DNA of 64,000 bases from Clostridia bacterium. Lineage in GTDB: Bacteria > Bacillota > DSM-521 > Neomoorellales > Neomoorellaceae. The notes under the pieces are model-generated. The model did no database searches. It had not been told where the DNA came from and worked only from the letters and a program-made list of their open reading frames with translations. The stretch lies in NCBI GenBank assembly GCA_030445865.1, contig JASUSV010000003.1:49134-113133 (forward strand). The letters run 5' to 3'. Below are positions 1 through 64,000 of the stretch, piece by piece; the first letter of the stretch is position 1, and every line of letters starts with the position of its first letter. The translations under genes were made by a program, and so were the position numbers.

Positions 1-422
1 AACAGAGTCCCGGCCTTAAGCATATAATCGACGCTACCGATATAGATGATGCGGCCCTGGAGGAGGCCAAAAAAGGATTTTACGACCGCCGGGTTCTGCA
101 AAACGTGTCCGCTGCTAGACTGGAGCGCTACTTTATCCCCGAGGGGCCGGGGTACCGCCTGAAAAATGAGATTATAAGGAGGGTAAATTTCCGCCACCAT
201 GATCTGCTGACGGATGAATTTGACCGCAATTATCATTTGATCGTCTGCCGCAATGTGACTATTTATTTTACGCCCGAAACCCAGAACAAACTTTACCGCC
301 AGTTTTATCAGTCCTTAGCACCTGGAGGAGTGCTTTTTATCGGTGCAACCGAGAACATTTTTTCCTACCGGGAGATTGGCTTTCAGAAGATAGGTCCCTG
401 GTTTTACCAAAAGGAAGAGTAG
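1..422 (+). CDS. cheR: Chemotaxis protein methyltransferase CheR (3' part)
   Basis: The gene enters from the left edge, so the start codon and N-terminal half lie outside the window. The open frame begins at base 3. CheR transfers methyl groups from S-adenosylmethionine to glutamates on chemoreceptors. The visible part holds the SAM-pocket motif ATDID near base 36, a conserved RYF segment, and the LIVCRNVTIYF strand typical of the methyltransferase core, ending in the usual C-terminal GATEN...F segment. The cheC start follows 12 bases after the stop, which fits one chemotaxis operon with cheC and cheY. Family assignment is firm; only completeness is unknown. Confidence 0.9.
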   Translation, partial: QSPGLKHIIDATDIDDAALEEAKKGFYDRRVLQNVSAARLERYFIPEGPGYRLKNEIIRRVNFRHHDLLTDEFDRNYHLIVCRNVTIYFTPETQNKLYRQFYQSLAPGGVLFIGATENIFSYREIGFQKIGPWFYQKEE

Positions 423-434
423 GAGGAAGAGGAC

Positions 435-1052
435 TTGGCTTCATGGGAGAGCTTAAACGCCCTGCAGCTGGATGCTTTAAAAGAGATCGGGAACATCGGG
501 GCGGGTAACGCGGCCACATCTCTGGCCAATATGTTGGGCCGGCGCGTTCAGATGACGGTGCCCCGGGCGGGCATTCTGCCCCTAAAAGAGATAGTTTCCC
601 TGGTAGGTGAAGAAGAGGAGGCTGTTGCCTGCGTGGAACTTATCGTTTCCGGCCAGGCTCCCAGCAAAATTTTCTTTTTGCTGGCGGAAGAAAGCGCCCT
701 GCTCTTAATCGATTTAATGATGGGCAGGCAGGCAGGAAGCACGCGCACCTTAGACGAGATGGGGGTTTCGGTGCTTTTAGAAGTAGGCAATATCCTGGCC
801 GGCTCTTTTTTAAATGCTTTTGCCGAGTTCAGCAGGCTCACTTTCATCCCTTCGGTACCCGCCTTTGCCTGTGATATGCTGGGCGCGGTTTTGACCTCCG
901 CTTTTCTGGAGAGCGGCTATTTTTCCGATAGGGCCCTGGTAATCGAAACCCAGTTTTACGATGAAACGGTTAAAATAAGCAGTCACTTTTTCTTGGTGCC
1001 AGAAGAACAGGCCCTGGGGACGATTCTCAAGTCCCTCGGGCTGGAAATTTAA
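435..1052 (+). CDS. cheC: CheY-P phosphatase CheC
   Basis: This 205-residue protein belongs to the CheC/CheX/FliY phosphatase family, which dephosphorylates CheY-P and tunes adaptation. Both family active-site helices are present: EIGNIGAGNAATS near residue 18 and EVGNILAGSFLN near residue 118, each with the Glu and Asn that CheC uses. The start is TTG, preceded by AGGAGGAAGAGG; the nearby ATG is out of frame. It sits between cheR and cheY, as in Bacillus and Thermotoga chemotaxis operons. Confidence 0.92.
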   Translation: MASWESLNALQLDALKEIGNIGAGNAATSLANMLGRRVQMTVPRAGILPLKEIVSLVGEEEEAVACVELIVSGQAPSKIFFLLAEESALLLIDLMMGRQAGSTRTLDEMGVSVLLEVGNILAGSFLNAFAEFSRLTFIPSVPAFACDMLGAVLTSAFLESGYFSDRALVIETQFYDETVKISSHFFLVPEEQALGTILKSLGLEI

Positions 1053-1075
1053 TATACGGAGGGATGGCGATAATT

Positions 1076-1438
1076 ATGGGCAAAAGAGTACTAATTGTAG
1101 ATGATGCGGCTTTTATGCGCATGATGATTAAGGACATTCTGGTTAAAAATGGCTATGAAGTTGCCGGCGAGGCCGAAAATGGCTTGCGCGCCGTTCAACT
1201 TTACCAGGAACTAAGACCCGATGTGGTGACCATGGACATTACTATGCCGGAGATGGACGGCATCGCGGCGGTTAAAGCCATTAAAAAGATAGACCCGTCT
1301 GCCCGCATCATTATGTGCAGCGCCATGGGCCAGCAGCTTATGGTTATGGAAGCCATACAGGCCGGAGCCAGAGACTTTGTTGTTAAACCTTTTCAGCAGG
1401 AAAGAGTGCTCCAGGCGCTGGAGAAAGCCCTGGCCTGA
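1076..1438 (+). CDS. cheY: Chemotaxis response regulator CheY
   Basis: A single receiver domain of 120 residues. It carries the acidic pair DD (residues 9-10), the phospho-acceptor Asp in VTMDITMPEMDG, the conserved Ser/Thr in CSAMG and the Lys in VVKPFQ. It should bind FliM and FliY when phosphorylated and switch flagellar rotation. ATG 1076 gives the canonical MGKRVLIVDD start; ATG 1064 is also in frame but lies directly against the GGAGGG ribosome site, so I prefer 1076. The stop overlaps an in-frame ATG upstream of the fliM start. Confidence 0.93.
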   Translation: MGKRVLIVDDAAFMRMMIKDILVKNGYEVAGEAENGLRAVQLYQELRPDVVTMDITMPEMDGIAAVKAIKKIDPSARIIMCSAMGQQLMVMEAIQAGARDFVVKPFQQERVLQALEKALA

Positions 1439-1452
1439 TGGGAGGGGTTGGA

Positions 1453-2439
1453 GTGGCTGAAGTTTTAAGCCAGGCGGAGATCGATTCCTTATTGCAGGCT
1501 CTTACTACCGGCGTAGTTAAGGCAGAAGAGTTGCAAAAGGAAGCGGCGCAGCCCAAAGCAAAACGTTACGATTTCCGCCGGCCGAACAAATTTTCTAAGG
1601 AACACCTTCGTACTCTCTACATGATCCACGAAAATTACGGCCGCCTGGTGGCCAATTTTCTTTCCGCCTATTTAAGGGCCAACGTGCAGATAAAAATCAA
1701 TTCTGTGGAGCAGATGACTTACGAGGATTTTATCGTGTCGTTGCCCACTCCAACTTTAATGACGGTCTTTTCCATGGAACCCTTAAAAGGTTCTGCGGTG
1801 CTGGAGACCAACCTGGCTTTCGTTTTTCCCATTATAGATCTGCTTTTCGGCGGTTCGGGCGAAATGCCGGCCAAAGTAAGGGAGTTAACCGAAATCGAGC
1901 TCCACGTTTTGCGCCGCTTGAGTAGCCGTATCTTAGAGCAACTTATTTATGTATGGTCCGACGTTTACCCCGTCAAGCCCAAAGTGGAATCTGTGGAGAC
2001 CAATCCCCAGTTTGCCCAGGTGATTTCGCCTAATGAGACGGCGGCCATTATTACCCTGGCCAGCAATATTAACGGACACGAGGGTTTGATGAACCTGTGC
2101 CTGCCTTTTATGCTTTTGGAGCCGGTTATCTCTCGGCTGTCGGCCAGCCAGTGGTTTGCCGCCTTAAGGGAAGGCGAGGCCAGGCCCGATTACCGGGATA
2201 AGGTTGCCGCAATCTTAAACAATATCCCTGTAAAATTAATCGCCTATTGCGGCCGCACCCGGCTGACGGTAAGAGAGTTCATCCATTTACAGGAAGGGGA
2301 CGTTATCGCCCTGGACAATTCCATCGGCGACGACCTGGAATTACACGTCGATGGCTACTTGAAATTTAAAGTCCAGCCGGGGCTGGTAGGTAAAAAAATT
2401 GCGGTTCAGGTGACGGAGGTATTGCAAAATGGCAGATAA
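1453..2439 (+). CDS. fliM: Flagellar motor switch protein FliM
   Basis: FliM forms the C-ring of the flagellar motor and receives CheY-P. The N-terminus AEVLSQAEIDSLLQAL is the CheY-P-binding peptide; the middle is the CheC-like domain and the C-terminus is the SpoA/FliN-like domain. The GTG at 1453 is chosen because GGAGGGG lies 6-12 bases upstream and the peptide then starts at the conserved LSQAEID. An in-frame ATG at 1438 would place the ribosome site inside the gene. The 3' end overlaps fliY by 11 bases. Confidence 0.93.
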   Translation: MAEVLSQAEIDSLLQALTTGVVKAEELQKEAAQPKAKRYDFRRPNKFSKEHLRTLYMIHENYGRLVANFLSAYLRANVQIKINSVEQMTYEDFIVSLPTPTLMTVFSMEPLKGSAVLETNLAFVFPIIDLLFGGSGEMPAKVRELTEIELHVLRRLSSRILEQLIYVWSDVYPVKPKVESVETNPQFAQVISPNETAAIITLASNINGHEGLMNLCLPFMLLEPVISRLSASQWFAALREGEARPDYRDKVAAILNNIPVKLIAYCGRTRLTVREFIHLQEGDVIALDNSIGDDLELHVDGYLKFKVQPGLVGKKIAVQVTEVLQNGR

Positions 2440-3496
2440 TTTTCTTTCCCAGGAGGAGATAGACGCCCTTTTGAAAGGAACTTTTAGAGGCGAGGTGGCG
2501 GACAAAGACCTTACCGAGACGGAGAAAGATGTCTTAGGCGAAATCGGCAATATTTCTATGGGGAGCGCGGCCACAACCCTCTCTCAGATTTTAAATAAAA
2601 GAGTAACTATTACTACACCTTCTGTCAGGGTAACGACACCTAAGGAGTTATTTGAAAGTTTTGAAGTACCTTATCTAGCGGTAGAAGTTACGTTTACCGA
2701 GGGTTTAGAAGGAGTCAATCTCCTGATCATAAAGGTCAGCGATGCCTCGGTAATTGCCGACCTGATGATGGGCGGCAGCGGCCTGGCTAAAAGCGAAGTG
2801 CTTACCGAAATACAGATCAGCGCCGTGGCGGAAGCCATGAACCAGATGATCGGTTCGGCAGCCACTTCCATGTCTACCATATTTCAGCGCAGCGTTAAAA
2901 TCTCGCCACCTACCGTTACGCCGGTAGATCTTACGGGCGAAAGCCTGCCTTCGCCCTGGCCGACGGACAGCAAAATCGCCGTCGTATCTTTTAAGATGGA
3001 AATAGAGGGCCTGGTAAACAGCGAAATTATGCAGGTTATGCCCCTGGAAATTGCTAAATTAGAAGCCGATCTGCTATTAAATCCTTCTCAAACCGGCATT
3101 TCGGAAATACCCCCGGCCGGAGATCCCGCTGGAGCGCCGCAGGATTTCGGGGCCGGCGAGGTAGCAATACCTCCGGCTCAGCCCGATGGCAACGGGGAAA
3201 ACCGCCGGCCGCCTGCTGTGGTTGGGGCCAGTGCCCGCAATCTGGACCTAATTTTGGATGTACCTTTGGATATTTCGGTGGTGCTTGGGGAAACCGACAA
3301 GCCTATCCGCGATATTTTAGAATTGGCGCCAGGCGCCATTGTCGAGCTAGAAAGAAACGCCGACGAGCCGGTTGAAATTTTAGTTAACGGCACTTTAATT
3401 GCCCGCGGCGAAGTAGTTATAGTTAATGAAAACTTCGGTGTCCGCATTACCGATATCCTCGATCCCTACGAACGGGTTAATCAGTTGAGGAAATAG
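2429..3496 (+). CDS. fliY: Flagellar switch protein FliY (CheC-like plus FliN domain)
   Basis: This 355-residue protein joins three parts: an N-terminal FliM-like CheY-P-binding peptide (FLSQEEIDALLKG), a CheC-like phosphatase region with two helices (EIGNISMGSAATTL near residue 37, and EAMNQMIGSAATSM), and a C-terminal SpoA/FliN domain from about residue 270 (ILDVPLDISVVLGET). A Pro/Gly-rich linker near residues 225-265 separates them. FliY replaces FliN in Gram-positive and some other motors and also removes phosphate from CheY-P. It overlaps fliM, so translation is likely coupled. It is the last gene of this run before a convergent gene. Confidence 0.93.
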   Translation: MADNFLSQEEIDALLKGTFRGEVADKDLTETEKDVLGEIGNISMGSAATTLSQILNKRVTITTPSVRVTTPKELFESFEVPYLAVEVTFTEGLEGVNLLIIKVSDASVIADLMMGGSGLAKSEVLTEIQISAVAEAMNQMIGSAATSMSTIFQRSVKISPPTVTPVDLTGESLPSPWPTDSKIAVVSFKMEIEGLVNSEIMQVMPLEIAKLEADLLLNPSQTGISEIPPAGDPAGAPQDFGAGEVAIPPAQPDGNGENRRPPAVVGASARNLDLILDVPLDISVVLGETDKPIRDILELAPGAIVELERNADEPVEILVNGTLIARGEVVIVNENFGVRITDILDPYERVNQLRK

Positions 3497-3519
3497 GAGG
3501 CTACACCGATTAAATTTAA

Positions 3520-3545
3520 GGCCGGAAAGTTTAAACTTTCCGGCC
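3520..3545. terminator. Perfect 26-base palindrome between convergent genes
   Basis: A perfect inverted repeat (GGCCGGAAAGTTT and its complement, with no spacer) sits between the ends of fliY and the minus-strand SASP gene. On the minus strand it is followed by TTAAATTTAAT, so it may terminate the SASP transcript. On the plus strand there is no U-run. A bidirectional transcription end is the simplest reading. Confidence 0.6.
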
Positions 3546-3554
3546 GGTGTGCAG

Positions 3555-3731
3555 CTAGCGGTTATTCACCAGGCTGCGTTCTGCCCTTTCAATGGCCAGC
3601 CGTACCAGGTTACCGCATTGCCGGGAAGGTACGCTGCCCCAGCCCTCGGTAGCCACAGTATCGGCGACACCCAGCTCTTTGGCCAATTCCCATTTGAGAG
3701 CATCAGACATGATCCCACGTCTGCGCGCCAT
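3555..3731 (-). CDS. Small acid-soluble spore protein, alpha/beta type
   Basis: A 58-residue protein starting MARRRGIMSDALKWELAKE and containing GVADTV, EGWG, the SRQCGNLVRLAIERAE helix and a short basic tail. This matches the alpha/beta SASP family, which coats and protects DNA in the dormant spore and is degraded by GPR at germination. AAGGAGG lies eight bases before the ATG. It faces fliY and ends just before the palindrome at 3520-3545. Expression would be expected in the forespore under SigG, but I could not define a convincing promoter. Confidence 0.9.
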   Translation of the reverse strand: MARRRGIMSDALKWELAKELGVADTVATEGWGSVPSRQCGNLVRLAIERAERSLVNNR

Positions 3732-3890
3732 GGCCCAACCTCCTTAAATTTTTTGCTGCACACCTTATTTTATTTTTTACCTTGTTTAAGGGCCTCATGC
3801 TGGCTTTTTTATGGTTGGGCTGCGCATAACCTGGTGGCTCGCTTAAAAATTAAAAATTGGCCGCGTTTATAGGGCCCGGTCGCCTGCTTT

Positions 3891-4379
3891 TTAGTGGATT
3901 TTGACGTCATCGGCTCCGTGATTTTGTAAAATTTTTTGGGCTTCGTCGGCCTTCCGTTCGTTGGCGCGGACGGAAACCATAATTTTTCCCTGGCGCACTT
4001 CGTTTTCGTAGCGCCGTCCTTCGGCTTCCGGGATGCCCCAGTCAAGGAGACCGCCGGCGATCCCGCCGGTGGCTGCCCCCGAAAGAAGGCCGGCGATGGG
4101 GCCGGCAGCGATAAGAGGCCCTAGACCCGGTAATACGAGAGCTCCGGCGCCGGCGGCCAGCCCGGCTAAACCTCCGAGTACGCTCCCGGTGGTAATGCCG
4201 TCGCCTATACCTCCGGTATCAATACCCATGTTTAGGCCCCCTTCGGCGGTGCCCTCCTGGCGGCCCTTATTGCGGGCGAGAAGGGAAATTTCTCGGTCAA
4301 AGCCTGCCCGGCGCAGGTCGCTGACGGCTTCTTTAGCTACCTGTTCGGACCTGAAAATCCCCACTACTGTTCTGGTCAC
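3891..4379 (-). CDS. General stress protein 17M-like protein (YflT-type domain, glycine-rich)
   Basis: A 162-residue protein with an N-terminal alpha/beta segment (MTRTVVGIFRSEQVAKEAV) as in the YflT/GSP17M heat-stress domain. A glycine-rich double hydrophobic stretch follows at about residues 65-112 (GGLAGLAAGAG, GLLSGAATGGIAGGLL), and a second short alpha/beta module closes the protein (KIMVSVRANERKADEAQKIL). The glycine-zipper middle suggests membrane contact. Its start is GTG with GGAGG eight bases upstream. The exact role is unknown in this family; stress response is an inference from similarity. Confidence 0.72.
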   Translation of the reverse strand: MTRTVVGIFRSEQVAKEAVSDLRRAGFDREISLLARNKGRQEGTAEGGLNMGIDTGGIGDGITTGSVLGGLAGLAAGAGALVLPGLGPLIAAGPIAGLLSGAATGGIAGGLLDWGIPEAEGRRYENEVRQGKIMVSVRANERKADEAQKILQNHGADDVKIH

Positions 4380-4439
4380 TCCACTAACCTCCTTAATTTG
4401 TTTAAACCACGCTCTTATTATTGCCGAATTCGCGTTTTA

Positions 4440-4457
4440 AAATGCAATATTGCATTT
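4440..4457. promoter_or_regulatory. 18-base perfect palindrome between divergent genes
   Basis: A perfect palindrome, AAATGCAATATTGCATTT, lies in the 200-base region between the divergent stress-protein gene (minus strand) and the geranylgeranyl-reductase-like gene (plus strand). On the minus strand its TTGCAT half could serve as a -35 element. Its symmetry and position suggest an operator; the regulator is unknown. Confidence 0.45.
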
Positions 4458-4579
4458 CCCTTGCCGGCGGACATAATTAATTATGGAGCCAAAAGTTTTC
4501 AGCACCCGCCCAAACTCCAGAATTAAAGGCCTGGGCTCGAGGCTGCAGCTAATAGCTAAGATAAAAAGGGGTTATTTGC

Positions 4580-5710
4580 ATGCGCTGGGACGTAATTGTG
4601 GTCGGAGGCGGCCCCGCCGGAGCGACGGTGGCGCGAAATCTAGCTACCCGGGGCATTCGTTGCCTTTTGCTGGAAAAGAAAAAAATGCCGCGCTATAAGC
4701 CTTGCGGCGGGGGTTTGACAGTTAAAACGATGAAAGAGCTTGAAGAGTTGCCGGCGGATTTAGTGCAGGATCAAACACAAAAAATTATTTTTTGTCATCG
4801 CGGAAAACAGCCTTTTGAACTGACTTTTCCGGAGCCGGTTCTCACCATGGTTATGCGTAATGATCTGGATGATTTTCTTTTTAAAAAGGCCGCCCAGGCC
4901 GGAGCAGAAGTAAAAGACGGTCTGGCGGTTGAGGCAGTTAGCGAAAATTGTGACGGGGTAGAAGTTAGGGCAGGAGGAGAGATTTATCAGGGCCGATTTT
5001 TAGTCGGCGCTGACGGCGCCCGGAGCGTAGTAGCCAGGCAGCTCGGTCTGAACCCCGTCCGTTCCCAGGGGATAACGCTGGAATGCGAGTTTCCTGTTGG
5101 GGAAGAGGTTCTCGCCCGTTACCGCCGCAGCGTATTACTGAGTTACGGTGGCATTCCCGGCGGCTACGCCTGGGTCTTTCCGAAGAAAAAACACCTTTCG
5201 GTAGGAATAGGCTCTTTTAACCACCGCTTACGCAAATTAAAGACTTACTTGGAGAACTTTTTAAAGGATCTGGGCCTGCCCCTCCCTCCTCCCGGTACCT
5301 GCCGGGCGGCCCTCCTGCCTACGGCTACCGGCGCCAGGTCGATTTTGCATAGCCAGCGGGCTTTAGTTACCGGCGATGCCGCCGGCCTGGCGGACCCCTT
5401 TACCGGGGAAGGCATTTATTATGCCCTGCGTAGCGCCAGGCTGGCTACCCAGGTGCTGGAACAGGCCTTAGCGGGTGAAGTTACCCTCGAAGCTTACAGC
5501 TTACGGATAGCCGGGGAGCTTTTGCCGGAATTAAGGCGGGCCGCCCAGATCGCCCGGGTGGTTTACCGGTTGACGCCTGTTGTCCATCGCCTGGTCCTGG
5601 CCAACCAGCAGGTGGCCGGCTGCCTGCTGGCGGTGCTCTGCGGCCGCTCCACTTACAGCGAACTATGGCAATACCTCAGGGGGAAGTACAGCCTTTTTAG
5701 GGGGGCTTAA
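4580..5710 (+). CDS. Geranylgeranyl reductase family FAD-dependent oxidoreductase
   Basis: A 376-residue flavoprotein of the geranylgeranyl reductase family, which saturates isoprenoid chains or reduces related substrates. It has the N-terminal dinucleotide fold VIVVGGGPAGATVARNLA, the KPCGGG motif near residue 40 typical of this family, the middle FLVGADGARSVVARQ motif, and the third FAD motif LVTGDAAGLADPFTGEGI near residue 265. The substrate could be a quinone side chain or a polyprenyl lipid; the sequence does not decide. ATG 4580 follows AAGGGG at good spacing. It stands alone on the plus strand. Confidence 0.85.
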   Translation: MRWDVIVVGGGPAGATVARNLATRGIRCLLLEKKKMPRYKPCGGGLTVKTMKELEELPADLVQDQTQKIIFCHRGKQPFELTFPEPVLTMVMRNDLDDFLFKKAAQAGAEVKDGLAVEAVSENCDGVEVRAGGEIYQGRFLVGADGARSVVARQLGLNPVRSQGITLECEFPVGEEVLARYRRSVLLSYGGIPGGYAWVFPKKKHLSVGIGSFNHRLRKLKTYLENFLKDLGLPLPPPGTCRAALLPTATGARSILHSQRALVTGDAAGLADPFTGEGIYYALRSARLATQVLEQALAGEVTLEAYSLRIAGELLPELRRAAQIARVVYRLTPVVHRLVLANQQVAGCLLAVLCGRSTYSELWQYLRGKYSLFRGA

Positions 5711-5789
5711 AAAAGCCGGCCGTGAGTTGCTTGTCGGTGGGACGCCTTGCTCCATGTGTCGTGAAAACGCGTTTCGGCTAAGAGGTGGT

Positions 5790-5882
5790 GGATACGGGCT
5801 GAGGGCGAGCGATTTGAGGTGGGAAGATACTTGTGCAGAACCAAAGGCTTTGCGGCGGTAAACGGGATGGAGCAACGGCGGC
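5790..5882 (+). repeat. Second repeat family, copy A
   Basis: This stretch shares two conserved blocks with the reverse complement of 52297-52388: an outer block of the form GATACGGGCTGAGGGCGA...TTTGAGG and an inner block GCGGCGGTAAACGGGATGG followed by RGCRACGG. The roughly 35 bases between the blocks differ. In both places it lies beside a copy of the 255 bp MITE. No protein is evident. The rest of 5711-5940 shows nothing else I can name. Confidence 0.6.
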
Positions 5883-5940
5883 CTCTTTAGAAACGATCAG
5901 TCGCGGTTTCCGGGGATTTGTCGGATTAAGCTTACCTATT

Positions 5941-6195
5941 GGTGCTTCCGAAAGAAGTATGAAAATGCCGGGGATGCTGGCGTAAGGCGACTTTGGGCGA
6001 GCCCTGCGAGCCGTTGGCGAAACCGAGCCCGGAGGCGGGGCCGAGGACAGAGAGGCCTGCGGCCGGCCACTGAGGCAAGGATGCCGAATTGGCCGGGAAC
6101 CCCGCCGGAGGGCGAGGGGGAGCCATACGGATCGCTGGCAAGCCCATCTGGAGCCGTCGCCAGCGCCCCGGCACGGAGAATGTTTCGGAAGCATC
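5941..6195 (+). mobile_element. MITE-like element, copy 1 (255 bp)
   Basis: A non-coding element starting GGTGCTTCCGAAAG and ending TTTCGGAAGCATC; these termini are inverted repeats. Just inside lie TGCCGGGG-GCTGGCG and its complement, so the ends can form a long hairpin. The direct repeat ACCTATT flanks both sides (5934-5940 and 6196-6202). The last two bases of the element plus the first base of the right repeat form the TGA stop of the minus-strand Na/Pi transporter gene. Five other copies occur in the window. Confidence 0.88.
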
Positions 6196-7123
6196 ACCTA
6201 TTTTCCGGCAAGATCCAGGTGGTGACCCCGGCCAGAGCGCCTACCAGGGGCAGGGCGGCGAGGGAAGTAGCCACGTTAAAGAAAGTGTGAAAATGGGCTA
6301 TCTGCCTGGCCATCGAAGGGGAGAGCCAGGATAAAAAAGAGCTTATGATGCCCAAGAAAGGAAGGAAAATGAAGGCCCCGAAGATGTTAAGTAAAAAATG
6401 AGCCAGGGCCGTCTGCTGAGCGGCTCGGGAAGCAAAAACGGCGGCTGCAAGGGCGGTTATGCAGGTACCGATATTGGCCCCCAGCACCACGGTCAGGGCT
6501 GCAGGCAAGGGCAACAGCCCCTGGGCAGCCAATATCATAGTCAGGCTGGTTACAGCGCTGCTGGAATGCAGTAGGGCGGTTACGATTACGCCCGCCAGGA
6601 GTCCCTGCCAGGGGGAGGCTGCGGCAGCCGCCAGGGGGCCTAATAAGGCGGGCGCTTCCCTCCAGGGTTGCAGGGCCTGGGTCAGCAAAGATAGGCTGAG
6701 AAAGATCATCCCGGTGCCAAGAAGGGTTAAACCCAGGGGACGGCTGCGTGCCGGTATAAGGAGCAAGAGGGAAACAAGCAGCATGGGTAGGGCCAATTCC
6801 TCCAGGTCGAAGGCCAGAATTTGTACCGTAACGCAGGTTCCGATGTTGGCGCCGAGGATGAGACCCAGGCTTTGCCGGAAGGAAATTAGGCCGGCATCAA
6901 CAAGCCCAACGGTAAAGACGGTTGCGGCGGTGCTGGACTGTACCAGAGCCGTGGCCAGCGTACCCCAGCAGAGACCTCGCCAGGGAGTAGAGGCTGCCCG
7001 GCGCAAGATTTGCTCGAAGCGGTGCCGGGCCATGCCTGCCAGACCTTGCCGTAAAAACTGCATACCCATCAAAAGCAGGCCTACACCCAAACTCAACTGC
7101 AGTAAAGCTATAGACAAGGCCAT
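6194..7123 (-). CDS. Na+/phosphate cotransporter family protein (NptA/PhoU-less)
   Basis: A 309-residue integral membrane protein with the two inverted Na/Pi-cotransporter repeats. Each repeat carries a serine-rich re-entrant motif (LVQSSTAATVFTVG near residue 60, LLHSSSAVTSLTMI near residue 185) followed by GANIGTC. It should move phosphate or a related anion with sodium. The usual C-terminal PhoU-like domain is absent, so this is the short form. AGGAGG-type site GGGAGG precedes the ATG. The stop codon is formed by the junction with MITE copy 1; without the insertion the frame would end TAA at the same residue. Confidence 0.88.
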   Translation of the reverse strand: MALSIALLQLSLGVGLLLMGMQFLRQGLAGMARHRFEQILRRAASTPWRGLCWGTLATALVQSSTAATVFTVGLVDAGLISFRQSLGLILGANIGTCVTVQILAFDLEELALPMLLVSLLLLIPARSRPLGLTLLGTGMIFLSLSLLTQALQPWREAPALLGPLAAAAASPWQGLLAGVIVTALLHSSSAVTSLTMILAAQGLLPLPAALTVVLGANIGTCITALAAAVFASRAAQQTALAHFLLNIFGAFIFLPFLGIISSFLSWLSPSMARQIAHFHTFFNVATSLAALPLVGALAGVTTWILPENR

Positions 7124-7141
7124 TTCCTCCCTTTTGAGTTA

Positions 7142-7260
7142 CCCCGGTGCGCGGGGGATAGCCCAGCCTTCCTGGGGCTTGTTTAGGTTTTGCCAGGGTG
7201 CTATACTTAAAAACGTAGAGCACGCCCTCTAGTACATACGGTAGAGGGTAATTTTTTATG
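7142..7260. other. Structured intergenic region between divergent genes
   Basis: On the plus strand, TTGTTT (7179-7184) and TATACT (7202-7207) are 17 bases apart and could be a promoter. About 20 bases later CCCTCTA (7225-7231) pairs with TAGAGGG (7242-7248), followed by TAATTTTTT, which looks like an intrinsic terminator. TAGAG at 7216-7220 could instead pair with the CTCTA at 7227-7231 and block the terminator, as in an attenuator. On the minus strand, GC hairpins (for example CCCCG...CGGGG at 7143-7157) lie just before the transporter ribosome site. I could not match a known riboswitch class. Confidence 0.4.
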
Positions 7261-7371
7261 CTTTTTTCCGTTTATTGATGTTTATAAAGAGGATTTTTCC
7301 TCACGAAAAAGAATTAGTAATAAAATACACCATTTGAATTTACCATATTTTGTTAAAAAGAGGGGGAGATC

Positions 7372-7953
7372 ATGAAAGAGCGGCTGGAGCTGGCTGCGAC
7401 CCTCAACCGGGACCGGGAGTTGCTGGACCGGGTGCAACGGGCCAGCGGCGTAAGTGTCAAGGATTGTTACCAGTGCGGTAAATGCTCGGCCGGCTGCCCG
7501 GCGGCCTTTGCCATGGACTATACGCCGCGCCAGGTTATCCGCCTGTTGCAGTTGGGTATGGTTGGCGAAGCCCTTAAAAGCCATACCATATGGGTCTGTG
7601 CTCATTGCCAGACGTGTTACACGCGTTGCCCTAAAGAAGTAGACTTGCCCAGGCTTATGGAAGCCTTGCGCCAAGAAGCCAAGAAGGCGGGCTTTATTGC
7701 CGAGAAGAATATTGATATCTTTGATCGGGCTTTCTTAAGCTCTGTGGAGCGCTATGGTCGCGTGCATGAGATGGGTATGATGATACAGTTTAATCTGCAA
7801 TCGCTACAACCTTTTAAAGACGCTCTCTTGGCTCCGCCGATGCTTTTAAACCGCAAACTGAATATCCTGCCGGAGAAGATTAAAGACGGCGGTGCCGTTA
7901 AGCGTATTTTTGCTAAAGTAAGGGCCGGGAATCAGGGAGGTGACGAGCATTGA
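7372..7953 (+). CDS. hdrC: Heterodisulfide reductase subunit C-like protein HdrC
   Basis: A 193-residue iron-sulfur protein with two [4Fe-4S] motifs, CYQCGKCSAGCP near residue 34 and CAHCQTCYTRCP near residue 77. HdrC passes electrons between HdrA and the catalytic HdrB. The C-terminal half is helical, as is usual. The ribosome site GAGGGGGAG precedes the ATG. The stop overlaps the hdrB start (TTGA), and all downstream genes to 14756 are coupled the same way, apart from a 16-base gap before flxB. In non-methanogens the acceptor may be a DsrC-like protein or another disulfide; this is not shown here. Confidence 0.92.
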   Translation: MKERLELAATLNRDRELLDRVQRASGVSVKDCYQCGKCSAGCPAAFAMDYTPRQVIRLLQLGMVGEALKSHTIWVCAHCQTCYTRCPKEVDLPRLMEALRQEAKKAGFIAEKNIDIFDRAFLSSVERYGRVHEMGMMIQFNLQSLQPFKDALLAPPMLLNRKLNILPEKIKDGGAVKRIFAKVRAGNQGGDEH

Positions 7954-8849
7954 GGTATGCCTACTATCCGGGTTGCTCCCTTCACGCCACCGCCATCGAA
8001 TATAATCTCTCCGCTAAAGCTGTGGCCAAGCACCTGGGCCTAGATCTCTGGGAGATCCCCGAGTGGAATTGCTGCGGTGCCTCCGCCGCTCACAATACAG
8101 ACCACCTGCTGGCCCTGGCCCTGCCCGCCCGCAACCTGGCCCTGGCGGAAAAGGAAGGCCTGGACGTGGCCGTGCCCTGCGCCGCCTGTTTTAACCGCCT
8201 GCGGGCTGCGGAAGCGGCTGCCAGGGAATCCGAGAAAATGCGGGTCAGGCTGGCCGAAATAATCGAAATGGATTACCGTGCCAGCAACCGGGCGCGCGCC
8301 TTTCTGGATATTATGGTCAACGAGGTTGGCCTGCAGGCAATTGAAACTATGGTGGTTAAGCCTTTGACGGGCCTCAAAGTCGCCGCCTATTATGGCTGCC
8401 TGCTGGTGCGGCCGCCGAAGATTACAGCTTTTGACGACCCCGAAGATCCCCAAACGCTAGATAAGCTAATTACGTCCCTGGGCGGGACTGCGGTGCCCTG
8501 GGCATGTAAAACCGAGTGCTGCAGCGCCAGCCTCAGCCTGCCGCGGACGGATATGGGTTTAAAGATGGTCTACGAGATTTTGCGTCACGCCAAAGAAGCC
8601 GGGGCCGATTGCCTGGTGACGGCGTGCCCCCTGTGCATGTCCAACCTGGATATGCGCCAGGCTGGTGTAGAAGCCCGTTATAACGTTAAGCTGGGACTGC
8701 CCGTCTTTTACTTTACCGAACTCATGGGAATAGCTTTCGGTTACGCGCCGAAAGATCTCGGGGTACCCCGCCATTTTGTCAACCCCATACCTCTGCTGGA
8801 AGCCAGGGAGATTTTAAGGCATCCGGCCACAAGGAGGGAGCAAGGATGA
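7950..8849 (+). CDS. hdrB: Heterodisulfide reductase subunit B-like protein HdrB
   Basis: HdrB holds the catalytic noncubane iron-sulfur clusters that reduce a disulfide. The 299-residue protein has two copies of the cysteine-rich CCG-type domain: YPGCSLHA at the start with NCCGASAAHN and CAACF, then YYGCLLVRP, TECCSASLSL and ACPLCMSNLD. All signature cysteines are present. The start is TTG at 7950, behind GGGAGGTG, overlapping the hdrC stop. Its 3' end overlaps hdrA by ATGA. Confidence 0.92.
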   Translation: MRYAYYPGCSLHATAIEYNLSAKAVAKHLGLDLWEIPEWNCCGASAAHNTDHLLALALPARNLALAEKEGLDVAVPCAACFNRLRAAEAAARESEKMRVRLAEIIEMDYRASNRARAFLDIMVNEVGLQAIETMVVKPLTGLKVAAYYGCLLVRPPKITAFDDPEDPQTLDKLITSLGGTAVPWACKTECCSASLSLPRTDMGLKMVYEILRHAKEAGADCLVTACPLCMSNLDMRQAGVEARYNVKLGLPVFYFTELMGIAFGYAPKDLGVPRHFVNPIPLLEAREILRHPATRREQG

Positions 8850-10828
8850 AGCGCATCGGTGTCTTTATATGTCACTGCGGCACCAACATCGCCTCGGCAG
8901 TAGACGTTAAGAAAGTGGCTGCTGTGGCTGCAACCTGGGCGGGTGTGGTTTTTGCCACCGATTACCAATATATGTGTTCCGACCCGGGCCAGGAACTGAT
9001 CCGCAAAGCCATCAAGGAGCACCGACTTAACCGGGTAGTGGTGGCCTCCTGCACGCCGCGCCTGCATGAGCCTACTTTCCGCAAGACGGTAGAAAGTGTC
9101 GGCTTAAATCCCTATCTTTTTGAGATGGCCAATATCCGCGAACAGTGCGCCTGGGTGCACGCCAAAGACAAGGAGGGGGCTACCGCCAAGGCCATCGACC
9201 TGGTGCGCATGGCGGTAGCCAAGGCCGAGCGTAATTTTGCTTTGTCGGCCGCCAAGATCCCGGTTACCAAGAGGGCTTTGATTATCGGGGCCGGCATTGC
9301 CGGTATGCAGGCAGCTCTGGACATCGCCGACAGCGGCTATGAGGTAGTGCTCTTGGACCGGGAGCCGACCATTGGGGGGAACATGGTAAAGCTTGACAAG
9401 ACCTTTCCCACCCTGGATTGTTCGGCTTGAATAAGCACGCCTAAAATGGTTGCTGCGGCGCAGCATCCTCAAATTAAGCTCATGACCTATGCCGAAGTGG
9501 AAAACGTGGCCGGTTATGTAGGCAACTTTGAGGTTACCATCCGTAAGAAAGCGCGCTCGGTAGATGCCAGCAAATGCACCGGCTGCGGCACCTGCTGGGA
9601 GAAGTGCCCGACCAAAGTGGACAGCGAATTTGATCTTGGCCTGGGCAAGCGCAAGGCCATCTACCTGCCTTTCCCCCAGGCGGTGCCGGCCGTACCGGTT
9701 ATCGACCGCGAGCACTGCCGCCAATTTACCAGGGGCAAGTGCGGGGTCTGCCAAAAAGTCTGCCCGGCCGGCGCCATAGATTACAATCAGCAGGACGAAA
9801 TTGTAACCGAAAAGTTCGGCGCCATCGTGGTGGCTACCGGTTACGAACTCTTTAAGTGGGAAGAGGTTTACGGCGAATACGGCTACGGCAAGTATCCCGA
9901 CGTAATTACAGGTATGCACTTCGAGCGAATGAATAGCGCTTCGGGGCCTACCGGTGGCAAGATTATCCGTCCTTCCGATGGCAAGGAGCCCAAAACAGTG
10001 GTCTTTGTCAAGTGCGTCGGTTCGCGCGACGAGGCCAAGGGCAAGTCTTACTGCTCCCGGGCCTGCTGCATGTATACTGCCAAGCACGCCCACCAGGTGT
10101 TGGAAAAGATTCCCGGATCAAAAGCCTTCGTCTTCTACATGGACGTGCGTACACCGGGGAAGGCTTACGACGAATTTTACGAGCGCACGGTGCACGAAGG
10201 AGCCATTTACGTCCGCGGCCGGGTAAGCAAGATCTTCCCCGAAGGCGAAAAATTAATCGTCCGGGGCGAGGACACCCTGCTGGGCCGCCAGGTGGAAGTG
10301 GCGGCTGACCTGGTGGTGCTGGCTACGGCCATGGTGCCCAGCCGCGGCTGGGAGAAAGTGGCCAGGATGGTTAACCTGGCTACGGATAAGGACGGCTTTT
10401 TCCAGGAGGCCCATCCCAAACTGAGGCCCGTGGAAACCTTTACCGCCGGCGTGTACCTGGCCGGTGCCTGCCAGGGGCCTAAAGATATTCCGGATACGGT
10501 GGCCCAGGCCAGCGCGGCGGCGGCCAAAGTTTGCAACCTTTTTAGCCGCGATGAAATGACCACCGACCCCATGACGGCCCAGGTGGACGAGAGCCTGTGT
10601 TCTGGCTGCGCCATGTGCCAGCCCATCTGCCCGTACAAGGCCATTGAGATGAAGACCATTACCGAGCGGGTGGCCGGTAAACAGGTCAGCCGGCAGGTGG
10701 CTGCGGTCAACAGCGGCCTCTGCCAGGGCTGTGGCGCCTGTACGGTGGCCTGCCGGGCGAGCGCCCTGAACCTGAAAGGCTTTACCAACGAACAGATCTT
10801 AGCGGAGGTGGATGCCGTATGTCTGTAG
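8846..10828 (+). CDS. hdrA: Heterodisulfide reductase subunit A, selenoprotein (in-frame UGA at 9428)
   Basis: HdrA is the flavin subunit of Hdr complexes and the likely site of electron bifurcation. Reading through TGA 9428-9430 gives one 660-residue protein of normal HdrA length. The frame is identical on both sides and no start or ribosome site is needed downstream. Order of parts: N-terminal FICHCGTNI region, FAD fold with [14 protein letters not shown] near residue 148, then [15 protein letters not shown], where the UGA sits at the position of a conserved cysteine (residue 195). Four further ferredoxin-type motifs follow: [12 protein letters not shown], the CGVCQKVCP region, [12 protein letters not shown] and [12 protein letters not shown]. 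Methanococcal HdrA also carries Sec here. A hairpin at 9448-9468 fits a bacterial SECIS. A real nonsense mutation is the alternative, but it is unlikely because the neighbouring flxD shows the same pattern. Confidence 0.9.
9448..9468 (+). promoter_or_regulatory. SECIS-like hairpin in hdrA
   Basis: TGCTGC (9451-9456) pairs with GCAGCA (9460-9465) around a three-base loop GGC. GG and CC extend the stem beyond one T-T mismatch. The loop lies about 27-29 bases after the UGA, inside the usual distance range for a SelB-binding bacterial SECIS, and the loop has the expected G residues. Confidence 0.7.
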
Positions 10829-11256
10829 CGGTGCAAGATACTACCTGGGAGCCCAAAATTGTGGCCTTTTGCTGCCACTGGTGCGCCTACGCCGGCGCCG
10901 ACCTGGCCGGTTTGAACCGTCTGGCTTACCCGAGCAACGTGCGCATCATCCGCGTTCCCTGCTCCGGCCGGGTAAACCCCCAGTTCGTCCTGCGGGCCTT
11001 CCAGCGCGGTGCTGACGCCGTCCTGGTAGCCGGCTGACACCCGGGCGACTGCCACTATGGTAGTGGCAATTACTATACCCGCCGCCGTTTTCTTTTGATG
11101 CAGAGGGTATTGCAGTTTACCGGAATCGAGCCTGAGCGTTTCCAGGTGCGCTGGGTATCCGGCTCCGAGGGGCCCCGCTTTGCCCAGATTATAAGCGAGC
11201 TTACGGAGGCGGTGCGCGCTCTGGGGCCCAACAGGAAGTTGAGGGATTACGCATGA
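10819..11256 (+). CDS. flxD: FlxD / MvhD-like iron-sulfur protein, selenoprotein (in-frame UGA at 11035)
   Basis: MvhD and FlxD link a hydrogenase or NADH module to HdrA through a [2Fe-2S] cluster. Reading through TGA 11035-11037 gives a 145-residue protein of normal family length. Family features: [11 protein letters not shown] near residue 14, PCSGR, and VLVAG-U-HPGDCHY, where most homologs have Cys before HPGDCHY; here that residue 73 is Sec. The rest ([25 protein letters not shown]) is typical. An 8-base-pair hairpin follows the UGA (11050-11068). The start overlaps hdrA by 10 bases and the stop overlaps flxC as ATGA. Confidence 0.9.
11050..11068 (+). promoter_or_regulatory. SECIS-like hairpin in flxD
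   Basis: TGCCACTA (11050-11057) pairs perfectly with TAGTGGCA (11061-11068) around the loop TGG. The loop is 21-23 bases after the UGA, and its two G residues match the conserved feature of bacterial SECIS loops. The hairpin is formed by coding sequence. Confidence 0.8.
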
Positions 11257-12152
11257 ATACGCTGACGGAAAAAATGCGGGCTTTAGCCCGGGAGCTTTTA
11301 GAAAAAGGAGAAGTAAAGTATATCATCGGCTGGGAGAAAGGCAGCCTCTGGTACCAGTCGCCGCCGGTTTTTATCGACCGCCCAGAGGATGCCGGGCGCC
11401 TGATCTGGGATGAGTTCTGCGTCAATAACCTGGCCAAATACCTGCTCGACGACAAATACCTTGAAGGCAGGGTCGGCCTCTTTGTCAAAGGCTGCGACGC
11501 GCGAGGCATAAACCGCCTGCTGCAGGATAGGCAGGTGGAACGGGACAAGTTTTACCTCATGGGTATCGTTTGCCCGGGCGTGAAAGATCCTCGCCAGGCA
11601 GCGGGGTTAAGTATAGAACAGCGCGAGGAGGTTCCGCTGGCAGCCAAATGCCTTTACTGCGCTCATCCTGAACCGGTAGTTTATGATGTCCTTTTAAACG
11701 AAGCGGGAGAGGCATATCGGCCCAAGAGGCCGGCAGGCGAGCGCTTTGAAGATGTGGCCGCGCTGGAGGCCATGTCACCCGACGAGCGCTATGAGTTCTG
11801 GGCCAGGCAGTACCAGCGCTGCATCCGCTGCTACGCCTGCCGCAACGTCTGCCCGGCCTGCAACTGCCGCGAGTGCATCTTCGACCGCAGCCAGTCCGGC
11901 TGGGTGGGCAAGCGCATGGCCGGCAGCGAAAACGCCTTTTACGGTTTGACCCGGGCCTGGCACGTGGCGGGCCGCTGCATCGAATGTGGAGAGTGCGAGC
12001 GGGTCTGCCCCATGGGTATCCCCATTATGACTTTAAATAAAAAAATTATCAAGGAACTGAACGAGCTCTTCGGCGAGTACGAGGCCGGTGTGAGCCTGGA
12101 GGCAGAACCGCCGCTGGGTCGTTACCGGACCGATGACCCCGATTTTAGCTAG
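11253..12152 (+). CDS. flxC: FlxC-like ferredoxin-domain subunit
   Basis: A 299-residue iron-sulfur protein. The N-terminal half resembles the FrhB/FdhB-type fold (LFVKGCDARGINRLL near residue 70), with an extra cysteine pair in KCLYCAHPEP. The C-terminal third has two clusters, CIRCYACRNVCP near residue 190 with further cysteines CNCREC, and CIECGECERVCP near residue 242. By position and domain content it matches the FlxB/FlxC ferredoxin-like subunits of FlxABCD-HdrABC complexes; the letter is assigned by gene order. It lies 16 bases before the chosen flxB start. Confidence 0.78.
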   Translation: MNTLTEKMRALARELLEKGEVKYIIGWEKGSLWYQSPPVFIDRPEDAGRLIWDEFCVNNLAKYLLDDKYLEGRVGLFVKGCDARGINRLLQDRQVERDKFYLMGIVCPGVKDPRQAAGLSIEQREEVPLAAKCLYCAHPEPVVYDVLLNEAGEAYRPKRPAGERFEDVAALEAMSPDERYEFWARQYQRCIRCYACRNVCPACNCRECIFDRSQSGWVGKRMAGSENAFYGLTRAWHVAGRCIECGECERVCPMGIPIMTLNKKIIKELNELFGEYEAGVSLEAEPPLGRYRTDDPDFS

Positions 12153-12168
12153 GGCGGGAGGTGGTACG

Positions 12169-13173
12169 GTGTTAAAGATAGCCAAAGAAAAAATGCCCGA
12201 GCTTTTGAACGCCTGGGCGAAGATAGGTAAGCTTTATGTACCGCAAGACCAGGACGGCGTATCTAACTTCCTGCCCTGGGACGGGAAGGGAAAATTAACC
12301 CTGGGGCAAGGCAATAGCGTCCTGCCGCCGAAAGACCTCTTTTTCCCGCGCACCGAGACCATGTACCGTTACCAGCGTAGCGGTGGTGCCCTTTCATTAG
12401 AAGAGGTAGTTGAAAATGAGAAACAAATACTGGTAGGGATCCGGTCCTGCGATGCCAGGAGTATTGCCCTGTTAGACGATGTTTTTTTGACCAAAGGTTA
12501 CGTGGATGAGTTTTACCGCCGGCGCCGGGAAAATACGCTTATCGTGGCACTGGCCTGCAATGTGGCCCAGGATACCTGTTTTTGTACTTCTTTCGGTATC
12601 GACCCCGGCCGGGCCGAAGGAGTGGATATACAGGTTTGGGAAGTGGACGGCAGCTATATTTTAGAGGCCGGCACCGAAAAGGGAAGGGAACTTTTAGGAC
12701 AGGCCCCGGCCCTGCTGATGGAGGCGGGTGAAGGCGGCCTGCCGGAAGCACCGGCATGTAATCTAAAGGTAGATTTGGCGGGGGTAACCGAAAAGCTACA
12801 GCAAATGTTCGAGCACCCCTTCTGGGCTCAAATTTGCCGGAAGTGCCTGGGTTGCGGCCTCTGTACCTATCTCTGCCCTACCTGTCACTGTTTTGACATC
12901 CAGAGCGAGAACCGGGGGGATTCTGGCATAAAATTCCGCTGCTGGGATTCCTGCATGTTTTCCGAGTATACCCGTATGGCCGGCGGTCACAATCCTAGGC
13001 CGTCGAAGAAGGAGCGGGTGCGCAACCGCTTTCTGCATAAACTCCAGTATTTCCCGGAACGCTACGGCAAGTTCGGTTGCGTGGGCTGCGGCCGGTGTTT
13101 GAGTTACTGCCCGGTGAATATGGACATCACGCGCATTATCGGCGGCATCAAGGAGGTGGACCTCAATGGTTGA
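12169..13173 (+). CDS. flxB: FlxB-like 4Fe-4S subunit (sulfhydrogenase-beta / AsrA type)
   Basis: A 334-residue protein of the family that includes sulfhydrogenase beta and sulfite reductase AsrA. It contains GIRSCDARSIALLDDVF near residue 90 and DTCFCTSFG, followed by two ferredoxin clusters CRKCLGCGLCTYLCP with CHCF and CVGCGRCLSYCP. It likely wires electrons from the NAD(P)H subunit FlxA to FlxD/HdrA. GTG 12169 is preferred: GGGAGGTGG lies just upstream, while the earlier in-frame ATG 12133 lies inside flxC without a ribosome site. It overlaps flxA by eight bases. Confidence 0.82.
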   Translation: MLKIAKEKMPELLNAWAKIGKLYVPQDQDGVSNFLPWDGKGKLTLGQGNSVLPPKDLFFPRTETMYRYQRSGGALSLEEVVENEKQILVGIRSCDARSIALLDDVFLTKGYVDEFYRRRRENTLIVALACNVAQDTCFCTSFGIDPGRAEGVDIQVWEVDGSYILEAGTEKGRELLGQAPALLMEAGEGGLPEAPACNLKVDLAGVTEKLQQMFEHPFWAQICRKCLGCGLCTYLCPTCHCFDIQSENRGDSGIKFRCWDSCMFSEYTRMAGGHNPRPSKKERVRNRFLHKLQYFPERYGKFGCVGCGRCLSYCPVNMDITRIIGGIKEVDLNG

Positions 13174-13999
13174 AGCGGTGGCCAGAGCTAACCCCCTGGT
13201 GCCCGAACTGGGGAAGATAATTAAGATCGTTGACGAGACGCCGGATGTGAAGACTTTTCATATAACTACCGAAAAAGGTAAGCCCTTCACCCCCCTGCCG
13301 GGGCAGTTGGCCATGCTCTCAATTTTAGATGTGGGGGAGGCCATGTTTTCCATTACCTCCCAGGGTCCGGAGCACCTGGAGCTGGCCATTAAAAAAGTAG
13401 GCATGCTCACTGAAGCCCTGCACGAAGCCGAGGTTGGGCAGACAGTCGGCATCAGAGGGCCTTACGGTAACGGGTTCCCTTTGGAAATGCTTGTTGGGAA
13501 AGATTTGCTTTTTATCGGCGGCGGCATCGGCCTGGCGCCGGTGCGGTCCCTCATTAATTACTGTGCCGAGCATCGGGAGCAGTTTGGCCATATGTGGATT
13601 ATTTACGGGGCGCGTTCCCCGGCCGACCTCTGCTTCAAAGAAGACCTCTTCCAGAACTGGCCCCGGGTACCCAATTGCCGCGTTGATGTAACTGTAGATA
13701 AAGGCGATGAAAATTGGACGGGTCCAGAAGGATTTGTGCCGGCTTTCGTCGAAAAGTTAAATCCATCACCTAAAGGAAAGATCGCCGTTACCTGCGGGCC
13801 ACCGATCATGATTAAATTTGTATTGCAGTCGCTGGAAAAGCTGGGTTTCCAGGATGATCAAATTATCACCACGCTGGAGATGCGCATGAAGTGCGGTATC
13901 GGCAAGTGCGGTCGCTGCAACCTGGGCAGCCGTTACGTCTGCCTGGACGGCCCTGTCTTTACCTTGGCGCAGTTGAAGCAGTTGCCCAATGAGTACTGA
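13166..13999 (+). CDS. flxA: FlxA-like FAD/NAD(P)-binding oxidoreductase subunit
   Basis: A 277-residue ferredoxin-NADP-reductase-like protein as in sulfhydrogenase gamma, AsrB and FlxA. The FAD domain holds PGQLAMLSI and the MFSITSQG segment; the NAD(P) domain starts with LLFIGGGIGLAPVRSLI near residue 114 and ends in CGPPIMI. The C-terminal MKCGIGKCGRC...YVC motif binds a [2Fe-2S] cluster. It should take electrons from NAD(P)H and feed the Flx-Hdr complex. Specificity for NADH or NADPH cannot be read with confidence. It overlaps the next gene by 11 bases. Confidence 0.85.
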   Translation: MVEAVARANPLVPELGKIIKIVDETPDVKTFHITTEKGKPFTPLPGQLAMLSILDVGEAMFSITSQGPEHLELAIKKVGMLTEALHEAEVGQTVGIRGPYGNGFPLEMLVGKDLLFIGGGIGLAPVRSLINYCAEHREQFGHMWIIYGARSPADLCFKEDLFQNWPRVPNCRVDVTVDKGDENWTGPEGFVPAFVEKLNPSPKGKIAVTCGPPIMIKFVLQSLEKLGFQDDQIITTLEMRMKCGIGKCGRCNLGSRYVCLDGPVFTLAQLKQLPNEY

Positions 14000-14756
14000 T
14001 ATTACTCTGGATTTTCACGTCCACGGTTTGGGTCACGGGGAACCGCCTCACACTCCAGCAAGGCTCGAACCTTTTATACGCCAGGCGGCAAAGAAGGGGT
14101 TGCGGGAAATTGGGCTGGCCGAGCACGAATGGTACAAAGAAGCGCTGAAATTTGAGACTTTTACCGAACTAAGGCAGATGTTCCCCGGGTTAGAGATAAG
14201 GGTCGGGCTGGAAATAGACTTCCGCCGCGGTCGCCAGGATCTGGGTTCCCTGGTTGCCTGCCCCTGGGATTATCTCATAGGCTCGGTGCATGAAATAGAC
14301 GGCTGGAGCTACGACGAGCCTGGCGAGGAGGACGGCTTCGCCGCCTGGGATATCGATGAACTCTACCGGCGTTATTTTCAACTGGTGGCCGAAGTTGCCG
14401 CCAGTGGTTATTTCCAGATCGTCGGGCACCTGGACCTAATTAAGCTTTACGGCCACCGCAGCCGTCGGCCGGTGGTGGAACTGGCCGAAGGAGCCTTGAG
14501 GGCTATTGCCCGGGCCGGTATGGCCGTGGAAATTAACGCCGCCGGGCTTTTTCGCCCGGTGAAAGAGTTGTATCCGGCTCCGGAGCTTTTGTCCCGTTGT
14601 TTTGCCCTGAATATTCCCGTTACCTTTGGTTCCGACGCCCACGAGCCCGATCAGGTGGGGCGCGGCCGCGCTGAAGCTTTGGAACTCTTGCGCCGGGTGG
14701 GGTATACCAGGCTGGTTGGATTTAAACAACAGGAGATGTATACAAGAAATCTTTAA
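13989..14756 (+). CDS. PHP-domain phosphoesterase (HisJ-like)
   Basis: A 255-residue metal-dependent hydrolase of the PHP family. Motifs: DFHVHG at residues 8-13, GLAEHEW near residue 42, GLEIDF near residue 77, GSVHEID, a middle GHLDLIK and the late GSDAHEPDQVG. It resembles histidinol-phosphatase HisJ, but its last place in the hdr-flx operon with an 11-base overlap suggests some other housekeeping phosphatase. The substrate is unknown. Confidence 0.82.
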   Translation: MSTDITLDFHVHGLGHGEPPHTPARLEPFIRQAAKKGLREIGLAEHEWYKEALKFETFTELRQMFPGLEIRVGLEIDFRRGRQDLGSLVACPWDYLIGSVHEIDGWSYDEPGEEDGFAAWDIDELYRRYFQLVAEVAASGYFQIVGHLDLIKLYGHRSRRPVVELAEGALRAIARAGMAVEINAAGLFRPVKELYPAPELLSRCFALNIPVTFGSDAHEPDQVGRGRAEALELLRRVGYTRLVGFKQQEMYTRNL

Positions 14757-14770
14757 ATTTTAAATGCGGT

Positions 14771-14858
14771 TAAGGGGAGTAGCGCCGGTTTAACCGGTTG
14801 CCAGGTCGCCAGCACGGCTTTTTTAGCCCGGCCTGGGCAGTATAAATGCGAGACCTTC
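14771..14858 (+). ncRNA. yybP-ykoY manganese riboswitch aptamer
   Basis: The 5' part AAGGGGAGTAGCG and the 3' part GCGAGACCTT match the conserved ends of the yybP-ykoY class and form P1. Between them CCGG-TTTAA-CCGG forms P2, and CCAGG...CCTGG with an inner GGC...GCC forms the second arm. It lies directly before a predicted cation exchanger, a common target of this Mn2+-sensing class. The 3' P1 strand overlaps the terminator that follows, so metal binding should turn expression on. Confidence 0.85.
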
Positions 14859-14894
14859 ACCGCCCGAAGAAAGGGGGTAGAAGGGTCTTTTTTT
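14851..14894 (+). terminator. Riboswitch expression-platform terminator
   Basis: AGACCTTC (14851-14858) can pair with GAAGGGTCT (14880-14888, one bulged G), followed by a run of T. The 5' strand is also the 3' strand of the riboswitch P1, so the two structures exclude each other. This is a textbook attenuator layout. Confidence 0.8.
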
Positions 14895-14938
14895 GATTAA
14901 ACATTAAAAAATAATATTGTTTGGGAGGATTTGTTTTA

Positions 14939-15952
14939 ATGTTTCTTGATGTCGTTCTCTTGATTATTAGTTTAGGTGTTATTCTCGCCGGAGCTGAGTT
15001 TTTCACCAACGGCATAGAGTGGTTAGGCAAGAAGCTGAACTTAACGGAGGGCGCAGTGGGTAGTATCCTGGCGGCTGTCGGAACGGCGCTGCCGGAAACT
15101 ATGATCCCCATTATCGCCATTCTTTTTGGTACCGGCGAGGCCAGTGAAGAAATCGGCATCGGCGCCATCCTGGGCGCGCCTTTTATGCTCAGCACCCTGG
15201 CCTTCTGTATAACCGGTATAGCTGTAGTCGTCTACCGGGGGAGGCGGCCCAATTACCCTAAAATGAATCTGGATACCAGAGTAATGGGCCGTGATTTGAG
15301 CTTCTTCCTACTTGTTTACGCGGTGGCGGTGCTGGCTTCCTTCCTGGGCAATCATATCCTGAAAGTGATTTTCGCTATAGGTCTGGTAATCGCTTACTTC
15401 GTTTACGCTTATCTGACCGTCACCAACGGCCATGCGATAGGAGAAGAGGAGGGCGAAGAATTACACCCCCTTTACCTGGCCCGCAAGGCAAAAGACCCAC
15501 ACCTAATCCTCGTACTTATTCAGAGTGTAGGCGCTTTAGCCTTAATTATAGGCGGGGCCAGGCTTTTTGTTAACGGCGTCGAGGACCTGTCTGTCCTTTT
15601 GGGCGTACCGGCTTTTGTCTTGGCCTTAATCATCGCTCCTATTGCCACGGAGCTGCCCGAAAAGTTCAACAGCATTATCTGGGTCGGCAGGGGTAAAGAC
15701 ACGCTGGCTCTAGGCAATATTACCGGTGCGATGGTTTTTCAGAGCTCGCTTCTCCCCGCCTTGGGGATCGTTATGACCAGCTGGGAATTAACACTGGGCG
15801 CCCTTATCAGCGCCGTGCTGGCCATCCTTTCGGCGGGTTTGGTTTATTTCCAGATCTACCGGAAGAAATACCTCACTCCCTATATTCTCCTAGGGGGCGG
15901 GGCGTTTTACAGTGTTTTTCTAATTCTGGTTTTCGGCGGCGTTATAAGGTAA
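14939..15952 (+). CDS. CaxA-like Na+/Ca2+ (cation) exchanger family protein
   Basis: A 337-residue membrane protein with two homologous halves of the sodium/calcium exchanger family. The alpha-repeats are visible: GAEFFTNGIEWLG and AVGTALPETM in the first half; GGARLFVNGVEDLS and IAPIATELPEKFNS in the second. About ten hydrophobic segments are present. Its control by a yybP-ykoY riboswitch suggests export of Mn2+ or a similar divalent ion. ATG 14939 is chosen because GGGAGGA lies ten bases upstream; the in-frame TTG at 14921 overlaps that site. A terminator follows. Confidence 0.85.
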   Translation: MFLDVVLLIISLGVILAGAEFFTNGIEWLGKKLNLTEGAVGSILAAVGTALPETMIPIIAILFGTGEASEEIGIGAILGAPFMLSTLAFCITGIAVVVYRGRRPNYPKMNLDTRVMGRDLSFFLLVYAVAVLASFLGNHILKVIFAIGLVIAYFVYAYLTVTNGHAIGEEEGEELHPLYLARKAKDPHLILVLIQSVGALALIIGGARLFVNGVEDLSVLLGVPAFVLALIIAPIATELPEKFNSIIWVGRGKDTLALGNITGAMVFQSSLLPALGIVMTSWELTLGALISAVLAILSAGLVYFQIYRKKYLTPYILLGGGAFYSVFLILVFGGVIR

Positions 15953-15994
15953 TTTTTTAAGCAAGAAACTGGGGCTAAGGGCAAAATTTTTCAG

Positions 15995-16028
15995 GCTAAC
16001 CCTTATATAAAAGGGTTAGCTTTTTTAT
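15995..16028 (+). terminator. Intrinsic terminator after cation exchanger
   Basis: GCTAACCCTT (15995-16004) pairs with AAGGGTTAGC (16011-16020) around a six-base loop, followed by TTTTTTAT. Confidence 0.92.
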
Positions 16029-16108
16029 AATCTTGGCTCAAAAATCTACTTTGGAGGAAAACCGTTTTTTGTGGCGAAGTATACCCGTGTGCGTTATAAA
16101 AAGGGCGG

Positions 16109-16777
16109 GTGGTACCCATTTTAGAGTTAGCGGCTATATTTTTGGGGGCCTTCGTAGTAGGTCTTTCCGGGGCTTTGATGCCCGGTCCCTTGCTTATGGT
16201 TACGGTTAACGAGAGTAGCCGGCGGGGGGCGCTGGCTGGTCCTCTGGTCGTCCTGGGTCATGGATTACTGGAACTGGCCTTAGTTTTAGCTTTAACTCTG
16301 GGTTTAGGCCTTTTTTTATCCAAACCCCTGGTGGGGCGGTCAACAGCCGTCGTAGGCGGGGCGGTGCTTTTGTGGATGGGGTGGGCAATGCTCCGTGGGG
16401 CTATCAGCGGCAAGGTCACGCTGGAGCTGGCGGGCAAAAAAGAGGAGCTTAAAAGGCCGTCTTTCTGGCTGCCCGTTGCCGCCGGCGCGGTGACCAGCCT
16501 TGCCAACCCCTACTGGTTGCTCTGGTGGGTTACTATAGGGGCGGCTTTTGTGGCCCAGGCGTGGCGTTACGGCATAGGAGGCCTGACCTCTTTTTTTGCC
16601 GGTCATATTTGTTCCGACCTGTTATGGTACTCCTTGGTGGCCCTGGCGGTAGCGGCCGGGCGGCGTTTCATCGGGGCTAAAATTTATAGCATTCTTATAG
16701 CCGGTTGCGGTATCTTTTTAATGTTTCTCGCCGTCTATTTTCTCTACGCCGGCTGGACCGGGAACGTAAAACTCTAG
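16109..16777 (+). CDS. LysE-family exporter
   Basis: A 222-residue membrane protein of the LysE/RhtB family, which exports amino acids or small cations. The N-terminal segment GLSGALMPGPLLMVTVNES is the family signature, and six hydrophobic segments are visible. A basic loop near residue 105 (GKVTLELAGKKEELK) splits the two halves, and FWLPVAAGAVTSLANPYW begins the second. GTG 16109 is the first usable start; the ribosome site is weak there (AAAGGG three bases before), so the start is uncertain. It is followed 15 bases later by the YlbF gene. Confidence 0.82.
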   Translation: MVPILELAAIFLGAFVVGLSGALMPGPLLMVTVNESSRRGALAGPLVVLGHGLLELALVLALTLGLGLFLSKPLVGRSTAVVGGAVLLWMGWAMLRGAISGKVTLELAGKKEELKRPSFWLPVAAGAVTSLANPYWLLWWVTIGAAFVAQAWRYGIGGLTSFFAGHICSDLLWYSLVALAVAAGRRFIGAKIYSILIAGCGIFLMFLAVYFLYAGWTGNVKL

Positions 16778-16792
16778 GCGAGGTGGTGGCCA

Positions 16793-17137
16793 ATGGAAGT
16801 ATATGATCGGGCTCATGAACTTGCGCGCGCCCTGGCCCGTTGCCGGGAATACCGCGATTTAAGCCGGTTAAGGGCCAGGATAAAAGAAAACCCGGAAGCT
16901 TTGCGTATGCTTAAAGATTACCGGGAGCGCATGCTAGAAGCCGAGATGAAGCAGTTGCAGGGCGAAGCTTTGGAGCCCGAGAAGCAACGGGCATTAGAAG
17001 ATATTGAGCGCCTGGTCAGGTTAAATCCCACATTGAGCGAATTTTTGGAGGCCCAGGCCAGGGTGGCCCGCCTCCTGGCCGATATACAAAAGATCCTTCT
17101 CCAGTCCGTACCCGATTTTACCGAACTTCTGAGTTGA
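16793..17137 (+). CDS. YlbF/YmcA-family protein
   Basis: A 114-residue helical protein matching the YlbF/YmcA group: ALARCREYRDLSRLRARI and a long charged helix, ending in FTELLS. In Bacillus the family members form the Y-complex that acts with RNase Y in RNA processing and in sporulation and biofilm control. Here there is no cysteine-rich partner beside it, so the role is inferred only from family. GAGGTGG is nine bases before the ATG. Confidence 0.75.
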   Translation: MEVYDRAHELARALARCREYRDLSRLRARIKENPEALRMLKDYRERMLEAEMKQLQGEALEPEKQRALEDIERLVRLNPTLSEFLEAQARVARLLADIQKILLQSVPDFTELLS

Positions 17138-17202
17138 CGCTGAATATGATCGATATCCTGGTCGCCGCCGCAGGCTTCGCTTAGGCTATGGGAGGCTCGA
17201 CA

Positions 17203-17231
17203 TTGACAACGGCGGAAAACTAATTTATTAT
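17203..17231 (+). promoter_or_regulatory. SigA-type promoter of the fur/perR gene
   Basis: TTGACA (17203-17208) and TATTAT (17226-17231) are separated by exactly 17 bases. The match is strong, and it lies 32 bases before the start codon. Confidence 0.85.
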
Positions 17232-17234
17232 AAA

Positions 17235-17250
17235 AGTGATAATTATTACT
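17235..17250. promoter_or_regulatory. Fur/PerR-type operator
   Basis: AGTGATAATTATTACT is an inverted repeat with one mismatched pair. It is AT-rich like Fur and PerR boxes, and it covers the predicted transcription start of the fur/perR gene. Autoregulation is the likely meaning. Confidence 0.65.
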
Positions 17251-17262
17251 AAGGTGATCTTT

Positions 17263-17658
17263 ATGAAAAAAATAGGGAAGAGAATGACCAAACAAAAAAA
17301 AGTTATCCTGGAGATCCTGAGGGGGACAAAGAGTCATCCTACGGCCGACTGGATTTACGAGCAGGCTCGTAAAATTCTGCCAGATATAAGCCTGGGGACG
17401 GTTTATCGCAATCTGGGTGTTTTAAAAGAGAGCGGCGAAATTTTAGAGCTTAATTACGGTAGCACTTACAGCCGCTATGACGGCAATCCGGTTAACCACT
17501 ATCACTTCGTTTGCCTTAAATGCGGCAAGGTGTTGGATGTGGATATGCCAATCCATTCCGAATTAGAGCGCGAAATAAAGCAGGAGGGTATAGCAAAGGT
17601 TCTCTATCATCGCCTGGAATTTTACGGTTATTGCGCTGAATGCGGGGGCTCACTCTAG
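17263..17658 (+). CDS. perR: Fur-family metalloregulator (PerR-like)
   Basis: A 131-residue Fur-family repressor. The N-terminal winged helix (MTKQKKVILEIL, HPTADWIYEQA, ISLGTVYRNLGVLKE) is followed by a dimer domain with the metal-ligand stretch YDGNPVNHYHFVC and two structural zinc pairs, CLKC and CAEC. Length and the NHYHF motif fit PerR, but Fur or Zur cannot be excluded. ATG 17263 is chosen with AAGGTG six bases upstream; an earlier in-frame GTG at 17236 lies inside the promoter and operator region. Confidence 0.82.
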   Translation: MKKIGKRMTKQKKVILEILRGTKSHPTADWIYEQARKILPDISLGTVYRNLGVLKESGEILELNYGSTYSRYDGNPVNHYHFVCLKCGKVLDVDMPIHSELEREIKQEGIAKVLYHRLEFYGYCAECGGSL

Positions 17659-17672
17659 CCCCCTCTTTTTTC
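17644..17672 (+). terminator. Intrinsic terminator overlapping the perR stop
   Basis: GGGGGCT (17644-17650) pairs with AGCCCCC (17657-17663), followed by TCTTTTTT. The stem begins inside the last codons of the gene. Confidence 0.9.
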
Positions 17673-17724
17673 AAATTGAGTTAAGGATTCGGCCTTTTAT
17701 GGCGAGAATAAAGGTAGAAGAGAA

Positions 17725-17980
17725 GGTGCTTGCAAAAGAAGTATGAAAATGCCGGGGATGCTGGCGTAAGGCGACTTTGGGTGCGCCTTGCGAGCCGTTG
17801 GCGAGACCGAGCCCGGAGGCGGGGCCGAGGACAGAGAGGCTTGCGGCCGGCCACTGAGGCAGGGATGCTTTAATCCGGCCGGGAACCCCGCCGGAGGGCG
17901 AGGGGGAGCCTATGGCTCGCTGGCGAGCCCGAAAGATACCGGCGCCAGCGCCCCGGCATGGGGAATGTTTTGGAAGCATC
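17725..17980 (+). mobile_element. MITE-like element, copy 2 (256 bp)
   Basis: Same element as at 5941, in the same orientation, but with diverged ends (GGTGCTTGCAAAAG and TTTTGGAAGCATC). An 8-base direct repeat GAAGAGAA flanks it (17717-17724 and 17981-17988). It lies between the perR terminator and the FapA-like gene. An open frame that appears to extend that gene upstream runs into this element and is not real. Confidence 0.88.
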
Positions 17981-18007
17981 GAAGAGAAGGCTAGGGGGTT
18001 GGGCTTA

Positions 18008-20005
18008 ATGGCTGGTAAAAAAATAAAGGTGCAGGGCCCGAGTGTAGAAGAAGCCCTGGCTGAGGCCTCTGCTTTATTAGGGGTGGAACCCGGGAGCTTA
18101 AATTATCAGGTAATCGCGGAAGCGAGTAAAGGTTTTCTGGGCCTAGGAAAACGGCCCGCCGTGATTGAGGTTTGGGTGGAGGCACCAGAGGAAGGTGAAG
18201 ATAATAAATCATCAGAGGAGGCCACCCCGCCGCCCCACGGCCGGTGCGGCCGGGTTTGGGTTGAAAACGGCCAAATCAAGGTTGTTGACGGTCTGGAAGG
18301 GCCGTTGCCGGTAATAATACCTGTGCCTGAAATAGAATTGATCGTGGATGGCGAAATAGTTCGGGAAGAAGCCCAGGTTCGCGCTGCCAGCAAGCTCGAG
18401 GTACGCCCCCGTTTGGAGGAGGAACCGGGTAACTGGAAAATCGAAATATCTCCTGATGGCCTGACGGCTACGCTCTACTGGCAACCCAAAGTACTTAAGA
18501 CCTGGGAGCTTTTAGACGCCCAACCCTCGCCACGTTTGCAACTAAAGACAAGGGAAGTAAGGAAGACTTTACCTCCTTTTGGCCCGGACGAACTCCGGGT
18601 CAGGTTGAAAGAATTAAATATAACCTATGGCATAGATGAAAATGCCCTTCAAGAAGCCTGCTCCGCTACGGCTCCCCAGCAGTTGGTCCTGGCCAGGGGC
18701 AGGCCGCCGCAACCGGGGAAGGACGCCTGGATAGAATATTTCTTCTTAATGGAAGAAGCGGCCAGGGTAGAGGTTGATGAAGAAGAAAAAGTAGACTATC
18801 GCGAGATGATCATCCGGTCCTCGGTAGCGGCAGGAGAAGTGCTTGCCGTTAAACATCCTGCCTTGCCCGGTGAAGCAGGGATGAGCGTAACCGGGAAAGA
18901 AATTCCGCCTCCGGAACCCAGGGACGTTATTTTAGTAGCAGGTAAAGGGGTTCGGGTAATTGAGAACGGCTTCAAATGTATTGCTACCCAGGAGGGTCGG
19001 CCTGTCGTGCGCCAGCGCCAGGGCCAGGTAATTATCGAAGTGGTGCCCGTTTTTTTGCATCGCGGGGATGTGGATCTGGCTTCCGGTAACCTGAAATTTA
19101 AGGGCAGCATAGAAATCACGGGCAGCGTTACCGAAACCATGGTTGTTGAGGCTACCCGGGACATTAAAATTATGGGTGACGTAGCTCAGGCGACTATCCG
19201 GGCAGGCGGGTCCCTCACCATCCAGCGCAATTGTATTGGCTCCATTTTAATAGCCGGCGGTTTAAGTAGTTTTTATCAGGGAGCCCAAAATATTTTAAGC
19301 GATGTAGTCGCCCAGTTAACCCAGCTCGTTCAAGCCTTAGAGCAGATTGGCAAAGACCCTAGTTTCCAAAGATCGGCTGTGAATAATTTGGGGAGTGGCT
19401 ATTTGATAAGTATTTTGTTGCAAAATAAATTCCGGCGTCTGCCGGAGCTGTCCCAGGAATTAGAGGCTCTGATCCAAACGGCTCCTAAAGATATGGTTGA
19501 AGAAAAGCTCCTGGATTTTAGCCAGAATCTGAGACGATCTTTTAAATCGGCGGTTACCATGCAGGCATTGAAGGCGGAAAATATTAGGGAGTACCAGGCC
19601 GCAGCCTCGGAGCTGCTCGCTTTTTGTCAAGATTTTCCCAAGACGGGCCACGTAATTTTAAATTACGCCTTGAATAGTAAAATTCAGGCAGGTGGTAACG
19701 TCAAAATTACCGGCCGCGGTTGCTATAGTACCGAGATCGTAGCCGGCGGCAAAGTAGAAATCCAGGGCATTTTCCGCGGTGGGAGCATTACAGCCGGCGC
19801 CGACGTAATAGTAAAAGAGGTGGGCTCCAGCGGTGGCACCCGTAGTAAAATTCGCGTACCGGATAAAGCTACAATTAAAATCGGCAGGGCCTGGGCCAAT
19901 ACCACTTTGCAGGTTGGCAGGTACCAGCGGACCCTAGATACCGAGATGAGTCAAGTCATGGTGTACCTTAACAGCGACGGAGAGCTGGTGTTTGGTGTAG
20001 CATAG
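18008..20005 (+). CDS. FapA-family (DUF342) protein with N-terminal Jag domain
   Basis: A 665-residue protein. Residues 1 to about 55 are a Jag-N domain (KVQGPSVEEALAEASALLG, SKGFLGLGKRPAVIEV). The rest is the FapA/DUF342 fold with a beta-helical region (GNLKFKGSIEITGSV, VVEATRDIKIMGDV, ATIRAGGSLTIQRN, KIQAGGNVKITGRGC, EIVAGGKVEIQGIFRGGSI) split by a coiled-coil insert at about residues 435-555. DUF342 proteins are linked to surface polymers, flagella and polarity; the function is not settled. ATG 18008 is used, since earlier codons lie in MITE copy 2. Confidence 0.78.
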   Translation: MAGKKIKVQGPSVEEALAEASALLGVEPGSLNYQVIAEASKGFLGLGKRPAVIEVWVEAPEEGEDNKSSEEATPPPHGRCGRVWVENGQIKVVDGLEGPLPVIIPVPEIELIVDGEIVREEAQVRAASKLEVRPRLEEEPGNWKIEISPDGLTATLYWQPKVLKTWELLDAQPSPRLQLKTREVRKTLPPFGPDELRVRLKELNITYGIDENALQEACSATAPQQLVLARGRPPQPGKDAWIEYFFLMEEAARVEVDEEEKVDYREMIIRSSVAAGEVLAVKHPALPGEAGMSVTGKEIPPPEPRDVILVAGKGVRVIENGFKCIATQEGRPVVRQRQGQVIIEVVPVFLHRGDVDLASGNLKFKGSIEITGSVTETMVVEATRDIKIMGDVAQATIRAGGSLTIQRNCIGSILIAGGLSSFYQGAQNILSDVVAQLTQLVQALEQIGKDPSFQRSAVNNLGSGYLISILLQNKFRRLPELSQELEALIQTAPKDMVEEKLLDFSQNLRRSFKSAVTMQALKAENIREYQAAASELLAFCQDFPKTGHVILNYALNSKIQAGGNVKITGRGCYSTEIVAGGKVEIQGIFRGGSITAGADVIVKEVGSSGGTRSKIRVPDKATIKIGRAWANTTLQVGRYQRTLDTEMSQVMVYLNSDGELVFGVA

Positions 20006-20016
20006 GGGGATATACC

Positions 20017-20697
20017 TTGATTGAGGATTGGGAATACCTAAAGAACATACCCGTCTTTTCCGGGCTTTCACCTGAAGAACTAAAGAAAATAGCTTCCCTC
20101 GCCATTATTCGGCATTATAAAAAGAATATGTATATATTTCTAGAGGGAGAACCGGGTAACGCCTTTTATTTTCTTAAAAAAGGCCTCATTAAAATGTACC
20201 AGGTTTTAGAGGATGGGCGGGAGAAGATTTTGCACTTTGTCCGTGAGGGCGAGTTTTTTGCCGAGGTTTTGCTTTTCGAGGGCGGAGTCTACCCGGCTAC
20301 GGCCCAGACCATGACGGATTGCGAAGTGGGCAGCATTCGTAACGAAGACATGGAAAAGCTTTTGCAGAAACACGGGGAAATAGCCGTAAAAATTATCAAA
20401 GTAATGAGCCGGCGCCTACGGCAGGCCCAGGGCCACGTACGTGATCTTGCCCTCAAAAGCGCTTACGGCCGCCTGGCCTCGGCTTTACTCCAACTGGCCG
20501 AGGAGTACGGAGTACGGGAAAAGGGCGGTACCGTCATTGCGTTAAGCCTGAGCCAGCAAGAAATTGCCAATCTTATAGGTACTTCCCGCGAGACCGTAGC
20601 GCGAATACTGACCGACTTTAAGCGTTTAGGTGCCCTGGAAGTTCAGCGCCAACGGATAAAGATCTTGGATCGCAACAAACTTGAAGGTTGGGTGTAA
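20017..20697 (+). CDS. Crp/Fnr-family transcription regulator
   Basis: A 226-residue protein with an N-terminal cyclic-nucleotide-type sensor barrel (IFLEGEPGNAFYFLKKGLIKMYQ, FFAEVLLFEGG) and a C-terminal winged helix with the recognition helix SQQEIANLIGTSRETVARIL. It lacks the cysteine cluster of FNR, so it is not an iron-sulfur oxygen sensor. The ligand is unknown; cAMP, a haem ligand or none are all possible. The start is TTG, with GGGGGA eight bases upstream. It follows the FapA-like gene by 11 bases and may share its transcript. Confidence 0.85.
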   Translation: MIEDWEYLKNIPVFSGLSPEELKKIASLAIIRHYKKNMYIFLEGEPGNAFYFLKKGLIKMYQVLEDGREKILHFVREGEFFAEVLLFEGGVYPATAQTMTDCEVGSIRNEDMEKLLQKHGEIAVKIIKVMSRRLRQAQGHVRDLALKSAYGRLASALLQLAEEYGVREKGGTVIALSLSQQEIANLIGTSRETVARILTDFKRLGALEVQRQRIKILDRNKLEGWV

Positions 20698-20762
20698 ATA
20701 AGCGTTTAAGAGAGCGACTTCAACTGTTAAACCGCAAGATCCATCCTTTTAGCGCCGATTCA

Positions 20763-20792
20763 TTGCGAAGATCGCAAATAGTGCTGTAAAAT
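20763..20792 (+). promoter_or_regulatory. Candidate promoter with palindromic operator
   Basis: TTGCGA (20763-20768) and TAAAAT (20787-20792) are 18 bases apart. The -35 element is one arm of the perfect palindrome TTGCGA-AGA-TCGCAA (20763-20777). A regulator binding this dyad would cover the -35 box. The preceding gene encodes a Crp/Fnr-type regulator, a possible but unproven ligand for the site. Confidence 0.5.
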
Positions 20793-20828
20793 AAAGTTGA
20801 AGCAAGTTATCCTGGAGGGATGGCGCAA

Positions 20829-20951
20829 ATGCAGGCACAGGAAAAGCGCGACCCGGTAGGCGGGAAAACGCCGCAGGCGTGGGTAGAACATTTAAAATGG
20901 CTGGGTATAAAAGTAGAAGGTCCAAAGAAAAAGGAAGAGGCCTCCCGGTAA
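20829..20951 (+). CDS. Small hypothetical protein (40 residues)
   Basis: A short frame starting MQAQEKRDPVGGKTPQAWVEHLKWLGIK and ending in a Lys/Glu-rich tail. GGAGGG lies nine bases before the ATG, a promoter candidate lies upstream and a terminator-like hairpin begins just before the stop, so it looks like a real single-gene unit. I do not recognise a family. The Trp-containing middle could be an amphipathic helix. Confidence 0.55.
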   Translation: MQAQEKRDPVGGKTPQAWVEHLKWLGIKVEGPKKKEEASR

Positions 20952-20970
20952 AAACGGAAGGCCTATTTTA
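20938..20970 (+). terminator. Terminator after the 40-residue gene
   Basis: AGGCCTCCCG (20938-20947) pairs with CGGAAGGCCT (20955-20964) with one mismatch, followed by ATTTTATT. It overlaps the end of the small gene. The rest of 20971-21079 shows nothing I can name. Confidence 0.7.
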
Positions 20971-21079
20971 TTGTTGAGCTACGCCAGGCGGACATTAACT
21001 TGGCTTCCTTTTGCCATTGACGACGCAGAAGATAAACGCTATCCTGAAGGCGAGATCCTAGTGGAGGCGTAGCTTAAAA

Positions 21080-21757
21080 GTGGAAGCCACGATTCTCCTG
21101 GTTGACGACGAGCCGCGCCTGCGCCACCTGGTGCGGTTATATCTTGAAAAAGACGGCTTTAAAGTAGTGGAGGCAGAAACCGGGCGGCAGGCTTTAACGG
21201 CCCTGCGCCAGGGAAACTTTGACCTGCTTATTCTCGATATCATGTTGCCTGAAGGCGACGGCTGGCAAGTTTGCCGTGAAATACGGCGCACCAGCGACAT
21301 TCCTATCTTAATGCTTACCGCAAGGGGCGATGAACTCGACCGCCTGCTGGGATTCGAGCTGGGCGCTGATGATTATATGGTCAAGCCTTTCAGCCCTCGT
21401 GAACTGGTGGCCCGCGTTAAGGCCCTGCTAAGGCGCAGCAAAGGTAGGCTGGCGGAAAATAAGGTCCTTGTTTTCGGCGATCTGGTCATCGACGAAATGG
21501 CGCGGGAAGTGCGCGTAAACGGCCAGCCTGTTAACCTAACGCCCAAGGAGTACGAGCTGTTAACTTTTATGGCCCGCCACCCTGGACAGGCCTTAAGCCG
21601 GGAGAAAATCTTGGAGCACGTGTGGGGTTACGATTTTTACGGCGATTTACGCACCGTCGATACCCATATTAAAAATTTGCGGGAAAAATTGAAAGCGGCT
21701 GCCAAATACGTGGCTACCGTATGGGGCGTGGGTTATAAATTCGAGGTGAAGACATGA
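21080..21757 (+). CDS. OmpR/PhoB-family response regulator
   Basis: A 225-residue two-component regulator. The receiver domain has DDE (residues 9-11), the phospho-acceptor in LLILDIMLPEGDGW, LTARG and the Lys in MVKPFSP. The C-terminal winged helix of the PhoB type has VNLTPKEYELLTFMARHPGQ and RTVDTHIKNLREKL. The start is GTG. The stop overlaps the kinase gene, so the two form one system. Targets are unknown. Confidence 0.9.
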   Translation: MEATILLVDDEPRLRHLVRLYLEKDGFKVVEAETGRQALTALRQGNFDLLILDIMLPEGDGWQVCREIRRTSDIPILMLTARGDELDRLLGFELGADDYMVKPFSPRELVARVKALLRRSKGRLAENKVLVFGDLVIDEMAREVRVNGQPVNLTPKEYELLTFMARHPGQALSREKILEHVWGYDFYGDLRTVDTHIKNLREKLKAAAKYVATVWGVGYKFEVKT

Positions 21758-23577
21758 TCTGGAAGGGCATAACTGCAAAGCTGTGGTTTGCTTTAATTTT
21801 ACTGGTGCTTTTAAGTTTTGTGGTTACAGGTTTTGCCGGGGACAGGTTTATCAGAAACTTATATTACCGGCAGCGCACGGAAGAGCTTTTAACCCAGGGC
21901 GAGATACTGGCGCGCAGCCTGTCCGATCCCGCCCGCCGCAGCAGGCTCCTTGACGAAGTGGATTTACTGGGGGGATTTGCAAGGGCCGGCGTAATGATTA
22001 TCGACAGCCAAGGAAAGATCCAGTCCTGCGCCATGCGCGGTGGCGGATTTTTTGGGCACGGGATGCACCGCGGCTGGCCGGCTCCCGGCATGCACCTGGA
22101 TGCTTCCGAAGCCGAGAGGGTGCTTGATGGCAATATAGTAGTTTCCCGCGGCTATCATCCCGGCTTCGATACCGCCATGCTCACCGTGGCCGTGCCTATT
22201 AAATCCGGCCAGGAAGTCCTGGGCGGCGTGTTGCTGTATAAGCCGCTGGCTTCCCTGGATGAAGCGGCGGCTAATATGAGGCGCACCATATTGTGGGCGG
22301 CCCTTGCCGGCGTGCTCTTGGCCACGGTTATATCCTTGTTTTTTTCCCGATCTTTTACCAGGCCGCTCGTAGTTATGGCCGGAGCAGCCCGTTCAATGGC
22401 CGCCGGCGACTTCAGTACGCGCGTGCCGGTTTACGGCAACGATGAAATAGGCAACCTGGCGGCGAGTTTTAATTATCTCGCGGGCAGACTTGAAGATACC
22501 ATCCGGGCCCTTTCCCAGGAAAAACTTAAATTAGACCGCGTCGTTAACGGTATGACCGACGGCGTGATAGCTTATGATGGCGAAGGAAAAATCCTCTTTT
22601 CCAACCCCCAGGCCGAAAGACTCCTGGGCATGCCTTTGAAGCCGGGCGCAAAACTCGATCCCGGATTATTGAAAGTCACTAACCAGGTGGCTTCCGAGGG
22701 AGAGGGGGGAGAGGGGGAAATCGCCTGCGGTCGGCTTTTTTTGGCCGTCAGGGCCGCTCCCCTGCAGGAATCTTCAGGGGGAACTGCCGGGGCAGTAGCC
22801 GTTTTTCAGGACATTACCGCCAGGCGCCGCCTGGAACAGTTACGCCAGGAGTTTTTGGCGAGTATTTCCCACGAACTGCGCACGCCCTTAAGTTTCATCC
22901 AGGGGTATACCGAAGCGTTGGTTGACGGGCTGGCGCAAAATGAAGGTGAGCGGCAGGAGTATTTGCAGATTATTCTTGAGGAAACCGTTCGCCTCCGGCG
23001 CCTGGTCGATGACCTCCTCGATTTAAGCAAGGCGGCGGCAGGGCAACTGCAACTGATAAAGGAATGGTTCGATCCGGTTGAGCTTGCCTGGCGGGTGGCC
23101 AGAAAATTCCAACCTGCCATGGAGGGGAAGGGCCTGAAACTGGAAGTTAAGGTAGAAGGAGAGGTACCGTCCCTTTACGGCGACCCCGCGAGGTTGGAAC
23201 AGGCCCTGGCTAACCTGCTGGCCAATGCTCAACAGTACACCCCCGGCGGCGGGCAGGTAGTTGTAAGGGTTCGGCGGGAAGGAAAGGAGGTAGCCTTCAG
23301 CGTGGCCGATACGGGTGTTGGCATCCCGCCTGAGGAGCTACCTTATATTTGGGAGCGCTTTTATCGCGTTGACAGGTCGCGCTCCCGCCGGGACGGCGGG
23401 AGCGGCCTAGGCCTGGCCATGGTAAAAGCGCTGGTAGAGGCCCACGGCGGCCGTGCGGAAGCAACCAGCCAGGTCGGGAAAGGAAGTACCTTTACCCTTT
23501 ATCTGCCGGCGGCCAATGGTTTTGGCCCCCAAGGACAACCCGGCGGTGTTAATATTGACAGCGAAAGTAAGGCGTAG
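21754..23577 (+). CDS. Sensor histidine kinase
   Basis: A 607-residue membrane kinase. A hydrophobic segment at residues 8-28 and another at about 178-200 bracket an extracellular sensor region rich in Gly, His and Met (residues 92-115). A HAMP domain follows, then a PAS-like region near residue 260, the HisKA box SISHELRTPLSFIQGYTEA near residue 370, and the ATPase domain with N, G1 (DTGVGIP) and G2 (GSGLGLAMVK) boxes. The His/Met-rich sensor loop could bind metal, which is inference. It is paired with the upstream response regulator. Confidence 0.88.
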   Translation: MIWKGITAKLWFALILLVLLSFVVTGFAGDRFIRNLYYRQRTEELLTQGEILARSLSDPARRSRLLDEVDLLGGFARAGVMIIDSQGKIQSCAMRGGGFFGHGMHRGWPAPGMHLDASEAERVLDGNIVVSRGYHPGFDTAMLTVAVPIKSGQEVLGGVLLYKPLASLDEAAANMRRTILWAALAGVLLATVISLFFSRSFTRPLVVMAGAARSMAAGDFSTRVPVYGNDEIGNLAASFNYLAGRLEDTIRALSQEKLKLDRVVNGMTDGVIAYDGEGKILFSNPQAERLLGMPLKPGAKLDPGLLKVTNQVASEGEGGEGEIACGRLFLAVRAAPLQESSGGTAGAVAVFQDITARRRLEQLRQEFLASISHELRTPLSFIQGYTEALVDGLAQNEGERQEYLQIILEETVRLRRLVDDLLDLSKAAAGQLQLIKEWFDPVELAWRVARKFQPAMEGKGLKLEVKVEGEVPSLYGDPARLEQALANLLANAQQYTPGGGQVVVRVRREGKEVAFSVADTGVGIPPEELPYIWERFYRVDRSRSRRDGGSGLGLAMVKALVEAHGGRAEATSQVGKGSTFTLYLPAANGFGPQGQPGGVNIDSESKA

Positions 23578-23608
23578 TAAAATTGAAGCAGGTTTGGGGG
23601 TGAAGGCA

Positions 23609-23809
23609 ATGCCTACTTATGAGTTTCGTTGCCAGGACTGCGGCAACCGCTTTTCGATTCAGGTGTCTTGGAAGGAAAAAGATAAAGTTACCTGCCCTGA
23701 ATGTGGTGGACAAAAGTTGCAGCAGCTTTTTACTGGTATAAATATTTTCAGCCCGGGATCGGGCGGCGGCTGCAGCAGCCCAGCCGGTGCCAGCAGCCCT
23801 TTCAGTTGA
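23609..23809 (+). CDS. FmdB-family zinc ribbon protein
   Basis: A 66-residue protein starting MPTYEFRCQDCGNRFS, with a second pair CPECG, the zinc-ribbon pattern of the FmdB family, and a Gly/Ser-rich tail with GGGCSSP. The family is common in anaerobes; its function is not well defined. ATG 23609 follows GGGGGTGAAGG. A terminator follows the stop. Confidence 0.85.
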   Translation: MPTYEFRCQDCGNRFSIQVSWKEKDKVTCPECGGQKLQQLFTGINIFSPGSGGGCSSPAGASSPFS

Positions 23810-23823
23810 GGATAAAAAGAACG

Positions 23824-23848
23824 GGGGCCGTCGGCCCCTTTAATTTTT
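23824..23848 (+). terminator. Terminator after fmdB-like gene
   Basis: GGGGCC (23824-23829) and GGCCCC (23833-23838) pair around GTC, followed by TTTAATTTTT. Confidence 0.85.
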
Positions 23849-23854
23849 ACACAA

Positions 23855-23883
23855 TTGACACTGGATGTTCTGTATACTATGAT
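23855..23883 (+). promoter_or_regulatory. SigA-type promoter of the TPR gene
   Basis: TTGACA (23855-23860) and TATGAT (23878-23883) are 17 bases apart, directly after the fmdB terminator and 22 bases before the TPR start. Confidence 0.8.
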
Positions 23884-23905
23884 GGGCGTGGGAGAGTGAT
23901 CGTTA

Positions 23906-24619
23906 TTGGGAATGTTAACCAATATCCGCAGGATAAGTAAAAGTAAGCGTTCCAGAATATTTTGGCTCGCCCTGACGGTTGTTTTAGGAATCGGCCTCGT
24001 AGGGTCGTATATAGCTTTTTCCGCGCCCCCCAACCCACCTTCCGGCGGGCAGCAGTCCCAGCAGGATCTGCAAAAGCAGGCCGAGGCTTTATTGGCTCAG
24101 GCCAGGCAGCAGGTTGAGGCCCTCGAAAAGGAAATTAGTACGCTCAAAGAGGAGTTGAAAGTCGATCCCGGAAATGTCAAGAAGCTGGAGAAATTGGCCG
24201 ATGATCAGTTTTATCTGGGAAGTCTATACCTTTACCCGTTATCCGATCAGGCCAAGTCTAAAGCGGCTTTTGAGGCTGCCGTTGAAAGTTTGCAGCAGGT
24301 TATTAAGCTGGACCCGGAAGCCAAGGACGTGCGTTTAAAGCTGGCTACCGCTGCCCTGCAAGCGGGCAAGCAGGATCTGGCGGAGCAAAATTTGCAGCAG
24401 GCCGTTGCCGAGGATCCTAAAGATATCGACGCTCGTGTAAGTTACGGCATCTTCCTGGCGCTATATAAAAAAGATTACCGCCAGGCTATTACCCAGTGGG
24501 AAGAAGTTCTGGCTCAGAATCCCCCGGAAGAAACCGCCAGTTACGTTAAAAGTTTGATCGAGCAGGTCAAAGCGGCGGACTCACAGGCTGGCGGGAGCGA
24601 GGGGGGCAAACAGAAGTAG
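23906..24619 (+). CDS. Membrane-anchored TPR-repeat protein
   Basis: A 237-residue protein with a basic N-terminus, one membrane segment at about residues 21-40 (IFWLALTVVLGIGLVGSYIA), a Gln-rich coiled coil at 50-80 and several TPR units (residues 85-215: FYLGSLYLYPLSDQAKSKA, DPEAKDVRLKLATAALQAG, DPKDIDARVSYGIFLALYK). It probably acts as an anchored scaffold outside the membrane; the partner is unknown. TTG 23906 is used (GGGAG ten bases upstream); ATG 23912 is also possible. Confidence 0.75.
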   Translation: MGMLTNIRRISKSKRSRIFWLALTVVLGIGLVGSYIAFSAPPNPPSGGQQSQQDLQKQAEALLAQARQQVEALEKEISTLKEELKVDPGNVKKLEKLADDQFYLGSLYLYPLSDQAKSKAAFEAAVESLQQVIKLDPEAKDVRLKLATAALQAGKQDLAEQNLQQAVAEDPKDIDARVSYGIFLALYKKDYRQAITQWEEVLAQNPPEETASYVKSLIEQVKAADSQAGGSEGGKQK

Positions 24620-24644
24620 GGAGCAAGAGGGTGGCCCTATACCC

Positions 24645-25973
24645 CTATTGTTTAACCGGGGAGACGGGAAGAAAAGGCTGGCCGGCCGAGCGCAGTTTTT
24701 CTAAAAAACGAATAAAACGTTTGCGGATGTTTAAGTTTAAAGCCCAGAGGATGGCCGAATGCTTTTTGACCAGCCCCAGCCGCCGGCTGATGGAGCCCAG
24801 GGAATAAAATTCCTGCCACGCCCAGTTAAAGCCCAGTTGCAGCGTTTTAGCGGATATATTTTTGGGTTCAAAGACCACGTTGCTGATGGTATATTTGCTC
24901 CAATCGGAAGTAAGGATGCGGCCTTCTTGCTCTAACTTGGCCCGCAGAGGCGTACCCGGGAAAGGCGTTAGGATGCCGAACTGGGCCGCTTCCAGCCGGT
25001 TTTCCTGGGCGAAACGCACCGTTTCTTCGAAAACGTCCTCCCTGTCTTCGTCAAAACCGAACACGAAAGCGCCTTCAATAGCGATGCCGTGGCTGTGGAT
25101 GCGCTTAATGGCTTCCCGGTATTCTTCCACTTTATTAGCGCGTTTGCCTACCGCTTTGAGGCTTTGGGGTGACAGGGATTCAAAACCGATAAACAGGCCG
25201 ACGCAGCCGCTTTCCGCGGCCAGACGTAAGAGATCTTCATCCCGGGCGATATTTATGGACGCCTGGCTGAACCATTTGATCTTGTGAGGGGCCAGTGCCT
25301 TAAACAGGCGGCGAGCATAGATGGGGCTACCGATAATATTGTCGTCGATAAAGACGATGAACTGGCCCTCCAGGGAGGCAACTTCCTCGACTACTTCTTC
25401 CACCGGCCGCAATCTATACGTATGACCGAAAAATTGGGTCACGGTGCAAAAATGGCAGGCAAAAGGGCACCCGCGCGTCGTCTGGACTGTATCAGGTACC
25501 AGGTAGCGCTCCCGCTTTAGCAACTCCCTGCGCGGCTGCGGGAGGTTTTTGAGGGAAGGCCTTTCCGTTGCCTTATAAAAAGGCCGCAACTGGCCTTTTT
25601 CCAAATCGGCCAGCACCTGGGACCACGCGCCCTCAGCCTCGCCGATTACCACGGCATCGCTGTATTCCTTCGCTTCTTCCGGCAGAGCCGACGGGTGCAT
25701 GCCGCCCAGTACGACGGTTTTTCCCTGGCGTCGAAAGTTAGCAGCTATTTCATAAGCGCGGGGAGCCAGGGCGGTCATGGCCGAAATGCCTATCAGGTCG
25801 TAACTGGCATTATAATCAATTTTTTCCAGACTTTCATCTATTAAGATTACTTCATGTTCCGGTGGTGTCAGGGCGGCTATGGTAATCAAGTTGAGGGGCG
25901 GGAAGATGGATTTTTCTTTTTCGCTCTCCCAAAAGGGGTCTTCCCAAGCCGGCGCAATTAAGGCGATGTGCAT
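24645..25973 (-). CDS. B12-binding-domain radical SAM protein
   Basis: A 442-residue radical SAM enzyme. Residues 1-140 form a cobalamin-binding-like domain (MHIALIAPAW, LIGISAMTALAPRAYEIA, VVLGGMHPSALPEEA), followed by the cluster motif TTRGCPFACHFCTVTQFFG near residue 165 and the radical SAM barrel (FVFGFDEDRED near residue 305). Such proteins often act on lipids or hopanoids or on methyl transfer, but the substrate is not visible here. AGGAGG is seven bases before the ATG. It is divergent from the ROK kinase gene. Confidence 0.85.
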   Translation of the reverse strand: MHIALIAPAWEDPFWESEKEKSIFPPLNLITIAALTPPEHEVILIDESLEKIDYNASYDLIGISAMTALAPRAYEIAANFRRQGKTVVLGGMHPSALPEEAKEYSDAVVIGEAEGAWSQVLADLEKGQLRPFYKATERPSLKNLPQPRRELLKRERYLVPDTVQTTRGCPFACHFCTVTQFFGHTYRLRPVEEVVEEVASLEGQFIVFIDDNIIGSPIYARRLFKALAPHKIKWFSQASINIARDEDLLRLAAESGCVGLFIGFESLSPQSLKAVGKRANKVEEYREAIKRIHSHGIAIEGAFVFGFDEDREDVFEETVRFAQENRLEAAQFGILTPFPGTPLRAKLEQEGRILTSDWSKYTISNVVFEPKNISAKTLQLGFNWAWQEFYSLGSISRRLGLVKKHSAILWALNLNIRKRFIRFLEKLRSAGQPFLPVSPVKQ

Positions 25974-26098
25974 TTTTTTACCTCCTGAAAAGATTTCCAG
26001 GAAAATATTATTTCTTAGAATGTGTTATTCTATGTATATATTAGGTTTCGGTAAAATATAGAGAATTCCTCTTTAAAAATTTAAAGGAGTAATAAAAA

Positions 26099-27061
26099 TT
26101 GTTTTATTTGGGGTTTGATATCGGCGGGACGATGATTAAAGCCGGCCTGGTGGATTCCGGCGGACGCTTACGGTCCTGGGAACAGGTCCCGACCCCCGCT
26201 TCCGGAGCAGAGGGAATAACTGTCCTGCTGGACGATATTTTTAACCGGCTTTTAATGAAAGCTGGTCTCGATGGCCCGGAAATAAAAGCGGTAGGGGTAG
26301 GCGTTGCCGGTGCCGTCAACCCGCGCACCGGAAGAGTGCGCCTGGCGCCCAACCTCGGATGGCGCGACTTTCCCCTTGCCGCCTGTTTAAGCAATCTCTG
26401 GGGCAGACCGGTAGTATTAGATAACGACGCTCATGTAGCTGCCCTGGGGGAAATGTGGCAGGGAGCAGGCCGGGGGAAACAGGATATATTGCTAATTACC
26501 GTGGGAACCGGTATCGGTTCGGCTCTTATTTTAGGTGGGCAGATCCACTGGGGCGTTGAAGGCAGGGGCGCCGAGCTGGGCCATGTTAAAGTAGCGCCCG
26601 ACGGCCCTTTATGCAACTGCGGCGGGCGGGGATGTCTGGAGACTTTGACCGCGGCTCCGGCGATGGTTAGGGCGGCGCGCCGGGGCATAGAAGCCGGGAG
26701 GCCGAGCTTGCTGGCCGGGAAGAAAGATTTCACCGCTAAGGACATACTGGACGCTGCCAGGGAGAATGACGAACTCGCCCTCGAAGTTATAGACCGCGCT
26801 ACCGATTATTTAAGCTTGGCCCTGGCCAATGCCGTTCTTCTGGTCGATCCGGAAATTATCGTCGTCGGAGGCGGGGTAGCCGAGGCAGGGGATATTTTTT
26901 TAGGGCCTTTGCGCGACAAGATTAAAGCTGCCCTTGGCCCCTGGCGCCAGAGCGAACTGCCCCTGCTACCGGCGGCACTGGGGAATAAGGCCGGAGTTAT
27001 CGGTGCAGCATACTTAGCCGGGGAGGAAAGATTATGGTCGACTTATCGGCAACCGAGTTAG
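26099..27061 (+). CDS. ROK-family sugar kinase (glucokinase-like)
   Basis: A 320-residue kinase of the ROK family, likely glucokinase. It has the phosphate motif DIGGTMIKAG at residues 6-15, the catalytic Asp region VVLDNDAHVAALGE, GTGIGSALILGG, and the zinc motif CNCGGRGCLET. The start is TTG with AAAGGAG nine bases upstream. It overlaps the next gene by 28 bases. Confidence 0.88.
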   Translation: MFYLGFDIGGTMIKAGLVDSGGRLRSWEQVPTPASGAEGITVLLDDIFNRLLMKAGLDGPEIKAVGVGVAGAVNPRTGRVRLAPNLGWRDFPLAACLSNLWGRPVVLDNDAHVAALGEMWQGAGRGKQDILLITVGTGIGSALILGGQIHWGVEGRGAELGHVKVAPDGPLCNCGGRGCLETLTAAPAMVRAARRGIEAGRPSLLAGKKDFTAKDILDAARENDELALEVIDRATDYLSLALANAVLLVDPEIIVVGGGVAEAGDIFLGPLRDKIKAALGPWRQSELPLLPAALGNKAGVIGAAYLAGEERLWSTYRQPS

Positions 27062-27789
27062 ATCGCTATGGTCGCCAACTGGTGATGAAGGACATTGGTG
27101 TAGAGGGGCAGAAGAAACTAAAAGAAGGCAGGGTTCTTATCGTGGGCACCGGTGGTTTGGGATCGCCGGCGGCTTTCTACCTGGCTGCTGCCGGCGTGGG
27201 TGAAATCGGGCTTGTAGATAGCGATGCTGTAGAGCTTTCCAATCTGCAGCGCCAGATACTCCACCATACCGGGAGGCTGGGTAGGCCCAAGGTAGAATCC
27301 GGCCGCGAAACCCTGCTGGCGCTGAACCCCGAAATAAAGGTCCGGACCTACCACCAGCGCCTGGATGAAAACAACGTAAAAGCCATTATCCGCGACTACG
27401 ATATAATCATCGGAGCCGTGGATAATTTTGCTTCCCGGTATCTTTTAAACGATGCCTGCGTCGCCGTCGGGAAAACCCTTATCGAAGGGGGCGTTTTACA
27501 ATGGGACGGTTTGATTATGACCATTAGGCCCGGCCTAGGACCCTGCTACCGCTGTATTTTTCCGGAAACCCCGCCGCCCGGCGCCGTGCCCGGTACCCGT
27601 GAGTTGGGCGTAATAGGTGTAGTGCCGGGCGTCATCGGGACTCTCGAGGCCGCGGAAGCCATCAAGCTCCTGCTGGGCGTGGGACGGAATCTCGTCGGCC
27701 GCCTGTTGCTTTTTAGCGCCCTGGATATGCGTTTCCGGGAAGTAAAAGCGGAGCGCAACCCTAATTGCCCTGCCTGCGGTAAATTGTAA
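27034..27789 (+). CDS. MoeB/ThiF-family adenylyltransferase
   Basis: A 251-residue E1-like enzyme that adenylates the C-terminus of a sulfur-carrier protein (MoaD or ThiS type). It has the ATP site VLIVGTGGLGSPAAFYLAA near residue 35, DSDAVELSNLQRQ, the zinc pairs CYRC and CPAC, and the catalytic Asp region IGAVDNFASRY. The cysteine often seen before GVIG is absent (it reads PGTRELGVIG), as in members that pass the adenylate to another donor. The carrier protein is not nearby. The start overlaps the ROK gene. Confidence 0.85.
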   Translation: MVDLSATELDRYGRQLVMKDIGVEGQKKLKEGRVLIVGTGGLGSPAAFYLAAAGVGEIGLVDSDAVELSNLQRQILHHTGRLGRPKVESGRETLLALNPEIKVRTYHQRLDENNVKAIIRDYDIIIGAVDNFASRYLLNDACVAVGKTLIEGGVLQWDGLIMTIRPGLGPCYRCIFPETPPPGAVPGTRELGVIGVVPGVIGTLEAAEAIKLLLGVGRNLVGRLLLFSALDMRFREVKAERNPNCPACGKL

Positions 27790-27817
27790 TTTTTGCGCGA
27801 GAAGAGGTTTTGCCAGT

Positions 27818-28900
27818 ATGAAAACGGATTTGCCAGGCAATTTTACCCCCTGCGGTATAGGCAGCCTGCCCTACAGGGAACCGGGCCCCGCTTTAAAGCT
27901 CATCCGGGAATGTTTGCCTGCCATACCCCACTGGCCCCAACTTCCCCTCCGGGGCCACGAGGAACATTTTTTATTCCAAAGCCTAGCCCCTCTTATCAGG
28001 CTGGGTTTAATTAAAGAAGAAGAGGGTGCCATGCCCTATTTTACCGCCCTAGAAGACGGCTGGACTGAAAGACTTACAGCTTTTTACGGCTTTTACCTCC
28101 AGTTAGAGGAAGGCGGGATGGAGGCGCTTTCAGGCTTTAGTATTCCCGAAAGGGCGGCAGTGGGTTTTTATGCTTTCCTGCAAGACCTGGAGGCGCAGGG
28201 CACGGGGGAGGCCCGTTTTCTAAAAGGCCAGGTAGCGGGGCCGGTAACGGCCGGGCTTTACCTGACAGATGGGACCGGGCGGCCTGCTTTTTATGAGCCA
28301 CAGCTGAGGGATTTACTGGTTAAAACTACTGCTTTGCAGGCTCGCTGGCAAATCCAGCAGTTATCCCGGTTTGGGCTGCCGGTAATAATTTTCGTAGATG
28401 ATCCCGCCATATCCGCTTACGGCACTTCCGGCCATGTTGCCATCCAGTGGCAGGATCTGGTGGAAGCCCTCAAGGAGATAGCCGGGGCGATCATTGCCGG
28501 CGGCGGTATACCGGGGGTACATTCCTGCAGCGGCGTGGAATGGCCGATCTTTTTCGAAGCCGGCTACCGCATCGTTAGCTTAGATGCCTATAATTTTTTC
28601 ACTTCCCTGCTGGTTTTTGCCTCCGAAGTTAAAACTTTCCTAAAAGAGGGCGGCGTTCTGGCCTGGGGCCTTGTGCCTACCTATGAGCAGGCTTGGAAGG
28701 AAACCCCTATGAGCCTTTCGCGGCGGCTGGAGGAGTATTTTGAAGCGCTGGCGCGCCGCGGCGTACCGGGGGAGCTTTTATTAAAGCAGGCCTTGATAAC
28801 TCCCACCTGCGGCACCGGCACTCTGGAGCCGGAGCTGGCCGAGCACATTTACCGCCTCACTGCCGAGCTGGCGGGGTATTTACAGCAAAACAAAATTTAG
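27818..28900 (+). CDS. MetE/UroD-superfamily protein
   Basis: A 360-residue protein of the superfamily that covers cobalamin-independent methionine synthase and uroporphyrinogen decarboxylase. It opens with TPCGIGSLPY, has GQVAGPVTAGLYLTD near residue 145, FVDDPAIS near 190 and a possible zinc site formed by VHSCSG near residue 230 and TPTCGTGTLEP near 330. The zinc pattern favours a methyltransferase-like reaction over decarboxylation. The actual substrate is not visible. A terminator follows at 28984. Confidence 0.75.
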   Translation: MKTDLPGNFTPCGIGSLPYREPGPALKLIRECLPAIPHWPQLPLRGHEEHFLFQSLAPLIRLGLIKEEEGAMPYFTALEDGWTERLTAFYGFYLQLEEGGMEALSGFSIPERAAVGFYAFLQDLEAQGTGEARFLKGQVAGPVTAGLYLTDGTGRPAFYEPQLRDLLVKTTALQARWQIQQLSRFGLPVIIFVDDPAISAYGTSGHVAIQWQDLVEALKEIAGAIIAGGGIPGVHSCSGVEWPIFFEAGYRIVSLDAYNFFTSLLVFASEVKTFLKEGGVLAWGLVPTYEQAWKETPMSLSRRLEEYFEALARRGVPGELLLKQALITPTCGTGTLEPELAEHIYRLTAELAGYLQQNKI

Positions 28901-28983
28901 AAGAGCCCGGATGGAAAGCGCCGGCAACCGGGTGAAGCGGCCGGGACCCGCCGGGAAGCGGATTTTAAATTGCCGTATAAAAA

Positions 28984-29008
28984 GCCCGCTGAAAAAGCGG
29001 GTTTTTTT
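28984..29008 (+). terminator. Terminator before the dcw cluster
   Basis: CCCGCT (28985-28990) pairs with AGCGGG (28996-29001), followed by seven T. It separates the MetE-like gene from mraZ. Confidence 0.9.
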
Positions 29009-29057
29009 ATTGTCTCTTTTTCGGGGCAGCAGGAATCCGGGCTAGCTGCGTAGAATA

Positions 29058-29100
29058 TAGTGGTGGAAAGTGGTATAAAGTGGAACATTGTGGCGGGAAA
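29058..29100 (+). promoter_or_regulatory. MraZ-box repeats
   Basis: Four TGG units begin at 29061, 29071, 29081 and 29091, exactly 10 bases apart, most within the context AAAGTGG. Tandem repeats of this kind ahead of mraZ are the known binding site of the MraZ repressor. A TAGAAT sequence at 29051-29056 could be the -10 box. Confidence 0.8.
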
Positions 29101-29114
29101 GTAGGGCTTAACCC

Positions 29115-29546
29115 GTGTTCATGGGGGAGTACCAGCACAGCGTCGATGAAAAAGGAAGGCTTACCATCCCGGCCCGTTTTCGGGAAGAATTGGGAGAAAG
29201 GTTTATTTTAACCAAGGGCCTGGATAACTGTCTTTTTGGCTACCCTTTTTCCGAATGGGCAATGATAGAGCAAAAACTCAAAGCCCTGCCTTTTACCCGC
29301 GCCGATGTCCGAGCTTTTGTTCGCTTTTTTTTCTCCGGCGCCTGTGAATGCGAGTTTGACCGCCAGGGTAGAATACTCTTACCTCAGAACCTAAGGGAAT
29401 ACGCCCGGTTAGAGAAAGAAGTGGTCATTGCCGGCGTTTCTTCACGCATTGAGATCTGGAATCAAAGTTTCTGGTTAGACTATTGCGCCCGGACCGCCGG
29501 CCAATTTGCCGAGCTGGCGGAAAAACTCGTCGATCTAGGTGTTTAA
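29115..29546 (+). CDS. mraZ: Transcription regulator MraZ
   Basis: MraZ binds upstream of its own operon and controls the dcw cluster. The 143-residue protein has two AbrB-like domains: [23 protein letters not shown] at the start and [21 protein letters not shown] near residue 78. The start is GTG. The four 10-base-phased TGG repeats lie just upstream. Confidence 0.95.
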
Positions 29547-29547
29547 G

Positions 29548-30504
29548 GTGGAGTTCAGGCACCAGCCGGTACTATTATCAGAAGTTATAAATATCATGGA
29601 CCCTCATCCGGGGGAGGTTTTCGTAGACGGCACGGTGGGAGGAGGAGGGCACAGCCTCGCCCTGATTCGGCGCCTTCTTCCGGGAGGGAGGCTAATTTGC
29701 CTCGACCGCGATACGGAAGCCATTGAAGCTGCGCGAAAGGCTTTATCGCCTTTTTTTCCCTCGGTAACTTTAATCCAGGCCGAGTTCGGCCAGCTGCCTT
29801 CGCTTTTACCGGAGTTAGGCCTGGAAGGAATCGACGGCCTTTTGCTCGACCTGGGAGTATCTTCTTTCCAGTTGGAAAACCCGCGCCGGGGTTTTAGCTA
29901 TCAATGGACGGGCCCTTTGGATATGCGTATGGATCCCAGGGGAGACCTGACGGCAGCGGACATAGTCAATACCTGGGAGCAAGAAGAGTTGGCGCGGATA
30001 ATTTGGGAGTATGGCGAAGAGCGCTGGGCGGGCAGGATTGCCGCTTTCATCTGCGCTGCGCGGCGGCGAAAGCGCCTAGAAACGACGACGGAATTAGTAG
30101 AAGTTATCAAGGCAGCAATTCCGGCAGGGGCTCGAAAGGTCGGACATCATCCCGCCAAAAAGACCTTTCAAGCCCTCCGGATTGCTTTGAACGATGAATT
30201 AGGCCAATTAAGGCGCGTGCTTCTTTCCCTGGAAAAGATTCTTAAACCCGGTGGCCGGGTGGGCGTAATTTCCTTTCATTCCTTAGAAGATAGGATAGTG
30301 AAGCAAATCTTTAAGCGGCTCGCCGGCCAATGCACCTGTCCTCCCGGCCTGCCGGTCTGCAGTTGTGGCCGGCGTAAAATTTTAGAACCCGTTAACCGTA
30401 AACCCATTTTGCCTTCAGCGGAAGAGCAGGAGGCCAATCCCCGCTCCCGCAGCGCCAAATTACGGGTGGCGCGGCGAGTTCTAACGGACAAGGAAGGTGA
30501 ATAA
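29548..30504 (+). CDS. rsmH: 16S rRNA (cytosine-N4)-methyltransferase RsmH
   Basis: RsmH (MraW) methylates cytosine 1402 of 16S rRNA. It shows [12 protein letters not shown] at the start, the SAM site [12 protein letters not shown] near residue 30, [25 protein letters not shown], and the C-terminal [10 protein letters not shown] with a four-cysteine segment ([13 protein letters not shown]). GTG 29548 is chosen because AGGTG lies six bases upstream; GTG 29539 is also in frame. It begins two bases after the mraZ stop. Confidence 0.93.
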
Positions 30505-30506
30505 AC

Positions 30507-31022
30507 TTGTTAGCAGCAACACCTAGGCACGCCGTTTCCCGGCCCGACGTTGCCCCAGGCTATTTGCCGGACTGGAGGAAGGAGCTGCAAAAAGCCCGCA
30601 ATTTTAAGCTGCTTATTATAGGCATGGTACTGGCGGGGTTTATTCTCGGCCTCCTGGTAACCATGCAGGCCGCCCGGCTGATAGTACAAGGTTATGCCGT
30701 TGCCCAGTTGAAACGGGAAATAAGCGGGCTGGAAAGGGAAAACCAGCGTTTGCACCTGGAAATAGCCCGGCTTAAATCTCCGGAGAGAATTGCTGCCCAG
30801 GCTTCCCGCCTGGGCCTGGTCAGGCCGAAGAGCGATCAGATCTGTTTTTTACCGGCAACCTCGCCGGAGCCGGCAAAAGAAGTTACCGAAACCCCCCCTG
30901 TTGCTCCTGCCGAGGTGCATGAAGATAATGTCAAAGGGGGGCGGCAGGTATTGGCCGACCTAGGCGGGGCCCTGAAACATTTATTTCCCGGGAAAACGGC
31001 AGAAGCTGTGGTTCTACCCTAA
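30507..31022 (+). CDS. ftsL: Cell division protein FtsL
   Basis: A 171-residue single-pass membrane protein in the FtsL position. It has a cytoplasmic N-terminus, a membrane segment at about residues 35-58 and a coiled coil (QLKREISGLERENQRLHLEI) ending in IAAQASRLGLVRP, the usual FtsL/septum-initiator pattern. It would stabilise FtsQ and SpoVD/FtsI at the septum. The tail is longer than most FtsL proteins. TTG start, GGAAGGTG upstream. Confidence 0.82.
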   Translation: MLAATPRHAVSRPDVAPGYLPDWRKELQKARNFKLLIIGMVLAGFILGLLVTMQAARLIVQGYAVAQLKREISGLERENQRLHLEIARLKSPERIAAQASRLGLVRPKSDQICFLPATSPEPAKEVTETPPVAPAEVHEDNVKGGRQVLADLGGALKHLFPGKTAEAVVLP

Positions 31023-31054
31023 AAATAAGGGCGCTTCCGCAAGGGGCGAGAAAG

Positions 31055-33172
31055 TTGCAGGTTAATATTATCATCAGAAAACGTCTCCTGGTCGTCTTTT
31101 TTCTTTTAAGCCTCGGATTGTTAATTGTTGCTTTTCGCCTGGTCTGGCTCCAGTTTGTCCGTGGCGACGAATTAAGGCAAATGGCCCTGGAAAACCGCCT
31201 TAACGAAGTTCCCGTAATGCCCCAGCGGGGGATAATTTACGACCGCAACCGGCGCGAGCTGGCCATAAGCATAGCCACCGACTACATCGGCGCCTTCCCT
31301 CCTGAAGTCAAGCGCTCGGGACGGGAGAAAGAGATAGCCGCCCAACTAGCAGCCATCTTAAACCTGCCGGAAGATAAAGTTCTAGAAAAAATAACCCGGA
31401 ACACCGGTTTCGAGTTTGTAGCGCGCAAGGTGGAGTTCCAGCAGGCGCAAAAAATTAAGGATTTAAAATTACCCGGCATCGAAGTAGTTCCCGAAAACAG
31501 GCGCTATTACCCGAACGGGCCTCTGGCAGCTCATGTGCTGGGTTTTGCCGGCAGCGACAACCAGGGTTTAGAAGGCCTGGAAGTAATGTATGAAAAAGAG
31601 CTCCGGGGCGTGCCGGGCAAAATTGTCATGGAATTCGACGCCATCGGCCACGAGATTCCCCAGGCAGTCCACCGCTATATACCCCCACAGAACGGCTACA
31701 GCCTGGTTTTAACCCTTGACGAAAATATCCAGTTCATTGCCGAGCGCGAGCTGGACAATATCGCCGCCAGCCCTACTAAGCCGCGCAAAGCTAGCATCTT
31801 GATCATGGACCCCAATACCGGTGAGATACTGGCTATGGCCAGCCGGCCGGCCTTCGATCCCAATAAATACGATGTCTACCCCCCGGAAATTTGGGGCAAC
31901 CCCCTTGTGCGCGATACCTACGAGCCGGGCTCGACTTTTAAGATTATTACCACGGCGGCGGCTTTGGAAGAAGGTGTTGTCCGGCCGGAAGAAAGGTTTT
32001 ACTGCCCCGGGTATATCAAAGTTGCCGGGGAAATGTTGCGCTGCTGGACTTTCCCCTTGGGCCACGGCAGTGAGACTTTTGCCGAAGGCGTCAAAAATTC
32101 CTGCAACCCCGTTTTTATTACCCTCGCTTTAAGGCTGGAGGAAAAAAAGCCCGGCCTTTTCTACGACTATATTGAGGCCTTCGGTTTCGGTCGGCCTACC
32201 GGCATTGATCTGACCGGCGAGGCAACGGGGTTAATGATAAGCCGGCAGGAGTTAAAGCCGATCAATATAGCCACAATCGGCATGGGACAAGGAATTGCGG
32301 TCACGCCCATCCAACTGGCAACGGCGGCGGCGGCGATAGCCAACGGCGGGAAACTTATAAGGCCGCACCTGGTTAAAGAAGTGCTTGATGCCGAGGGCGA
32401 GGTGGTAAGGCGCTACGAGCCCGAGGTCGTGCGCCGGGTTATCTCTCCCGCAACGGCCCGCAAGGTAGCGGAACTCTTGGAAGGGGTGGTGGCCGAGGGC
32501 ACGGGCCGTAACGCTTACATCCCGGGCTACCGTGTGGGAGGAAAGACAGGCACAGCTCAGAAGCCCGGGCCCGGCGGCTACCAGCCGGGGAAATACGTTG
32601 CTTCTTTTTTAGGTTTTGCTCCGGTTAATAACCCCCGCCTGCTCGGGCTGGTAGTTATAGATGAACCCCAGGGCTATCCCTATTACGGTGGTACGGTAGC
32701 GGCCCCCATCTTCCAAAAAGTAATGGCCGATGCCCTACGCTATCTGGAGGTGCCGCCTCAGTATGATGCCAAAAAGGAAGAGAATAAAGTCCCGGTTACG
32801 GTACCCAATGTGGTAGGTAAAAGTCTGGACGAAGCCCGGGAAGAACTCCAGAAATTGGGTCTGGTGGCCCGCCCGGAAGGGGAAGGTACGGTGGTAGTTG
32901 CTCAAACTCCTAAAGCTGGGGCTATAGTACCACCGGGGACAAAAGTGATATTATATTTACAAGGCAATAACAGCCGACCACTGGTGCCGGATATAACCGG
33001 GCTGCGCTTACCGGAAGCCGCCGAAGTTCTGGAAGCTTACGGGTTGAGATTGGTACCCCAGGGCACCGGTAAGGCGGCGGAGCAGCAGCCGGTGCCGGGT
33101 ACGCGAGTTTCCCCGGGTGCCCAGGTAAAGGTAATTTTCCAGGAGCCGGCCCGGGAAGCGATGGGACCTTAA
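31055..33172 (+). CDS. spoVD: Penicillin-binding protein SpoVD/FtsI (with two PASTA domains)
   Basis: A 705-residue class B transpeptidase that cross-links septal or spore cortex peptidoglycan. Parts: membrane anchor at residues 8-28, dimerisation domain (RGIIYDRNRRELA), transpeptidase motifs EPGSTFKII near residue 290, KNSCNP near 348 and GGKTGTAQ near 495, then two PASTA units from about residues 575-705 (VPNVVGKSLDEAREELQKLG, VPDITGLRLPEAAEVL). SpoVD of Bacillus carries one PASTA domain; two are seen in some Clostridia. FtsI for division is an equal reading, since no second copy is seen here. Confidence 0.9.
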   Translation: MQVNIIIRKRLLVVFFLLSLGLLIVAFRLVWLQFVRGDELRQMALENRLNEVPVMPQRGIIYDRNRRELAISIATDYIGAFPPEVKRSGREKEIAAQLAAILNLPEDKVLEKITRNTGFEFVARKVEFQQAQKIKDLKLPGIEVVPENRRYYPNGPLAAHVLGFAGSDNQGLEGLEVMYEKELRGVPGKIVMEFDAIGHEIPQAVHRYIPPQNGYSLVLTLDENIQFIAERELDNIAASPTKPRKASILIMDPNTGEILAMASRPAFDPNKYDVYPPEIWGNPLVRDTYEPGSTFKIITTAAALEEGVVRPEERFYCPGYIKVAGEMLRCWTFPLGHGSETFAEGVKNSCNPVFITLALRLEEKKPGLFYDYIEAFGFGRPTGIDLTGEATGLMISRQELKPINIATIGMGQGIAVTPIQLATAAAAIANGGKLIRPHLVKEVLDAEGEVVRRYEPEVVRRVISPATARKVAELLEGVVAEGTGRNAYIPGYRVGGKTGTAQKPGPGGYQPGKYVASFLGFAPVNNPRLLGLVVIDEPQGYPYYGGTVAAPIFQKVMADALRYLEVPPQYDAKKEENKVPVTVPNVVGKSLDEAREELQKLGLVARPEGEGTVVVAQTPKAGAIVPPGTKVILYLQGNNSRPLVPDITGLRLPEAAEVLEAYGLRLVPQGTGKAAEQQPVPGTRVSPGAQVKVIFQEPAREAMGP

Positions 33173-33266
33173 ACGTTAGCTCCGCGCCGAATAAATTATT
33201 ATGGGCTGGCAAGAATAACTTCATAGGAAGAAATTTCCTTAAAGGCATAGCGGGAGGCATATTATC

Positions 33267-34763
33267 TTGTTAAAATTCAGCGCTTTGACCACCGGCCTGC
33301 CGGTTATCGAGCGGGGTGGCAACCAGGATATAGATATTTCCGGTATCCATTACGATTCGCGGGCCATCCAACCCGGCTATGTTTTTGTGGCCATCAAGGG
33401 TTTCCGAACCGACGGCCACCTTTATTTGCAAGCCGCCGCCGAGCGGGGAGCAGCGGCGGCCATAATAGCGGGTACGGTGGAAGTGCCTCCCGGCCTGGCC
33501 TGGGTCAGGGTTGCGGATTCCCGGCAGGCCTTGGCAGAAGTGGCGGCCAGATTTTATGATTACCCTTCCCGCCGCTGTCGGTTGATAGGAGTTACCGGCA
33601 CGAACGGCAAGACCACTACTACCCACCTGGTCCGGGCGGTTTTAGAGGAGGCCGGGCAAATCTGTGGCCTTATCGGTACTGTGGGCAACTGGGTAGGCGG
33701 GAGGCAATTGCCGGCCAAACATACAACGCCGGAATCTCTCGACCTGCAGTTTTTGCTTAAAGAAATGGTCGCCGCCGGGGTTCAAAGTGTGGTAATGGAA
33801 GTTTCTTCCCACGCCCTGGCTTTAAAAAGAGTCCATGCCTGCGAGTTCGACACCGCCGTTTTTACTAATTTAACTCAGGATCACTTGGATTTTCACCGCG
33901 ATTTAGAAGAATATTTTCAAACTAAAGCCCTGCTCTTTCAAAGTTTAGGCGAGGGCGAGAAAAAGGGGCCCAAACATGCCGTTCTTAATGCCGACGATCC
34001 TCATACGCCGGCTTTGCGGCAGATGTGCCGCGTACCGGTGCTCACTTACAGTTGTGAGCAGGAGGCCGATGTGCAGGCGACGGGAATCGAGATACGCCCC
34101 GATGGAACGCGGCTGAAAATTAACACCTTCCAAGGTAAAGCTTACCTGGATTTGCAATTAACCGGGCTTTTTAACGTTTATAATGCCCTGGCTGCCTGCA
34201 CGGCGGCCCTGGCCGAAGGGTGCGGCATGGAGGCCGTTGTTGCCGCTTTAAGCCGGGTTAAAGGCGTTCCGGGCCGCTTTGAACGGGTAAACTGCGGCCA
34301 GCCGTTCAGCGTGATCGTAGATTATGCTCATACTCCCGACGGCCTGGAAAACGTCCTCCGGGCGGCACGGGAAATTACTCCCGGCAGGATCATTACCGTA
34401 TTCGGCTGCGGCGGCGACCGCGACCGGAGCAAGAGGCCCCTAATGGGCGAGGCCGTGGCCCGCGGGAGCGATTACTGTTTTATAACTTCCGATAACCCCC
34501 GCAGCGAAGACCCGGAAGCTATTATCGGCGAAATCGAGCCCGGCGTCCGCCGGGTTCCGGGCGCTGCCTACGAAAAAATAGCGGACCGCCGCCAGGCCAT
34601 TGCAGCCGCTTTGAGCCTGGCCCGTCCGGGGGATACGGTTTTAATTGCCGGCAAGGGCCATGAGACTTACCAGATCGTTAAAGATAAAGTTTTGCCTTTT
34701 GATGACCGCCAGGTGGCCAGAGAGGAGCTGGAGAAACTGGGCTATGTTGCCTCTGACCGTTGA
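33267..34763 (+). CDS. murE: UDP-MurNAc-tripeptide synthetase MurE (diaminopimelate type)
   Basis: MurE adds the third amino acid to the peptidoglycan stem. The 498-residue protein has the ATP loop GVTGTNGKTTTTHLV near residue 109, HTTPESLDLQ, and SDNPRSEDP near residue 407; the DNPR motif marks meso-diaminopimelate users. The start is TTG with GGGAGG upstream. It overlaps murF. Confidence 0.95.
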   Translation: MLKFSALTTGLPVIERGGNQDIDISGIHYDSRAIQPGYVFVAIKGFRTDGHLYLQAAAERGAAAAIIAGTVEVPPGLAWVRVADSRQALAEVAARFYDYPSRRCRLIGVTGTNGKTTTTHLVRAVLEEAGQICGLIGTVGNWVGGRQLPAKHTTPESLDLQFLLKEMVAAGVQSVVMEVSSHALALKRVHACEFDTAVFTNLTQDHLDFHRDLEEYFQTKALLFQSLGEGEKKGPKHAVLNADDPHTPALRQMCRVPVLTYSCEQEADVQATGIEIRPDGTRLKINTFQGKAYLDLQLTGLFNVYNALAACTAALAEGCGMEAVVAALSRVKGVPGRFERVNCGQPFSVIVDYAHTPDGLENVLRAAREITPGRIITVFGCGGDRDRSKRPLMGEAVARGSDYCFITSDNPRSEDPEAIIGEIEPGVRRVPGAAYEKIADRRQAIAAALSLARPGDTVLIAGKGHETYQIVKDKVLPFDDRQVAREELEKLGYVASDR

Positions 34764-36129
34764 GGATGTCTGTTGTGGAACGCGCGGCCGCCTCCTTTCC
34801 GGCGACGGTTCCCTTAAGATTCAGGGAATAAGTACCGACACGCGCACCCTTAAACCCGGGGAGGTTTTTTTTGCCTTAAAGGGGCCGCGTTTCGACGGCC
34901 ACGATTTTCTTGAGATTGCCGCAGCGCGGGGAGCGGCGGCGGCGGTAATCTCCCGGCGACCTGAGGGTGCTGCGCCGCCGGCGCTGGTCCTGGTTCCCGA
35001 TACCCTGCAGGCCCTGCAATCCCTAGCCGCCTGGTACCGGGGTAGGTTTAACCTGCCGGTAATAGGCGTCACCGGCTCCAGCGGGAAAACGACCACCAAG
35101 GATCTCATCGCCGCCGTTCTGGGCCGGTTCGGACCGGTCCTTAAAACCCCGGGTAATTTTAATAATGAAATCGGCCTCCCTCTAACCCTTTTACAGCTAG
35201 ATAAGGGGTACCGGGTGGCGGTGCTGGAGATGGCCATGCGCGCCCCGGGCGAAATTGCCGCCCTTTGCCGCCTGGCCCGGCCGGACATCGGGGTGATTAC
35301 CAATATTGGAGCCGCCCACCTGGGCCGCCTGGGTTCCAAAGAGGCCATCGCCCGGGCCAAGGGAGAATTGCTGGCGGCCCTCCCCAGAACTGGCCTGGCC
35401 GTGCTCAATGCCGATGACGCCTGGTGCCGCCGGCTGGCTTTAAGTTCCCCGGCGCGGGTTATCTTTTACGGATTCTCTCCTGAAGCCGAGGTCCGGGTGC
35501 GGGACGTTGCCGCCTCAGCCGGCCGGGACAGCAAGTTTGGGTTAGAAGTTGGCGGCCGCCTTTGGGAAGTAGCCCTGCCTATGCCCGGGCGCCATAATGT
35601 TTTAAACGCCGCCGCCGCCCTGGCCGTAGCCTGGGGGCTGGGGCTGGACTTGGACGAGGCAATCCCGGGCTTAAAGGAATGGCCGGCCGAGGACCTGCGC
35701 CAGAACTTTATTGCCGGCCCCAACGGCAGCCTCATTTTCAATGACGCCTATAACGCCAATCCGGATTCTATGCTGGCCGCCCTCCGGGTTTTGAGCGAGC
35801 TCCAAGGGGAGCGCAGGCTCGCCGTCCTGGGCGACATGCTGGAACTCGGCCCGGAAGCTGCTAGGCTACATTTTGAGGTAGGTGAAGCAGCGGCAGGGCT
35901 CGGCCTCGCTTATTTAATCACCGTAGGATCGCTGGCGCGGGAACTGGCTTCCGGCGCGCGGGCCGGAGGGATGCCGGCGGAGAGAATAGCCTGCTTTGAC
36001 GACCACCGGGAGGCCGCTGCCCGTCTTAGGGAGTTGTTGCGGCCGGGAGATGTGGTCCTGGTAAAAGGTTCCCGGGGCATGGCTATGGAAAAAGTCTTAA
36101 CGGCTTTAGGATTGGGAGAAGGAAATTAA
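34744..36129 (+). CDS. murF: UDP-MurNAc-pentapeptide synthetase MurF
   Basis: MurF adds D-Ala-D-Ala to the stem peptide. The 461-residue protein has STDTRTLKPGEVFFALKG, the ATP loop VTGSSGKTTTKDLI near residue 109, the NFNNEIGLPLTLL segment and the late FNDAYNANPDSM motif. ATG 34744 is used; the frame is open further upstream inside murE, but GGAGAAACTGGGCT lies right before this ATG. Confidence 0.94.
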   Translation: MLPLTVEDVCCGTRGRLLSGDGSLKIQGISTDTRTLKPGEVFFALKGPRFDGHDFLEIAAARGAAAAVISRRPEGAAPPALVLVPDTLQALQSLAAWYRGRFNLPVIGVTGSSGKTTTKDLIAAVLGRFGPVLKTPGNFNNEIGLPLTLLQLDKGYRVAVLEMAMRAPGEIAALCRLARPDIGVITNIGAAHLGRLGSKEAIARAKGELLAALPRTGLAVLNADDAWCRRLALSSPARVIFYGFSPEAEVRVRDVAASAGRDSKFGLEVGGRLWEVALPMPGRHNVLNAAAALAVAWGLGLDLDEAIPGLKEWPAEDLRQNFIAGPNGSLIFNDAYNANPDSMLAALRVLSELQGERRLAVLGDMLELGPEAARLHFEVGEAAAGLGLAYLITVGSLARELASGARAGGMPAERIACFDDHREAAARLRELLRPGDVVLVKGSRGMAMEKVLTALGLGEGN

Positions 36130-37083
36130 GTGTTGCAAGCTGGTCTATTGGCTCTAGCGCTGGCTGCCGGTACTACTCTTATCGTGGGCTGGCCGGGGAT
36201 AATTCTTTTAACGCGCCTGCGGGCCGGCCAGAACGTGCGCAGCGACGGGCCGCGGAGTCACCTGGCTAAAGCAGGGACGCCGACCATGGGCGGCCTGCTA
36301 TTCCTGATCGGCACTTCGGTGGCCACTCTTCTCCTGGCGCCGCCGACGCCGGAAATCTGGATATTGCTGCTGGCCACCTGGGGGTTTGCCCTGATAGGGT
36401 TTGCCGACGACTTCTTAAAAGTAGTCCTGCGCCGTCCTCTGGGCCTTCTGGCCCGCCAAAAATTAGGCGGGCAGATTATCCTCGGCTTGGCCGTAGGCGC
36501 GTCGGTAGTATTTTTGGCCGGGCGGGGAACGGACTTGACAGTGCCCGTCCTGGGCTGGCAATGGCACCTAGGCTGGCTTTATATTCCTTTTGCCTGCCTG
36601 CTTATGGTGGCCGCCGGTAACGCCGTGAACCTAACCGACGGCCTGGACGGTCTGGCCGCCGGCGTAACCTTTTGGGTGGCCCTGGCCTATTTTTTAATTG
36701 GCCTTTTTTTGGACAAGATAGATCTGGTAATATTTACCTTAGCCCTGGCAGGAGGATGCGCGGGGTTTTTGGTGTATAATTTTCATCCGGCGCGTATTTT
36801 TATGGGTGACACCGGATCCCTGGCATTAGGCGGGGCTATCGGCGCCTTGGCTTTGCTCACCCGGACCGAAATGGTTCTGCCGCTCCTGGGCGGCATCTAT
36901 GTCCTGGAGACTCTATCGGTAATTATCCAGGTGGTCTTTTTTCGTTTGACCGGGCGCAGGTTTTTCCGGATGAGTCCCCTTCACCACCATTTTGAGTTGC
37001 TCGGCTGGCCGGAAACGCGAGTGGTATTCTTTTTCTGGTTCCTGGCGATAATTTTTGCTGTTCTGGGGTTGAGCTTAATCTAA
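36130..37083 (+). CDS. mraY: Phospho-MurNAc-pentapeptide transferase MraY
   Basis: MraY makes lipid I on the inner face of the membrane. The 317-residue protein has about ten membrane segments and the family motifs SHLAKAGTPTMGG, FADDFLK, NLTDGLDGLA, FMGDTGSLALGG and MSPLHHHFE. GTG start directly after murF. Confidence 0.96.
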   Translation: MLQAGLLALALAAGTTLIVGWPGIILLTRLRAGQNVRSDGPRSHLAKAGTPTMGGLLFLIGTSVATLLLAPPTPEIWILLLATWGFALIGFADDFLKVVLRRPLGLLARQKLGGQIILGLAVGASVVFLAGRGTDLTVPVLGWQWHLGWLYIPFACLLMVAAGNAVNLTDGLDGLAAGVTFWVALAYFLIGLFLDKIDLVIFTLALAGGCAGFLVYNFHPARIFMGDTGSLALGGAIGALALLTRTEMVLPLLGGIYVLETLSVIIQVVFFRLTGRRFFRMSPLHHHFELLGWPETRVVFFFWFLAIIFAVLGLSLI

Positions 37084-37107
37084 TTTTCGAAAGGATAAGA
37101 TCTCGGA

Positions 37108-38472
37108 ATGGATTGGCGGAAGCAAAAAGTTTTAGTTGTAGGCCTGGGCAAGAGCGGGCTGGCCGTTTCCAAAGCGCTGTCGGCTTTGGGAGCCACAGTT
37201 ATAGCCTGCGATCATAAAAAACTGGCTGATCTCGATTTGAACGGCCTGGATGGCTTTGCCGTGCAGGTTATCAGTGGCGGGTATCCCGAAGTGGGTTGCA
37301 TTAAACCGGACCTGGTAATTACCAGCCCGGGCGTGCCCTTGCGGGAGCCGCCTTTAGCGCAGGCCAGGGAAATGGGAATACCTGTATGGGGCGAACTGGA
37401 GCTGGCTTACCGGCTCTTGCCGGATAAGGTAAAACTCATTGCCGTAACCGGTTCCAACGGCAAAACTACGACCACCGCCCTCATCAACCAGATTTTGAAG
37501 GATGCCGGTTGCAGGGTAACGGTGGCGGGCAACATAGGTATACCCCTTACGGAAAAAATCCGGGAAATTCAGCCCGGCGACTTCGTGGTTTGCGAAGTGA
37601 GTAGTTTCCAATTGGAAACAACTGAAACTTTTAATCCCCATATAGCAGTAATCCTTAATATTACCCCCGACCACCTCGACCGCCACGAGACTTTTGAGCG
37701 TTACCGGGAAGCCAAGGCAAGAATCTTCTCCCGTCAGGGTCCCGAGGATGTCACCGTATTAAACTACGATGATCCGGAAGTCCGGGCCCTGGCGGCTCGG
37801 GTCCCGGCAGAGGCGGTTTTCTTTAGCCGCCAAAGCCGGCTGGAACGGGGAAGTTATACAAGGGATGGGGAGATAGTCATCGACCTGGGGGGTGGCCCCC
37901 GTTCAGTTTGCCCGGTGGTCTCTTTATCGCTACCGGGAAGCCATAACCTGGAAAATTCCCTGGCGGCGGTTACCGTAGCTGGGGTCCTGGGCATCGACCC
38001 TGCCTCGCTGGCCCGGACTCTGCAGACTTTTGCCGGTGTGCCCCACCGTTTGGAGCCGGTGGCCGAGATTGCCGGCGTCCGCTATATAAACGATTCTAAA
38101 GGAACCAACCCGGATGCAACCATCAAGGCCCTGGAAGCTTACGAAGCCCCTATAATTTTGATTGCCGGCGGCTACGACAAGGGCAGCGATTTTGATCTTC
38201 TAGCGGAGAAAATGAAGGGTAAGGTTAAGCACCTGGTATTAATAGGTCAAACGGCGCCTTTGATCGCCCGCGCCGCGCGTAAGGCCGGTTTGAGCAATAT
38301 TCACTTGGCAGGGGATTTTGCCGGTGCCGTAAACCAGGCGGCCAGCTTGGCGGAATGGGGCGATATAGTTTTGCTTTCGCCGGCCTGCGCCAGTTGGGAT
38401 ATGTTCCGGAATTATGAGGAGCGGGGGGAAATTTTTAAACAATTGGTAAGGGCGCTGGAAGGGGGTAAGTAA
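37108..38472 (+). CDS. murD: UDP-MurNAc-L-Ala--D-Glu ligase MurD
   Basis: MurD adds D-Glu to UDP-MurNAc-L-Ala. The 454-residue protein has the N-terminal Rossmann part [16 protein letters not shown] loop [15 protein letters not shown] near residue 114, [11 protein letters not shown] and the late [16 protein letters not shown] and [10 protein letters not shown] motifs. Confidence 0.96.
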
Positions 38473-38474
38473 TC

Positions 38475-39569
38475 ATGGGGCGCCGCGCTGGAGTCCCGGA
38501 CTTCGGTATTTTTTTGGCCACGCTCCTTTTGCTGTCTATAGGTATTATTATGGTGTTGAGTTCCAGCATTGTCACTTCCGAACAACTTTATGGAGATCCA
38601 TATTATTTCCTGAAGCGCCAGCTACTGTGGGCGGCCCTCGGCTTGACCGGTCTCTTTTTTGTCCAACAATTCGATTACCGGGAACTGCGCCGCCTGGCTG
38701 TTCCTTTTTTAGTGCTCGCCCTTTTTTTACTTATTTTAGTCCTCCTGGTGGGGATTGAAGCGAAGGGCTCCAGCCGCTGGCTGGGGGTAGGGACTCTGTC
38801 TTTCCAGCCTTCGGAAGTTATAAAATTGGCTATGGTGATATTTATTGCCTACAGTTTGGCTGAGGTCAAGAAAAGCCTCAATTCTTTCTGGCGCGATCTG
38901 CTCCCGTATTTACTTTTGCTTACCGTGGTATGTATTTTGATACTGGCCCAACCGGACCTGGGAACGGCGGCGGCAGTTGCCGGTACGGTGTATTTAATGC
39001 TGGCCGTTGCCGGGGCCAGGAGGGAGCACTTGCTGATGCTTTTGGCGTTGGGCCTAGCTGGCGTGGCGGCGGCCATTGCTATCGCCCCTTACCGCATGGC
39101 CCGCTTTCTGGCCTTTTTAAACCCGTGGGCCGATCCTTCGGGAACCGGCTACCAGTACATCCAGTCGCTGCTGGCGGTAGGCTCGGGCGGTCTTTTCGGG
39201 GTCGGTCTGGGCCAGGGAAAGCAAAAACTTTTTTATGTTCCCGAAAGGCATACCGACTTTATTTTTGCCATTTTGAGCGAAGAATTGGGCTTTATAGGGG
39301 CAGCGGTAGTTATTTTGCTTTTTTTTGTGCTGGTATGGCGGGGGTTAAGAGTGGCCTTGAACGCTCCGGATTCTTTCGGCTCCTTGTTAGCGGCGGGAAT
39401 AACTATTATGATTATGCTGCAGGCGCTTATTAATATGGGTGTAGTTACCGGCCTGCTGCCCATAACTGGTATAACTTTGCCTCTGGTAAGTTACGGCGGT
39501 TCTTCGCTGCTTTTTTCTATGCTGGGTATCGGTATCCTCCTAAACGTTTCCCGTTACGTTAGAGGTTAA
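38475..39569 (+). CDS. spoVE: SEDS glycosyltransferase FtsW/SpoVE
   Basis: A 364-residue SEDS protein that polymerises peptidoglycan with a class B PBP. About ten membrane segments are seen, with family motifs KGSSRWL, QPSEVIKLAM, LAQPDLGTA, NPWADPSGTGYQ, ILSEELGFIG and ITLPLVSYGGSSLL. Whether it acts in division (FtsW) or spore cortex (SpoVE) cannot be told, but the location next to spoVD and sporulation genes favours SpoVE or a shared role. Confidence 0.92.
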   Translation: MGRRAGVPDFGIFLATLLLLSIGIIMVLSSSIVTSEQLYGDPYYFLKRQLLWAALGLTGLFFVQQFDYRELRRLAVPFLVLALFLLILVLLVGIEAKGSSRWLGVGTLSFQPSEVIKLAMVIFIAYSLAEVKKSLNSFWRDLLPYLLLLTVVCILILAQPDLGTAAAVAGTVYLMLAVAGARREHLLMLLALGLAGVAAAIAIAPYRMARFLAFLNPWADPSGTGYQYIQSLLAVGSGGLFGVGLGQGKQKLFYVPERHTDFIFAILSEELGFIGAAVVILLFFVLVWRGLRVALNAPDSFGSLLAAGITIMIMLQALINMGVVTGLLPITGITLPLVSYGGSSLLFSMLGIGILLNVSRYVRG

Positions 39570-39586
39570 CGGGCGAGGTGTTGGCT

Positions 39587-40699
39587 TTGCGTTTTTTGGT
39601 CACCGGCGGCGGAACGGGGGGCCACGTTTATCCGGCCCTCGCAATTGCCCGCGGCTTGAGGGAGGCAGTTTCCGGGGCCGAGATTCTCTATGTGGGCACG
39701 AAGAAAGGCCTGGAAGCCCGGGTAGTTCCCCAGGCCGGTTTTAATTTTACTACCATTACCGTAGAGGGTTTCGAGCGCCGGCTTTTCTGGCGCAATATAC
39801 CCCGTTTGGGACGGTTGGCTGTGGGATTGGCTCAGGCCCTGGCTATTTTGCGCCGTTTCCGGCCGGGGGTAGTGGTGGGCACCGGAGGTTACGTCTGCGG
39901 GCCGGTATGCCTGGCGGCGGCCTTTTTAAAGATCCCCCTGGTACTGCACGAGCAAAACGCCCATCCCGGCCTAACCAACCGCGTGCTGGCGCAATTTGCC
40001 CGCACGGTTTGCCTCACTTTTGCCGAAGCTACCCACCGTTTGCCCCGGAGGCCAGAGATTGTAGTAACCGGCCTGCCGGTACGGTCTGAGATTCTGCAGA
40101 CCAGCGCCGATGAAGGGCGGAGATTTTTCAACTTCCGCCCTGACCAGACCGTACTCCTGGCGACGGGAGGCAGCCAGGGCGCTAAAAGCTTAAACGAAGC
40201 TATGCTGCCGGTAATCCGGGAAGTAGCCCGCAGGCCCGATATTGCCCTGATCCATCTTACTGGACAAAACGGCTATGAGGCTGTACGGCATGAAGTAGAA
40301 AAAGCAGGTATAAGATTGGATGCTAATGGCAATATTAGACTATTGCCCTACCTTTATGAAATGGAATATGCCCTGGCCGCATCCGATCTGGTAATCGGGC
40401 GGGCAGGAGCCTCCTTTTTAGCCGAAATTACGGCCCGGGGGCTGCCGGCCATCCTTATCCCTTATCCTTATGCTGCCGCCAACCACCAGGAACATAACGC
40501 CCGCTTCCTGGCGCGTAAAGGCGCGGCCATGGTAATCCCGGATCGCGAGTTAAGAGGACACCGGCTGTGGGAAGCGGTCCAGCGACTCTTAGAGGACAGG
40601 CAGAAACTGGCGGCCATGGCCGTAGCTTCTGCGGCTCTGGGAAAACCCCGAGCCCTGGAGGAGATAATAAAAGTCATCCTGGCCGCCGGCAGGTTTTAA
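39587..40699 (+). CDS. murG: UDP-GlcNAc:lipid I transferase MurG
   Basis: MurG makes lipid II. The 370-residue glycosyltransferase has FLVTGGGTGGHVYPALA at the start, LHEQNAHPGLTN, ATGGSQGAKSLNEA and GRAGASFLAEI with PYPYAAANHQEHNA. TTG 39587 is preferred, since GGTG lies about six bases upstream and the protein then starts at the conserved strand; GTG 39578 is also in frame. Confidence 0.94.
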   Translation: MRFLVTGGGTGGHVYPALAIARGLREAVSGAEILYVGTKKGLEARVVPQAGFNFTTITVEGFERRLFWRNIPRLGRLAVGLAQALAILRRFRPGVVVGTGGYVCGPVCLAAAFLKIPLVLHEQNAHPGLTNRVLAQFARTVCLTFAEATHRLPRRPEIVVTGLPVRSEILQTSADEGRRFFNFRPDQTVLLATGGSQGAKSLNEAMLPVIREVARRPDIALIHLTGQNGYEAVRHEVEKAGIRLDANGNIRLLPYLYEMEYALAASDLVIGRAGASFLAEITARGLPAILIPYPYAAANHQEHNARFLARKGAAMVIPDRELRGHRLWEAVQRLLEDRQKLAAMAVASAALGKPRALEEIIKVILAAGRF

Positions 40700-40804
40700 A
40701 TTTTTTGGGGACAAGCCCAGTAACCGCCCGAAAATCTGGCGCATATTATGCAAGTGTCTATAGTGGCCGGCGTGGGGACCCCTGACGGAAAGGAGATGAA
40801 AGAC

Positions 40805-42169
40805 TTGGGAGAAAAGGAATGGCTCCACTTCGTAGGCATCGGCGGAGTGGGAATGAGCGCGCTGGCGCAGGTTTTGCTCGGTAAAGGTTACCGCGTTTCC
40901 GGCTCCGATCTCAAAGAAAACGGCGTTATGCAGCGCTTGGCTTCCCTGGGGGCAACGGTGAACACCGGCCACGCAGTGGAAAATCTGTCGCCGGGCGTCC
41001 GCAGAGTGGTCGTTTCATCAGCTATTCCTCCTGATAATCCTGAAGTTACGGCAGCCCGCCAACGTGGGTTGCCGGTAATTAAAAGGGGCGAGCTGCTTGC
41101 CGAATTTATGCAACCCTACCGGGGTATTACCGTTGCCGGCGCGCACGGTAAAACCACGGTAACGGCCATGATCGCGTTAACTTTGTTGCGGGCCGGATTC
41201 GATCCCACCGTCCTGGTGGGCGGCAATGTTCCCGAAATAGGCGGCAATGCTTATTTGGGCAAAAGCGACTACCTGGTAACGGAAGCCGACGAAAGCGATG
41301 CCTCTTTTCTTTATCTTAGACCATGGGTTGCCGTAGCCACCAACATCGAAGATGACCACCTCGACCACTACGGCAGCGTCGAAAACATTATTGAGGCTTT
41401 TGAAGCTTACCTCCGGCAGACCAAGCCGGACGGTTTTGCCGTACTTTGCGCCGATGATCCCAACTTGCGCAGGTTGGCCCTGGATTTGCCCTGCCGGGTA
41501 GTTACTTATGGGTTAGAGGTTGGAGGCGATCTTGAGGCTACTGAAATACGCTTTAACGGTTTGGGCAGCCGGGCCAGGGTTAATTCGGGTGGCAGGGAAC
41601 TGGGGTGGTTAGAGCTTAATGTTCCCGGCCGCCATAACGTGCTCAATGCTCTGGCTGCTGCGGCCGTCGCCACGAATTTGGGCGTGGAATGGGCCAAAAT
41701 TCGGGAAAGTTTGGCCTCCTTCCGGGGTGTAGAGCGCCGCTTCCAGGTCCTGCACGGCGAAAATAACATCTGGGTGGTAGACGATTACGCCCATCACCCC
41801 ACCGAGATTCGGGCCACGCTTTCAGCCGCCTCCCAGGTAGGGGCCAGGCGCATTGTCGCCGTTTTCCAGCCACATCGTTATACCCGCACCAAGTTTCTTT
41901 ACCGGGATTTTGGCCGCGCCTTCCGGCAGGCGGATATAGTTATCGTTAATGACATTTATGCGGCCGGGGAACATCCCCTGCCAGGGGTTACTGCCGGGCT
42001 CATCGTCCAGGCGTTACGAGAGGCCGGGCAACCCAGGGTTCTATATTTGCCTACCCAGGAAGAGACTCTGGATTATTTACGCAAGGAATCCGCTAAAGGC
42101 GATCTTATTTTAACCCTGGGGGCAGGAGATGTTTGGAAAATAAGTCACAGCTTGGTAAAAGAGCTATGA
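40805..42169 (+). CDS. murC: UDP-MurNAc--L-alanine ligase MurC
   Basis: MurC adds the first amino acid, L-Ala. The 454-residue protein has HFVGIGGVGMSALAQVLL at the start, ATP loop AGAHGKTTVTAMI near residue 111, EADESDASFL, IEDDHLDHYG and the late VDDYAHHPTEI. TTG 40805 is chosen, with AAAGGAG nine bases upstream; ATG 40796 and ATG 40748 are in frame but lack proper spacing. The stop overlaps the murB start. Confidence 0.93.
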   Translation: MGEKEWLHFVGIGGVGMSALAQVLLGKGYRVSGSDLKENGVMQRLASLGATVNTGHAVENLSPGVRRVVVSSAIPPDNPEVTAARQRGLPVIKRGELLAEFMQPYRGITVAGAHGKTTVTAMIALTLLRAGFDPTVLVGGNVPEIGGNAYLGKSDYLVTEADESDASFLYLRPWVAVATNIEDDHLDHYGSVENIIEAFEAYLRQTKPDGFAVLCADDPNLRRLALDLPCRVVTYGLEVGGDLEATEIRFNGLGSRARVNSGGRELGWLELNVPGRHNVLNALAAAAVATNLGVEWAKIRESLASFRGVERRFQVLHGENNIWVVDDYAHHPTEIRATLSAASQVGARRIVAVFQPHRYTRTKFLYRDFGRAFRQADIVIVNDIYAAGEHPLPGVTAGLIVQALREAGQPRVLYLPTQEETLDYLRKESAKGDLILTLGAGDVWKISHSLVKEL

Positions 42170-43068
42170 AGGCACTGGAGTTAGCCGGCGAACTGTCCAG
42201 GGAAATTAGGGGCAGGGTCTGCGCCCTGGAACCCCTTGCCAAGCATACTACTTTGCGCGTAGGCGGACCGGCGGACATCTTCGCTGAGCCGGCCGATTGC
42301 CATGAAGTCAGGGCTTGCTTGGATTTCGCGGACCGCAAAGGCCTGCCGGCGTACATCCTGGGAAACGGTTCTAATATTCTAGTAACCGATGCCGGCGTCC
42401 GCGGGGTAGTGGTGAAAATGACCTCCCTTAGAAAGCTAGAAATAGAAGGAGAACTGGTCCGGGCAGGCGCCGGAGTTTCTTTGCCCCAACTGGTGGCGCT
42501 TACCGTTAAAAATTCTCTAGCCGGCCTGGAATACTTGGCCGGCATCCCGGCCAGCCTGGGCGGTGCGGTGGCTATGAACGCAGGCACGCCCGAGAAAAGT
42601 CTGGGGGACCTCGTGCATGCCGTATGGGTATTGAAGGGCGAGGAAATCAACGTTCTGCGTAAAGGGGAGTTGGATTTCGGTTACCGGCACAGCAGGGTTT
42701 TGCAAGACAAACTGGTAGTTTTGGGCGCCGAACTGCGCCTGGGTTCGGGCAACCGCGCCGAGCTAGAGCAAAAGGTCGCCAACCGGCTGGCCCGGCGCCG
42801 CCAAACCCAACCCCTGGAATACCCCAACGCCGGTAGCATTTTTAAAAACCCGCCGGGGGACTTTGCCGGCAGGCTCATTGAGCTTATAGGCGCCAAAGGT
42901 TGGCGCTGCGGCGGGGCCGAGGTAGCGGTCAAGCACGCCAACTTTATTGTCAATCGCGGCGGGGCTTCGGCCCGGGAGATATTATTTCTCATCGAGCGGA
43001 TAAGGGAGGCCGTTTGGAAACAGTCCGGCATTTTGCTGGAGTTGGAAATCGAGGTTTGGGGAGATTGA
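42166..43068 (+). CDS. murB: UDP-N-acetylenolpyruvoylglucosamine reductase MurB
   Basis: MurB reduces the enolpyruvyl group to make UDP-MurNAc, using NADPH and FAD. It has HTTLRVGGPADIF, the flavin loop ILGNGSNILV, AGIPASLGGAVAMNAG and the late PNAGSIFKNPPG segment with NFIVNRGGASA. ATG 42166 overlaps the murC stop in the common ATGA manner; the frame stays open upstream inside murC. Confidence 0.93.
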   Translation: MKALELAGELSREIRGRVCALEPLAKHTTLRVGGPADIFAEPADCHEVRACLDFADRKGLPAYILGNGSNILVTDAGVRGVVVKMTSLRKLEIEGELVRAGAGVSLPQLVALTVKNSLAGLEYLAGIPASLGGAVAMNAGTPEKSLGDLVHAVWVLKGEEINVLRKGELDFGYRHSRVLQDKLVVLGAELRLGSGNRAELEQKVANRLARRRQTQPLEYPNAGSIFKNPPGDFAGRLIELIGAKGWRCGGAEVAVKHANFIVNRGGASAREILFLIERIREAVWKQSGILLELEIEVWGD

Positions 43069-43095
43069 CCCTTAAGGGCGGGGGAGGGGGTTGAA

Positions 43096-44349
43096 GTGGA
43101 GAGGTTGGTCATTGTCGGCGGAAAGAAGTTAGCGGGCGAAGTAACCACCAGCGGAGCTAAAAATGCTATTTTACCGATTATGGCGGCTGCCCTTTTAACC
43201 TCCCGGTTATGTATTTTTGACAACGTGCCCGATCTTTTAGATGTTAAAGTTATGTGCCGGGTTCTGGCAGGTTTGGGAGCCGAATGCCGGCTGCAGGGAA
43301 GGGTTTTAACCGTTGATGCCGCCCATGCGGAACCCGTGGAAATAGAGCCGGATCTAATACGCCGCCTGCGGGCTTCCAATTTGGTTATGGGCCCTTTGCT
43401 GGGGCGTTTCCAGCGCTTTAAAGTTGCTTACCCGGGGGGATGTGAAATCGGCGCCCGCCCTATGGATCTTCATCTGAAAGGCTTCAGGCTTTTAGGGGCG
43501 CGGATAAAAGAAGAATACGGTTTTATCGAAGCTGAAGCCGAATCTTTACAGGGAACCGACATTCACCTGGATTTTCCTAGCGTGGGGGCTACGGAAAATA
43601 TCATGATGGCCGCCGTGCTGGCCGAAGGAATAACCCATATTTATAATGCGGCGCGGGAGCCAGAAATTGTGGATTTGCAAAACTTTTTAAATAAAATTGG
43701 GGCTCGCATCCAGGGTGCCGGTAGCGATACTATTACTATCGAAGGTGTAAAAAATTTACAGGGGGCGGAACATAGTATAATTCCGGACCGTATTGAGGCC
43801 GGGACTTACCTGGCGGCCGCAGCCATAACCGGCGGCGAAATCCTGGTTAGAAATATCAATCCCTATTACCTGGCGTCGGTTTTGGCCAAGTTGAGGGAGA
43901 TGGGCGCCGATGTGCATCCATATAGCACCGAAATTTTTCTCCGCGGCCCAAGCCGCCTGCGGGCTGTAGACTGCAAAACTTTGCCTTATCCGGGGTTTCC
44001 CACCGATATGCAGCCGCAAATTATGGCCCTTATGACCCTGGCCGAAGGCACCAGCATCATCTGCGAGAGCATCTTTGAGCGCCGTTTTAAGCATGCCTCT
44101 GAGTTTAAGCGTATGGGTGCCGATATTAAAATAGAAGGTTGCGTGGCCGTGGTTACGGGGGTAAATTCCTTGAGCGGCACCTGCGTAGAAGCTTCCGACC
44201 TGCGTGCCGGAGCAGGCTTGGCCCTTGCCGGCCTGGTAGCCGAGGGTACCACTTATTTGGAGGGTTTGCAGCATTTAGATCGGGGTTACGAGCAATTCGA
44301 AGCCAAGTTGCAGGGCCTGGGCGCCAGGATTTGGCGGGAGAAAATATAA
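43096..44349 (+). CDS. murA: UDP-GlcNAc 1-carboxyvinyltransferase MurA
   Basis: MurA carries out the first committed step of peptidoglycan synthesis. The 417-residue protein has the start GGKKLAGEVTTSGAKNAILPIMAA, a middle GGCEIGARPMDLHLKG loop that holds the catalytic Cys, and FPTDMQPQ. GTG start behind GGGGGAGGGGG. The dcw cluster of this strain puts murA directly after murB. Confidence 0.95.
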   Translation: MERLVIVGGKKLAGEVTTSGAKNAILPIMAAALLTSRLCIFDNVPDLLDVKVMCRVLAGLGAECRLQGRVLTVDAAHAEPVEIEPDLIRRLRASNLVMGPLLGRFQRFKVAYPGGCEIGARPMDLHLKGFRLLGARIKEEYGFIEAEAESLQGTDIHLDFPSVGATENIMMAAVLAEGITHIYNAAREPEIVDLQNFLNKIGARIQGAGSDTITIEGVKNLQGAEHSIIPDRIEAGTYLAAAAITGGEILVRNINPYYLASVLAKLREMGADVHPYSTEIFLRGPSRLRAVDCKTLPYPGFPTDMQPQIMALMTLAEGTSIICESIFERRFKHASEFKRMGADIKIEGCVAVVTGVNSLSGTCVEASDLRAGAGLALAGLVAEGTTYLEGLQHLDRGYEQFEAKLQGLGARIWREKI

Positions 44350-44377
44350 ACTTAAAGGCTCTTTTTTGGGTTTAACT

Positions 44378-44405
44378 TGGACATGCCTCAGGCTTTTGCT
44401 ATAAT
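44378..44405 (+). promoter_or_regulatory. Internal promoter before ftsQ
   Basis: TGGACA (44378-44383) and TATAAT (44400-44405) are 16 bases apart. The position between murA and ftsQ suggests separate control of the division genes ftsQ-sbp-ftsA-ftsZ. Confidence 0.7.
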
Positions 44406-44428
44406 GCTTTTAAAACCGGGGTGAAGGT

Positions 44429-45172
44429 ATGGCTGCTTCCAAGCGCCTGGCCCGCAGGCGCCGCAAGCGTGGCCGCAAGCTGCTCTTATTTCTTTTAAGC
44501 GTAGTGGCCTTATATTTCTTTTTTAATTCCAGCTTTTTTTCTTTGGCTGATATTGAAGTAGAGGGCGCGCAGAAAGTTAAGCCGGAAGAAATCCGCTCCC
44601 TGGCGGGAGTGAATCCCGGAGTCAACCTGTGGCACCTGGAATTAAAAAAGATAGAAGACAGGTTGGCCACCCACCCGCTTGTTGACGAGGTCAGCGTCCG
44701 CCGCCTCTGGCCCCGGGGTCTAATCATTCGCATTAAAGAACGGCAGCCGCTGGCTATGGTTAACGCGCCCGACGCGGGCTTTTTAGTGTTGGATGCAGAA
44801 GGAGTCGTTATGCAACGCCTGGATAAAGTTGGCCAGATGAACCTCCCCTTGATTACGGGCGTAAAAATACCTCGGGAGGAAAGCGGCCTGGGAGCCCAGG
44901 TTAAATCGCCTGGTTTACACGAGTCCCTTGCCGTTTTAACGGACATGACCCCTAATGACCGCGGCCAGGTTATAGAGATAAATTGTACCCGGCCGGAAGA
45001 CCTGCGCCTGTTCTTGGCCGGAGGCGTGGAGGTAAGATTCGGCGATAGCAGCAGGGTAAGGGAGAAGTTGGACCAGATACGCGAAATATTGACTCAGGCC
45101 GGCCAACAGAAGGCCATTGCTTACATCGATGTTAGTTTTGTCGGCCCGCCGGTTATCAAGTTCAGGCCGTAA
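44429..45172 (+). CDS. ftsQ: Cell division protein FtsQ/DivIB
   Basis: A 247-residue bitopic protein: basic N-terminus, membrane segment at about residues 18-36, and a POTRA domain (LADIEVEGAQKVKPEEIRSLAG) followed by the beta domain. It links FtsL/FtsB with the septal synthase. It sits between murA and sbp as in many Clostridia. Confidence 0.88.
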   Translation: MAASKRLARRRRKRGRKLLLFLLSVVALYFFFNSSFFSLADIEVEGAQKVKPEEIRSLAGVNPGVNLWHLELKKIEDRLATHPLVDEVSVRRLWPRGLIIRIKERQPLAMVNAPDAGFLVLDAEGVVMQRLDKVGQMNLPLITGVKIPREESGLGAQVKSPGLHESLAVLTDMTPNDRGQVIEINCTRPEDLRLFLAGGVEVRFGDSSRVREKLDQIREILTQAGQQKAIAYIDVSFVGPPVIKFRP

Positions 45173-45189
45173 ATCGGAGGTGAAAGGAA

Positions 45190-45519
45190 ATGTGGTTGCC
45201 GCTATTGGGCTTTATAATAGGTATAGCTATCGGCTTTCTTTTGCCGGTTAAGGTACCCGCGGCTTATGCCAAATACCTATCGGTGGCGGTACTGGCAGCC
45301 CTGGATTCGGTTTTCGGGGGCGTCAGGGCCCATATGGAAAAGCAGTTCGATAACGCCATTTTCCTGTCCGGCTTTTTCTTTAATACTTTAATGGCTGCCT
45401 TTCTGGCTTATATCGGCGATCAGCTAGGTGTAGAGCTCTACCTAGCTGCTGTTTTGGTATTCGGCAGCCGGCTGTTTCAAAATCTGGCCATTATCCGGCG
45501 CCATTTATTAAAACGTTAA
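45190..45519 (+). CDS. sbp: Small basic protein (Sbp, DUF1290)
   Basis: A 109-residue membrane protein with the pattern of Sbp: an N-terminal segment LLGFIIGIAIGFLLPVKVP, YAKYLSVAVLAALDSVFGG, and a third segment LAAVLVFGSRLFQNLAIIRR. The gene is conserved next to ftsA/ftsZ in Firmicutes; its role is poorly known. Confidence 0.88.
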   Translation: MWLPLLGFIIGIAIGFLLPVKVPAAYAKYLSVAVLAALDSVFGGVRAHMEKQFDNAIFLSGFFFNTLMAAFLAYIGDQLGVELYLAAVLVFGSRLFQNLAIIRRHLLKR

Positions 45520-45626
45520 AAAGATCCCGGCTAAAAAAAGGGAAAGTGAAAGTTTTGTTGAATTTCTTTGGTGGTTAAAAACGAAGGGTTGTTCCGGGGA
45601 CTTAAAAGGTTTAGGGGGAGCAGAAG

Positions 45627-46859
45627 TTGCCCAAAGGCGATATCGTGGCCGGGTTGGATATAGGGGCAAGCAAGATCGTAGCTCTCATTGCCGAGGTTGA
45701 TGCCGAAGGCCGCTTCGATATCATCGGCCTGGGCGAATCTTTGTCCGGCGGTTTACGTAAAGGCGTTATTATCGACCTTGAGCATACTGCCCGCGCCATA
45801 GAACGGGCGGTGGAGCAGGCCGAAAGGATGAGCGGTGAAGAGATCCGTTCGGTCTACGTAGGTGTCACCGGCCCCCATATTGCTTCCCTGAATAACCGGG
45901 GCGTCGTGGCCGTAGCCAATGAGGATAAAGAGATTCAGCCTGAGGATGTAGAGCGGGTGTTGCAGGCCGCCCGCGTAATACCCCTAACGGCAGATAAGCA
46001 GATCATCCATGTTTTGCCGCGGCAATACATCGTTGACGGTTACGATGGCGTCGTTGATCCTGTTGGTATGACCGGTTCGCGGCTGGAAGTTGAGGCGGTC
46101 ATCATTACGGCGGCCAGCGCCGCTTTATTGAACACCCTTAAATGTGTCCAGCGGGCCAGGTTGCAGGTAGAAGAACTGGTATTAAATCCCCTGGCTTCGG
46201 CCGAGGCCGTGCTGCATCAGGCGGAAAAGGAGCTGGGCGCCGTGCTGGTGGATATCGGCGGTGGCACAACGGAAATAGCCATTTTTGCTCAGGGAAGCTT
46301 GTGGTTTACTTCCGTCCTCCCGATAGGAGGAGATCACGTCACCAGCGACCTGGCCGTAGGCTTGCGAACGCCCATTGCCCAGGCGGAGAAAATAAAAAAG
46401 GAGCACGGCTGTGTCTTGATGTCTTTGATGCCCGATAATGAATTTATCGAAGTACCCAGCGTAGGAGGCGGGGGCAAAGGCACCGTTTCCAAAAAGACCC
46501 TGGCCGCTATTATGCAGCCCCGGGCAGAGGAGATTTTTACCCTCGTTAAGCAGGAAATAAAACGCTCGGCTTTTACCGGGCTTTTACCCGGCGGAGTCAT
46601 TTTAAGCGGAGGCGGGGCCATGTTGGCCGGGATGGCGGAATTAGGTGCGGAGCAGTTGCAGATGCCCGTGCGGGTTGGGTTCCCGGCCCGTATGGGCGGC
46701 CTGGGCGATATGGTGGCCTCGCCGCCTTATGCAACGGCGGTGGGATTGGTGGCTTACGGCGCCAGGCGCCTGGCCTACGCCCAGGCAGCGGCAACTCGTC
46801 ATTTTTCCCTGGGAAACCTCTGGCAGCGTTTCCGTGAGTGGTTGCGGGAGTTTTTTTAA
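45627..46859 (+). CDS. ftsA: Cell division protein FtsA
   Basis: FtsA is the actin-like protein that anchors FtsZ to the membrane. The 410-residue protein starts VAGLDIGASKIVALI, has VDIGGGTTEIAIFAQG near residue 210, SGGGAMLAGM and a C-terminal amphipathic helix LWQRFREWLREFF that should bind the membrane. TTG start, GGGGGAG upstream. Confidence 0.94.
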   Translation: MPKGDIVAGLDIGASKIVALIAEVDAEGRFDIIGLGESLSGGLRKGVIIDLEHTARAIERAVEQAERMSGEEIRSVYVGVTGPHIASLNNRGVVAVANEDKEIQPEDVERVLQAARVIPLTADKQIIHVLPRQYIVDGYDGVVDPVGMTGSRLEVEAVIITAASAALLNTLKCVQRARLQVEELVLNPLASAEAVLHQAEKELGAVLVDIGGGTTEIAIFAQGSLWFTSVLPIGGDHVTSDLAVGLRTPIAQAEKIKKEHGCVLMSLMPDNEFIEVPSVGGGGKGTVSKKTLAAIMQPRAEEIFTLVKQEIKRSAFTGLLPGGVILSGGGAMLAGMAELGAEQLQMPVRVGFPARMGGLGDMVASPPYATAVGLVAYGARRLAYAQAAATRHFSLGNLWQRFREWLREFF

Positions 46860-46888
46860 GTTAGAAGAAGAAAAGGGGGTTAATGTAG

Positions 46889-47968
46889 ATGCTGGAATTT
46901 GACGAAGGCGAATTTAACCAGTTTGCCACTATAAAGGTAGTAGGGGTTGGAGGGGGCGGCAGTAATGCCATTAACCGTATGATCGGTGCGGGGTTAAAAG
47001 GGGTGGAATTTATCAGCGTTAATACCGACGCCCAGGCCCTGCGCCTTTGCCAGGCGGAACAGAAAATCCAGATCGGGGCCAAGCTAACTAAAGGCCTAGG
47101 AGCCGGCGCCAACCCCGAGATCGGCAAAAAAGCGGCGGAAGAAAGTTATGAGGAATTGATCCAGCGCCTGCAAGGAGCAGACATGGTCTTTGTTACTGCC
47201 GGTATGGGCGGCGGTACGGGCACCGGCGGTGCTCCGGTGGTGGCGGCAGCAGCCAAGGAAGTAGGAGCCCTCACCGTCGGCGTAGTTACCCGTCCCTTTT
47301 CCTTCGAAGGGCGCAGGCGGGCGCAGCAGGCGGAAAGCGGCATAGCCGAACTCCGTTCCAAAGTAGATACCCTGATTGTCATTCCCAACGACCGCCTGCT
47401 CCAGGTAGCCGATAAGCAGACCTCCATTACCGAGGCATTTCGCATCGCCGATGATGTCCTTCGCCAGGGCGTGCAAGGTATCTCCGATTTAATTACCGTG
47501 CCCGGCCTGATTAACCTGGACTTTGCCGATGTAAAAACCATAATGACGGATACGGGATCGGCTTTAATGGGTATCGGCCGGGCGACCGGCGAGAAGCGGG
47601 CGGTGGAGGCGGCCAAGATGGCCATCTCCAGTCCTTTGCTGGAGACTTCTATTGAGGGCGCCCGCGGCGTCCTGCTCAACATTACCGGCGGCCCCAATTT
47701 GACCCTTTTTGAAGTCAATGAAGCTGCCGAAATTATTGCGGCGGCCGTTGATCCCGAGGCCAATATTATCTTCGGCGCGGTTATTGATGAAAATCTTAAG
47801 GACGAAGTGAGGGTGACGGTTATTGCTACCGGCTTTGAGCCCAGGAGCGAGGCCAGCCGCCAGGTAGCTGCCGCGCGGGAAATCGAGATCAAACCTTTTG
47901 ATTTAAACGACCTGGATATACCGGCTTTTTTAAGGCACGGCAGCGGGTTAAATTTTAATAAGAAATAG
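46889..47968 (+). CDS. ftsZ: Cell division GTPase FtsZ
   Basis: FtsZ forms the division ring. The 359-residue protein has [16 protein letters not shown] near the start, the tubulin signature [15 protein letters not shown] near residue 109, the T7 loop region [11 protein letters not shown] and the C-terminal tail peptide [11 protein letters not shown] that binds FtsA and SepF. A terminator follows. Confidence 0.98.
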
Positions 47969-47989
47969 GCTTTAAATTCCGGTAACTTT

Positions 47990-48018
47990 AAAAGGCGTTT
48001 CTTACAAACGCCTTTTTT
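47990..48018 (+). terminator. Terminator after ftsZ
   Basis: AAAGGCGTTT (47991-48000) pairs with AAACGCCTTT around a short loop, followed by more T. It ends the dcw transcript. Confidence 0.9.
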
Positions 48019-48030
48019 AATACCTAAATA

Positions 48031-48063
48031 CTGACAAATTTTACCAAAACACTTGGCTATAAT
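48031..48063 (+). promoter_or_regulatory. Candidate Spo0A-activated spoIIG promoter
   Basis: CTGACA (48031-48036) and TATAAT (48058-48063) are 21 bases apart, which is too long for a normal SigA promoter but close to the 22-base spacing known for the Bacillus spoIIG promoter. The TGACAAA sequence read on the other strand is TTTGTCA, close to a Spo0A box. MITE copy 3 lies between this promoter and spoIIGA. Confidence 0.6.
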
Positions 48064-48119
48064 ATTTTTAGTCATTAAACTGGGGCAGATTTCATATCTA
48101 TGGTAATAATTAGATACCA

Positions 48120-48374
48120 GGTGCTTCCGAAAGAAGTATGAAAATGCCGGGGATGCTGGCGTAAGGCGACTTTGGGCGAGCCCTGCGAGCCGTTGGCGAG
48201 ACCGAGCTCGGAGGCGGGGCCGAGGGCATGGAGGCCCGAGGCCGGCCATCGAGGCAGGATGCCGAATTGGCCGGGAACCCCGCCTTAAGGCGCGAGGGGG
48301 AGCCTACGGATCGCTGGCGAGCCCATCTGGAGCCGTCGCCAGCGCCCCGGCACGGGGAATGTTTCGGAAGCATC
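48120..48374 (+). mobile_element. MITE-like element, copy 3 (255 bp)
   Basis: Full-length plus-oriented copy with GGTGCTTCCGAAAG and TTTCGGAAGCATC termini. AGATACC occurs on both sides (48112-48118 and 48375-48381). It lies in the spoIIGA leader. Its interior has some differences from copy 1 (CGAGGGCATGGAGGC in place of CGAGGACAGAGAGGC). Confidence 0.88.
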
Positions 48375-48405
48375 AGATACCGTGCCGGAGGTCAGGCTTG
48401 GGGCT

Positions 48406-49326
48406 ATGAGGCAGGTGATTTACCTCGATGTCGTCCTGGGCATCAACCTCTTGATGGATTACATCATCCTCTGGGCCACAGCTAAATTGGGGCAGCTTCC
48501 TGTTTCCGGCTGGCGTTTGCTAGCCGGAGCTGCAGCAGGGGCTGCTTATTCCTTGTTGTTGGTCCTGCCGGTTAACGGTATACCTATAAGCTTTTTCCTT
48601 AAAATACTTTTTTCCCTGGTTATGATTTTAATATCTTTCTACCCTCTAACCTGGCGGCGTTTCTGGCAGATTTTTGCTTATTTTTACCTGGTGGCCTTTG
48701 TCATGGGAGGGGCTATAGTAGGGGCCATATATCTTTGGGGGAGCCGGGAAATAGCTGCTTCTACTGTGGGCGGCGCTATAGTATTGGCCGGCAGTATCCA
48801 CTATACCTGGCTCCTGGCGGGGCTGGCCGCAGCCATCCTCCTGTCCTGCTGGGGTGCGGTGTTTATAAAGAAAAATTTCTGGCAGAGCATTTTGCGCGTT
48901 CCGTTGGTAATCAGTATAGGCGGCAGGCGCCTGGCCGTAAAGGCCCTGGTAGATACGGGCAACAGCCTGCTCGATCCCCTAACCAGGAGGCCGGTCATAA
49001 TCGTAGAGTATAGCGCCATAAAGAGCCTCCTGCCAACGGAATTATGCCGGGAATTTGACAGCCAGCCCGACCCTGATTTAAGTAAAATTATTACTTCCCT
49101 AGAGGGGACCCCTTTAGCCGACAAGGTTCACCTCATCCCTTTCATTTCTTTGGGCAAAAAAAACGGCATGCTCCTGGGCTTAAGGCCGGAAGAGGTCGTG
49201 CTGTTGGTAGAAAACCGGCTAGTCAAGGTTAAAGACGTTGTTCTGGGCATATATCAACATCGCCTTTCGCCTGAAGGTAATTACCGCGCTTTGCTGCACC
49301 CGGATTTACTTCAGATGAATATTTAA
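48406..49326 (+). CDS. spoIIGA: Sporulation sigma-E processing peptidase SpoIIGA
   Basis: SpoIIGA is the membrane aspartic protease that cuts pro-SigE in the mother cell. The 306-residue protein has five N-terminal membrane segments starting MRQVIYLDVVLGINLLMDY and a C-terminal protease domain with the active-site motif ALVDTGNSLLDPLT near residue 180. ATG 48406 gives the canonical start; in-frame GTG 48382 is at the edge of the MITE flank. sigE follows. Confidence 0.94.
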   Translation: MRQVIYLDVVLGINLLMDYIILWATAKLGQLPVSGWRLLAGAAAGAAYSLLLVLPVNGIPISFFLKILFSLVMILISFYPLTWRRFWQIFAYFYLVAFVMGGAIVGAIYLWGSREIAASTVGGAIVLAGSIHYTWLLAGLAAAILLSCWGAVFIKKNFWQSILRVPLVISIGGRRLAVKALVDTGNSLLDPLTRRPVIIVEYSAIKSLLPTELCREFDSQPDPDLSKIITSLEGTPLADKVHLIPFISLGKKNGMLLGLRPEEVVLLVENRLVKVKDVVLGIYQHRLSPEGNYRALLHPDLLQMNI

Positions 49327-49341
49327 AGGGGGCGGTTGGAG

Positions 49342-50061
49342 ATGTGGCAAAGGTTACGCCTGTTCTGGCTCGGTATTTACTGGCGTTTATTATTAAAATA
49401 CCCCTGGCTGGGCGAGATCTTTTATGTCGGAAGCACCGAGGCCCTTCCCCCGCCCTTGACGAGTGATGAGGAAAATCGCCTGCTTAGCCGGCTTGAATGC
49501 GGGGATGCCGCGGTCAAGGCGGTGCTCATCGAGCGCAACCTGCGCCTGGTGGTCTATATCGCCCGCAAATTTGAGAATACCGGGGTAGGTATTGAAGATC
49601 TGGTTTCCATCGGCACCATCGGCCTTATCAAGGCGGTTAACACCTTCGATCCCTGCAAGCGCATTAAACTCGCAACTTATGCCTCCCGCTGCATTGAGAA
49701 CGAAATCTTAATGCACCTGCGGCGCAACAGCAAGACCAAAGCCGAGATCTCCTTTGACGAGCCTTTGAATATTGACTGGGACGGCAATGAACTTCTTCTT
49801 TCAGATGTCCTAGGGACGGATAACGATATTATTTATAAAACCATTGAGGAAGAAGTTGACCGCAAGTTGCTCCGGGCGGCCATGCGCAAGCTTACGCCCC
49901 GGGAGCGTAAAATTATGGAGTTTCGCTTTGGCCTGGTGGACGGCGTGGAAAAAACCCAGAAAGAAGTAGCCGATATTCTGGGCATTTCCCAGTCCTACAT
50001 CTCACGCCTCGAAAAAAGGATTATCAAGCGCTTGCGCAAAGAAATAATGCGTCTGGAATAA
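49342..50061 (+). CDS. sigE: Mother-cell sigma factor SigE (pro-form)
   Basis: SigE controls early mother-cell gene expression. The 239-residue protein has a hydrophobic pro-sequence of about 27-30 residues ([20 protein letters not shown]) that SpoIIGA removes, then sigma-70 regions 2 ([32 protein letters not shown]) and 4 ([20 protein letters not shown]). ATG 49342 has GGGGG nine bases upstream; TTG 49336 is also in frame. Confidence 0.95.
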
Positions 50062-50081
50062 AATAGAAATTAAATCTGTAA

Positions 50082-50113
50082 CCGCCGCTTTCGCTGGAAG
50101 CGGCGGTTTTTTT
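50082..50113 (+). terminator. Terminator after sigE
   Basis: CCGCCGCTT (50082-50090) pairs with AAGCGGCGG (50098-50106), followed by seven T. Confidence 0.93.
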
Positions 50114-50114
50114 C

Positions 50115-50143
50115 GTATAAAAGCTAAAAGGTATGGTAATAAT
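50115..50143 (+). promoter_or_regulatory. Candidate SigF/SigG promoter of sigG
   Basis: GTATA (50115-50119) and GGTAATAAT (50135-50143) are 15 bases apart and match the forespore SigF/SigG pattern. The site directly follows the sigE terminator and precedes sigG by 46 bases. Confidence 0.65.
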
Positions 50144-50188
50144 TTAAGTGCATACTGCCCAGGCAATAAGGGGTGAAAGACCCTAAAA

Positions 50189-50959
50189 GTGCTTAACAAA
50201 GTTGAAATATGCGGAGTAAATACCTCGAAGCTGCCCCTCCTTACCAATGAAGAAATGCGCAGTCTTTTTCAGCAGGCCAAAGCAGGGGACAATGCAGCCA
50301 GGGAAAAGCTTATCAAAGGAAATTTACGCCTGGTCTTAAGCGTAATCCAGCGTTTTACCAACCGGGGCGAGTATGTAGACGACCTTTTTCAGGTCGGTTG
50401 CATCGGTTTAATGAAGGCTATAGATAATTTCGACCTGGAGCAAAACGTCAAGTTTTCGACCTATGCCGTTCCCATGATTATCGGCGAGATCCGCCGTTAT
50501 CTAAGGGATAATAATCCCATACGGGTCAGCCGTTCTCTCCGGGATGTTGCCTATAAGGCCTTGCAGGTGCGCGATGCGCTGGTTAATAAGCTTTCGCGGG
50601 AGCCGTCGGTAAGCGAAATAGCTGCCGAGTTAAATTATCCCCAGGAAGAAGTGATCTTTGCCCTTGATGCCATCCAGGAACCGGTTTCCCTTTTTGAACC
50701 CATTTACCATGATGGCGGAGATCCTATCCTGGTAATGGACCAGATCAGCGATGAAAAAAATCAAGACGGCGCCTGGACGGAAAGCATAGCCGTACGCGAA
50801 GCTTTAAATAAACTGAGCGAGAGGGAAAGGCTCATTTTAACCCTCCGCTTTTTTGAAGGTAAAACTCAGATGGAGGTGGCCGATGAGATCGGCATCTCCC
50901 AGGCCCAGGTTTCCCGCCTGGAAAAGGCCGCCTTGAACCATATCCGAAAATATATTTAA
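50189..50959 (+). CDS. sigG: Forespore sigma factor SigG
   Basis: SigG controls late forespore genes such as SASP genes. The 256-residue protein starts MLNKVEICGVNTSKLPLLTN, the hallmark SigG N-terminus, followed by regions 2 (LRLVLSVIQRF, DDLFQVGCIGLMKAIDNF), 3 (REPSVSEIAAELN) and 4 (TQMEVADEIGISQAQVSRLE). GTG start. Confidence 0.96.
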   Translation: MLNKVEICGVNTSKLPLLTNEEMRSLFQQAKAGDNAAREKLIKGNLRLVLSVIQRFTNRGEYVDDLFQVGCIGLMKAIDNFDLEQNVKFSTYAVPMIIGEIRRYLRDNNPIRVSRSLRDVAYKALQVRDALVNKLSREPSVSEIAAELNYPQEEVIFALDAIQEPVSLFEPIYHDGGDPILVMDQISDEKNQDGAWTESIAVREALNKLSERERLILTLRFFEGKTQMEVADEIGISQAQVSRLEKAALNHIRKYI

Positions 50960-50975
50960 AAAAGGTGATGTGTTT

Positions 50976-51602
50976 TTGAGGAAAAGGTTGTTTTTCATTT
51001 TAATTATAGCTATAAATCTGTTTATTCTTTACGGCCTGGCGCGGGAAAGAGCGTTACCGGCCTACAATTCCCATAACCTTATACGCCTGCATATAGTGGC
51101 CAATAGCGATGCGCCGCTGGATCAGCAGTTAAAATACGAGGTGCGCGACGCCCTGTTGGCTAGAATGGGCCGGCAGCTGGTTTCGGCGCGCAATCTTCAG
51201 GAAGCCAGGGCTTTTATAAACGAAAATTTGAGCGTTATTGAAAAGGTAGCACAGGAGGAAATTGAAGGCCGGGGTAAGGACTATCCTGTCAGGGTCGAAT
51301 TCGGCCATTTTAAATTTCCTGATCGCGCTTACGGCCAGGTGGTCCTGCCTGCCGGGGAGTACGAGGCGGTAAAAGTCATCATCGGCTCAGGAAAAGGGCA
51401 GAACTGGTGGTGCGTGCTTTTTCCTCCTTTATGCCTTGTCGATATTGCCGAAACAAAGGCCGGCGAGGGCGGCAATGATGCCTGGCCTGTTATGCAGGTC
51501 CCGGTTTCCCCGAAAACGGCCCCGGTAGAAGTGCGTTTTAAGTTACTGGAACTCTGGCACACCTCCAGAAATCGCCTGGCAGGAATTTTTAACAACCTTT
51601 AA
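50976..51602 (+). CDS. spoIIR: Stage II sporulation protein R (SpoIIR)
   Basis: SpoIIR is the secreted forespore signal that activates SpoIIGA. The 208-residue protein has a signal peptide (residues 1-20, RLFFILIIAINLFILYGLA) and the family segments NLIRLHIVANSDAPLDQQLKY and YEAVKVIIGSGKGQNWWCVLFPPLC. TTG 50976 is used with AAAGGTG eight bases upstream; GTG 50970 also works. Its place with spoIIGA, sigE and sigG is coherent. Confidence 0.93.
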   Translation: MRKRLFFILIIAINLFILYGLARERALPAYNSHNLIRLHIVANSDAPLDQQLKYEVRDALLARMGRQLVSARNLQEARAFINENLSVIEKVAQEEIEGRGKDYPVRVEFGHFKFPDRAYGQVVLPAGEYEAVKVIIGSGKGQNWWCVLFPPLCLVDIAETKAGEGGNDAWPVMQVPVSPKTAPVEVRFKLLELWHTSRNRLAGIFNNL

Positions 51603-51613
51603 ACAGAAAAAGG

Positions 51614-51651
51614 CCACCCCCGGCATATGATTCAAATAAGGATGGGGGTGG
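51614..51651 (+). promoter_or_regulatory. Hairpin that may hide the ylmC ribosome site
   Basis: CCACCCCC (51614-51621) can pair with GGGGGTGG (51644-51651), and the second arm is the G-rich ribosome-binding region just before the ylmC start. Translation could depend on melting of this stem. Confidence 0.45.
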
Positions 51652-51656
51652 GGCAG

Positions 51657-51926
51657 GTGGTTAGAATCAGCGATCTCCGCGTGCGGGAGGTTATTAACGT
51701 TATCGATGGCCGTCGCCTGGGACCTATCAAAGATATTGAACTGGATGTAGAGGAAGGTAAAATCCAGGCGCTCATCCTTCCGGGTATGAACGGCAGGTTT
51801 TTGGGTTTATTTGGCCGCAACGAAGATGCCATTATCCCCTGGGAAAAAGTCGTCAAGGTTGGCGTGGATGTAATTTTGGTGGAAGCTTATAGTTTCGCCA
51901 CGCCTCATCGTAAAGATAAATCCTGA
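51657..51926 (+). CDS. ylmC: YlmC/YmxH family PRC-barrel sporulation protein
   Basis: An 89-residue protein starting VVRISDLRVREVINVIDGRRLG with the PRC-barrel beta pattern (DIELDVEEGKIQALILPG). The YlmC/YmxH family is spore-related and common near sigE-sigG. GTG 51657 is chosen because the peptide then begins at the conserved RISDL; an ATG 51627 in frame lies upstream of the ribosome site. A terminator follows. Confidence 0.85.
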   Translation: MVRISDLRVREVINVIDGRRLGPIKDIELDVEEGKIQALILPGMNGRFLGLFGRNEDAIIPWEKVVKVGVDVILVEAYSFATPHRKDKS

Positions 51927-51929
51927 TAG

Positions 51930-51951
51930 ACCGGGCTGAGGCCCGGTTTTT
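51930..51951 (+). terminator. Terminator after ylmC
   Basis: ACCGGGC (51930-51936) pairs with GCCCGGT (51941-51947), followed by TTTTT. Confidence 0.88.
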
Positions 51952-52005
51952 GCTGTTCCGGCCTGGTATCCGGCATCTCCACTTTCTACCCCCTTCCGAA
52001 GGGCG

Positions 52006-52265
52006 GATGCTTCCGAAACATTCCCCTTGCCGGGGCGCTGGCGACGGCTCCAGATGGGCTCGCCAGCGAGCCGTATGGCTCCCCCTCGCGACTTAAGGCG
52101 GGGTTCCCGGCCGGATTTAAGCATCCTTGCCTCAGTGGCCGGCCGCAGGCCTCTCTGTCCTCGGCCCCGCCTCCGGGCTCGGTCTCGCCAACGGCTCGCT
52201 AAGGCTCGCCCTAAGTCGCCTTACGCCAGCATCCCCGGCATTTTCATACTTCTTTCGGAAGCACC
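52006..52265 (-). mobile_element. MITE-like element, copy 4 (reverse orientation, 260 bp)
   Basis: The only minus-oriented copy. Ends are GATGCTTCCGAAAC and CTTTCGGAAGCACC on the plus strand. Flanks GAAGGGCG (51998-52005) and GGAGGGCG (52266-52273) agree at 7 of 8 bases. It lies between the ylmC terminator and the second repeat before pgeF. Confidence 0.87.
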
Positions 52266-52296
52266 GGAGGGCGAAACTTTGTTATTTCTTAAGATA

Positions 52297-52388
52297 CCAC
52301 CCGTCGCCCCATCCCGTTCACCGCCGCCTCACTGCGGCTTCGCTTAGTTTGCCGAAGCCTCAAACCAAGTCGCCCTCCGCCTATATCC
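52297..52388 (-). repeat. Second repeat family, copy B
   Basis: The reverse complement matches 5790-5882 in two blocks (GATATAGGCGGAGGGCGA...TTTGAGG and GGCGGCGGTGAACGGGATGG, then GGCGACGG). The middle here holds a hairpin GGCTTCG...CGAAGCC. It lies next to MITE copy 4, as copy A lies next to MITE copy 1. No coding function is seen. Confidence 0.6.
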
Positions 52389-52428
52389 CCCAGCCTTAAA
52401 ATTGGGGATAACCTAGATTGCTGTTACC

Positions 52429-52458
52429 TTGTAGCCTACCGCCAGGATGTTATATAAT
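52429..52458 (+). promoter_or_regulatory. Promoter close to the pgeF start
   Basis: TTGTAG (52429-52434) and TATAAT (52453-52458) are 18 bases apart. The pgeF ATG at 52465 falls where transcription would begin, so the message may be leaderless. Confidence 0.6.
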
Positions 52459-52464
52459 GTACCC

Positions 52465-53241
52465 ATGAACCGGGTAGAGGTGCTTCGTTTTGATTTCTTA
52501 GAAAGCCGGGCGCCGGTCGTCGCTGCTTTTACCACCCGCAAGGGCGGCGAAAGCGGCCCGCCCTTTGCGACCTTAAATCTAGGGTTAAATACCGGCGACG
52601 CCCCGGAAAAAGTGCTGGCCAACAGGAGGCGGGTCGCCGAAGTCCTGGCTATCTCCCTCGATAGCTGGGTGGTTGGAGAGCAGGTGCACGGGGACGGCGT
52701 TGCCGTTATCACCCGATCCGAGGCTGGCAGAGGTACAACTACGAGTGAGAGTTCTTTGAAAAGCACAGACGCCCTGGTGACGGAAGAAAAAGGTTTGGCC
52801 CTGGTCGCTTTTTTTGCCGATTGCGTGCCGGTATATATTGTAGACCCGGTGCGGCAGGTTATCGGGCTGGCCCATGCCGGCTGGCGGGGAACCAGATTAA
52901 GGATCGCCGCCAGGACCGTTGAGGTTATGCAACAAAAATTCGCTGCTTCCCCTGACGGCTGCCTGGCCCTTCTGGGGCCGTCTATCGGCCCCTGTTGCTA
53001 TGAAGTAGGACCGGAAGTTGCCGGCGAGTTTGCGCCCGAATTCCTCAAACCGCATAAAGGCCGCTGGCTGCTCGACCTCTGGAAAGCCAATATGAAAATC
53101 TTGTTACAGGCCGGGATTAAAGAAGCTAACATACATATTACCGGCATCTGTACTTGCTGCCACCCGGAACTATTTTACTCTTACCGGAGGGACGGTGGCC
53201 GCACCGGCAGGATGGGGGCCTTTTTGTGCCTAACAGCCTGA
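52465..53241 (+). CDS. pgeF: Peptidoglycan editing factor PgeF (YlmD, polyphenol-oxidase family)
   Basis: PgeF removes wrongly added amino acids from peptidoglycan precursors and is related to the laccase-domain YfiH proteins. The 258-residue protein has the zinc-site pieces GEQVHGDGV, FADCVPVYIVD, AHAGWRG and late C-C-HPEL (CTCCHPELFYSYRRDGGRTGR). ATG 52465 is used; ATG 52447 would start inside the -10 region. It has no ribosome site. It overlaps the next gene by 16 bases. Confidence 0.88.
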   Translation: MNRVEVLRFDFLESRAPVVAAFTTRKGGESGPPFATLNLGLNTGDAPEKVLANRRRVAEVLAISLDSWVVGEQVHGDGVAVITRSEAGRGTTTSESSLKSTDALVTEEKGLALVAFFADCVPVYIVDPVRQVIGLAHAGWRGTRLRIAARTVEVMQQKFAASPDGCLALLGPSIGPCCYEVGPEVAGEFAPEFLKPHKGRWLLDLWKANMKILLQAGIKEANIHITGICTCCHPELFYSYRRDGGRTGRMGAFLCLTA

Positions 53242-54206
53242 ATACCGTACTACCCCTACCGCCGTCGAGATTTTCCCGGCGCAAAAAAAGAACAGGCCGG
53301 CGCACTTTATTTTCTTTTGTCCTGTTCTGCCTCCTGGGCTGGCTGGTGACCGGCTGGGCCTGGCAGGCCTTTAACTGGAGGATGCTCAAGACAGAGAGGG
53401 TGTTTACGGGCACAATAACGGAAAATTTAGTGTTAGAGGGATTGATTTTTAGGGAGGAAACTATTTTAACGGCGCCGGTTACCGGTAAATTGGAGGAGGT
53501 AGCTAGAGAAGGTGAGAAAGTGCCCGCGGGCGCGCCGGTGGTTAAAATTTTCCCCGCCGCCACTTCCCCGGAGGGCGATAAGGTTTTCGTGTTAAAAGCT
53601 CCTTTTGCCGGGCAGATATGTTACCACCCGGACGGCCTGGAGAACGTCTTAAAGCCGGACCTTTTTGACAAAATTCCCCCGGAAGAAATAAAACGCCTGG
53701 CGAGGTTAGCCCAACCTGCGGACTTAAAGGATACGGTTACTGCGGGGCAGCCGGTGGTCCGGGTGACGAATAATTTGTTGCCGGCTTATTTTTTAGCCGA
53801 ATTCCCCGTTTTACCGGAGGGCTGGCAGGTAGGAAAAAATTTGAGCTTAAAATGGCAGGGCCAGGAAGAAAGGTTTCAGGCCGAGCTTTACCGCCTCCAA
53901 AAGGCCGCCAACGGCTGGCAGGCTTTATTCCAAATTGAACAATGGGGGGACGAGCTTTTTCATGCCCGCGAAGTGAAGGCCGAGGCTATATTTAAAATTT
54001 ACCGGGGAGTAGTGGTGCCGAAGGAGGCTCTAACCCGCGGCCCCGACGGCAAAACCTCGGTATATTTTTTAAGCGGTACGAGGATACGCATCAGGGAAGT
54101 GGAAGTTGTAGGCCTGGCGGGCGATAAGGCTGCGGTTAAGGGGCTGGAAGAAGGAACGGAAGTAGTAACCAACCCCAGGGTAGCCCGGCGGCTGGCTCAC
54201 GAATGA
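53226..54206 (+). CDS. HlyD-like membrane protein of the ylm region
   Basis: A 326-residue bitopic protein with a basic N-terminus (RRKKRTGRR), one membrane segment near residues 36-54, and a periplasmic-adaptor-type beta region (LEGLIFREETILTAPVTGKLEEVAREGEKV). Many Clostridia carry such a gene between pgeF and yggS; its role is unknown. GTG 53226 lies inside the end of pgeF. Confidence 0.7.
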   Translation: MPNSLNTVLPLPPSRFSRRKKRTGRRTLFSFVLFCLLGWLVTGWAWQAFNWRMLKTERVFTGTITENLVLEGLIFREETILTAPVTGKLEEVAREGEKVPAGAPVVKIFPAATSPEGDKVFVLKAPFAGQICYHPDGLENVLKPDLFDKIPPEEIKRLARLAQPADLKDTVTAGQPVVRVTNNLLPAYFLAEFPVLPEGWQVGKNLSLKWQGQEERFQAELYRLQKAANGWQALFQIEQWGDELFHAREVKAEAIFKIYRGVVVPKEALTRGPDGKTSVYFLSGTRIRIREVEVVGLAGDKAAVKGLEEGTEVVTNPRVARRLAHE

Positions 54207-54250
54207 TGCGGGGTTGAGACTACGAGTAATTCAGTTTTCGGAGGTAAAGT

Positions 54251-54940
54251 ATGTCTGAACTCGCGAAGCGGCTGGCACAGGTAAGAGAACGCATCGCTGC
54301 CGCGGCCAAAAGGGCAGGCCGCAGGCCGGAGGATATAACTCTGGTTGGAGTAACTAAAACCGTGCCGGTGGAAATAATTCAGGAAGCCGTGGCTGCAGGT
54401 TTGCGCGATCTGGGGGAAAATAGGGTACAGGAACTGGTGGCTAAGGAGCCCTTAATTAAAGGGGTAAACTGGCACATGATCGGCCACCTGCAGCGCAATA
54501 AGGTTAAACAAGTTTTGGGCAAAATATCCCTTTTACATTCCCTTGACAGCCTGGCCCTTGCCCGCGAGTTGGAAAAGCGGGCGGAAGCGGAGGGAAAGAG
54601 TCTCGAAGTACTGATAGAGGTTAACGTCGGCGGCGAAGAAACTAAGTTCGGGCTGCCGCCTGCCGCCGTAATCCCTTTCATTAAGGAAATAACTAATTTT
54701 CCTGCCTTGAAGCTCAGGGGGTTGATGACCGTTGCCCCCCTGGTGGACGATCCGGAGAAAGTAAGACCTGTTTTCCGCCGCATGGCTGCTTTAAAGCGGG
54801 AAGTGGAGGCTTTAAAGCTTCCGGGAGTCGAAATGCGTTACCTTTCCATGGGCATGACCAATGATTTTGAAGTGGCTATTGAAGAAGGAGCTAATATGGT
54901 TCGCATCGGTACGGCCATATTCGGTCCGCGACTTTTATAA
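54251..54940 (+). CDS. ylmE: PLP homeostasis protein YggS/YlmE
   Basis: A 229-residue PLP-binding protein that keeps free pyridoxal phosphate in balance. The PLP lysine is in LVGVTKTVP near residue 37; other family segments are LGENRVQEL, WHMIGHLQRNK, LIEVNVGGEETKFG and YLSMGMTNDFEVAIEEGA. It precedes sepF, as in Bacillus. Confidence 0.94.
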   Translation: MSELAKRLAQVRERIAAAAKRAGRRPEDITLVGVTKTVPVEIIQEAVAAGLRDLGENRVQELVAKEPLIKGVNWHMIGHLQRNKVKQVLGKISLLHSLDSLALARELEKRAEAEGKSLEVLIEVNVGGEETKFGLPPAAVIPFIKEITNFPALKLRGLMTVAPLVDDPEKVRPVFRRMAALKREVEALKLPGVEMRYLSMGMTNDFEVAIEEGANMVRIGTAIFGPRLL

Positions 54941-54953
54941 AGGGGGTCTGGCA

Positions 54954-55373
54954 ATGAGCTTCTGGCACAAATTTCTAAATTGGCTGGGCCTGGAAGCAGA
55001 AGACGATGAAAAAGCGCAGCGCGCCGAAGCCCCGGAATTCTCCGGCCAGCGCAAAATTATCAGCCTGCCTACGGCCCACCGCTCCTGGCGCCTTATCTTA
55101 TCCCGGCCTCACGCCTTCGAGCAGGCCAAAGAACTGGCCGAGCATTTAAGAAGCTTCAGGCCGCTGGTCGTTGACCTGGGCGGGCTTAACGGCGAGGAAG
55201 CTCAAAGACTGATCGATTTTTTAAGTGGGGCGACTTTTGCCCTGGGAGGCCAAGTGCGCAAAATAAACGGCGGCATTTTTCTTTTTGCGCCGAGTAACGT
55301 GGATATTAGCGGCGATTACCTTAGTCAGTTAGAATCCGAGCCGGCATGGGCCCGGATAATCCGCAAAGGATAA
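54954..55373 (+). CDS. sepF: Cell division protein SepF
   Basis: SepF binds FtsZ and the membrane and aligns filaments at the septum. The 139-residue protein has the N-terminal membrane helix MSFWHKFLNWLGLE, a short linker and the C-terminal domain (LILSRPHAFEQAKELAEHL, VVDLGGLNGEEAQRLIDFLSG). ATG 54954 has AAGGGGG upstream. MITE copy 5 starts six bases after the stop. Confidence 0.93.
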   Translation: MSFWHKFLNWLGLEAEDDEKAQRAEAPEFSGQRKIISLPTAHRSWRLILSRPHAFEQAKELAEHLRSFRPLVVDLGGLNGEEAQRLIDFLSGATFALGGQVRKINGGIFLFAPSNVDISGDYLSQLESEPAWARIIRKG

Positions 55374-55379
55374 GAAAGT

Positions 55380-55476
55380 GGTGCTTCCGAAAGAAGTATG
55401 AAAATGCCGGGGATGCTGGCGAGCCCATCTGGAGCCGTCGCCAGCGCCCCGGCACGGAGAATGTTTCGGAAGCATC
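55380..55476 (+). mobile_element. MITE-like element, copy 5 (97 bp internal-deletion form)
   Basis: Both ends match the 255 bp element, but everything between the internal GCTGGCG after TGCCGGGGAT and the later GCTGGCGAGCCC is missing, as if the two GCTGGCG repeats recombined. AGAAAGT flanks it (55373-55379 and 55477-55483). It sits inside the sepF-proC operon, directly after the sepF stop. Confidence 0.88.
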
Positions 55477-55505
55477 AGAAAGTGGGCTGGAGGTTTTAGG
55501 TTAAT

Positions 55506-56315
55506 ATGAGGGACGTTATTGGCTTTATCGGAGTCGGGGCTATGGGGGAAGCCCTGATCAGGGGAATTTTGAATGCCGGACTCGTGCCGGCGGAATCCAT
55601 CGTGGCCAGCGATATAGATGCTGCCAAAACCCGGGAGGTCGGGCGGCGGTACGGTATTCGGATATTGAAAACCAACCAGGAGGTTGTAAACGAGGCCGCT
55701 ACCGTTGTCCTGGCAGTTAAACCCCAGGTAATCCGGAGCGTTATCCAGGGGCTGGAAGTTACTAGAGAAAAGCTGATAATTTCTATAGCCGCCGGCATCA
55801 CCCTGGCCGATATGGAAGGCTGGCTGGGCCCAGATATTCCGGTCGTCCGGGTAGTCCCCAACACCCCCTGTCTCATCGGGGAAGGCGTTTCCGCCCTAGC
55901 GGGAGGTAAGGCTGCCACTTCGGAACACCTGGAGCGGGCACAGGAGATATTTGCCGCCGTCGGGCGGGTTGCAGTTTTGCCTGAAAATTTGCTGGACGCG
56001 GTGACGGCTCTGAGCAGCAGCGGCCCGGCCTACGTTTACCTTTTTATTGAAGCCTTGGCCGACGGCGGCGTCCGCGTTGGCTTGCCGCGTGACCTGGCTT
56101 TGGATTTTGCCGCCAGGACGGTTTTAGGCGCCGCCAAGATGGTTTTGCAGCAGGGGCACCCGGCAACTTTGAAAGATAAAGTGGCTTCGCCCGGGGGTAC
56201 AACTATTGCTGCCCTGGAAGTCCTAGAACAGGGTGCGGTACGGGGAGCCATCATCGGCGCAGTGCGCGCCGCTGCCGAGCGGGCCAGAGAATTGAGCAGG
56301 GAGCACGAGAGATGA
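55506..56315 (+). CDS. proC: Pyrroline-5-carboxylate reductase ProC
   Basis: ProC makes the last step of proline synthesis, reducing pyrroline-5-carboxylate with NAD(P)H. The 269-residue protein has the dinucleotide fold GFIGVGAMGEALIRG, AVKPQVI, VRVVPNTPCLIGEG and ALSSSGPAYVYLFIEALADGG. Its stop overlaps yggT. Confidence 0.95.
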   Translation: MRDVIGFIGVGAMGEALIRGILNAGLVPAESIVASDIDAAKTREVGRRYGIRILKTNQEVVNEAATVVLAVKPQVIRSVIQGLEVTREKLIISIAAGITLADMEGWLGPDIPVVRVVPNTPCLIGEGVSALAGGKAATSEHLERAQEIFAAVGRVAVLPENLLDAVTALSSSGPAYVYLFIEALADGGVRVGLPRDLALDFAARTVLGAAKMVLQQGHPATLKDKVASPGGTTIAALEVLEQGAVRGAIIGAVRAAAERARELSREHER

Positions 56316-56575
56316 ATACTTTATATACCTTGGTGAAAGCGGCTTTTGAAGTTTATAACTGGCTCATTATCGCCCGCATTTTAATCTCCTGGTTCCCCCA
56401 TGATCCGGGTCACCCCCTATCCCGTTTTCTTTATGAGGTTACCGAACCGGTGCTGGCTCCTTTCCGAAGGCTTATGCCCCGAACAACCTTGCCTATTGAT
56501 TTTTCGCCCATAATTGCTATCCTAGTGTTACAGTTAATAGAAAAGCTGGTCCTGAATTTTTTAGTGCGGTTATAG
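56312..56575 (+). CDS. yggT: YggT-family membrane protein
   Basis: An 87-residue protein with two membrane segments (ILISWFPHD between them) and EPVLAPFRRLMP, the YggT signature. The family is found next to sepF and divIVA and is linked to division or osmotic response; its function is uncertain. Confidence 0.9.
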   Translation: MNTLYTLVKAAFEVYNWLIIARILISWFPHDPGHPLSRFLYEVTEPVLAPFRRLMPRTTLPIDFSPIIAILVLQLIEKLVLNFLVRL

Positions 56576-56590
56576 AGGAGGGCTTGGCTG

Positions 56591-57046
56591 ATGGCTCTTA
56601 CGCCCCTGGATATAAGCAAAAAGGAATTTAGCCGCGCCTTTCGCGGTTACAATTGCGAAGAAGTAGACAGCTTTTTAGAAGAACTGGCCCGGGATTACGG
56701 CAGCCTCTTTCGCGATAATCAAGAGCTACGGGAGAAGCTGGAGCGAATGCAAAGCGAGCTGAAGCGCTTTAACGAGTTGGAGCAGACGCTTAAAGACGCC
56801 CTGCTTATTGCCCAGCAGGCTGCCGAGGAAGCCAAAAAGGCGGCCATCCAGCAGGCCGAGAACATCTTGAAGGAGGCCGAAAACCGGGCCAGGGAGATTA
56901 TAATGCAGGCGGAGCAGGAAGTGGCGGCAGCCAAGCAGCAATTAAACTTTTTGCAGGAACAAAGCGAGGCTTTTCGGACTAAAATGAGGACTTTGCTTAA
57001 AACTCAGCTGGAACTATTAACTGAAACTGCATCAAAGGTCGAATAA
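56591..57046 (+). CDS. divIVA: Cell-pole protein DivIVA
   Basis: DivIVA binds curved membrane at poles and septa. The 151-residue protein starts [20 protein letters not shown], followed by [15 protein letters not shown], the lipid-binding domain, and a long coiled coil. It lies between yggT and ileS, its standard place. Confidence 0.94.
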
Positions 57047-57063
57047 TAGGAGTGAAGTTAACC

Positions 57064-59847
57064 GTGGATTACAGTAAGACGTTGAATTTGCCCAAAACCG
57101 ATTTTCCTATGCGGGCCAATTTACCCCAGCGCGAACCGGAAATCCTTAAATTTTGGGAGGAAAATAATCTTTACGCCCGGGTGCAGGAAGCGACTAAAGG
57201 AAGGCCCAAATTCATCCTGCACGACGGGCCTCCCTACGCTAACGGCGATATTCACCTGGGGCATACGTTAAATAAGATTTTAAAGGATATTATCGTAAAA
57301 TATCACTCCATGAAGGGTTACGATGCGCCCTATGTGCCGGGTTGGGATACCCACGGTCTGCCCATCGAACAGCAGGCGATCAAGAATTTAGGCCTGGATC
57401 GCCGCAGTATAAACGTGGTGGAATTCCGCAATAAGTGCCGCGACTACGCTCTCAAATATGTAGATATCCAGCGGGAACAATTTAAAAGGCTGGGTGTCAG
57501 GGGCGATTGGGAGCACCCTTATCTTACTTTGGACCCCGAATTTGAGGCGGCCCAGATCGGCGTTTTTGGCGAGATGGCCAAAAAAGGTTATATTTATAAA
57601 GGGCTAAAGCCAGTATACTGGTGCAGCGACTGCGAGACGGCGCTGGCCGAAGCCGAAGTGGAGTACGAAGAAAAGCGATCGGCTTCCATCTATGTTAAAT
57701 TTCCGGTTAAAGATGCCAAAGGGCTTTTTGAACCGGAGAATACCTACTTTCTCATCTGGACGACCACGCCTTGGACCTTGCCGGCCAATGTAGCTATTGC
57801 CCTCCACCCGGAGTACAGCTATGCTCTCCTGCAGGTGGAAGGAGAAAAATTTATTATGGCGAAAGAACTCTACCCCGGGGTGCTCGAACTTAAAAACTTA
57901 AAGGCAGAAGTGCTGGAGGTTTTCCGGGGAAGCGAACTGGAAGGCGTTGTTTGCCGCAACCCCTTAATGGAGCGGGATTCGGTAGTAATTTTGGGCGAGC
58001 ATGTAACTTTAGACCAGGGCACCGGTTGCGTGCATACGGCTCCAGGGCACGGCCTGGAAGACTTTGAAGTGGGTTACCGTTACCACCTTCCGGTAATTTC
58101 GCCCTTGGACGACCGCGGTTATTTTACCCCGGAAGCAGGGCAGTTTGCCGGCCTTTTTTACGAGGAAGCCAATAAGGCAATCGTCAGGGAACTGGAAGCC
58201 AGGGGCTTTCTTTGGCATTTCGGTTTTATTAAGCACCAGTACCCCCATTGCTGGCGCTGCAAGCACCCCGTCATCTTCCGGGCTACGGAGCAATGGTTTG
58301 CTTCTATAGAAGGCTTTCGTAAGGAAGCGCTGGAGGCCATCCGCCAGGTAAAATGGATTCCGGCCTGGGGTGAAGAGAGGATTTACAACATGGTAGCCCA
58401 GCGTAGCGACTGGTGTATTTCCCGTCAGCGCACGTGGGGCGTTCCCATTCCCATTTTTTACTGCCAGGAGTGCGGGGCCGAAATCATTAACGATGCTACC
58501 ATCAAGCATATCCAGGAGCTTTTCCGGCAGCACGGGTCGAATGTGTGGTTCGAACGGGAGGCTAAAGACCTGATACCGGAAGGCCTGACCTGCCCTAAGT
58601 GCGGCGCTAGGGATTTTCGCAAAGAGAGCGACATTATGGATGTATGGTTTGACTCTGGCTCCAGCCATATCGGCGTTTTAACCCAGCGGCCGGAGCTAGC
58701 CTGGCCGGCCGATTTATACCTCGAAGGCAGCGACCAGCACCGCGGCTGGTTCAATTCTTCGCTTTCCACCGCCGTAGCTGTCCGCGGACAGGCTCCTTAT
58801 CGCATGGTTTTAACTCATGGCTTTTTGGTGGATGAGGAAGGTCGGAAGATGTCCAAGTCTCTGGGTAACGGCATTGACCCGGCCGATGTGATCCGGGAAA
58901 TGGGGGCCGATATATTGCGGCTGTGGGTGGCTTCGGCTGATTACCGCCGCGATGTAGCCGCTTCCCCCAGGATTTTTCAGCAAATTGCCGAGGCCTACCG
59001 CAAGATCCGCAATACCTGCCGTTTTCTCCTGGGAAATCTCTATGATTTTGATCCTACGCGGGATAAAGTGTCCTACGGCGAATTGCCCGAACTCGACCGC
59101 TGGGCCTTACTGCGGCTGGCCCGCCTCATCGAGCGCGTAACGCAGGCTTACGAAGATTTTGAGTTTCACGTGGTCTACCATGCCATCCATAATTTCTGCG
59201 CCGTAGATTTAAGCGCCGTATACCTAGATATTATCAAAGACCGGCTCTATACCTGGCCGGCAGCTTCAAAAGGCCGGCGGGCCGCCCAGACGGTGCTTTA
59301 TGAGACGATTACCGCCCTGGTTCGCCTGCTGGCGCCGGTACTGGCTTTTACCAGCGAAGAAATTTGGCAATACCTCCCTGCGGAGGGCGATAAGCCTTTT
59401 AGCGTGCAACTTACTACTTGGCCGGAAATCAACCCGCTCTATATAGATGAGGACCTGGAGCGGCGCTGGGAAAGGCTAATGACCCTTCGCGGCGAAGTAA
59501 GCCGGGCGCTTGAGATGGCCCGCCAGGAAAAAGACCTGGGCAATTCCCTCAATGCCGCCGTTTACCTTTATCCGGACGCAGAAAGCTATGCTTTCCTTAA
59601 GGATTTTGCACCCGAGCTGGCGACGGTTTTCATCGTTTCCGAAGCCGTCCTGGAGGCGCCGGGCAAGCCTTTACCTTCCGGCCAGGAAATTTTAGCCCGG
59701 TTAGATATTCCCGGCCTAAAGATAGTGGTGACAAAGGCCAGGGGAAAGAAGTGCGAGCGTTGCTGGATGGTTAAAGAATCCGTAGGGCAGGATGAAGAAC
59801 ATCCTACTCTTTGCGCCCGCTGTAGCCAGGTATTAAAAGGGGCATGA
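57064..59847 (+). CDS. ileS: Isoleucyl-tRNA synthetase IleS
   Basis: A 927-residue class I synthetase. It has the HIGH-type motif [12 protein letters not shown] near residue 60, [12 protein letters not shown], the editing domain, KMSKSLGNG near residue 595 and a C-terminal zinc finger (CERCW, CARC). GTG 57064 gives the usual start [15 protein letters not shown] 57052 lies against the ribosome site. Only 17 bases separate it from divIVA, so there is no T-box leader here. Confidence 0.96.
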
Positions 59848-59904
59848 AGGTTTCTCCAGGCTGGTATACTAGCAGTGTAGAGGTAGTGAAGGGGGTTGAA
59901 GTTT

Positions 59905-60522
59905 TTGTCCGTTGCCGGGGCCCCTTGCCTAGTGGAGTATCGTTTTTTAGATTTTGATGTGCCTGTAGGGGTTTCGAACCGCCATGTCCATCTCTCGGGT
60001 GAACACCTAGCGCGGCTTTTCGGTCCGGGGCACGAGCTGACTCTACTGCGCCCGCTAGGCCAGCCGGGAGAGTTTGCGGCCCAAGAGACGGTTACTTTAG
60101 TAGGGCCCCGCGGCGTCCTGGAAAGCGTACGTGTACTGGGGCCGATCAGGGATTATACCCAGATTGAAGTCTCTATGACGGATAGTTTCCGGCTCGGTTT
60201 AAAGCCGCCGGTAAGAGAGTCGGGGGACCTGGAAGGAACGCCGGGCATAGCCATCGTAGGTCCTGCCGGTGCGCTTTCTTTGTCTAAGGGCGTTATTCTT
60301 GCTGCGCGGCATATCCATATCGAAGAAGAGCGGGCGAAAAAATATGGCCTTAAAGACGGGCAGTTATTAAAGGTCTACGTCCCAGGAGAAAGGGGAATAA
60401 TTTTTGATAATGTCATTTTGCGGGCTAAACCCAACTATAAATTAGAATTCCACCTGGATACCGATGAGGCCAACGCCGCCCTGCTGCAGACGGGAGATAT
60501 AGTAAAAATTATCGCTCCTTAG
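59905..60522 (+). CDS. pduL: PduL-type phosphotransacetylase
   Basis: PduL transfers acyl groups between coenzyme A and phosphate and is unrelated to the usual Pta. In Moorella-type acetogens PduL enzymes serve as the phosphotransacetylase of acetate formation. The 205-residue protein has the two zinc-histidine motifs VGVSNRHVHLS near residue 23 and ARHIHIEEERA near residue 132, and no encapsulation peptide is seen at the start, so a shell-free enzyme is likely. TTG 59905 is preferred, with GAAGGGGG nine bases upstream. Confidence 0.88.
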   Translation: MSVAGAPCLVEYRFLDFDVPVGVSNRHVHLSGEHLARLFGPGHELTLLRPLGQPGEFAAQETVTLVGPRGVLESVRVLGPIRDYTQIEVSMTDSFRLGLKPPVRESGDLEGTPGIAIVGPAGALSLSKGVILAARHIHIEEERAKKYGLKDGQLLKVYVPGERGIIFDNVILRAKPNYKLEFHLDTDEANAALLQTGDIVKIIAP

Positions 60523-60536
60523 ATGGGGGACAACCT

Positions 60537-60830
60537 TTGGCCTGGGGAGACGGTACTAGCGAGTTCTTTCTGGAGAAAATCCAGGATTTAATCACCGCTA
60601 TGGAGAAGGCCAATGTTGCCGAGTGGGTTGAGCTTTACCGCCGGCCGGGAAGGTTGCTCTATTTAAATTTCCTGGCCGGCATTGCCCGCGGCCTGGGCAT
60701 TGCCGTCGGCTTTACCATTCTCGGCGCCTTGGTAATTTATATCATCAAGGAATTAGCCCTTTTAAATTTGCCGGTAATCGGTAAATATATAGCCGAGATC
60801 GTGCGTTTAGTACAACAGCAAGTCTATTAA
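60537..60830 (+). CDS. DUF5665 family membrane protein
   Basis: A 97-residue protein with an N-terminal helix (SEFFLEKIQDLITAMEKANVAEWVELY), RRPGRLLYLNFLAGIARGLG and one hydrophobic segment (IAVGFTILGALVIYIIKELALL). It matches the DUF5665 pattern; no function is known. TTG start. Confidence 0.75.
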   Translation: MAWGDGTSEFFLEKIQDLITAMEKANVAEWVELYRRPGRLLYLNFLAGIARGLGIAVGFTILGALVIYIIKELALLNLPVIGKYIAEIVRLVQQQVY

Positions 60831-60849
60831 GCGCGAAGGGGGCAATTCC

Positions 60850-61569
60850 TTGAAAAAAGAGTTAAAAGACTATTTCCGTAACCGCCTTCTGCAGTCTAAA
60901 GACGCATTGGAAAAACAACTTGAGTCTATAAATGCAGGAGGTCTTCAAGATCCCCTCCGGGAGAGCATCCAGGAGTTATCAAGTTACGACAACCACCCCG
61001 GCGACCTGGGGACCGAAGTTTTTGAGCGCAGCAAGGACCTGGCTTTACGCGACAACATCCGGTTGCAGTTGCAGAAGATCGAAGACGCCCTGGAAAGCCT
61101 GGAAAGGGGAGATTACGGCATTTGCCGGCGTTGCGGGAGGGAGATTTCCCGCGAGCGCCTGGAAGCGATTCCCGAGACCACCTTTTGTCTTGCCTGCCGG
61201 CAGGAGTATGAAAGGGAGGAAAGGAAAAGGGTGCGGCCCATCGAGGAAGAAATCATCAGGCTGCCTTTTGGCCGCCCGGCCGGTATTGGGCAGGGGATGG
61301 AATATGATGGCGAGGATGCCTGGCAGGACGTAGCCCGGTGGACCGAGCACGCCGAACGATCCCGGGCCGGCAGCTATTACGGCGGCTCTGACCTGAATGA
61401 GGACTGGGGCTATGTCGAGGACATTGAAGCCCTGCCTTACTTTAAAGGAGCGGACGGCGTCTTCTATGAAGATGTGGGCGCCTACATCGACGACGAACTG
61501 GCGCCGGAAGAACGCCTGATAGGCGACGAGGGCTGGGATATCGTAGGTCGCCCGCCGGGGGAGAAATAA
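60850..61569 (+). CDS. DksA/TraR-type zinc-finger protein (YteA-like)
   Basis: A 239-residue protein with an N-terminal coiled coil, the segment DNHPGDLGTEVFERSKD, a zinc finger CRRCGREI...CLACRQE near residues 94-118, and an acidic C-terminal tail. It matches the YteA group, linked to sporulation or transcription control; direct RNA polymerase binding is only inferred. TTG start. Confidence 0.8.
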   Translation: MKKELKDYFRNRLLQSKDALEKQLESINAGGLQDPLRESIQELSSYDNHPGDLGTEVFERSKDLALRDNIRLQLQKIEDALESLERGDYGICRRCGREISRERLEAIPETTFCLACRQEYEREERKRVRPIEEEIIRLPFGRPAGIGQGMEYDGEDAWQDVARWTEHAERSRAGSYYGGSDLNEDWGYVEDIEALPYFKGADGVFYEDVGAYIDDELAPEERLIGDEGWDIVGRPPGEK

Positions 61570-61575
61570 AAGCAA

Positions 61576-61639
61576 AATAAAAAAGCTGGGGAAAAGGCTG
61601 CGCGTTCCAGAGGCGAACCCGGGGTCTCTACCCCAGCTT
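61576..61639 (-). terminator. Minus-strand terminator-like structure
   Basis: AAGCTGGGG (61583-61591) pairs with CCCCAGCTT (61631-61639). Read on the minus strand the stem is followed by TTTTTTATT, an intrinsic terminator pattern, but no minus-strand gene ends here. An inner GGGG...CCCC hairpin lies inside the loop. It could mark an antisense or small RNA. Confidence 0.45.
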
Positions 61640-61663
61640 GAGGAGAGGCGAATTCGGAATAAG

Positions 61664-62461
61664 ATGAAAAAGGCTATGACTATAGCCGGCTCGGACTCCG
61701 GGGGAGGGGCCGGCATCCAGGCCGACTTAAAAACGTTTGCGGCTTTAAAAGTTTACGGTACCAGCGTCATCACTTCGGTTACGGCCCAAAATACCTATAG
61801 CGTTACCGCAACCTATGACCTGCCGGCGGCATTTGTGGGCCGGCAAATTGATGCCGTCCTCGAAGATATAGGCGCTGACGCGGCCAAAACGGGCATGCTG
61901 GCCAATGCCGGCATTATTGAAATAGTGGCTGCTAAAGTGGCCGCCTGGAAACTGGAAAAACTGGTCGTTGACCCTGTAATGGTGGCTAAAAGCGGGGGCC
62001 GCCTGTTGGAGGAAGAGGCGGTCAGGATTCTGCAGTCAAAGCTTTTGCCCCTGGCTCTGGTAGCGACCCCCAACCTGGACGAGGCCGAAGTGCTAACCGG
62101 TATGAAGATTTGCTCCGAGAAGGATATGCAGGAGGCAGCCCGCCGTCTCTATGACGGGGGAACGCCCTATATTGTCATCAAAGGAGGCCACCTGGTAGGC
62201 GAGGCCGTAGACATACTTTTCGACGGCCACCGTTTTTATCGTTTTGTATCCCAACGCCTGCCGGGCCGCACTACCCACGGTACGGGTTGCACCTTCTCGG
62301 CGGCTGTCACCGCCTTTTTAGCCCTGGGTTTTCCCGTTCCGGAGGCGGTAGAGCAGGCTAAAACTTATGTTACCACGGCCATAAGACGCGGCAGTCCTAT
62401 AGGCCGCGGCTATAGCCCCGTGCACCACTTCCATGAGTTTTACGCCTGGGAGGAACAATAG
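61664..62461 (+). CDS. thiD: Hydroxymethylpyrimidine phosphate kinase ThiD
   Basis: ThiD phosphorylates hydroxymethylpyrimidine (and its phosphate) for thiamine synthesis. The 265-residue ribokinase-fold protein starts TIAGSDSGGGAGIQADLKTF and has KTGMLAN, VVDPVMVAKSGG, PNLDEAEVLTG and the GTGCTFSAAVTAFLALG catalytic segment. No thiamine riboswitch is seen before it. The gene touches lspA (stop and start share bases). Confidence 0.93.
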   Translation: MKKAMTIAGSDSGGGAGIQADLKTFAALKVYGTSVITSVTAQNTYSVTATYDLPAAFVGRQIDAVLEDIGADAAKTGMLANAGIIEIVAAKVAAWKLEKLVVDPVMVAKSGGRLLEEEAVRILQSKLLPLALVATPNLDEAEVLTGMKICSEKDMQEAARRLYDGGTPYIVIKGGHLVGEAVDILFDGHRFYRFVSQRLPGRTTHGTGCTFSAAVTAFLALGFPVPEAVEQAKTYVTTAIRRGSPIGRGYSPVHHFHEFYAWEEQ

Positions 62462-62913
62462 TGAGATTCTTATTTTTCACCTTTATAGTTCTGGCTGCCG
62501 ACCAGGGGAGCAAATATCTGGTGCGCCTTTTTTTAGAGCCCGAACAAAGCGTCCCTATAATACCCAAAATCCTGCATTTTACTTATGTGAATAATCCTGG
62601 GGCGGCATTCGGGCTTTTTGCTTACCAGACCCCCTTTTTTATTACCGTTTCTTTTATAGTGATTTTAATAATTGTATTCGCCAGTTTTCGCGTCGTACGG
62701 GAAGGAAAAGCATTGGGCCTGGCTCTGTCTTTGCAGCTCGGGGGGGCCTTGGGCAACTTGCTGGACCGCATGCGCTTTGGTTATGTAATAGATTTTCTTG
62801 ATTTTAGGATATGGCCGGTTTTTAACCTGGCCGATGTGGCCATCGTCGCAGGCGTGGCCCTCCTCTGCTGGGAATTGCTCCGGCCGGCTGCAGGGAAGAA
62901 AGAAGTCCTGTGA
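62461..62913 (+). CDS. lspA: Lipoprotein signal peptidase LspA
   Basis: A 150-residue four-pass membrane aspartic protease that removes signal peptides of lipoproteins. It has DQGSKYLV near residue 14, NNPGAAFGLF, GGALGNLLDRMRFGYVIDFLDF and FNLADVAIV, which carry the two catalytic aspartates. GTG start. Confidence 0.94.
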   Translation: MRFLFFTFIVLAADQGSKYLVRLFLEPEQSVPIIPKILHFTYVNNPGAAFGLFAYQTPFFITVSFIVILIIVFASFRVVREGKALGLALSLQLGGALGNLLDRMRFGYVIDFLDFRIWPVFNLADVAIVAGVALLCWELLRPAAGKKEVL

Positions 62914-63833
62914 AGGATGCTTTCAAGCTGGTGGTGGAGGCCGGCGACGAAGGGAAGCGGCTGGACCTATTTCTGGCCAGGAAGGTTAATGTCTCCCGCT
63001 CCCGGGTGCAGCAGCTTATTGCGGTCGGTGAAATTAGGGTAAACGGACAAACAGCCAAGGCCAGTTATCGTTTAAAACCGGGCGACCATATAGAGGGCAG
63101 AGTTCCCGAGCCTGAAGAATTAGCCGCCAGGCCGGAAGATATTTCCCTGGACATCCTTTATGAAGATGGAGATATTATCGTGGTTAATAAGCCCCAGGGC
63201 ATGGTAGTCCACCCCTCCCCGGGGCATGAGAGGGGAACCTTGGTTAACGCCCTGCTTTTCCACTGCCGCGACCTCTCCGGTATTAACGGTGTGTTGCGGC
63301 CCGGAATTGTTCACCGCCTGGACAAAGATACTTCGGGAGTGCTGGTGGCAGCCAAAAACGACCTCGCCCACCTGGGGCTGGCAGCCCAAATTAAAGCGCG
63401 CAGCATGAAGCGACTCTACCTGGCCCTGGTGCACGGTAAAGTCGCTCCAGATGAAGGCCGCATCGAGGCGCCTATAGGCCGCCACCCCGTCAACCGTCTG
63501 CGCATGGCCGTGGTGAAAACCAAACAGGCCCGGCCGGCAGTAACCCACTACCGCGTCTTAGAGCGTTTAGGAAACTATACTTTACTGGAATGCCGCCTGG
63601 AAACGGGGCGAACGCACCAGATCCGCGTCCATATGGCCTACAGGGGTCACCCCGTAGTCGGTGATCCTGTCTACGGCCCACGGCGGCGCCCCTTTGATGT
63701 TCCGGGGCAGTTGCTGCACGCCTACCTTTTAGGCTTTCATCACCCGCGCACAGGTGAGTACCTGGAATTCCGGGCGCCCCTACCAGAAATATTTACTAAG
63801 ATATTGTCTCTTTTGCGGCGGCAAAACGGGTAG
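62910..63833 (+). CDS. rluD: Pseudouridine synthase RluD family
   Basis: A 307-residue RNA pseudouridine synthase. It has an N-terminal S4 RNA-binding domain (KRLDLFLARKVNVSRSRVQQLI) and the catalytic core with HRLDKDTSGVLVAAK near residue 138, where the Asp is the nucleophile, plus the late LETGRTHQIRVHMA motif. It is the last gene of the lspA operon. GTG start overlaps lspA. Confidence 0.92.
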   Translation: MKDAFKLVVEAGDEGKRLDLFLARKVNVSRSRVQQLIAVGEIRVNGQTAKASYRLKPGDHIEGRVPEPEELAARPEDISLDILYEDGDIIVVNKPQGMVVHPSPGHERGTLVNALLFHCRDLSGINGVLRPGIVHRLDKDTSGVLVAAKNDLAHLGLAAQIKARSMKRLYLALVHGKVAPDEGRIEAPIGRHPVNRLRMAVVKTKQARPAVTHYRVLERLGNYTLLECRLETGRTHQIRVHMAYRGHPVVGDPVYGPRRRPFDVPGQLLHAYLLGFHHPRTGEYLEFRAPLPEIFTKILSLLRRQNG

Positions 63834-63837
63834 GGTA

Positions 63838-64000
63838 GGTGCTTCCGAAAGAAGTATGAAAATGCCGGGGATGCTGGCGTAAGGCGACTCTGGGCGAGCT
63901 TTGCGAGCCGTTGGCGAGACCGAGCCCGGAGGCGGGGCCGAGGGCATGGAGGCCCGAGGCCGGCCATTGAGGCAGGATGCTTAAATCCGGCCGGGAACCC
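63838..64000 (+). mobile_element. MITE-like element, copy 6 (cut by window end)
   Basis: Begins GGTGCTTCCGAAAG four bases after the rluD stop, in plus orientation. The first 163 bases agree closely with the other copies, with the CGAGGGCATGGAGGC variant shared with copy 3. The right end lies outside the window. Confidence 0.87.

What the first reader, a model, noticed from the sequence alone, without database searches (positions are those of the whole stretch)
5941..6195. A high-density MITE-like family: six copies in 64 kb
Copies at 5941, 17725, 48120, 52006 (reverse), 55380 and 63838 share inverted termini GGTGCTTCCGAAA / TTTCGGAAGCATC and inner GC-rich inverted repeats. The five complete copies have 7-8 bp flanking direct repeats. 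The copies carry no credible protein, so a transposase elsewhere must have moved them. The strong hairpin ends also make them possible RNA or termination elements.
Basis: seen in the sequence. Interest (0 to 1): 0.85.

Follow-up and report, generated by a model that had tools for sequence, protein, structure and literature searches.

The report
Mobile elements that target Shine-Dalgarno sites
The repeats are small mobile DNA elements that mostly sit, in one orientation, just in front of the ribosome-binding (Shine-Dalgarno) sequence of genes, and distant insertion sequences of the group whose transposase likely moves them sit in the same place, so that transposase likely chooses its landing sites by reading this translation signal.

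Summary
In detail: six copies lie in the window, five complete with 7-8 bp repeats; the draft genome (2.08 Mb, family of Moorella) has at least 50 such right ends. They are MITEs. At 68 of 81 fetched right ends (two genomes) a frame of 40 aa or more starts 15-40 nt further on, same strand, against 9 of 62 outward from left ends. A G-rich hexamer, the Shine-Dalgarno (SD) sequence, begins at about +12, just after the 8-bp duplication: strong in 62 of 81 right flanks, 0 of 62 left flanks.

A related genome has a 1376-bp insertion sequence with nearly the same ends and a zinc-ribbon, IS6-like transposase. Distant relatives in five further genomes follow the rule: 20 of 20 perfect 8-bp duplications, SD-like tract at +9 to +15 in 18 of 21 flanks on the transposase-start side, 2 of 20 on the other. 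Relatives show an empty site before spoIIGA.

Best reading: a branch of zinc-finger IS6-like elements inserts beside SD sequences, and these MITEs are its passengers. How the SD is recognised is inferred. The searched papers showed no precedent. The structured core covaries, but nothing shows that it acts as RNA.

The parts
5941..6195 (+). MITE copy 1, full length; flanking repeat ACCTATT at 5934-5940 and 6196-6202; the exception in the window: no strong G tract and no gene start past its right end
17725..17980 (+). MITE copy 2, full length; flanking repeat GAAGAGAA (8/8) at 17717-17724 and 17981-17988
17993..17998 (+). SD-like tract AGGGGG at +13 past the right end of copy 2; start codon of the downstream gene at 18008
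48120..48374 (+). MITE copy 3, full length; flanking repeat AGATACC(A/G) 7/8 at 48112-48119 and 48375-48382; empty site in relatives
48387..48392 (+). SD-like tract GGAGGT at +13 past the right end of copy 3; start codon of spoIIGA (gene name is my reading) at 48406
52006..52265 (-). MITE copy 4, full length; flanking repeat CGCCCTYC 7/8 at 52266-52273 and 51998-52005; right end faces the low-coordinate side
51989..51997 (-). G tract GGAAGGGGG (minus strand) next to the right end of copy 4 although no frame of 40 aa starts there
55380..55476 (+). MITE copy 5, short 97-bp form without the core; flanking repeat AGAAAGTG (8/8 if the first G of the element is counted) at 55373-55380 and 55477-55484
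55489..55494 (+). SD-like tract GGAGGT at +13 past the right end of copy 5; start codon of proC (gene name is my reading) at 55506
63838..64000 (+). MITE copy 6, left part only; the contig ends inside it, so its right end cannot be examined

Best explanation
The repeats are MITEs that mostly sit beside Shine-Dalgarno sequences, and a long zinc-ribbon IS6-like transposase likely moves them and likely reads the Shine-Dalgarno DNA to choose the site and the orientation. Shown: inverted ends, 8-bp target duplications, a G-rich hexamer about 12 nt past the right end, a start codon about 25 nt past it, one prevailing orientation, an empty site in relatives, and an insertion sequence with nearly the same ends in a related genome. 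Shown as well: distant insertion sequences of this transposase group lie in the same place and polarity. Inferred: that the placement reflects target choice and not later selection; that the purine tract in DNA is what is recognised; that the N-terminal zinc ribbons do it; that insertion uses an 8-bp stagger and that the unequal ends set the polarity, so that the end next to the transposase start faces the gene. A likely benefit is that the element lands in a leader, spares the coding sequence and leaves the Shine-Dalgarno sequence intact.
For: Target duplication: 32 of 46 two-ended copies at 7/8 or better, shuffled pairings 0.5%. Placement: a frame of at least 40 aa starts 15-40 nt past the right end in 68 of 81, outward from left ends in 9 of 62; 58 of 81 within 20-32 nt, where 3.7% of random noncoding positions and strands of the window lie before a called gene (nominal binomial P 4e-64, which ignores chance frames, so the left-end control is the fairer one). 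G tract: G at 57-75% in +12 to +17, C at 2-12%; strong tract (score at least 4.5) in 62 of 81 right flanks, 13 of 81 in a control 60 nt downstream, 0 of 62 left flanks; tract position sd 2.1 and start-codon position sd 4.1 in the 68 with a frame; of the 13 right ends without such a frame, 10 still have a strong tract. Distant insertion sequences (G371 and G365 members 25-27% identical to the G072 one): 20 of 20 perfect 8-bp duplications; tract (score at least 3.5) at +9 to +15 in 18 of 21 start-side flanks, 17 of 21 at score 4.5, and 2 of 20 other-side flanks; a frame of at least 40 aa starts there in 17 of 21; in G072 the tract stands in 11 of 11. Control: 11 rows from G017, where the same core has other ends and about 9-bp duplications: 0 of 11 have a best tract of 4.5 at +9 to +15. 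Ends of the related insertion sequence: left end 21 of 27 bases, right end first 15 bases as in the MITE (read by eye). Its right ends lie next to SD-like tracts in 2 of 2 copies in G018, in the relic in the own genome and, behind a tiny remnant, in Moorella mulderi. Empty site before spoIIGA in 14 readable relatives.
Against: No experiment. Exceptions: copy 1 of the window has neither strong tract nor gene; L178 in G365 has no tract. No match to the transposase was found in the window's genome, only a truncated relic, so the helper is inferred from a related genome. There the transposase lies in two overlapping frames, and the flanks of the one complete copy do not match each other. Seven of the 13 right ends counted as without a frame have an ATG 23-27 nt on with a short frame and may be short or decayed genes; of the other six, five have a strong tract, two of them off position. 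A G tract in noncoding DNA is not enough to explain the sites: in the window only 22 of 106 such tracts lie at gene starts by my crude gene calls. In the G017 control two rows (L154, L155) have strong tracts that begin at +7, one with a frame 40 nt on, and three rows have mis-set ends. The NCBIfam IS6 model scores the G018 transposase 51 bits, below its cut-off of 125. The hexamer score and the +9 to +15 limits were chosen after seeing MITE data; the lower threshold of 3.5 was set after I had seen part of those flanks.
Confidence: 0.84

Rival explanations
1. The elements insert widely, and selection leaves only those in leaders, in the orientation that does no harm or helps expression.
For: Genes are dense (90% coding), so most other sites would be lost. 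Noncoding G tracts alone predict too few gene starts (22 of 106), so something besides the tract matters.
Against: Selection does not explain the fixed spacing: insertion 50-200 nt upstream or in the other orientation should be just as harmless. A strong tract is kept at 10 of 13 right ends without a frame of 40 aa (5 of 6 if ends with a nearby ATG are set aside). The short form, whole insertion sequences and the MITE share the placement although their interiors differ. In G017 the same core with other ends is not so placed. In G072 the tract stands at 11 of 11 copies of a 1226-bp insertion sequence with perfect duplications.
Confidence: 0.1
2. The structured core is a working RNA in the leader of many genes, a mobile riboregulator; transposition only spreads it.
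For: Core of nearly constant length, 189-213 nt in the 56 kept sequences, shared by genera with different ends; 40 of 65 pairs changed on both sides, 89% of cells paired against 33-49% in slid controls; it mostly lies in a leader, same strand as the gene.
Against: Both strands fold equally well (z -8.4 and -8.3). In the 63 pairs predicted from both strands G-U and A-C cells are equal, 85 and 83; each strand's own structure leans its own way, 108 to 83 and 94 to 121. So pairing could be kept in DNA. The short 97-bp form lacks the core and sits in the same kind of place. In G017 the core is not next to gene starts. Downstream genes look mixed (spoIIGA, proC, L32, motB; my reading of frames). No Rfam match.
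Confidence: 0.15
3. The repeats are transcription terminators.
For: Strong hairpins; copies 5 and 6 start a few bases after a stop codon.
Against: No terminator-like site inside the three copies in 47900-55700; the right ends carry no T run (by eye); many stand directly before genes.
Confidence: 0.02

Closest known systems
Long zinc-finger IS6-like insertion sequences: clades VII and VIII of Harmer and Hall 2019 (PMC6807381), clades h and i of Varani 2021 (PMC7986276), e.g. ISNth1, ISTps1, ISHahy6 (both papers: passages only)
   Same: DDE domain, N-terminal zinc finger, 8-bp duplications where recorded, 1226-1761 bp; the G072 element has the length (1226 bp) and frame (353 aa) listed for ISNth1; sequence identity to ISNth1 was not tested
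   Different: Term searches of both main texts found no 'ribosom' or (2021 paper) 'shine'. The element related to the window's MITEs scores below the IS6 cut-off and has the zinc ribbons in a separate frame. Harmer and Hall argue that the longer elements do not belong in the IS6/IS26 family.
Two MITEs listed in the IS6 family (MITEBth2, MITEHarch3; 227 and 336 bp)
   Same: IS6-type MITEs of similar size
   Different: Seen only as a mention; their ends and placement were not examined.
Elements with a fixed type of landing site, e.g. insertion sequences that target REP palindromes (PMC1525189, start of abstract in the listing), group IIC introns behind terminators (recalled)
   Same: Use a frequent, non-coding genomic signal as a safe site
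   Different: Here the signal is the translation-initiation sequence, with a fixed polarity towards the gene.

Membership tests
MITE | terminal inverted repeats | tested here: met
   GRTGCWTCCGAAA ends
MITE | target-site duplication | tested here: met
   32 of 46 at 7/8 or better
MITE | short, no transposase gene | tested here: met
   97-424 bp; no transposase-like frame among the ORFs that overlap the copies, read by eye
MITE | ends shared with an autonomous element | tested here: met
   1376-bp element in G018 with nearly the same ends; whether it is active is unknown
MITE | empty sites in relatives | tested here: met
   one site, spoIIGA upstream: 14 of 16 other genomes with a match are readable there and lack the element; L249 and L250 are not readable at the site; other sites not tested
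Long zinc-finger IS6-like group (the helper) | IS240/IS6-type DDE domain | tested here: met
   PF13610 1.8e-8, 35.1 bits over cut-off 27; D109, D165, E199 invariant in six sequences
Long zinc-finger IS6-like group (the helper) | N-terminal zinc-ribbon extension | tested here: met
   separate 109-aa frame with CxxC motifs in L118 (best Pfam match 23.8 bits, just below its cut-off of 25.3); one zinc ribbon fused to the DDE domain in P0002
Long zinc-finger IS6-like group (the helper) | 8-bp duplication | tested here: inconclusive
   met for the MITEs and for distant relatives (20 of 20); the one complete copy in G018 has unmatched flanks
IS6 family sensu NCBIfam NF033587 | score over the curated cut-off of 125 bits | tested here: not met
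   51 bits for L118; the relative in G072 meets it with 192-196 bits
Structured regulatory RNA | covarying paired structure | tested here: met
   the structure was derived from the same alignment
Structured regulatory RNA | pairing kept at the RNA level (G-U favoured over A-C) | tested here: not met
   85 and 83 cells in the shared pairs
Intrinsic terminator | hairpin followed by T run | tested here: not met
   three copies

The most novel reading that the evidence does not exclude
A whole branch of bacterial transposases, found in several families of the phylum, finds its target through the translation-initiation signal itself: it needs a working Shine-Dalgarno context, perhaps through the 16S rRNA tail or an initiating ribosome on the nascent transcript, and not just a purine tract in DNA. 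That would explain why 68 of 81 insertions are at frame starts while only 22 of 106 noncoding G tracts are.
Probability: 0.12. Interest if true: 0.95.

Novelty: new variant of a known kind. Interest (0 to 1): 0.82.

Why it matters
If right, the Shine-Dalgarno sequence, a signal before many genes of these bacteria, serves as a genome-wide landing mark for a group of insertion sequences. That would be a new way to choose safe sites, would put structured DNA into dozens of leaders, and would give a simple target code (8-bp duplication, about 3 bp, purine hexamer, start codon) that can be tested with one protein and one plasmid. It also gives a placement rule for annotating leaders and MITEs in these genomes.

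Tried and rejected
Rfam at gathering and permissive thresholds: nothing for the element (one weak match, PyrR205 at 13.7 bits, E 2.3, that starts at the element's right edge, taken as chance). Riboswitch likeness of the core (cobalamin) was a passing thought and had no support. Terminator: rejected. Structure prediction of P0002: mean pLDDT 39, not used. Solved structures: no credible relative (two matches, E 0.64 and 0.75). Short IS6 elements as a control: besides G072 only two of 199 genomes had a match at the threshold, both partial, so this control is missing. Automatic search for ends of relatives worked for two loci already set by hand and otherwise gave no or spurious solutions; it was not counted. 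Moorella flanks: the script mis-set the ends; read by eye, 10 of 18 loci have an SD-like tract just past the conserved right part. In one search the G017 rows number 11 from 10 of the 11 loci given (L159 twice, L152 none); ends are mis-set in L156, L158 and one of the L159 rows. The scan of genome contigs for the transposase found one locus, M. mulderi.

Rows dropped: one search sorted 136 pattern rows into 79 right ends (73 MITE-like, 6 that share only the end motif, among them three ends of the insertion sequence), 42 left ends and 15 others; L015 and L032 were put back by hand, giving 81. One row with too little sequence was left out. The loci are the copies that I fetched, not every copy in the two genomes; the first search scored 40 of 89 candidates.

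Full report
What is there. The six copies are real and at the stated places. Copy 6 is cut because the window ends with its contig. In the whole draft genome the left end occurs at 39 places and the right end at 39, with no match for the reversed controls. Several contigs begin or end inside the element, so many copies are split. By distinct right flanks I count 52 right ends in 2.08 Mb, 50 of them MITE-like. Lengths are mostly 253-260 bp, with a 97-bp form that lacks the middle. A genome of another family in the order, G018, holds 39 matches; its full-length ones share both ends at up to 89% identity.

They move. Of 46 copies with both ends, 32 match at 7 or 8 of 8 flanking bases; shuffled pairings reach that in 0.5%. 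The best test of movement is the empty site. Before spoIIGA, 14 of 16 other genomes of the family are readable, and there the conserved sequence (GGTAATAATTAG in most, with small changes in others) runs on to the gene without the element, whereas the window carries copy 3 at that point. L249 and L250 are not readable there; L248 has a core match elsewhere in its locus.

Where they land. Reading on from the right end, there is the 8-bp duplication, then about three bases, then a G-rich hexamer, then a start codon. At 81 right ends (52 in G000, 29 in G018) G reaches 57-75% at +12 to +17. A frame of at least 40 aa starts 15-40 nt past the right end in 68 of 81, with a peak at 22-29 nt; outward from left ends this is 9 of 62. 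In the range 20-32 nt it is 58 of 81, where 3.7% of noncoding positions and strands of the window lie before a called gene (crude calls, 68 genes). A strong tract is present in 62 of 81 right flanks, 13 of 81 control stretches 60 nt on and 0 of 62 left flanks. In the 68 with a frame the tract is placed more tightly (sd 2.1 nt) than the start codon (sd 4.1), and a strong tract is present at 10 of the 13 right ends without a frame. Seven of these 13 have an ATG at 23-27 nt with a short frame, so only six are clear non-gene sites; five of the six have a strong tract, two of them off position. So the tract, more than the gene, seems to be the anchor, but on few cases. Copy 4 of the window is such a case: tract but no gene. 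Copy 1 has neither. Copies 2, 3 and 5 stand before an unnamed 'MAGKKIKV...' gene, spoIIGA and proC (gene names are my reading of the frames).

Who moves them. Searching for isolated ends gave other MITE variants and, in G018, a 1376-bp element with the ends GGTCCTTCCGAATC and GATGCTTCCGAAAC. It carries a 276-aa frame with a DDE domain of the IS240/IS6 type and an overlapping 109-aa zinc-ribbon frame; the database relative P0002 has a zinc ribbon and the DDE domain in one frame. A truncated relic lies in the own genome (L115) and another in Moorella mulderi. All four readable right ends of these elements lie next to SD-like tracts; in M. mulderi a 19-bp end-to-end remnant lies in between. The genome G000 gave no match to the transposase, so the helper may be lost or unassembled.

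The rule in distant relatives. A sample of 398 genomes of the phylum gave long relatives in 9 genomes with one sequence and in 20 with an alignment. For five genomes the ends could be set by comparing copies. Every duplication that can be read is perfect (20 of 20). The flank on the transposase-start side has the tract at +9 to +15 in 18 of 21 at a score of 3.5 (17 of 21 at 4.5) and the other flank in 2 of 20; a frame of at least 40 aa starts 12-44 nt on in 17 of 21. Of the three misses, two have G tracts a few bases outside the limits and one (L178) has none. I had seen some of these flanks before I set the score. In G072 the tract stands at 11 of 11 copies of a 1226-bp element, with a frame at 10 of 11. 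Two copies in G371 could not be read because their contigs end there.

A natural control. In genome G017 the same structured core sits between other ends (CTGAGTTATCCCC / GGGGATACGCCAG) with about 9-bp duplications, perfect in three rows. There 0 of 11 rows have their best tract at +9 to +15 with a score of 4.5; two have strong tracts that begin at +7. This points to the ends and their transposase, not the core, as the cause of the placement. The control is small and three of its rows have mis-set ends.

The core. Across 39 sequences (of 56 kept) from G000, G018, G017 and Moorella-type genomes, 89% of cells in a 65-pair structure are standard pairs, 40 pairs change on both sides, and no slid version comes near (the structure was derived from the same alignment). 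Both strands fold equally well, and in the 63 pairs predicted from both strands G-U and A-C cells are equal, 85 and 83. So a paired structure is kept, but an RNA role is not shown. The short form has the same kind of site and flanking repeats without the core.

Limits. Everything is sequence evidence. Noncoding G tracts in the window are at gene starts in only 22 of 106 cases, fewer than the insertions; either selection prunes the rest or recognition needs more than the tract. Selection against harmful sites surely acts as well. A control with short IS6 elements is missing.

Literature. The two analyses of the IS6 family describe the zinc-finger clades; term searches of their main texts found no 'ribosom' in either and no 'shine' in the 2021 one (abstract and passages only). 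Searches of the library for such targeting showed no precedent in the listings. The library lacks most subscription papers, so this is no proof of novelty.

Noticed in passing
L152-L161 (G017), e.g. L159, L161: The same structured core rides between entirely different inverted ends with about 9-bp target duplications: one cargo on two transposon types.
   Followed up: partly
A2 alignment: Strong covariation in the core without excess of G-U over A-C cells in the shared pairs, as if pairing were kept in DNA rather than RNA.
   Followed up: partly
L141 about 2690-2710 (Moorella mulderi): A 19-bp end-to-end remnant (GGTGCATCCGAGAAACATC) with its own flanking repeat lies between the IS relic and the Shine-Dalgarno sequence.
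   Followed up: no
L082 (G000:C87, about 2742-2999): A copy abuts the right end of what looks like an older, decayed copy, and its flanking repeat is made of that older end, so the same gene start was perhaps hit twice.
   Followed up: no
L065 (Moorella), inside the core: A hairpin insertion of about 60 bp with arms AGCACTCAACTCA / TGAGTTGAGTGCT inside the core, perhaps another tiny mobile element; CAGCACTCAA also appears in two G018 copies (L119, L123).
   Followed up: no
window 6194-6196: The stop codon of the minus-strand gene 6194-7123 spans the junction of copy 1 and its target duplication, so the insertion probably changed the end of this gene.
   Followed up: no
L118 1120-1449 and 377-1207, minus strand: Zinc-ribbon and DDE parts of the transposase lie in two overlapping frames; either a frameshift mutation or programmed frameshifting.
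   Followed up: no
L118 and L099 (G018): The right flank of the complete IS copy (GTAAATAT) matches the left flank of an IS end on another contig (AGTAAATA) in a shifted register, which suggests recombination between copies or a wrong join in the assembly.
   Followed up: no
L061 1252-1305, minus strand: Sub-threshold match to the guanidine-II riboswitch (24.5 bits, cut-off 32).
   Followed up: no
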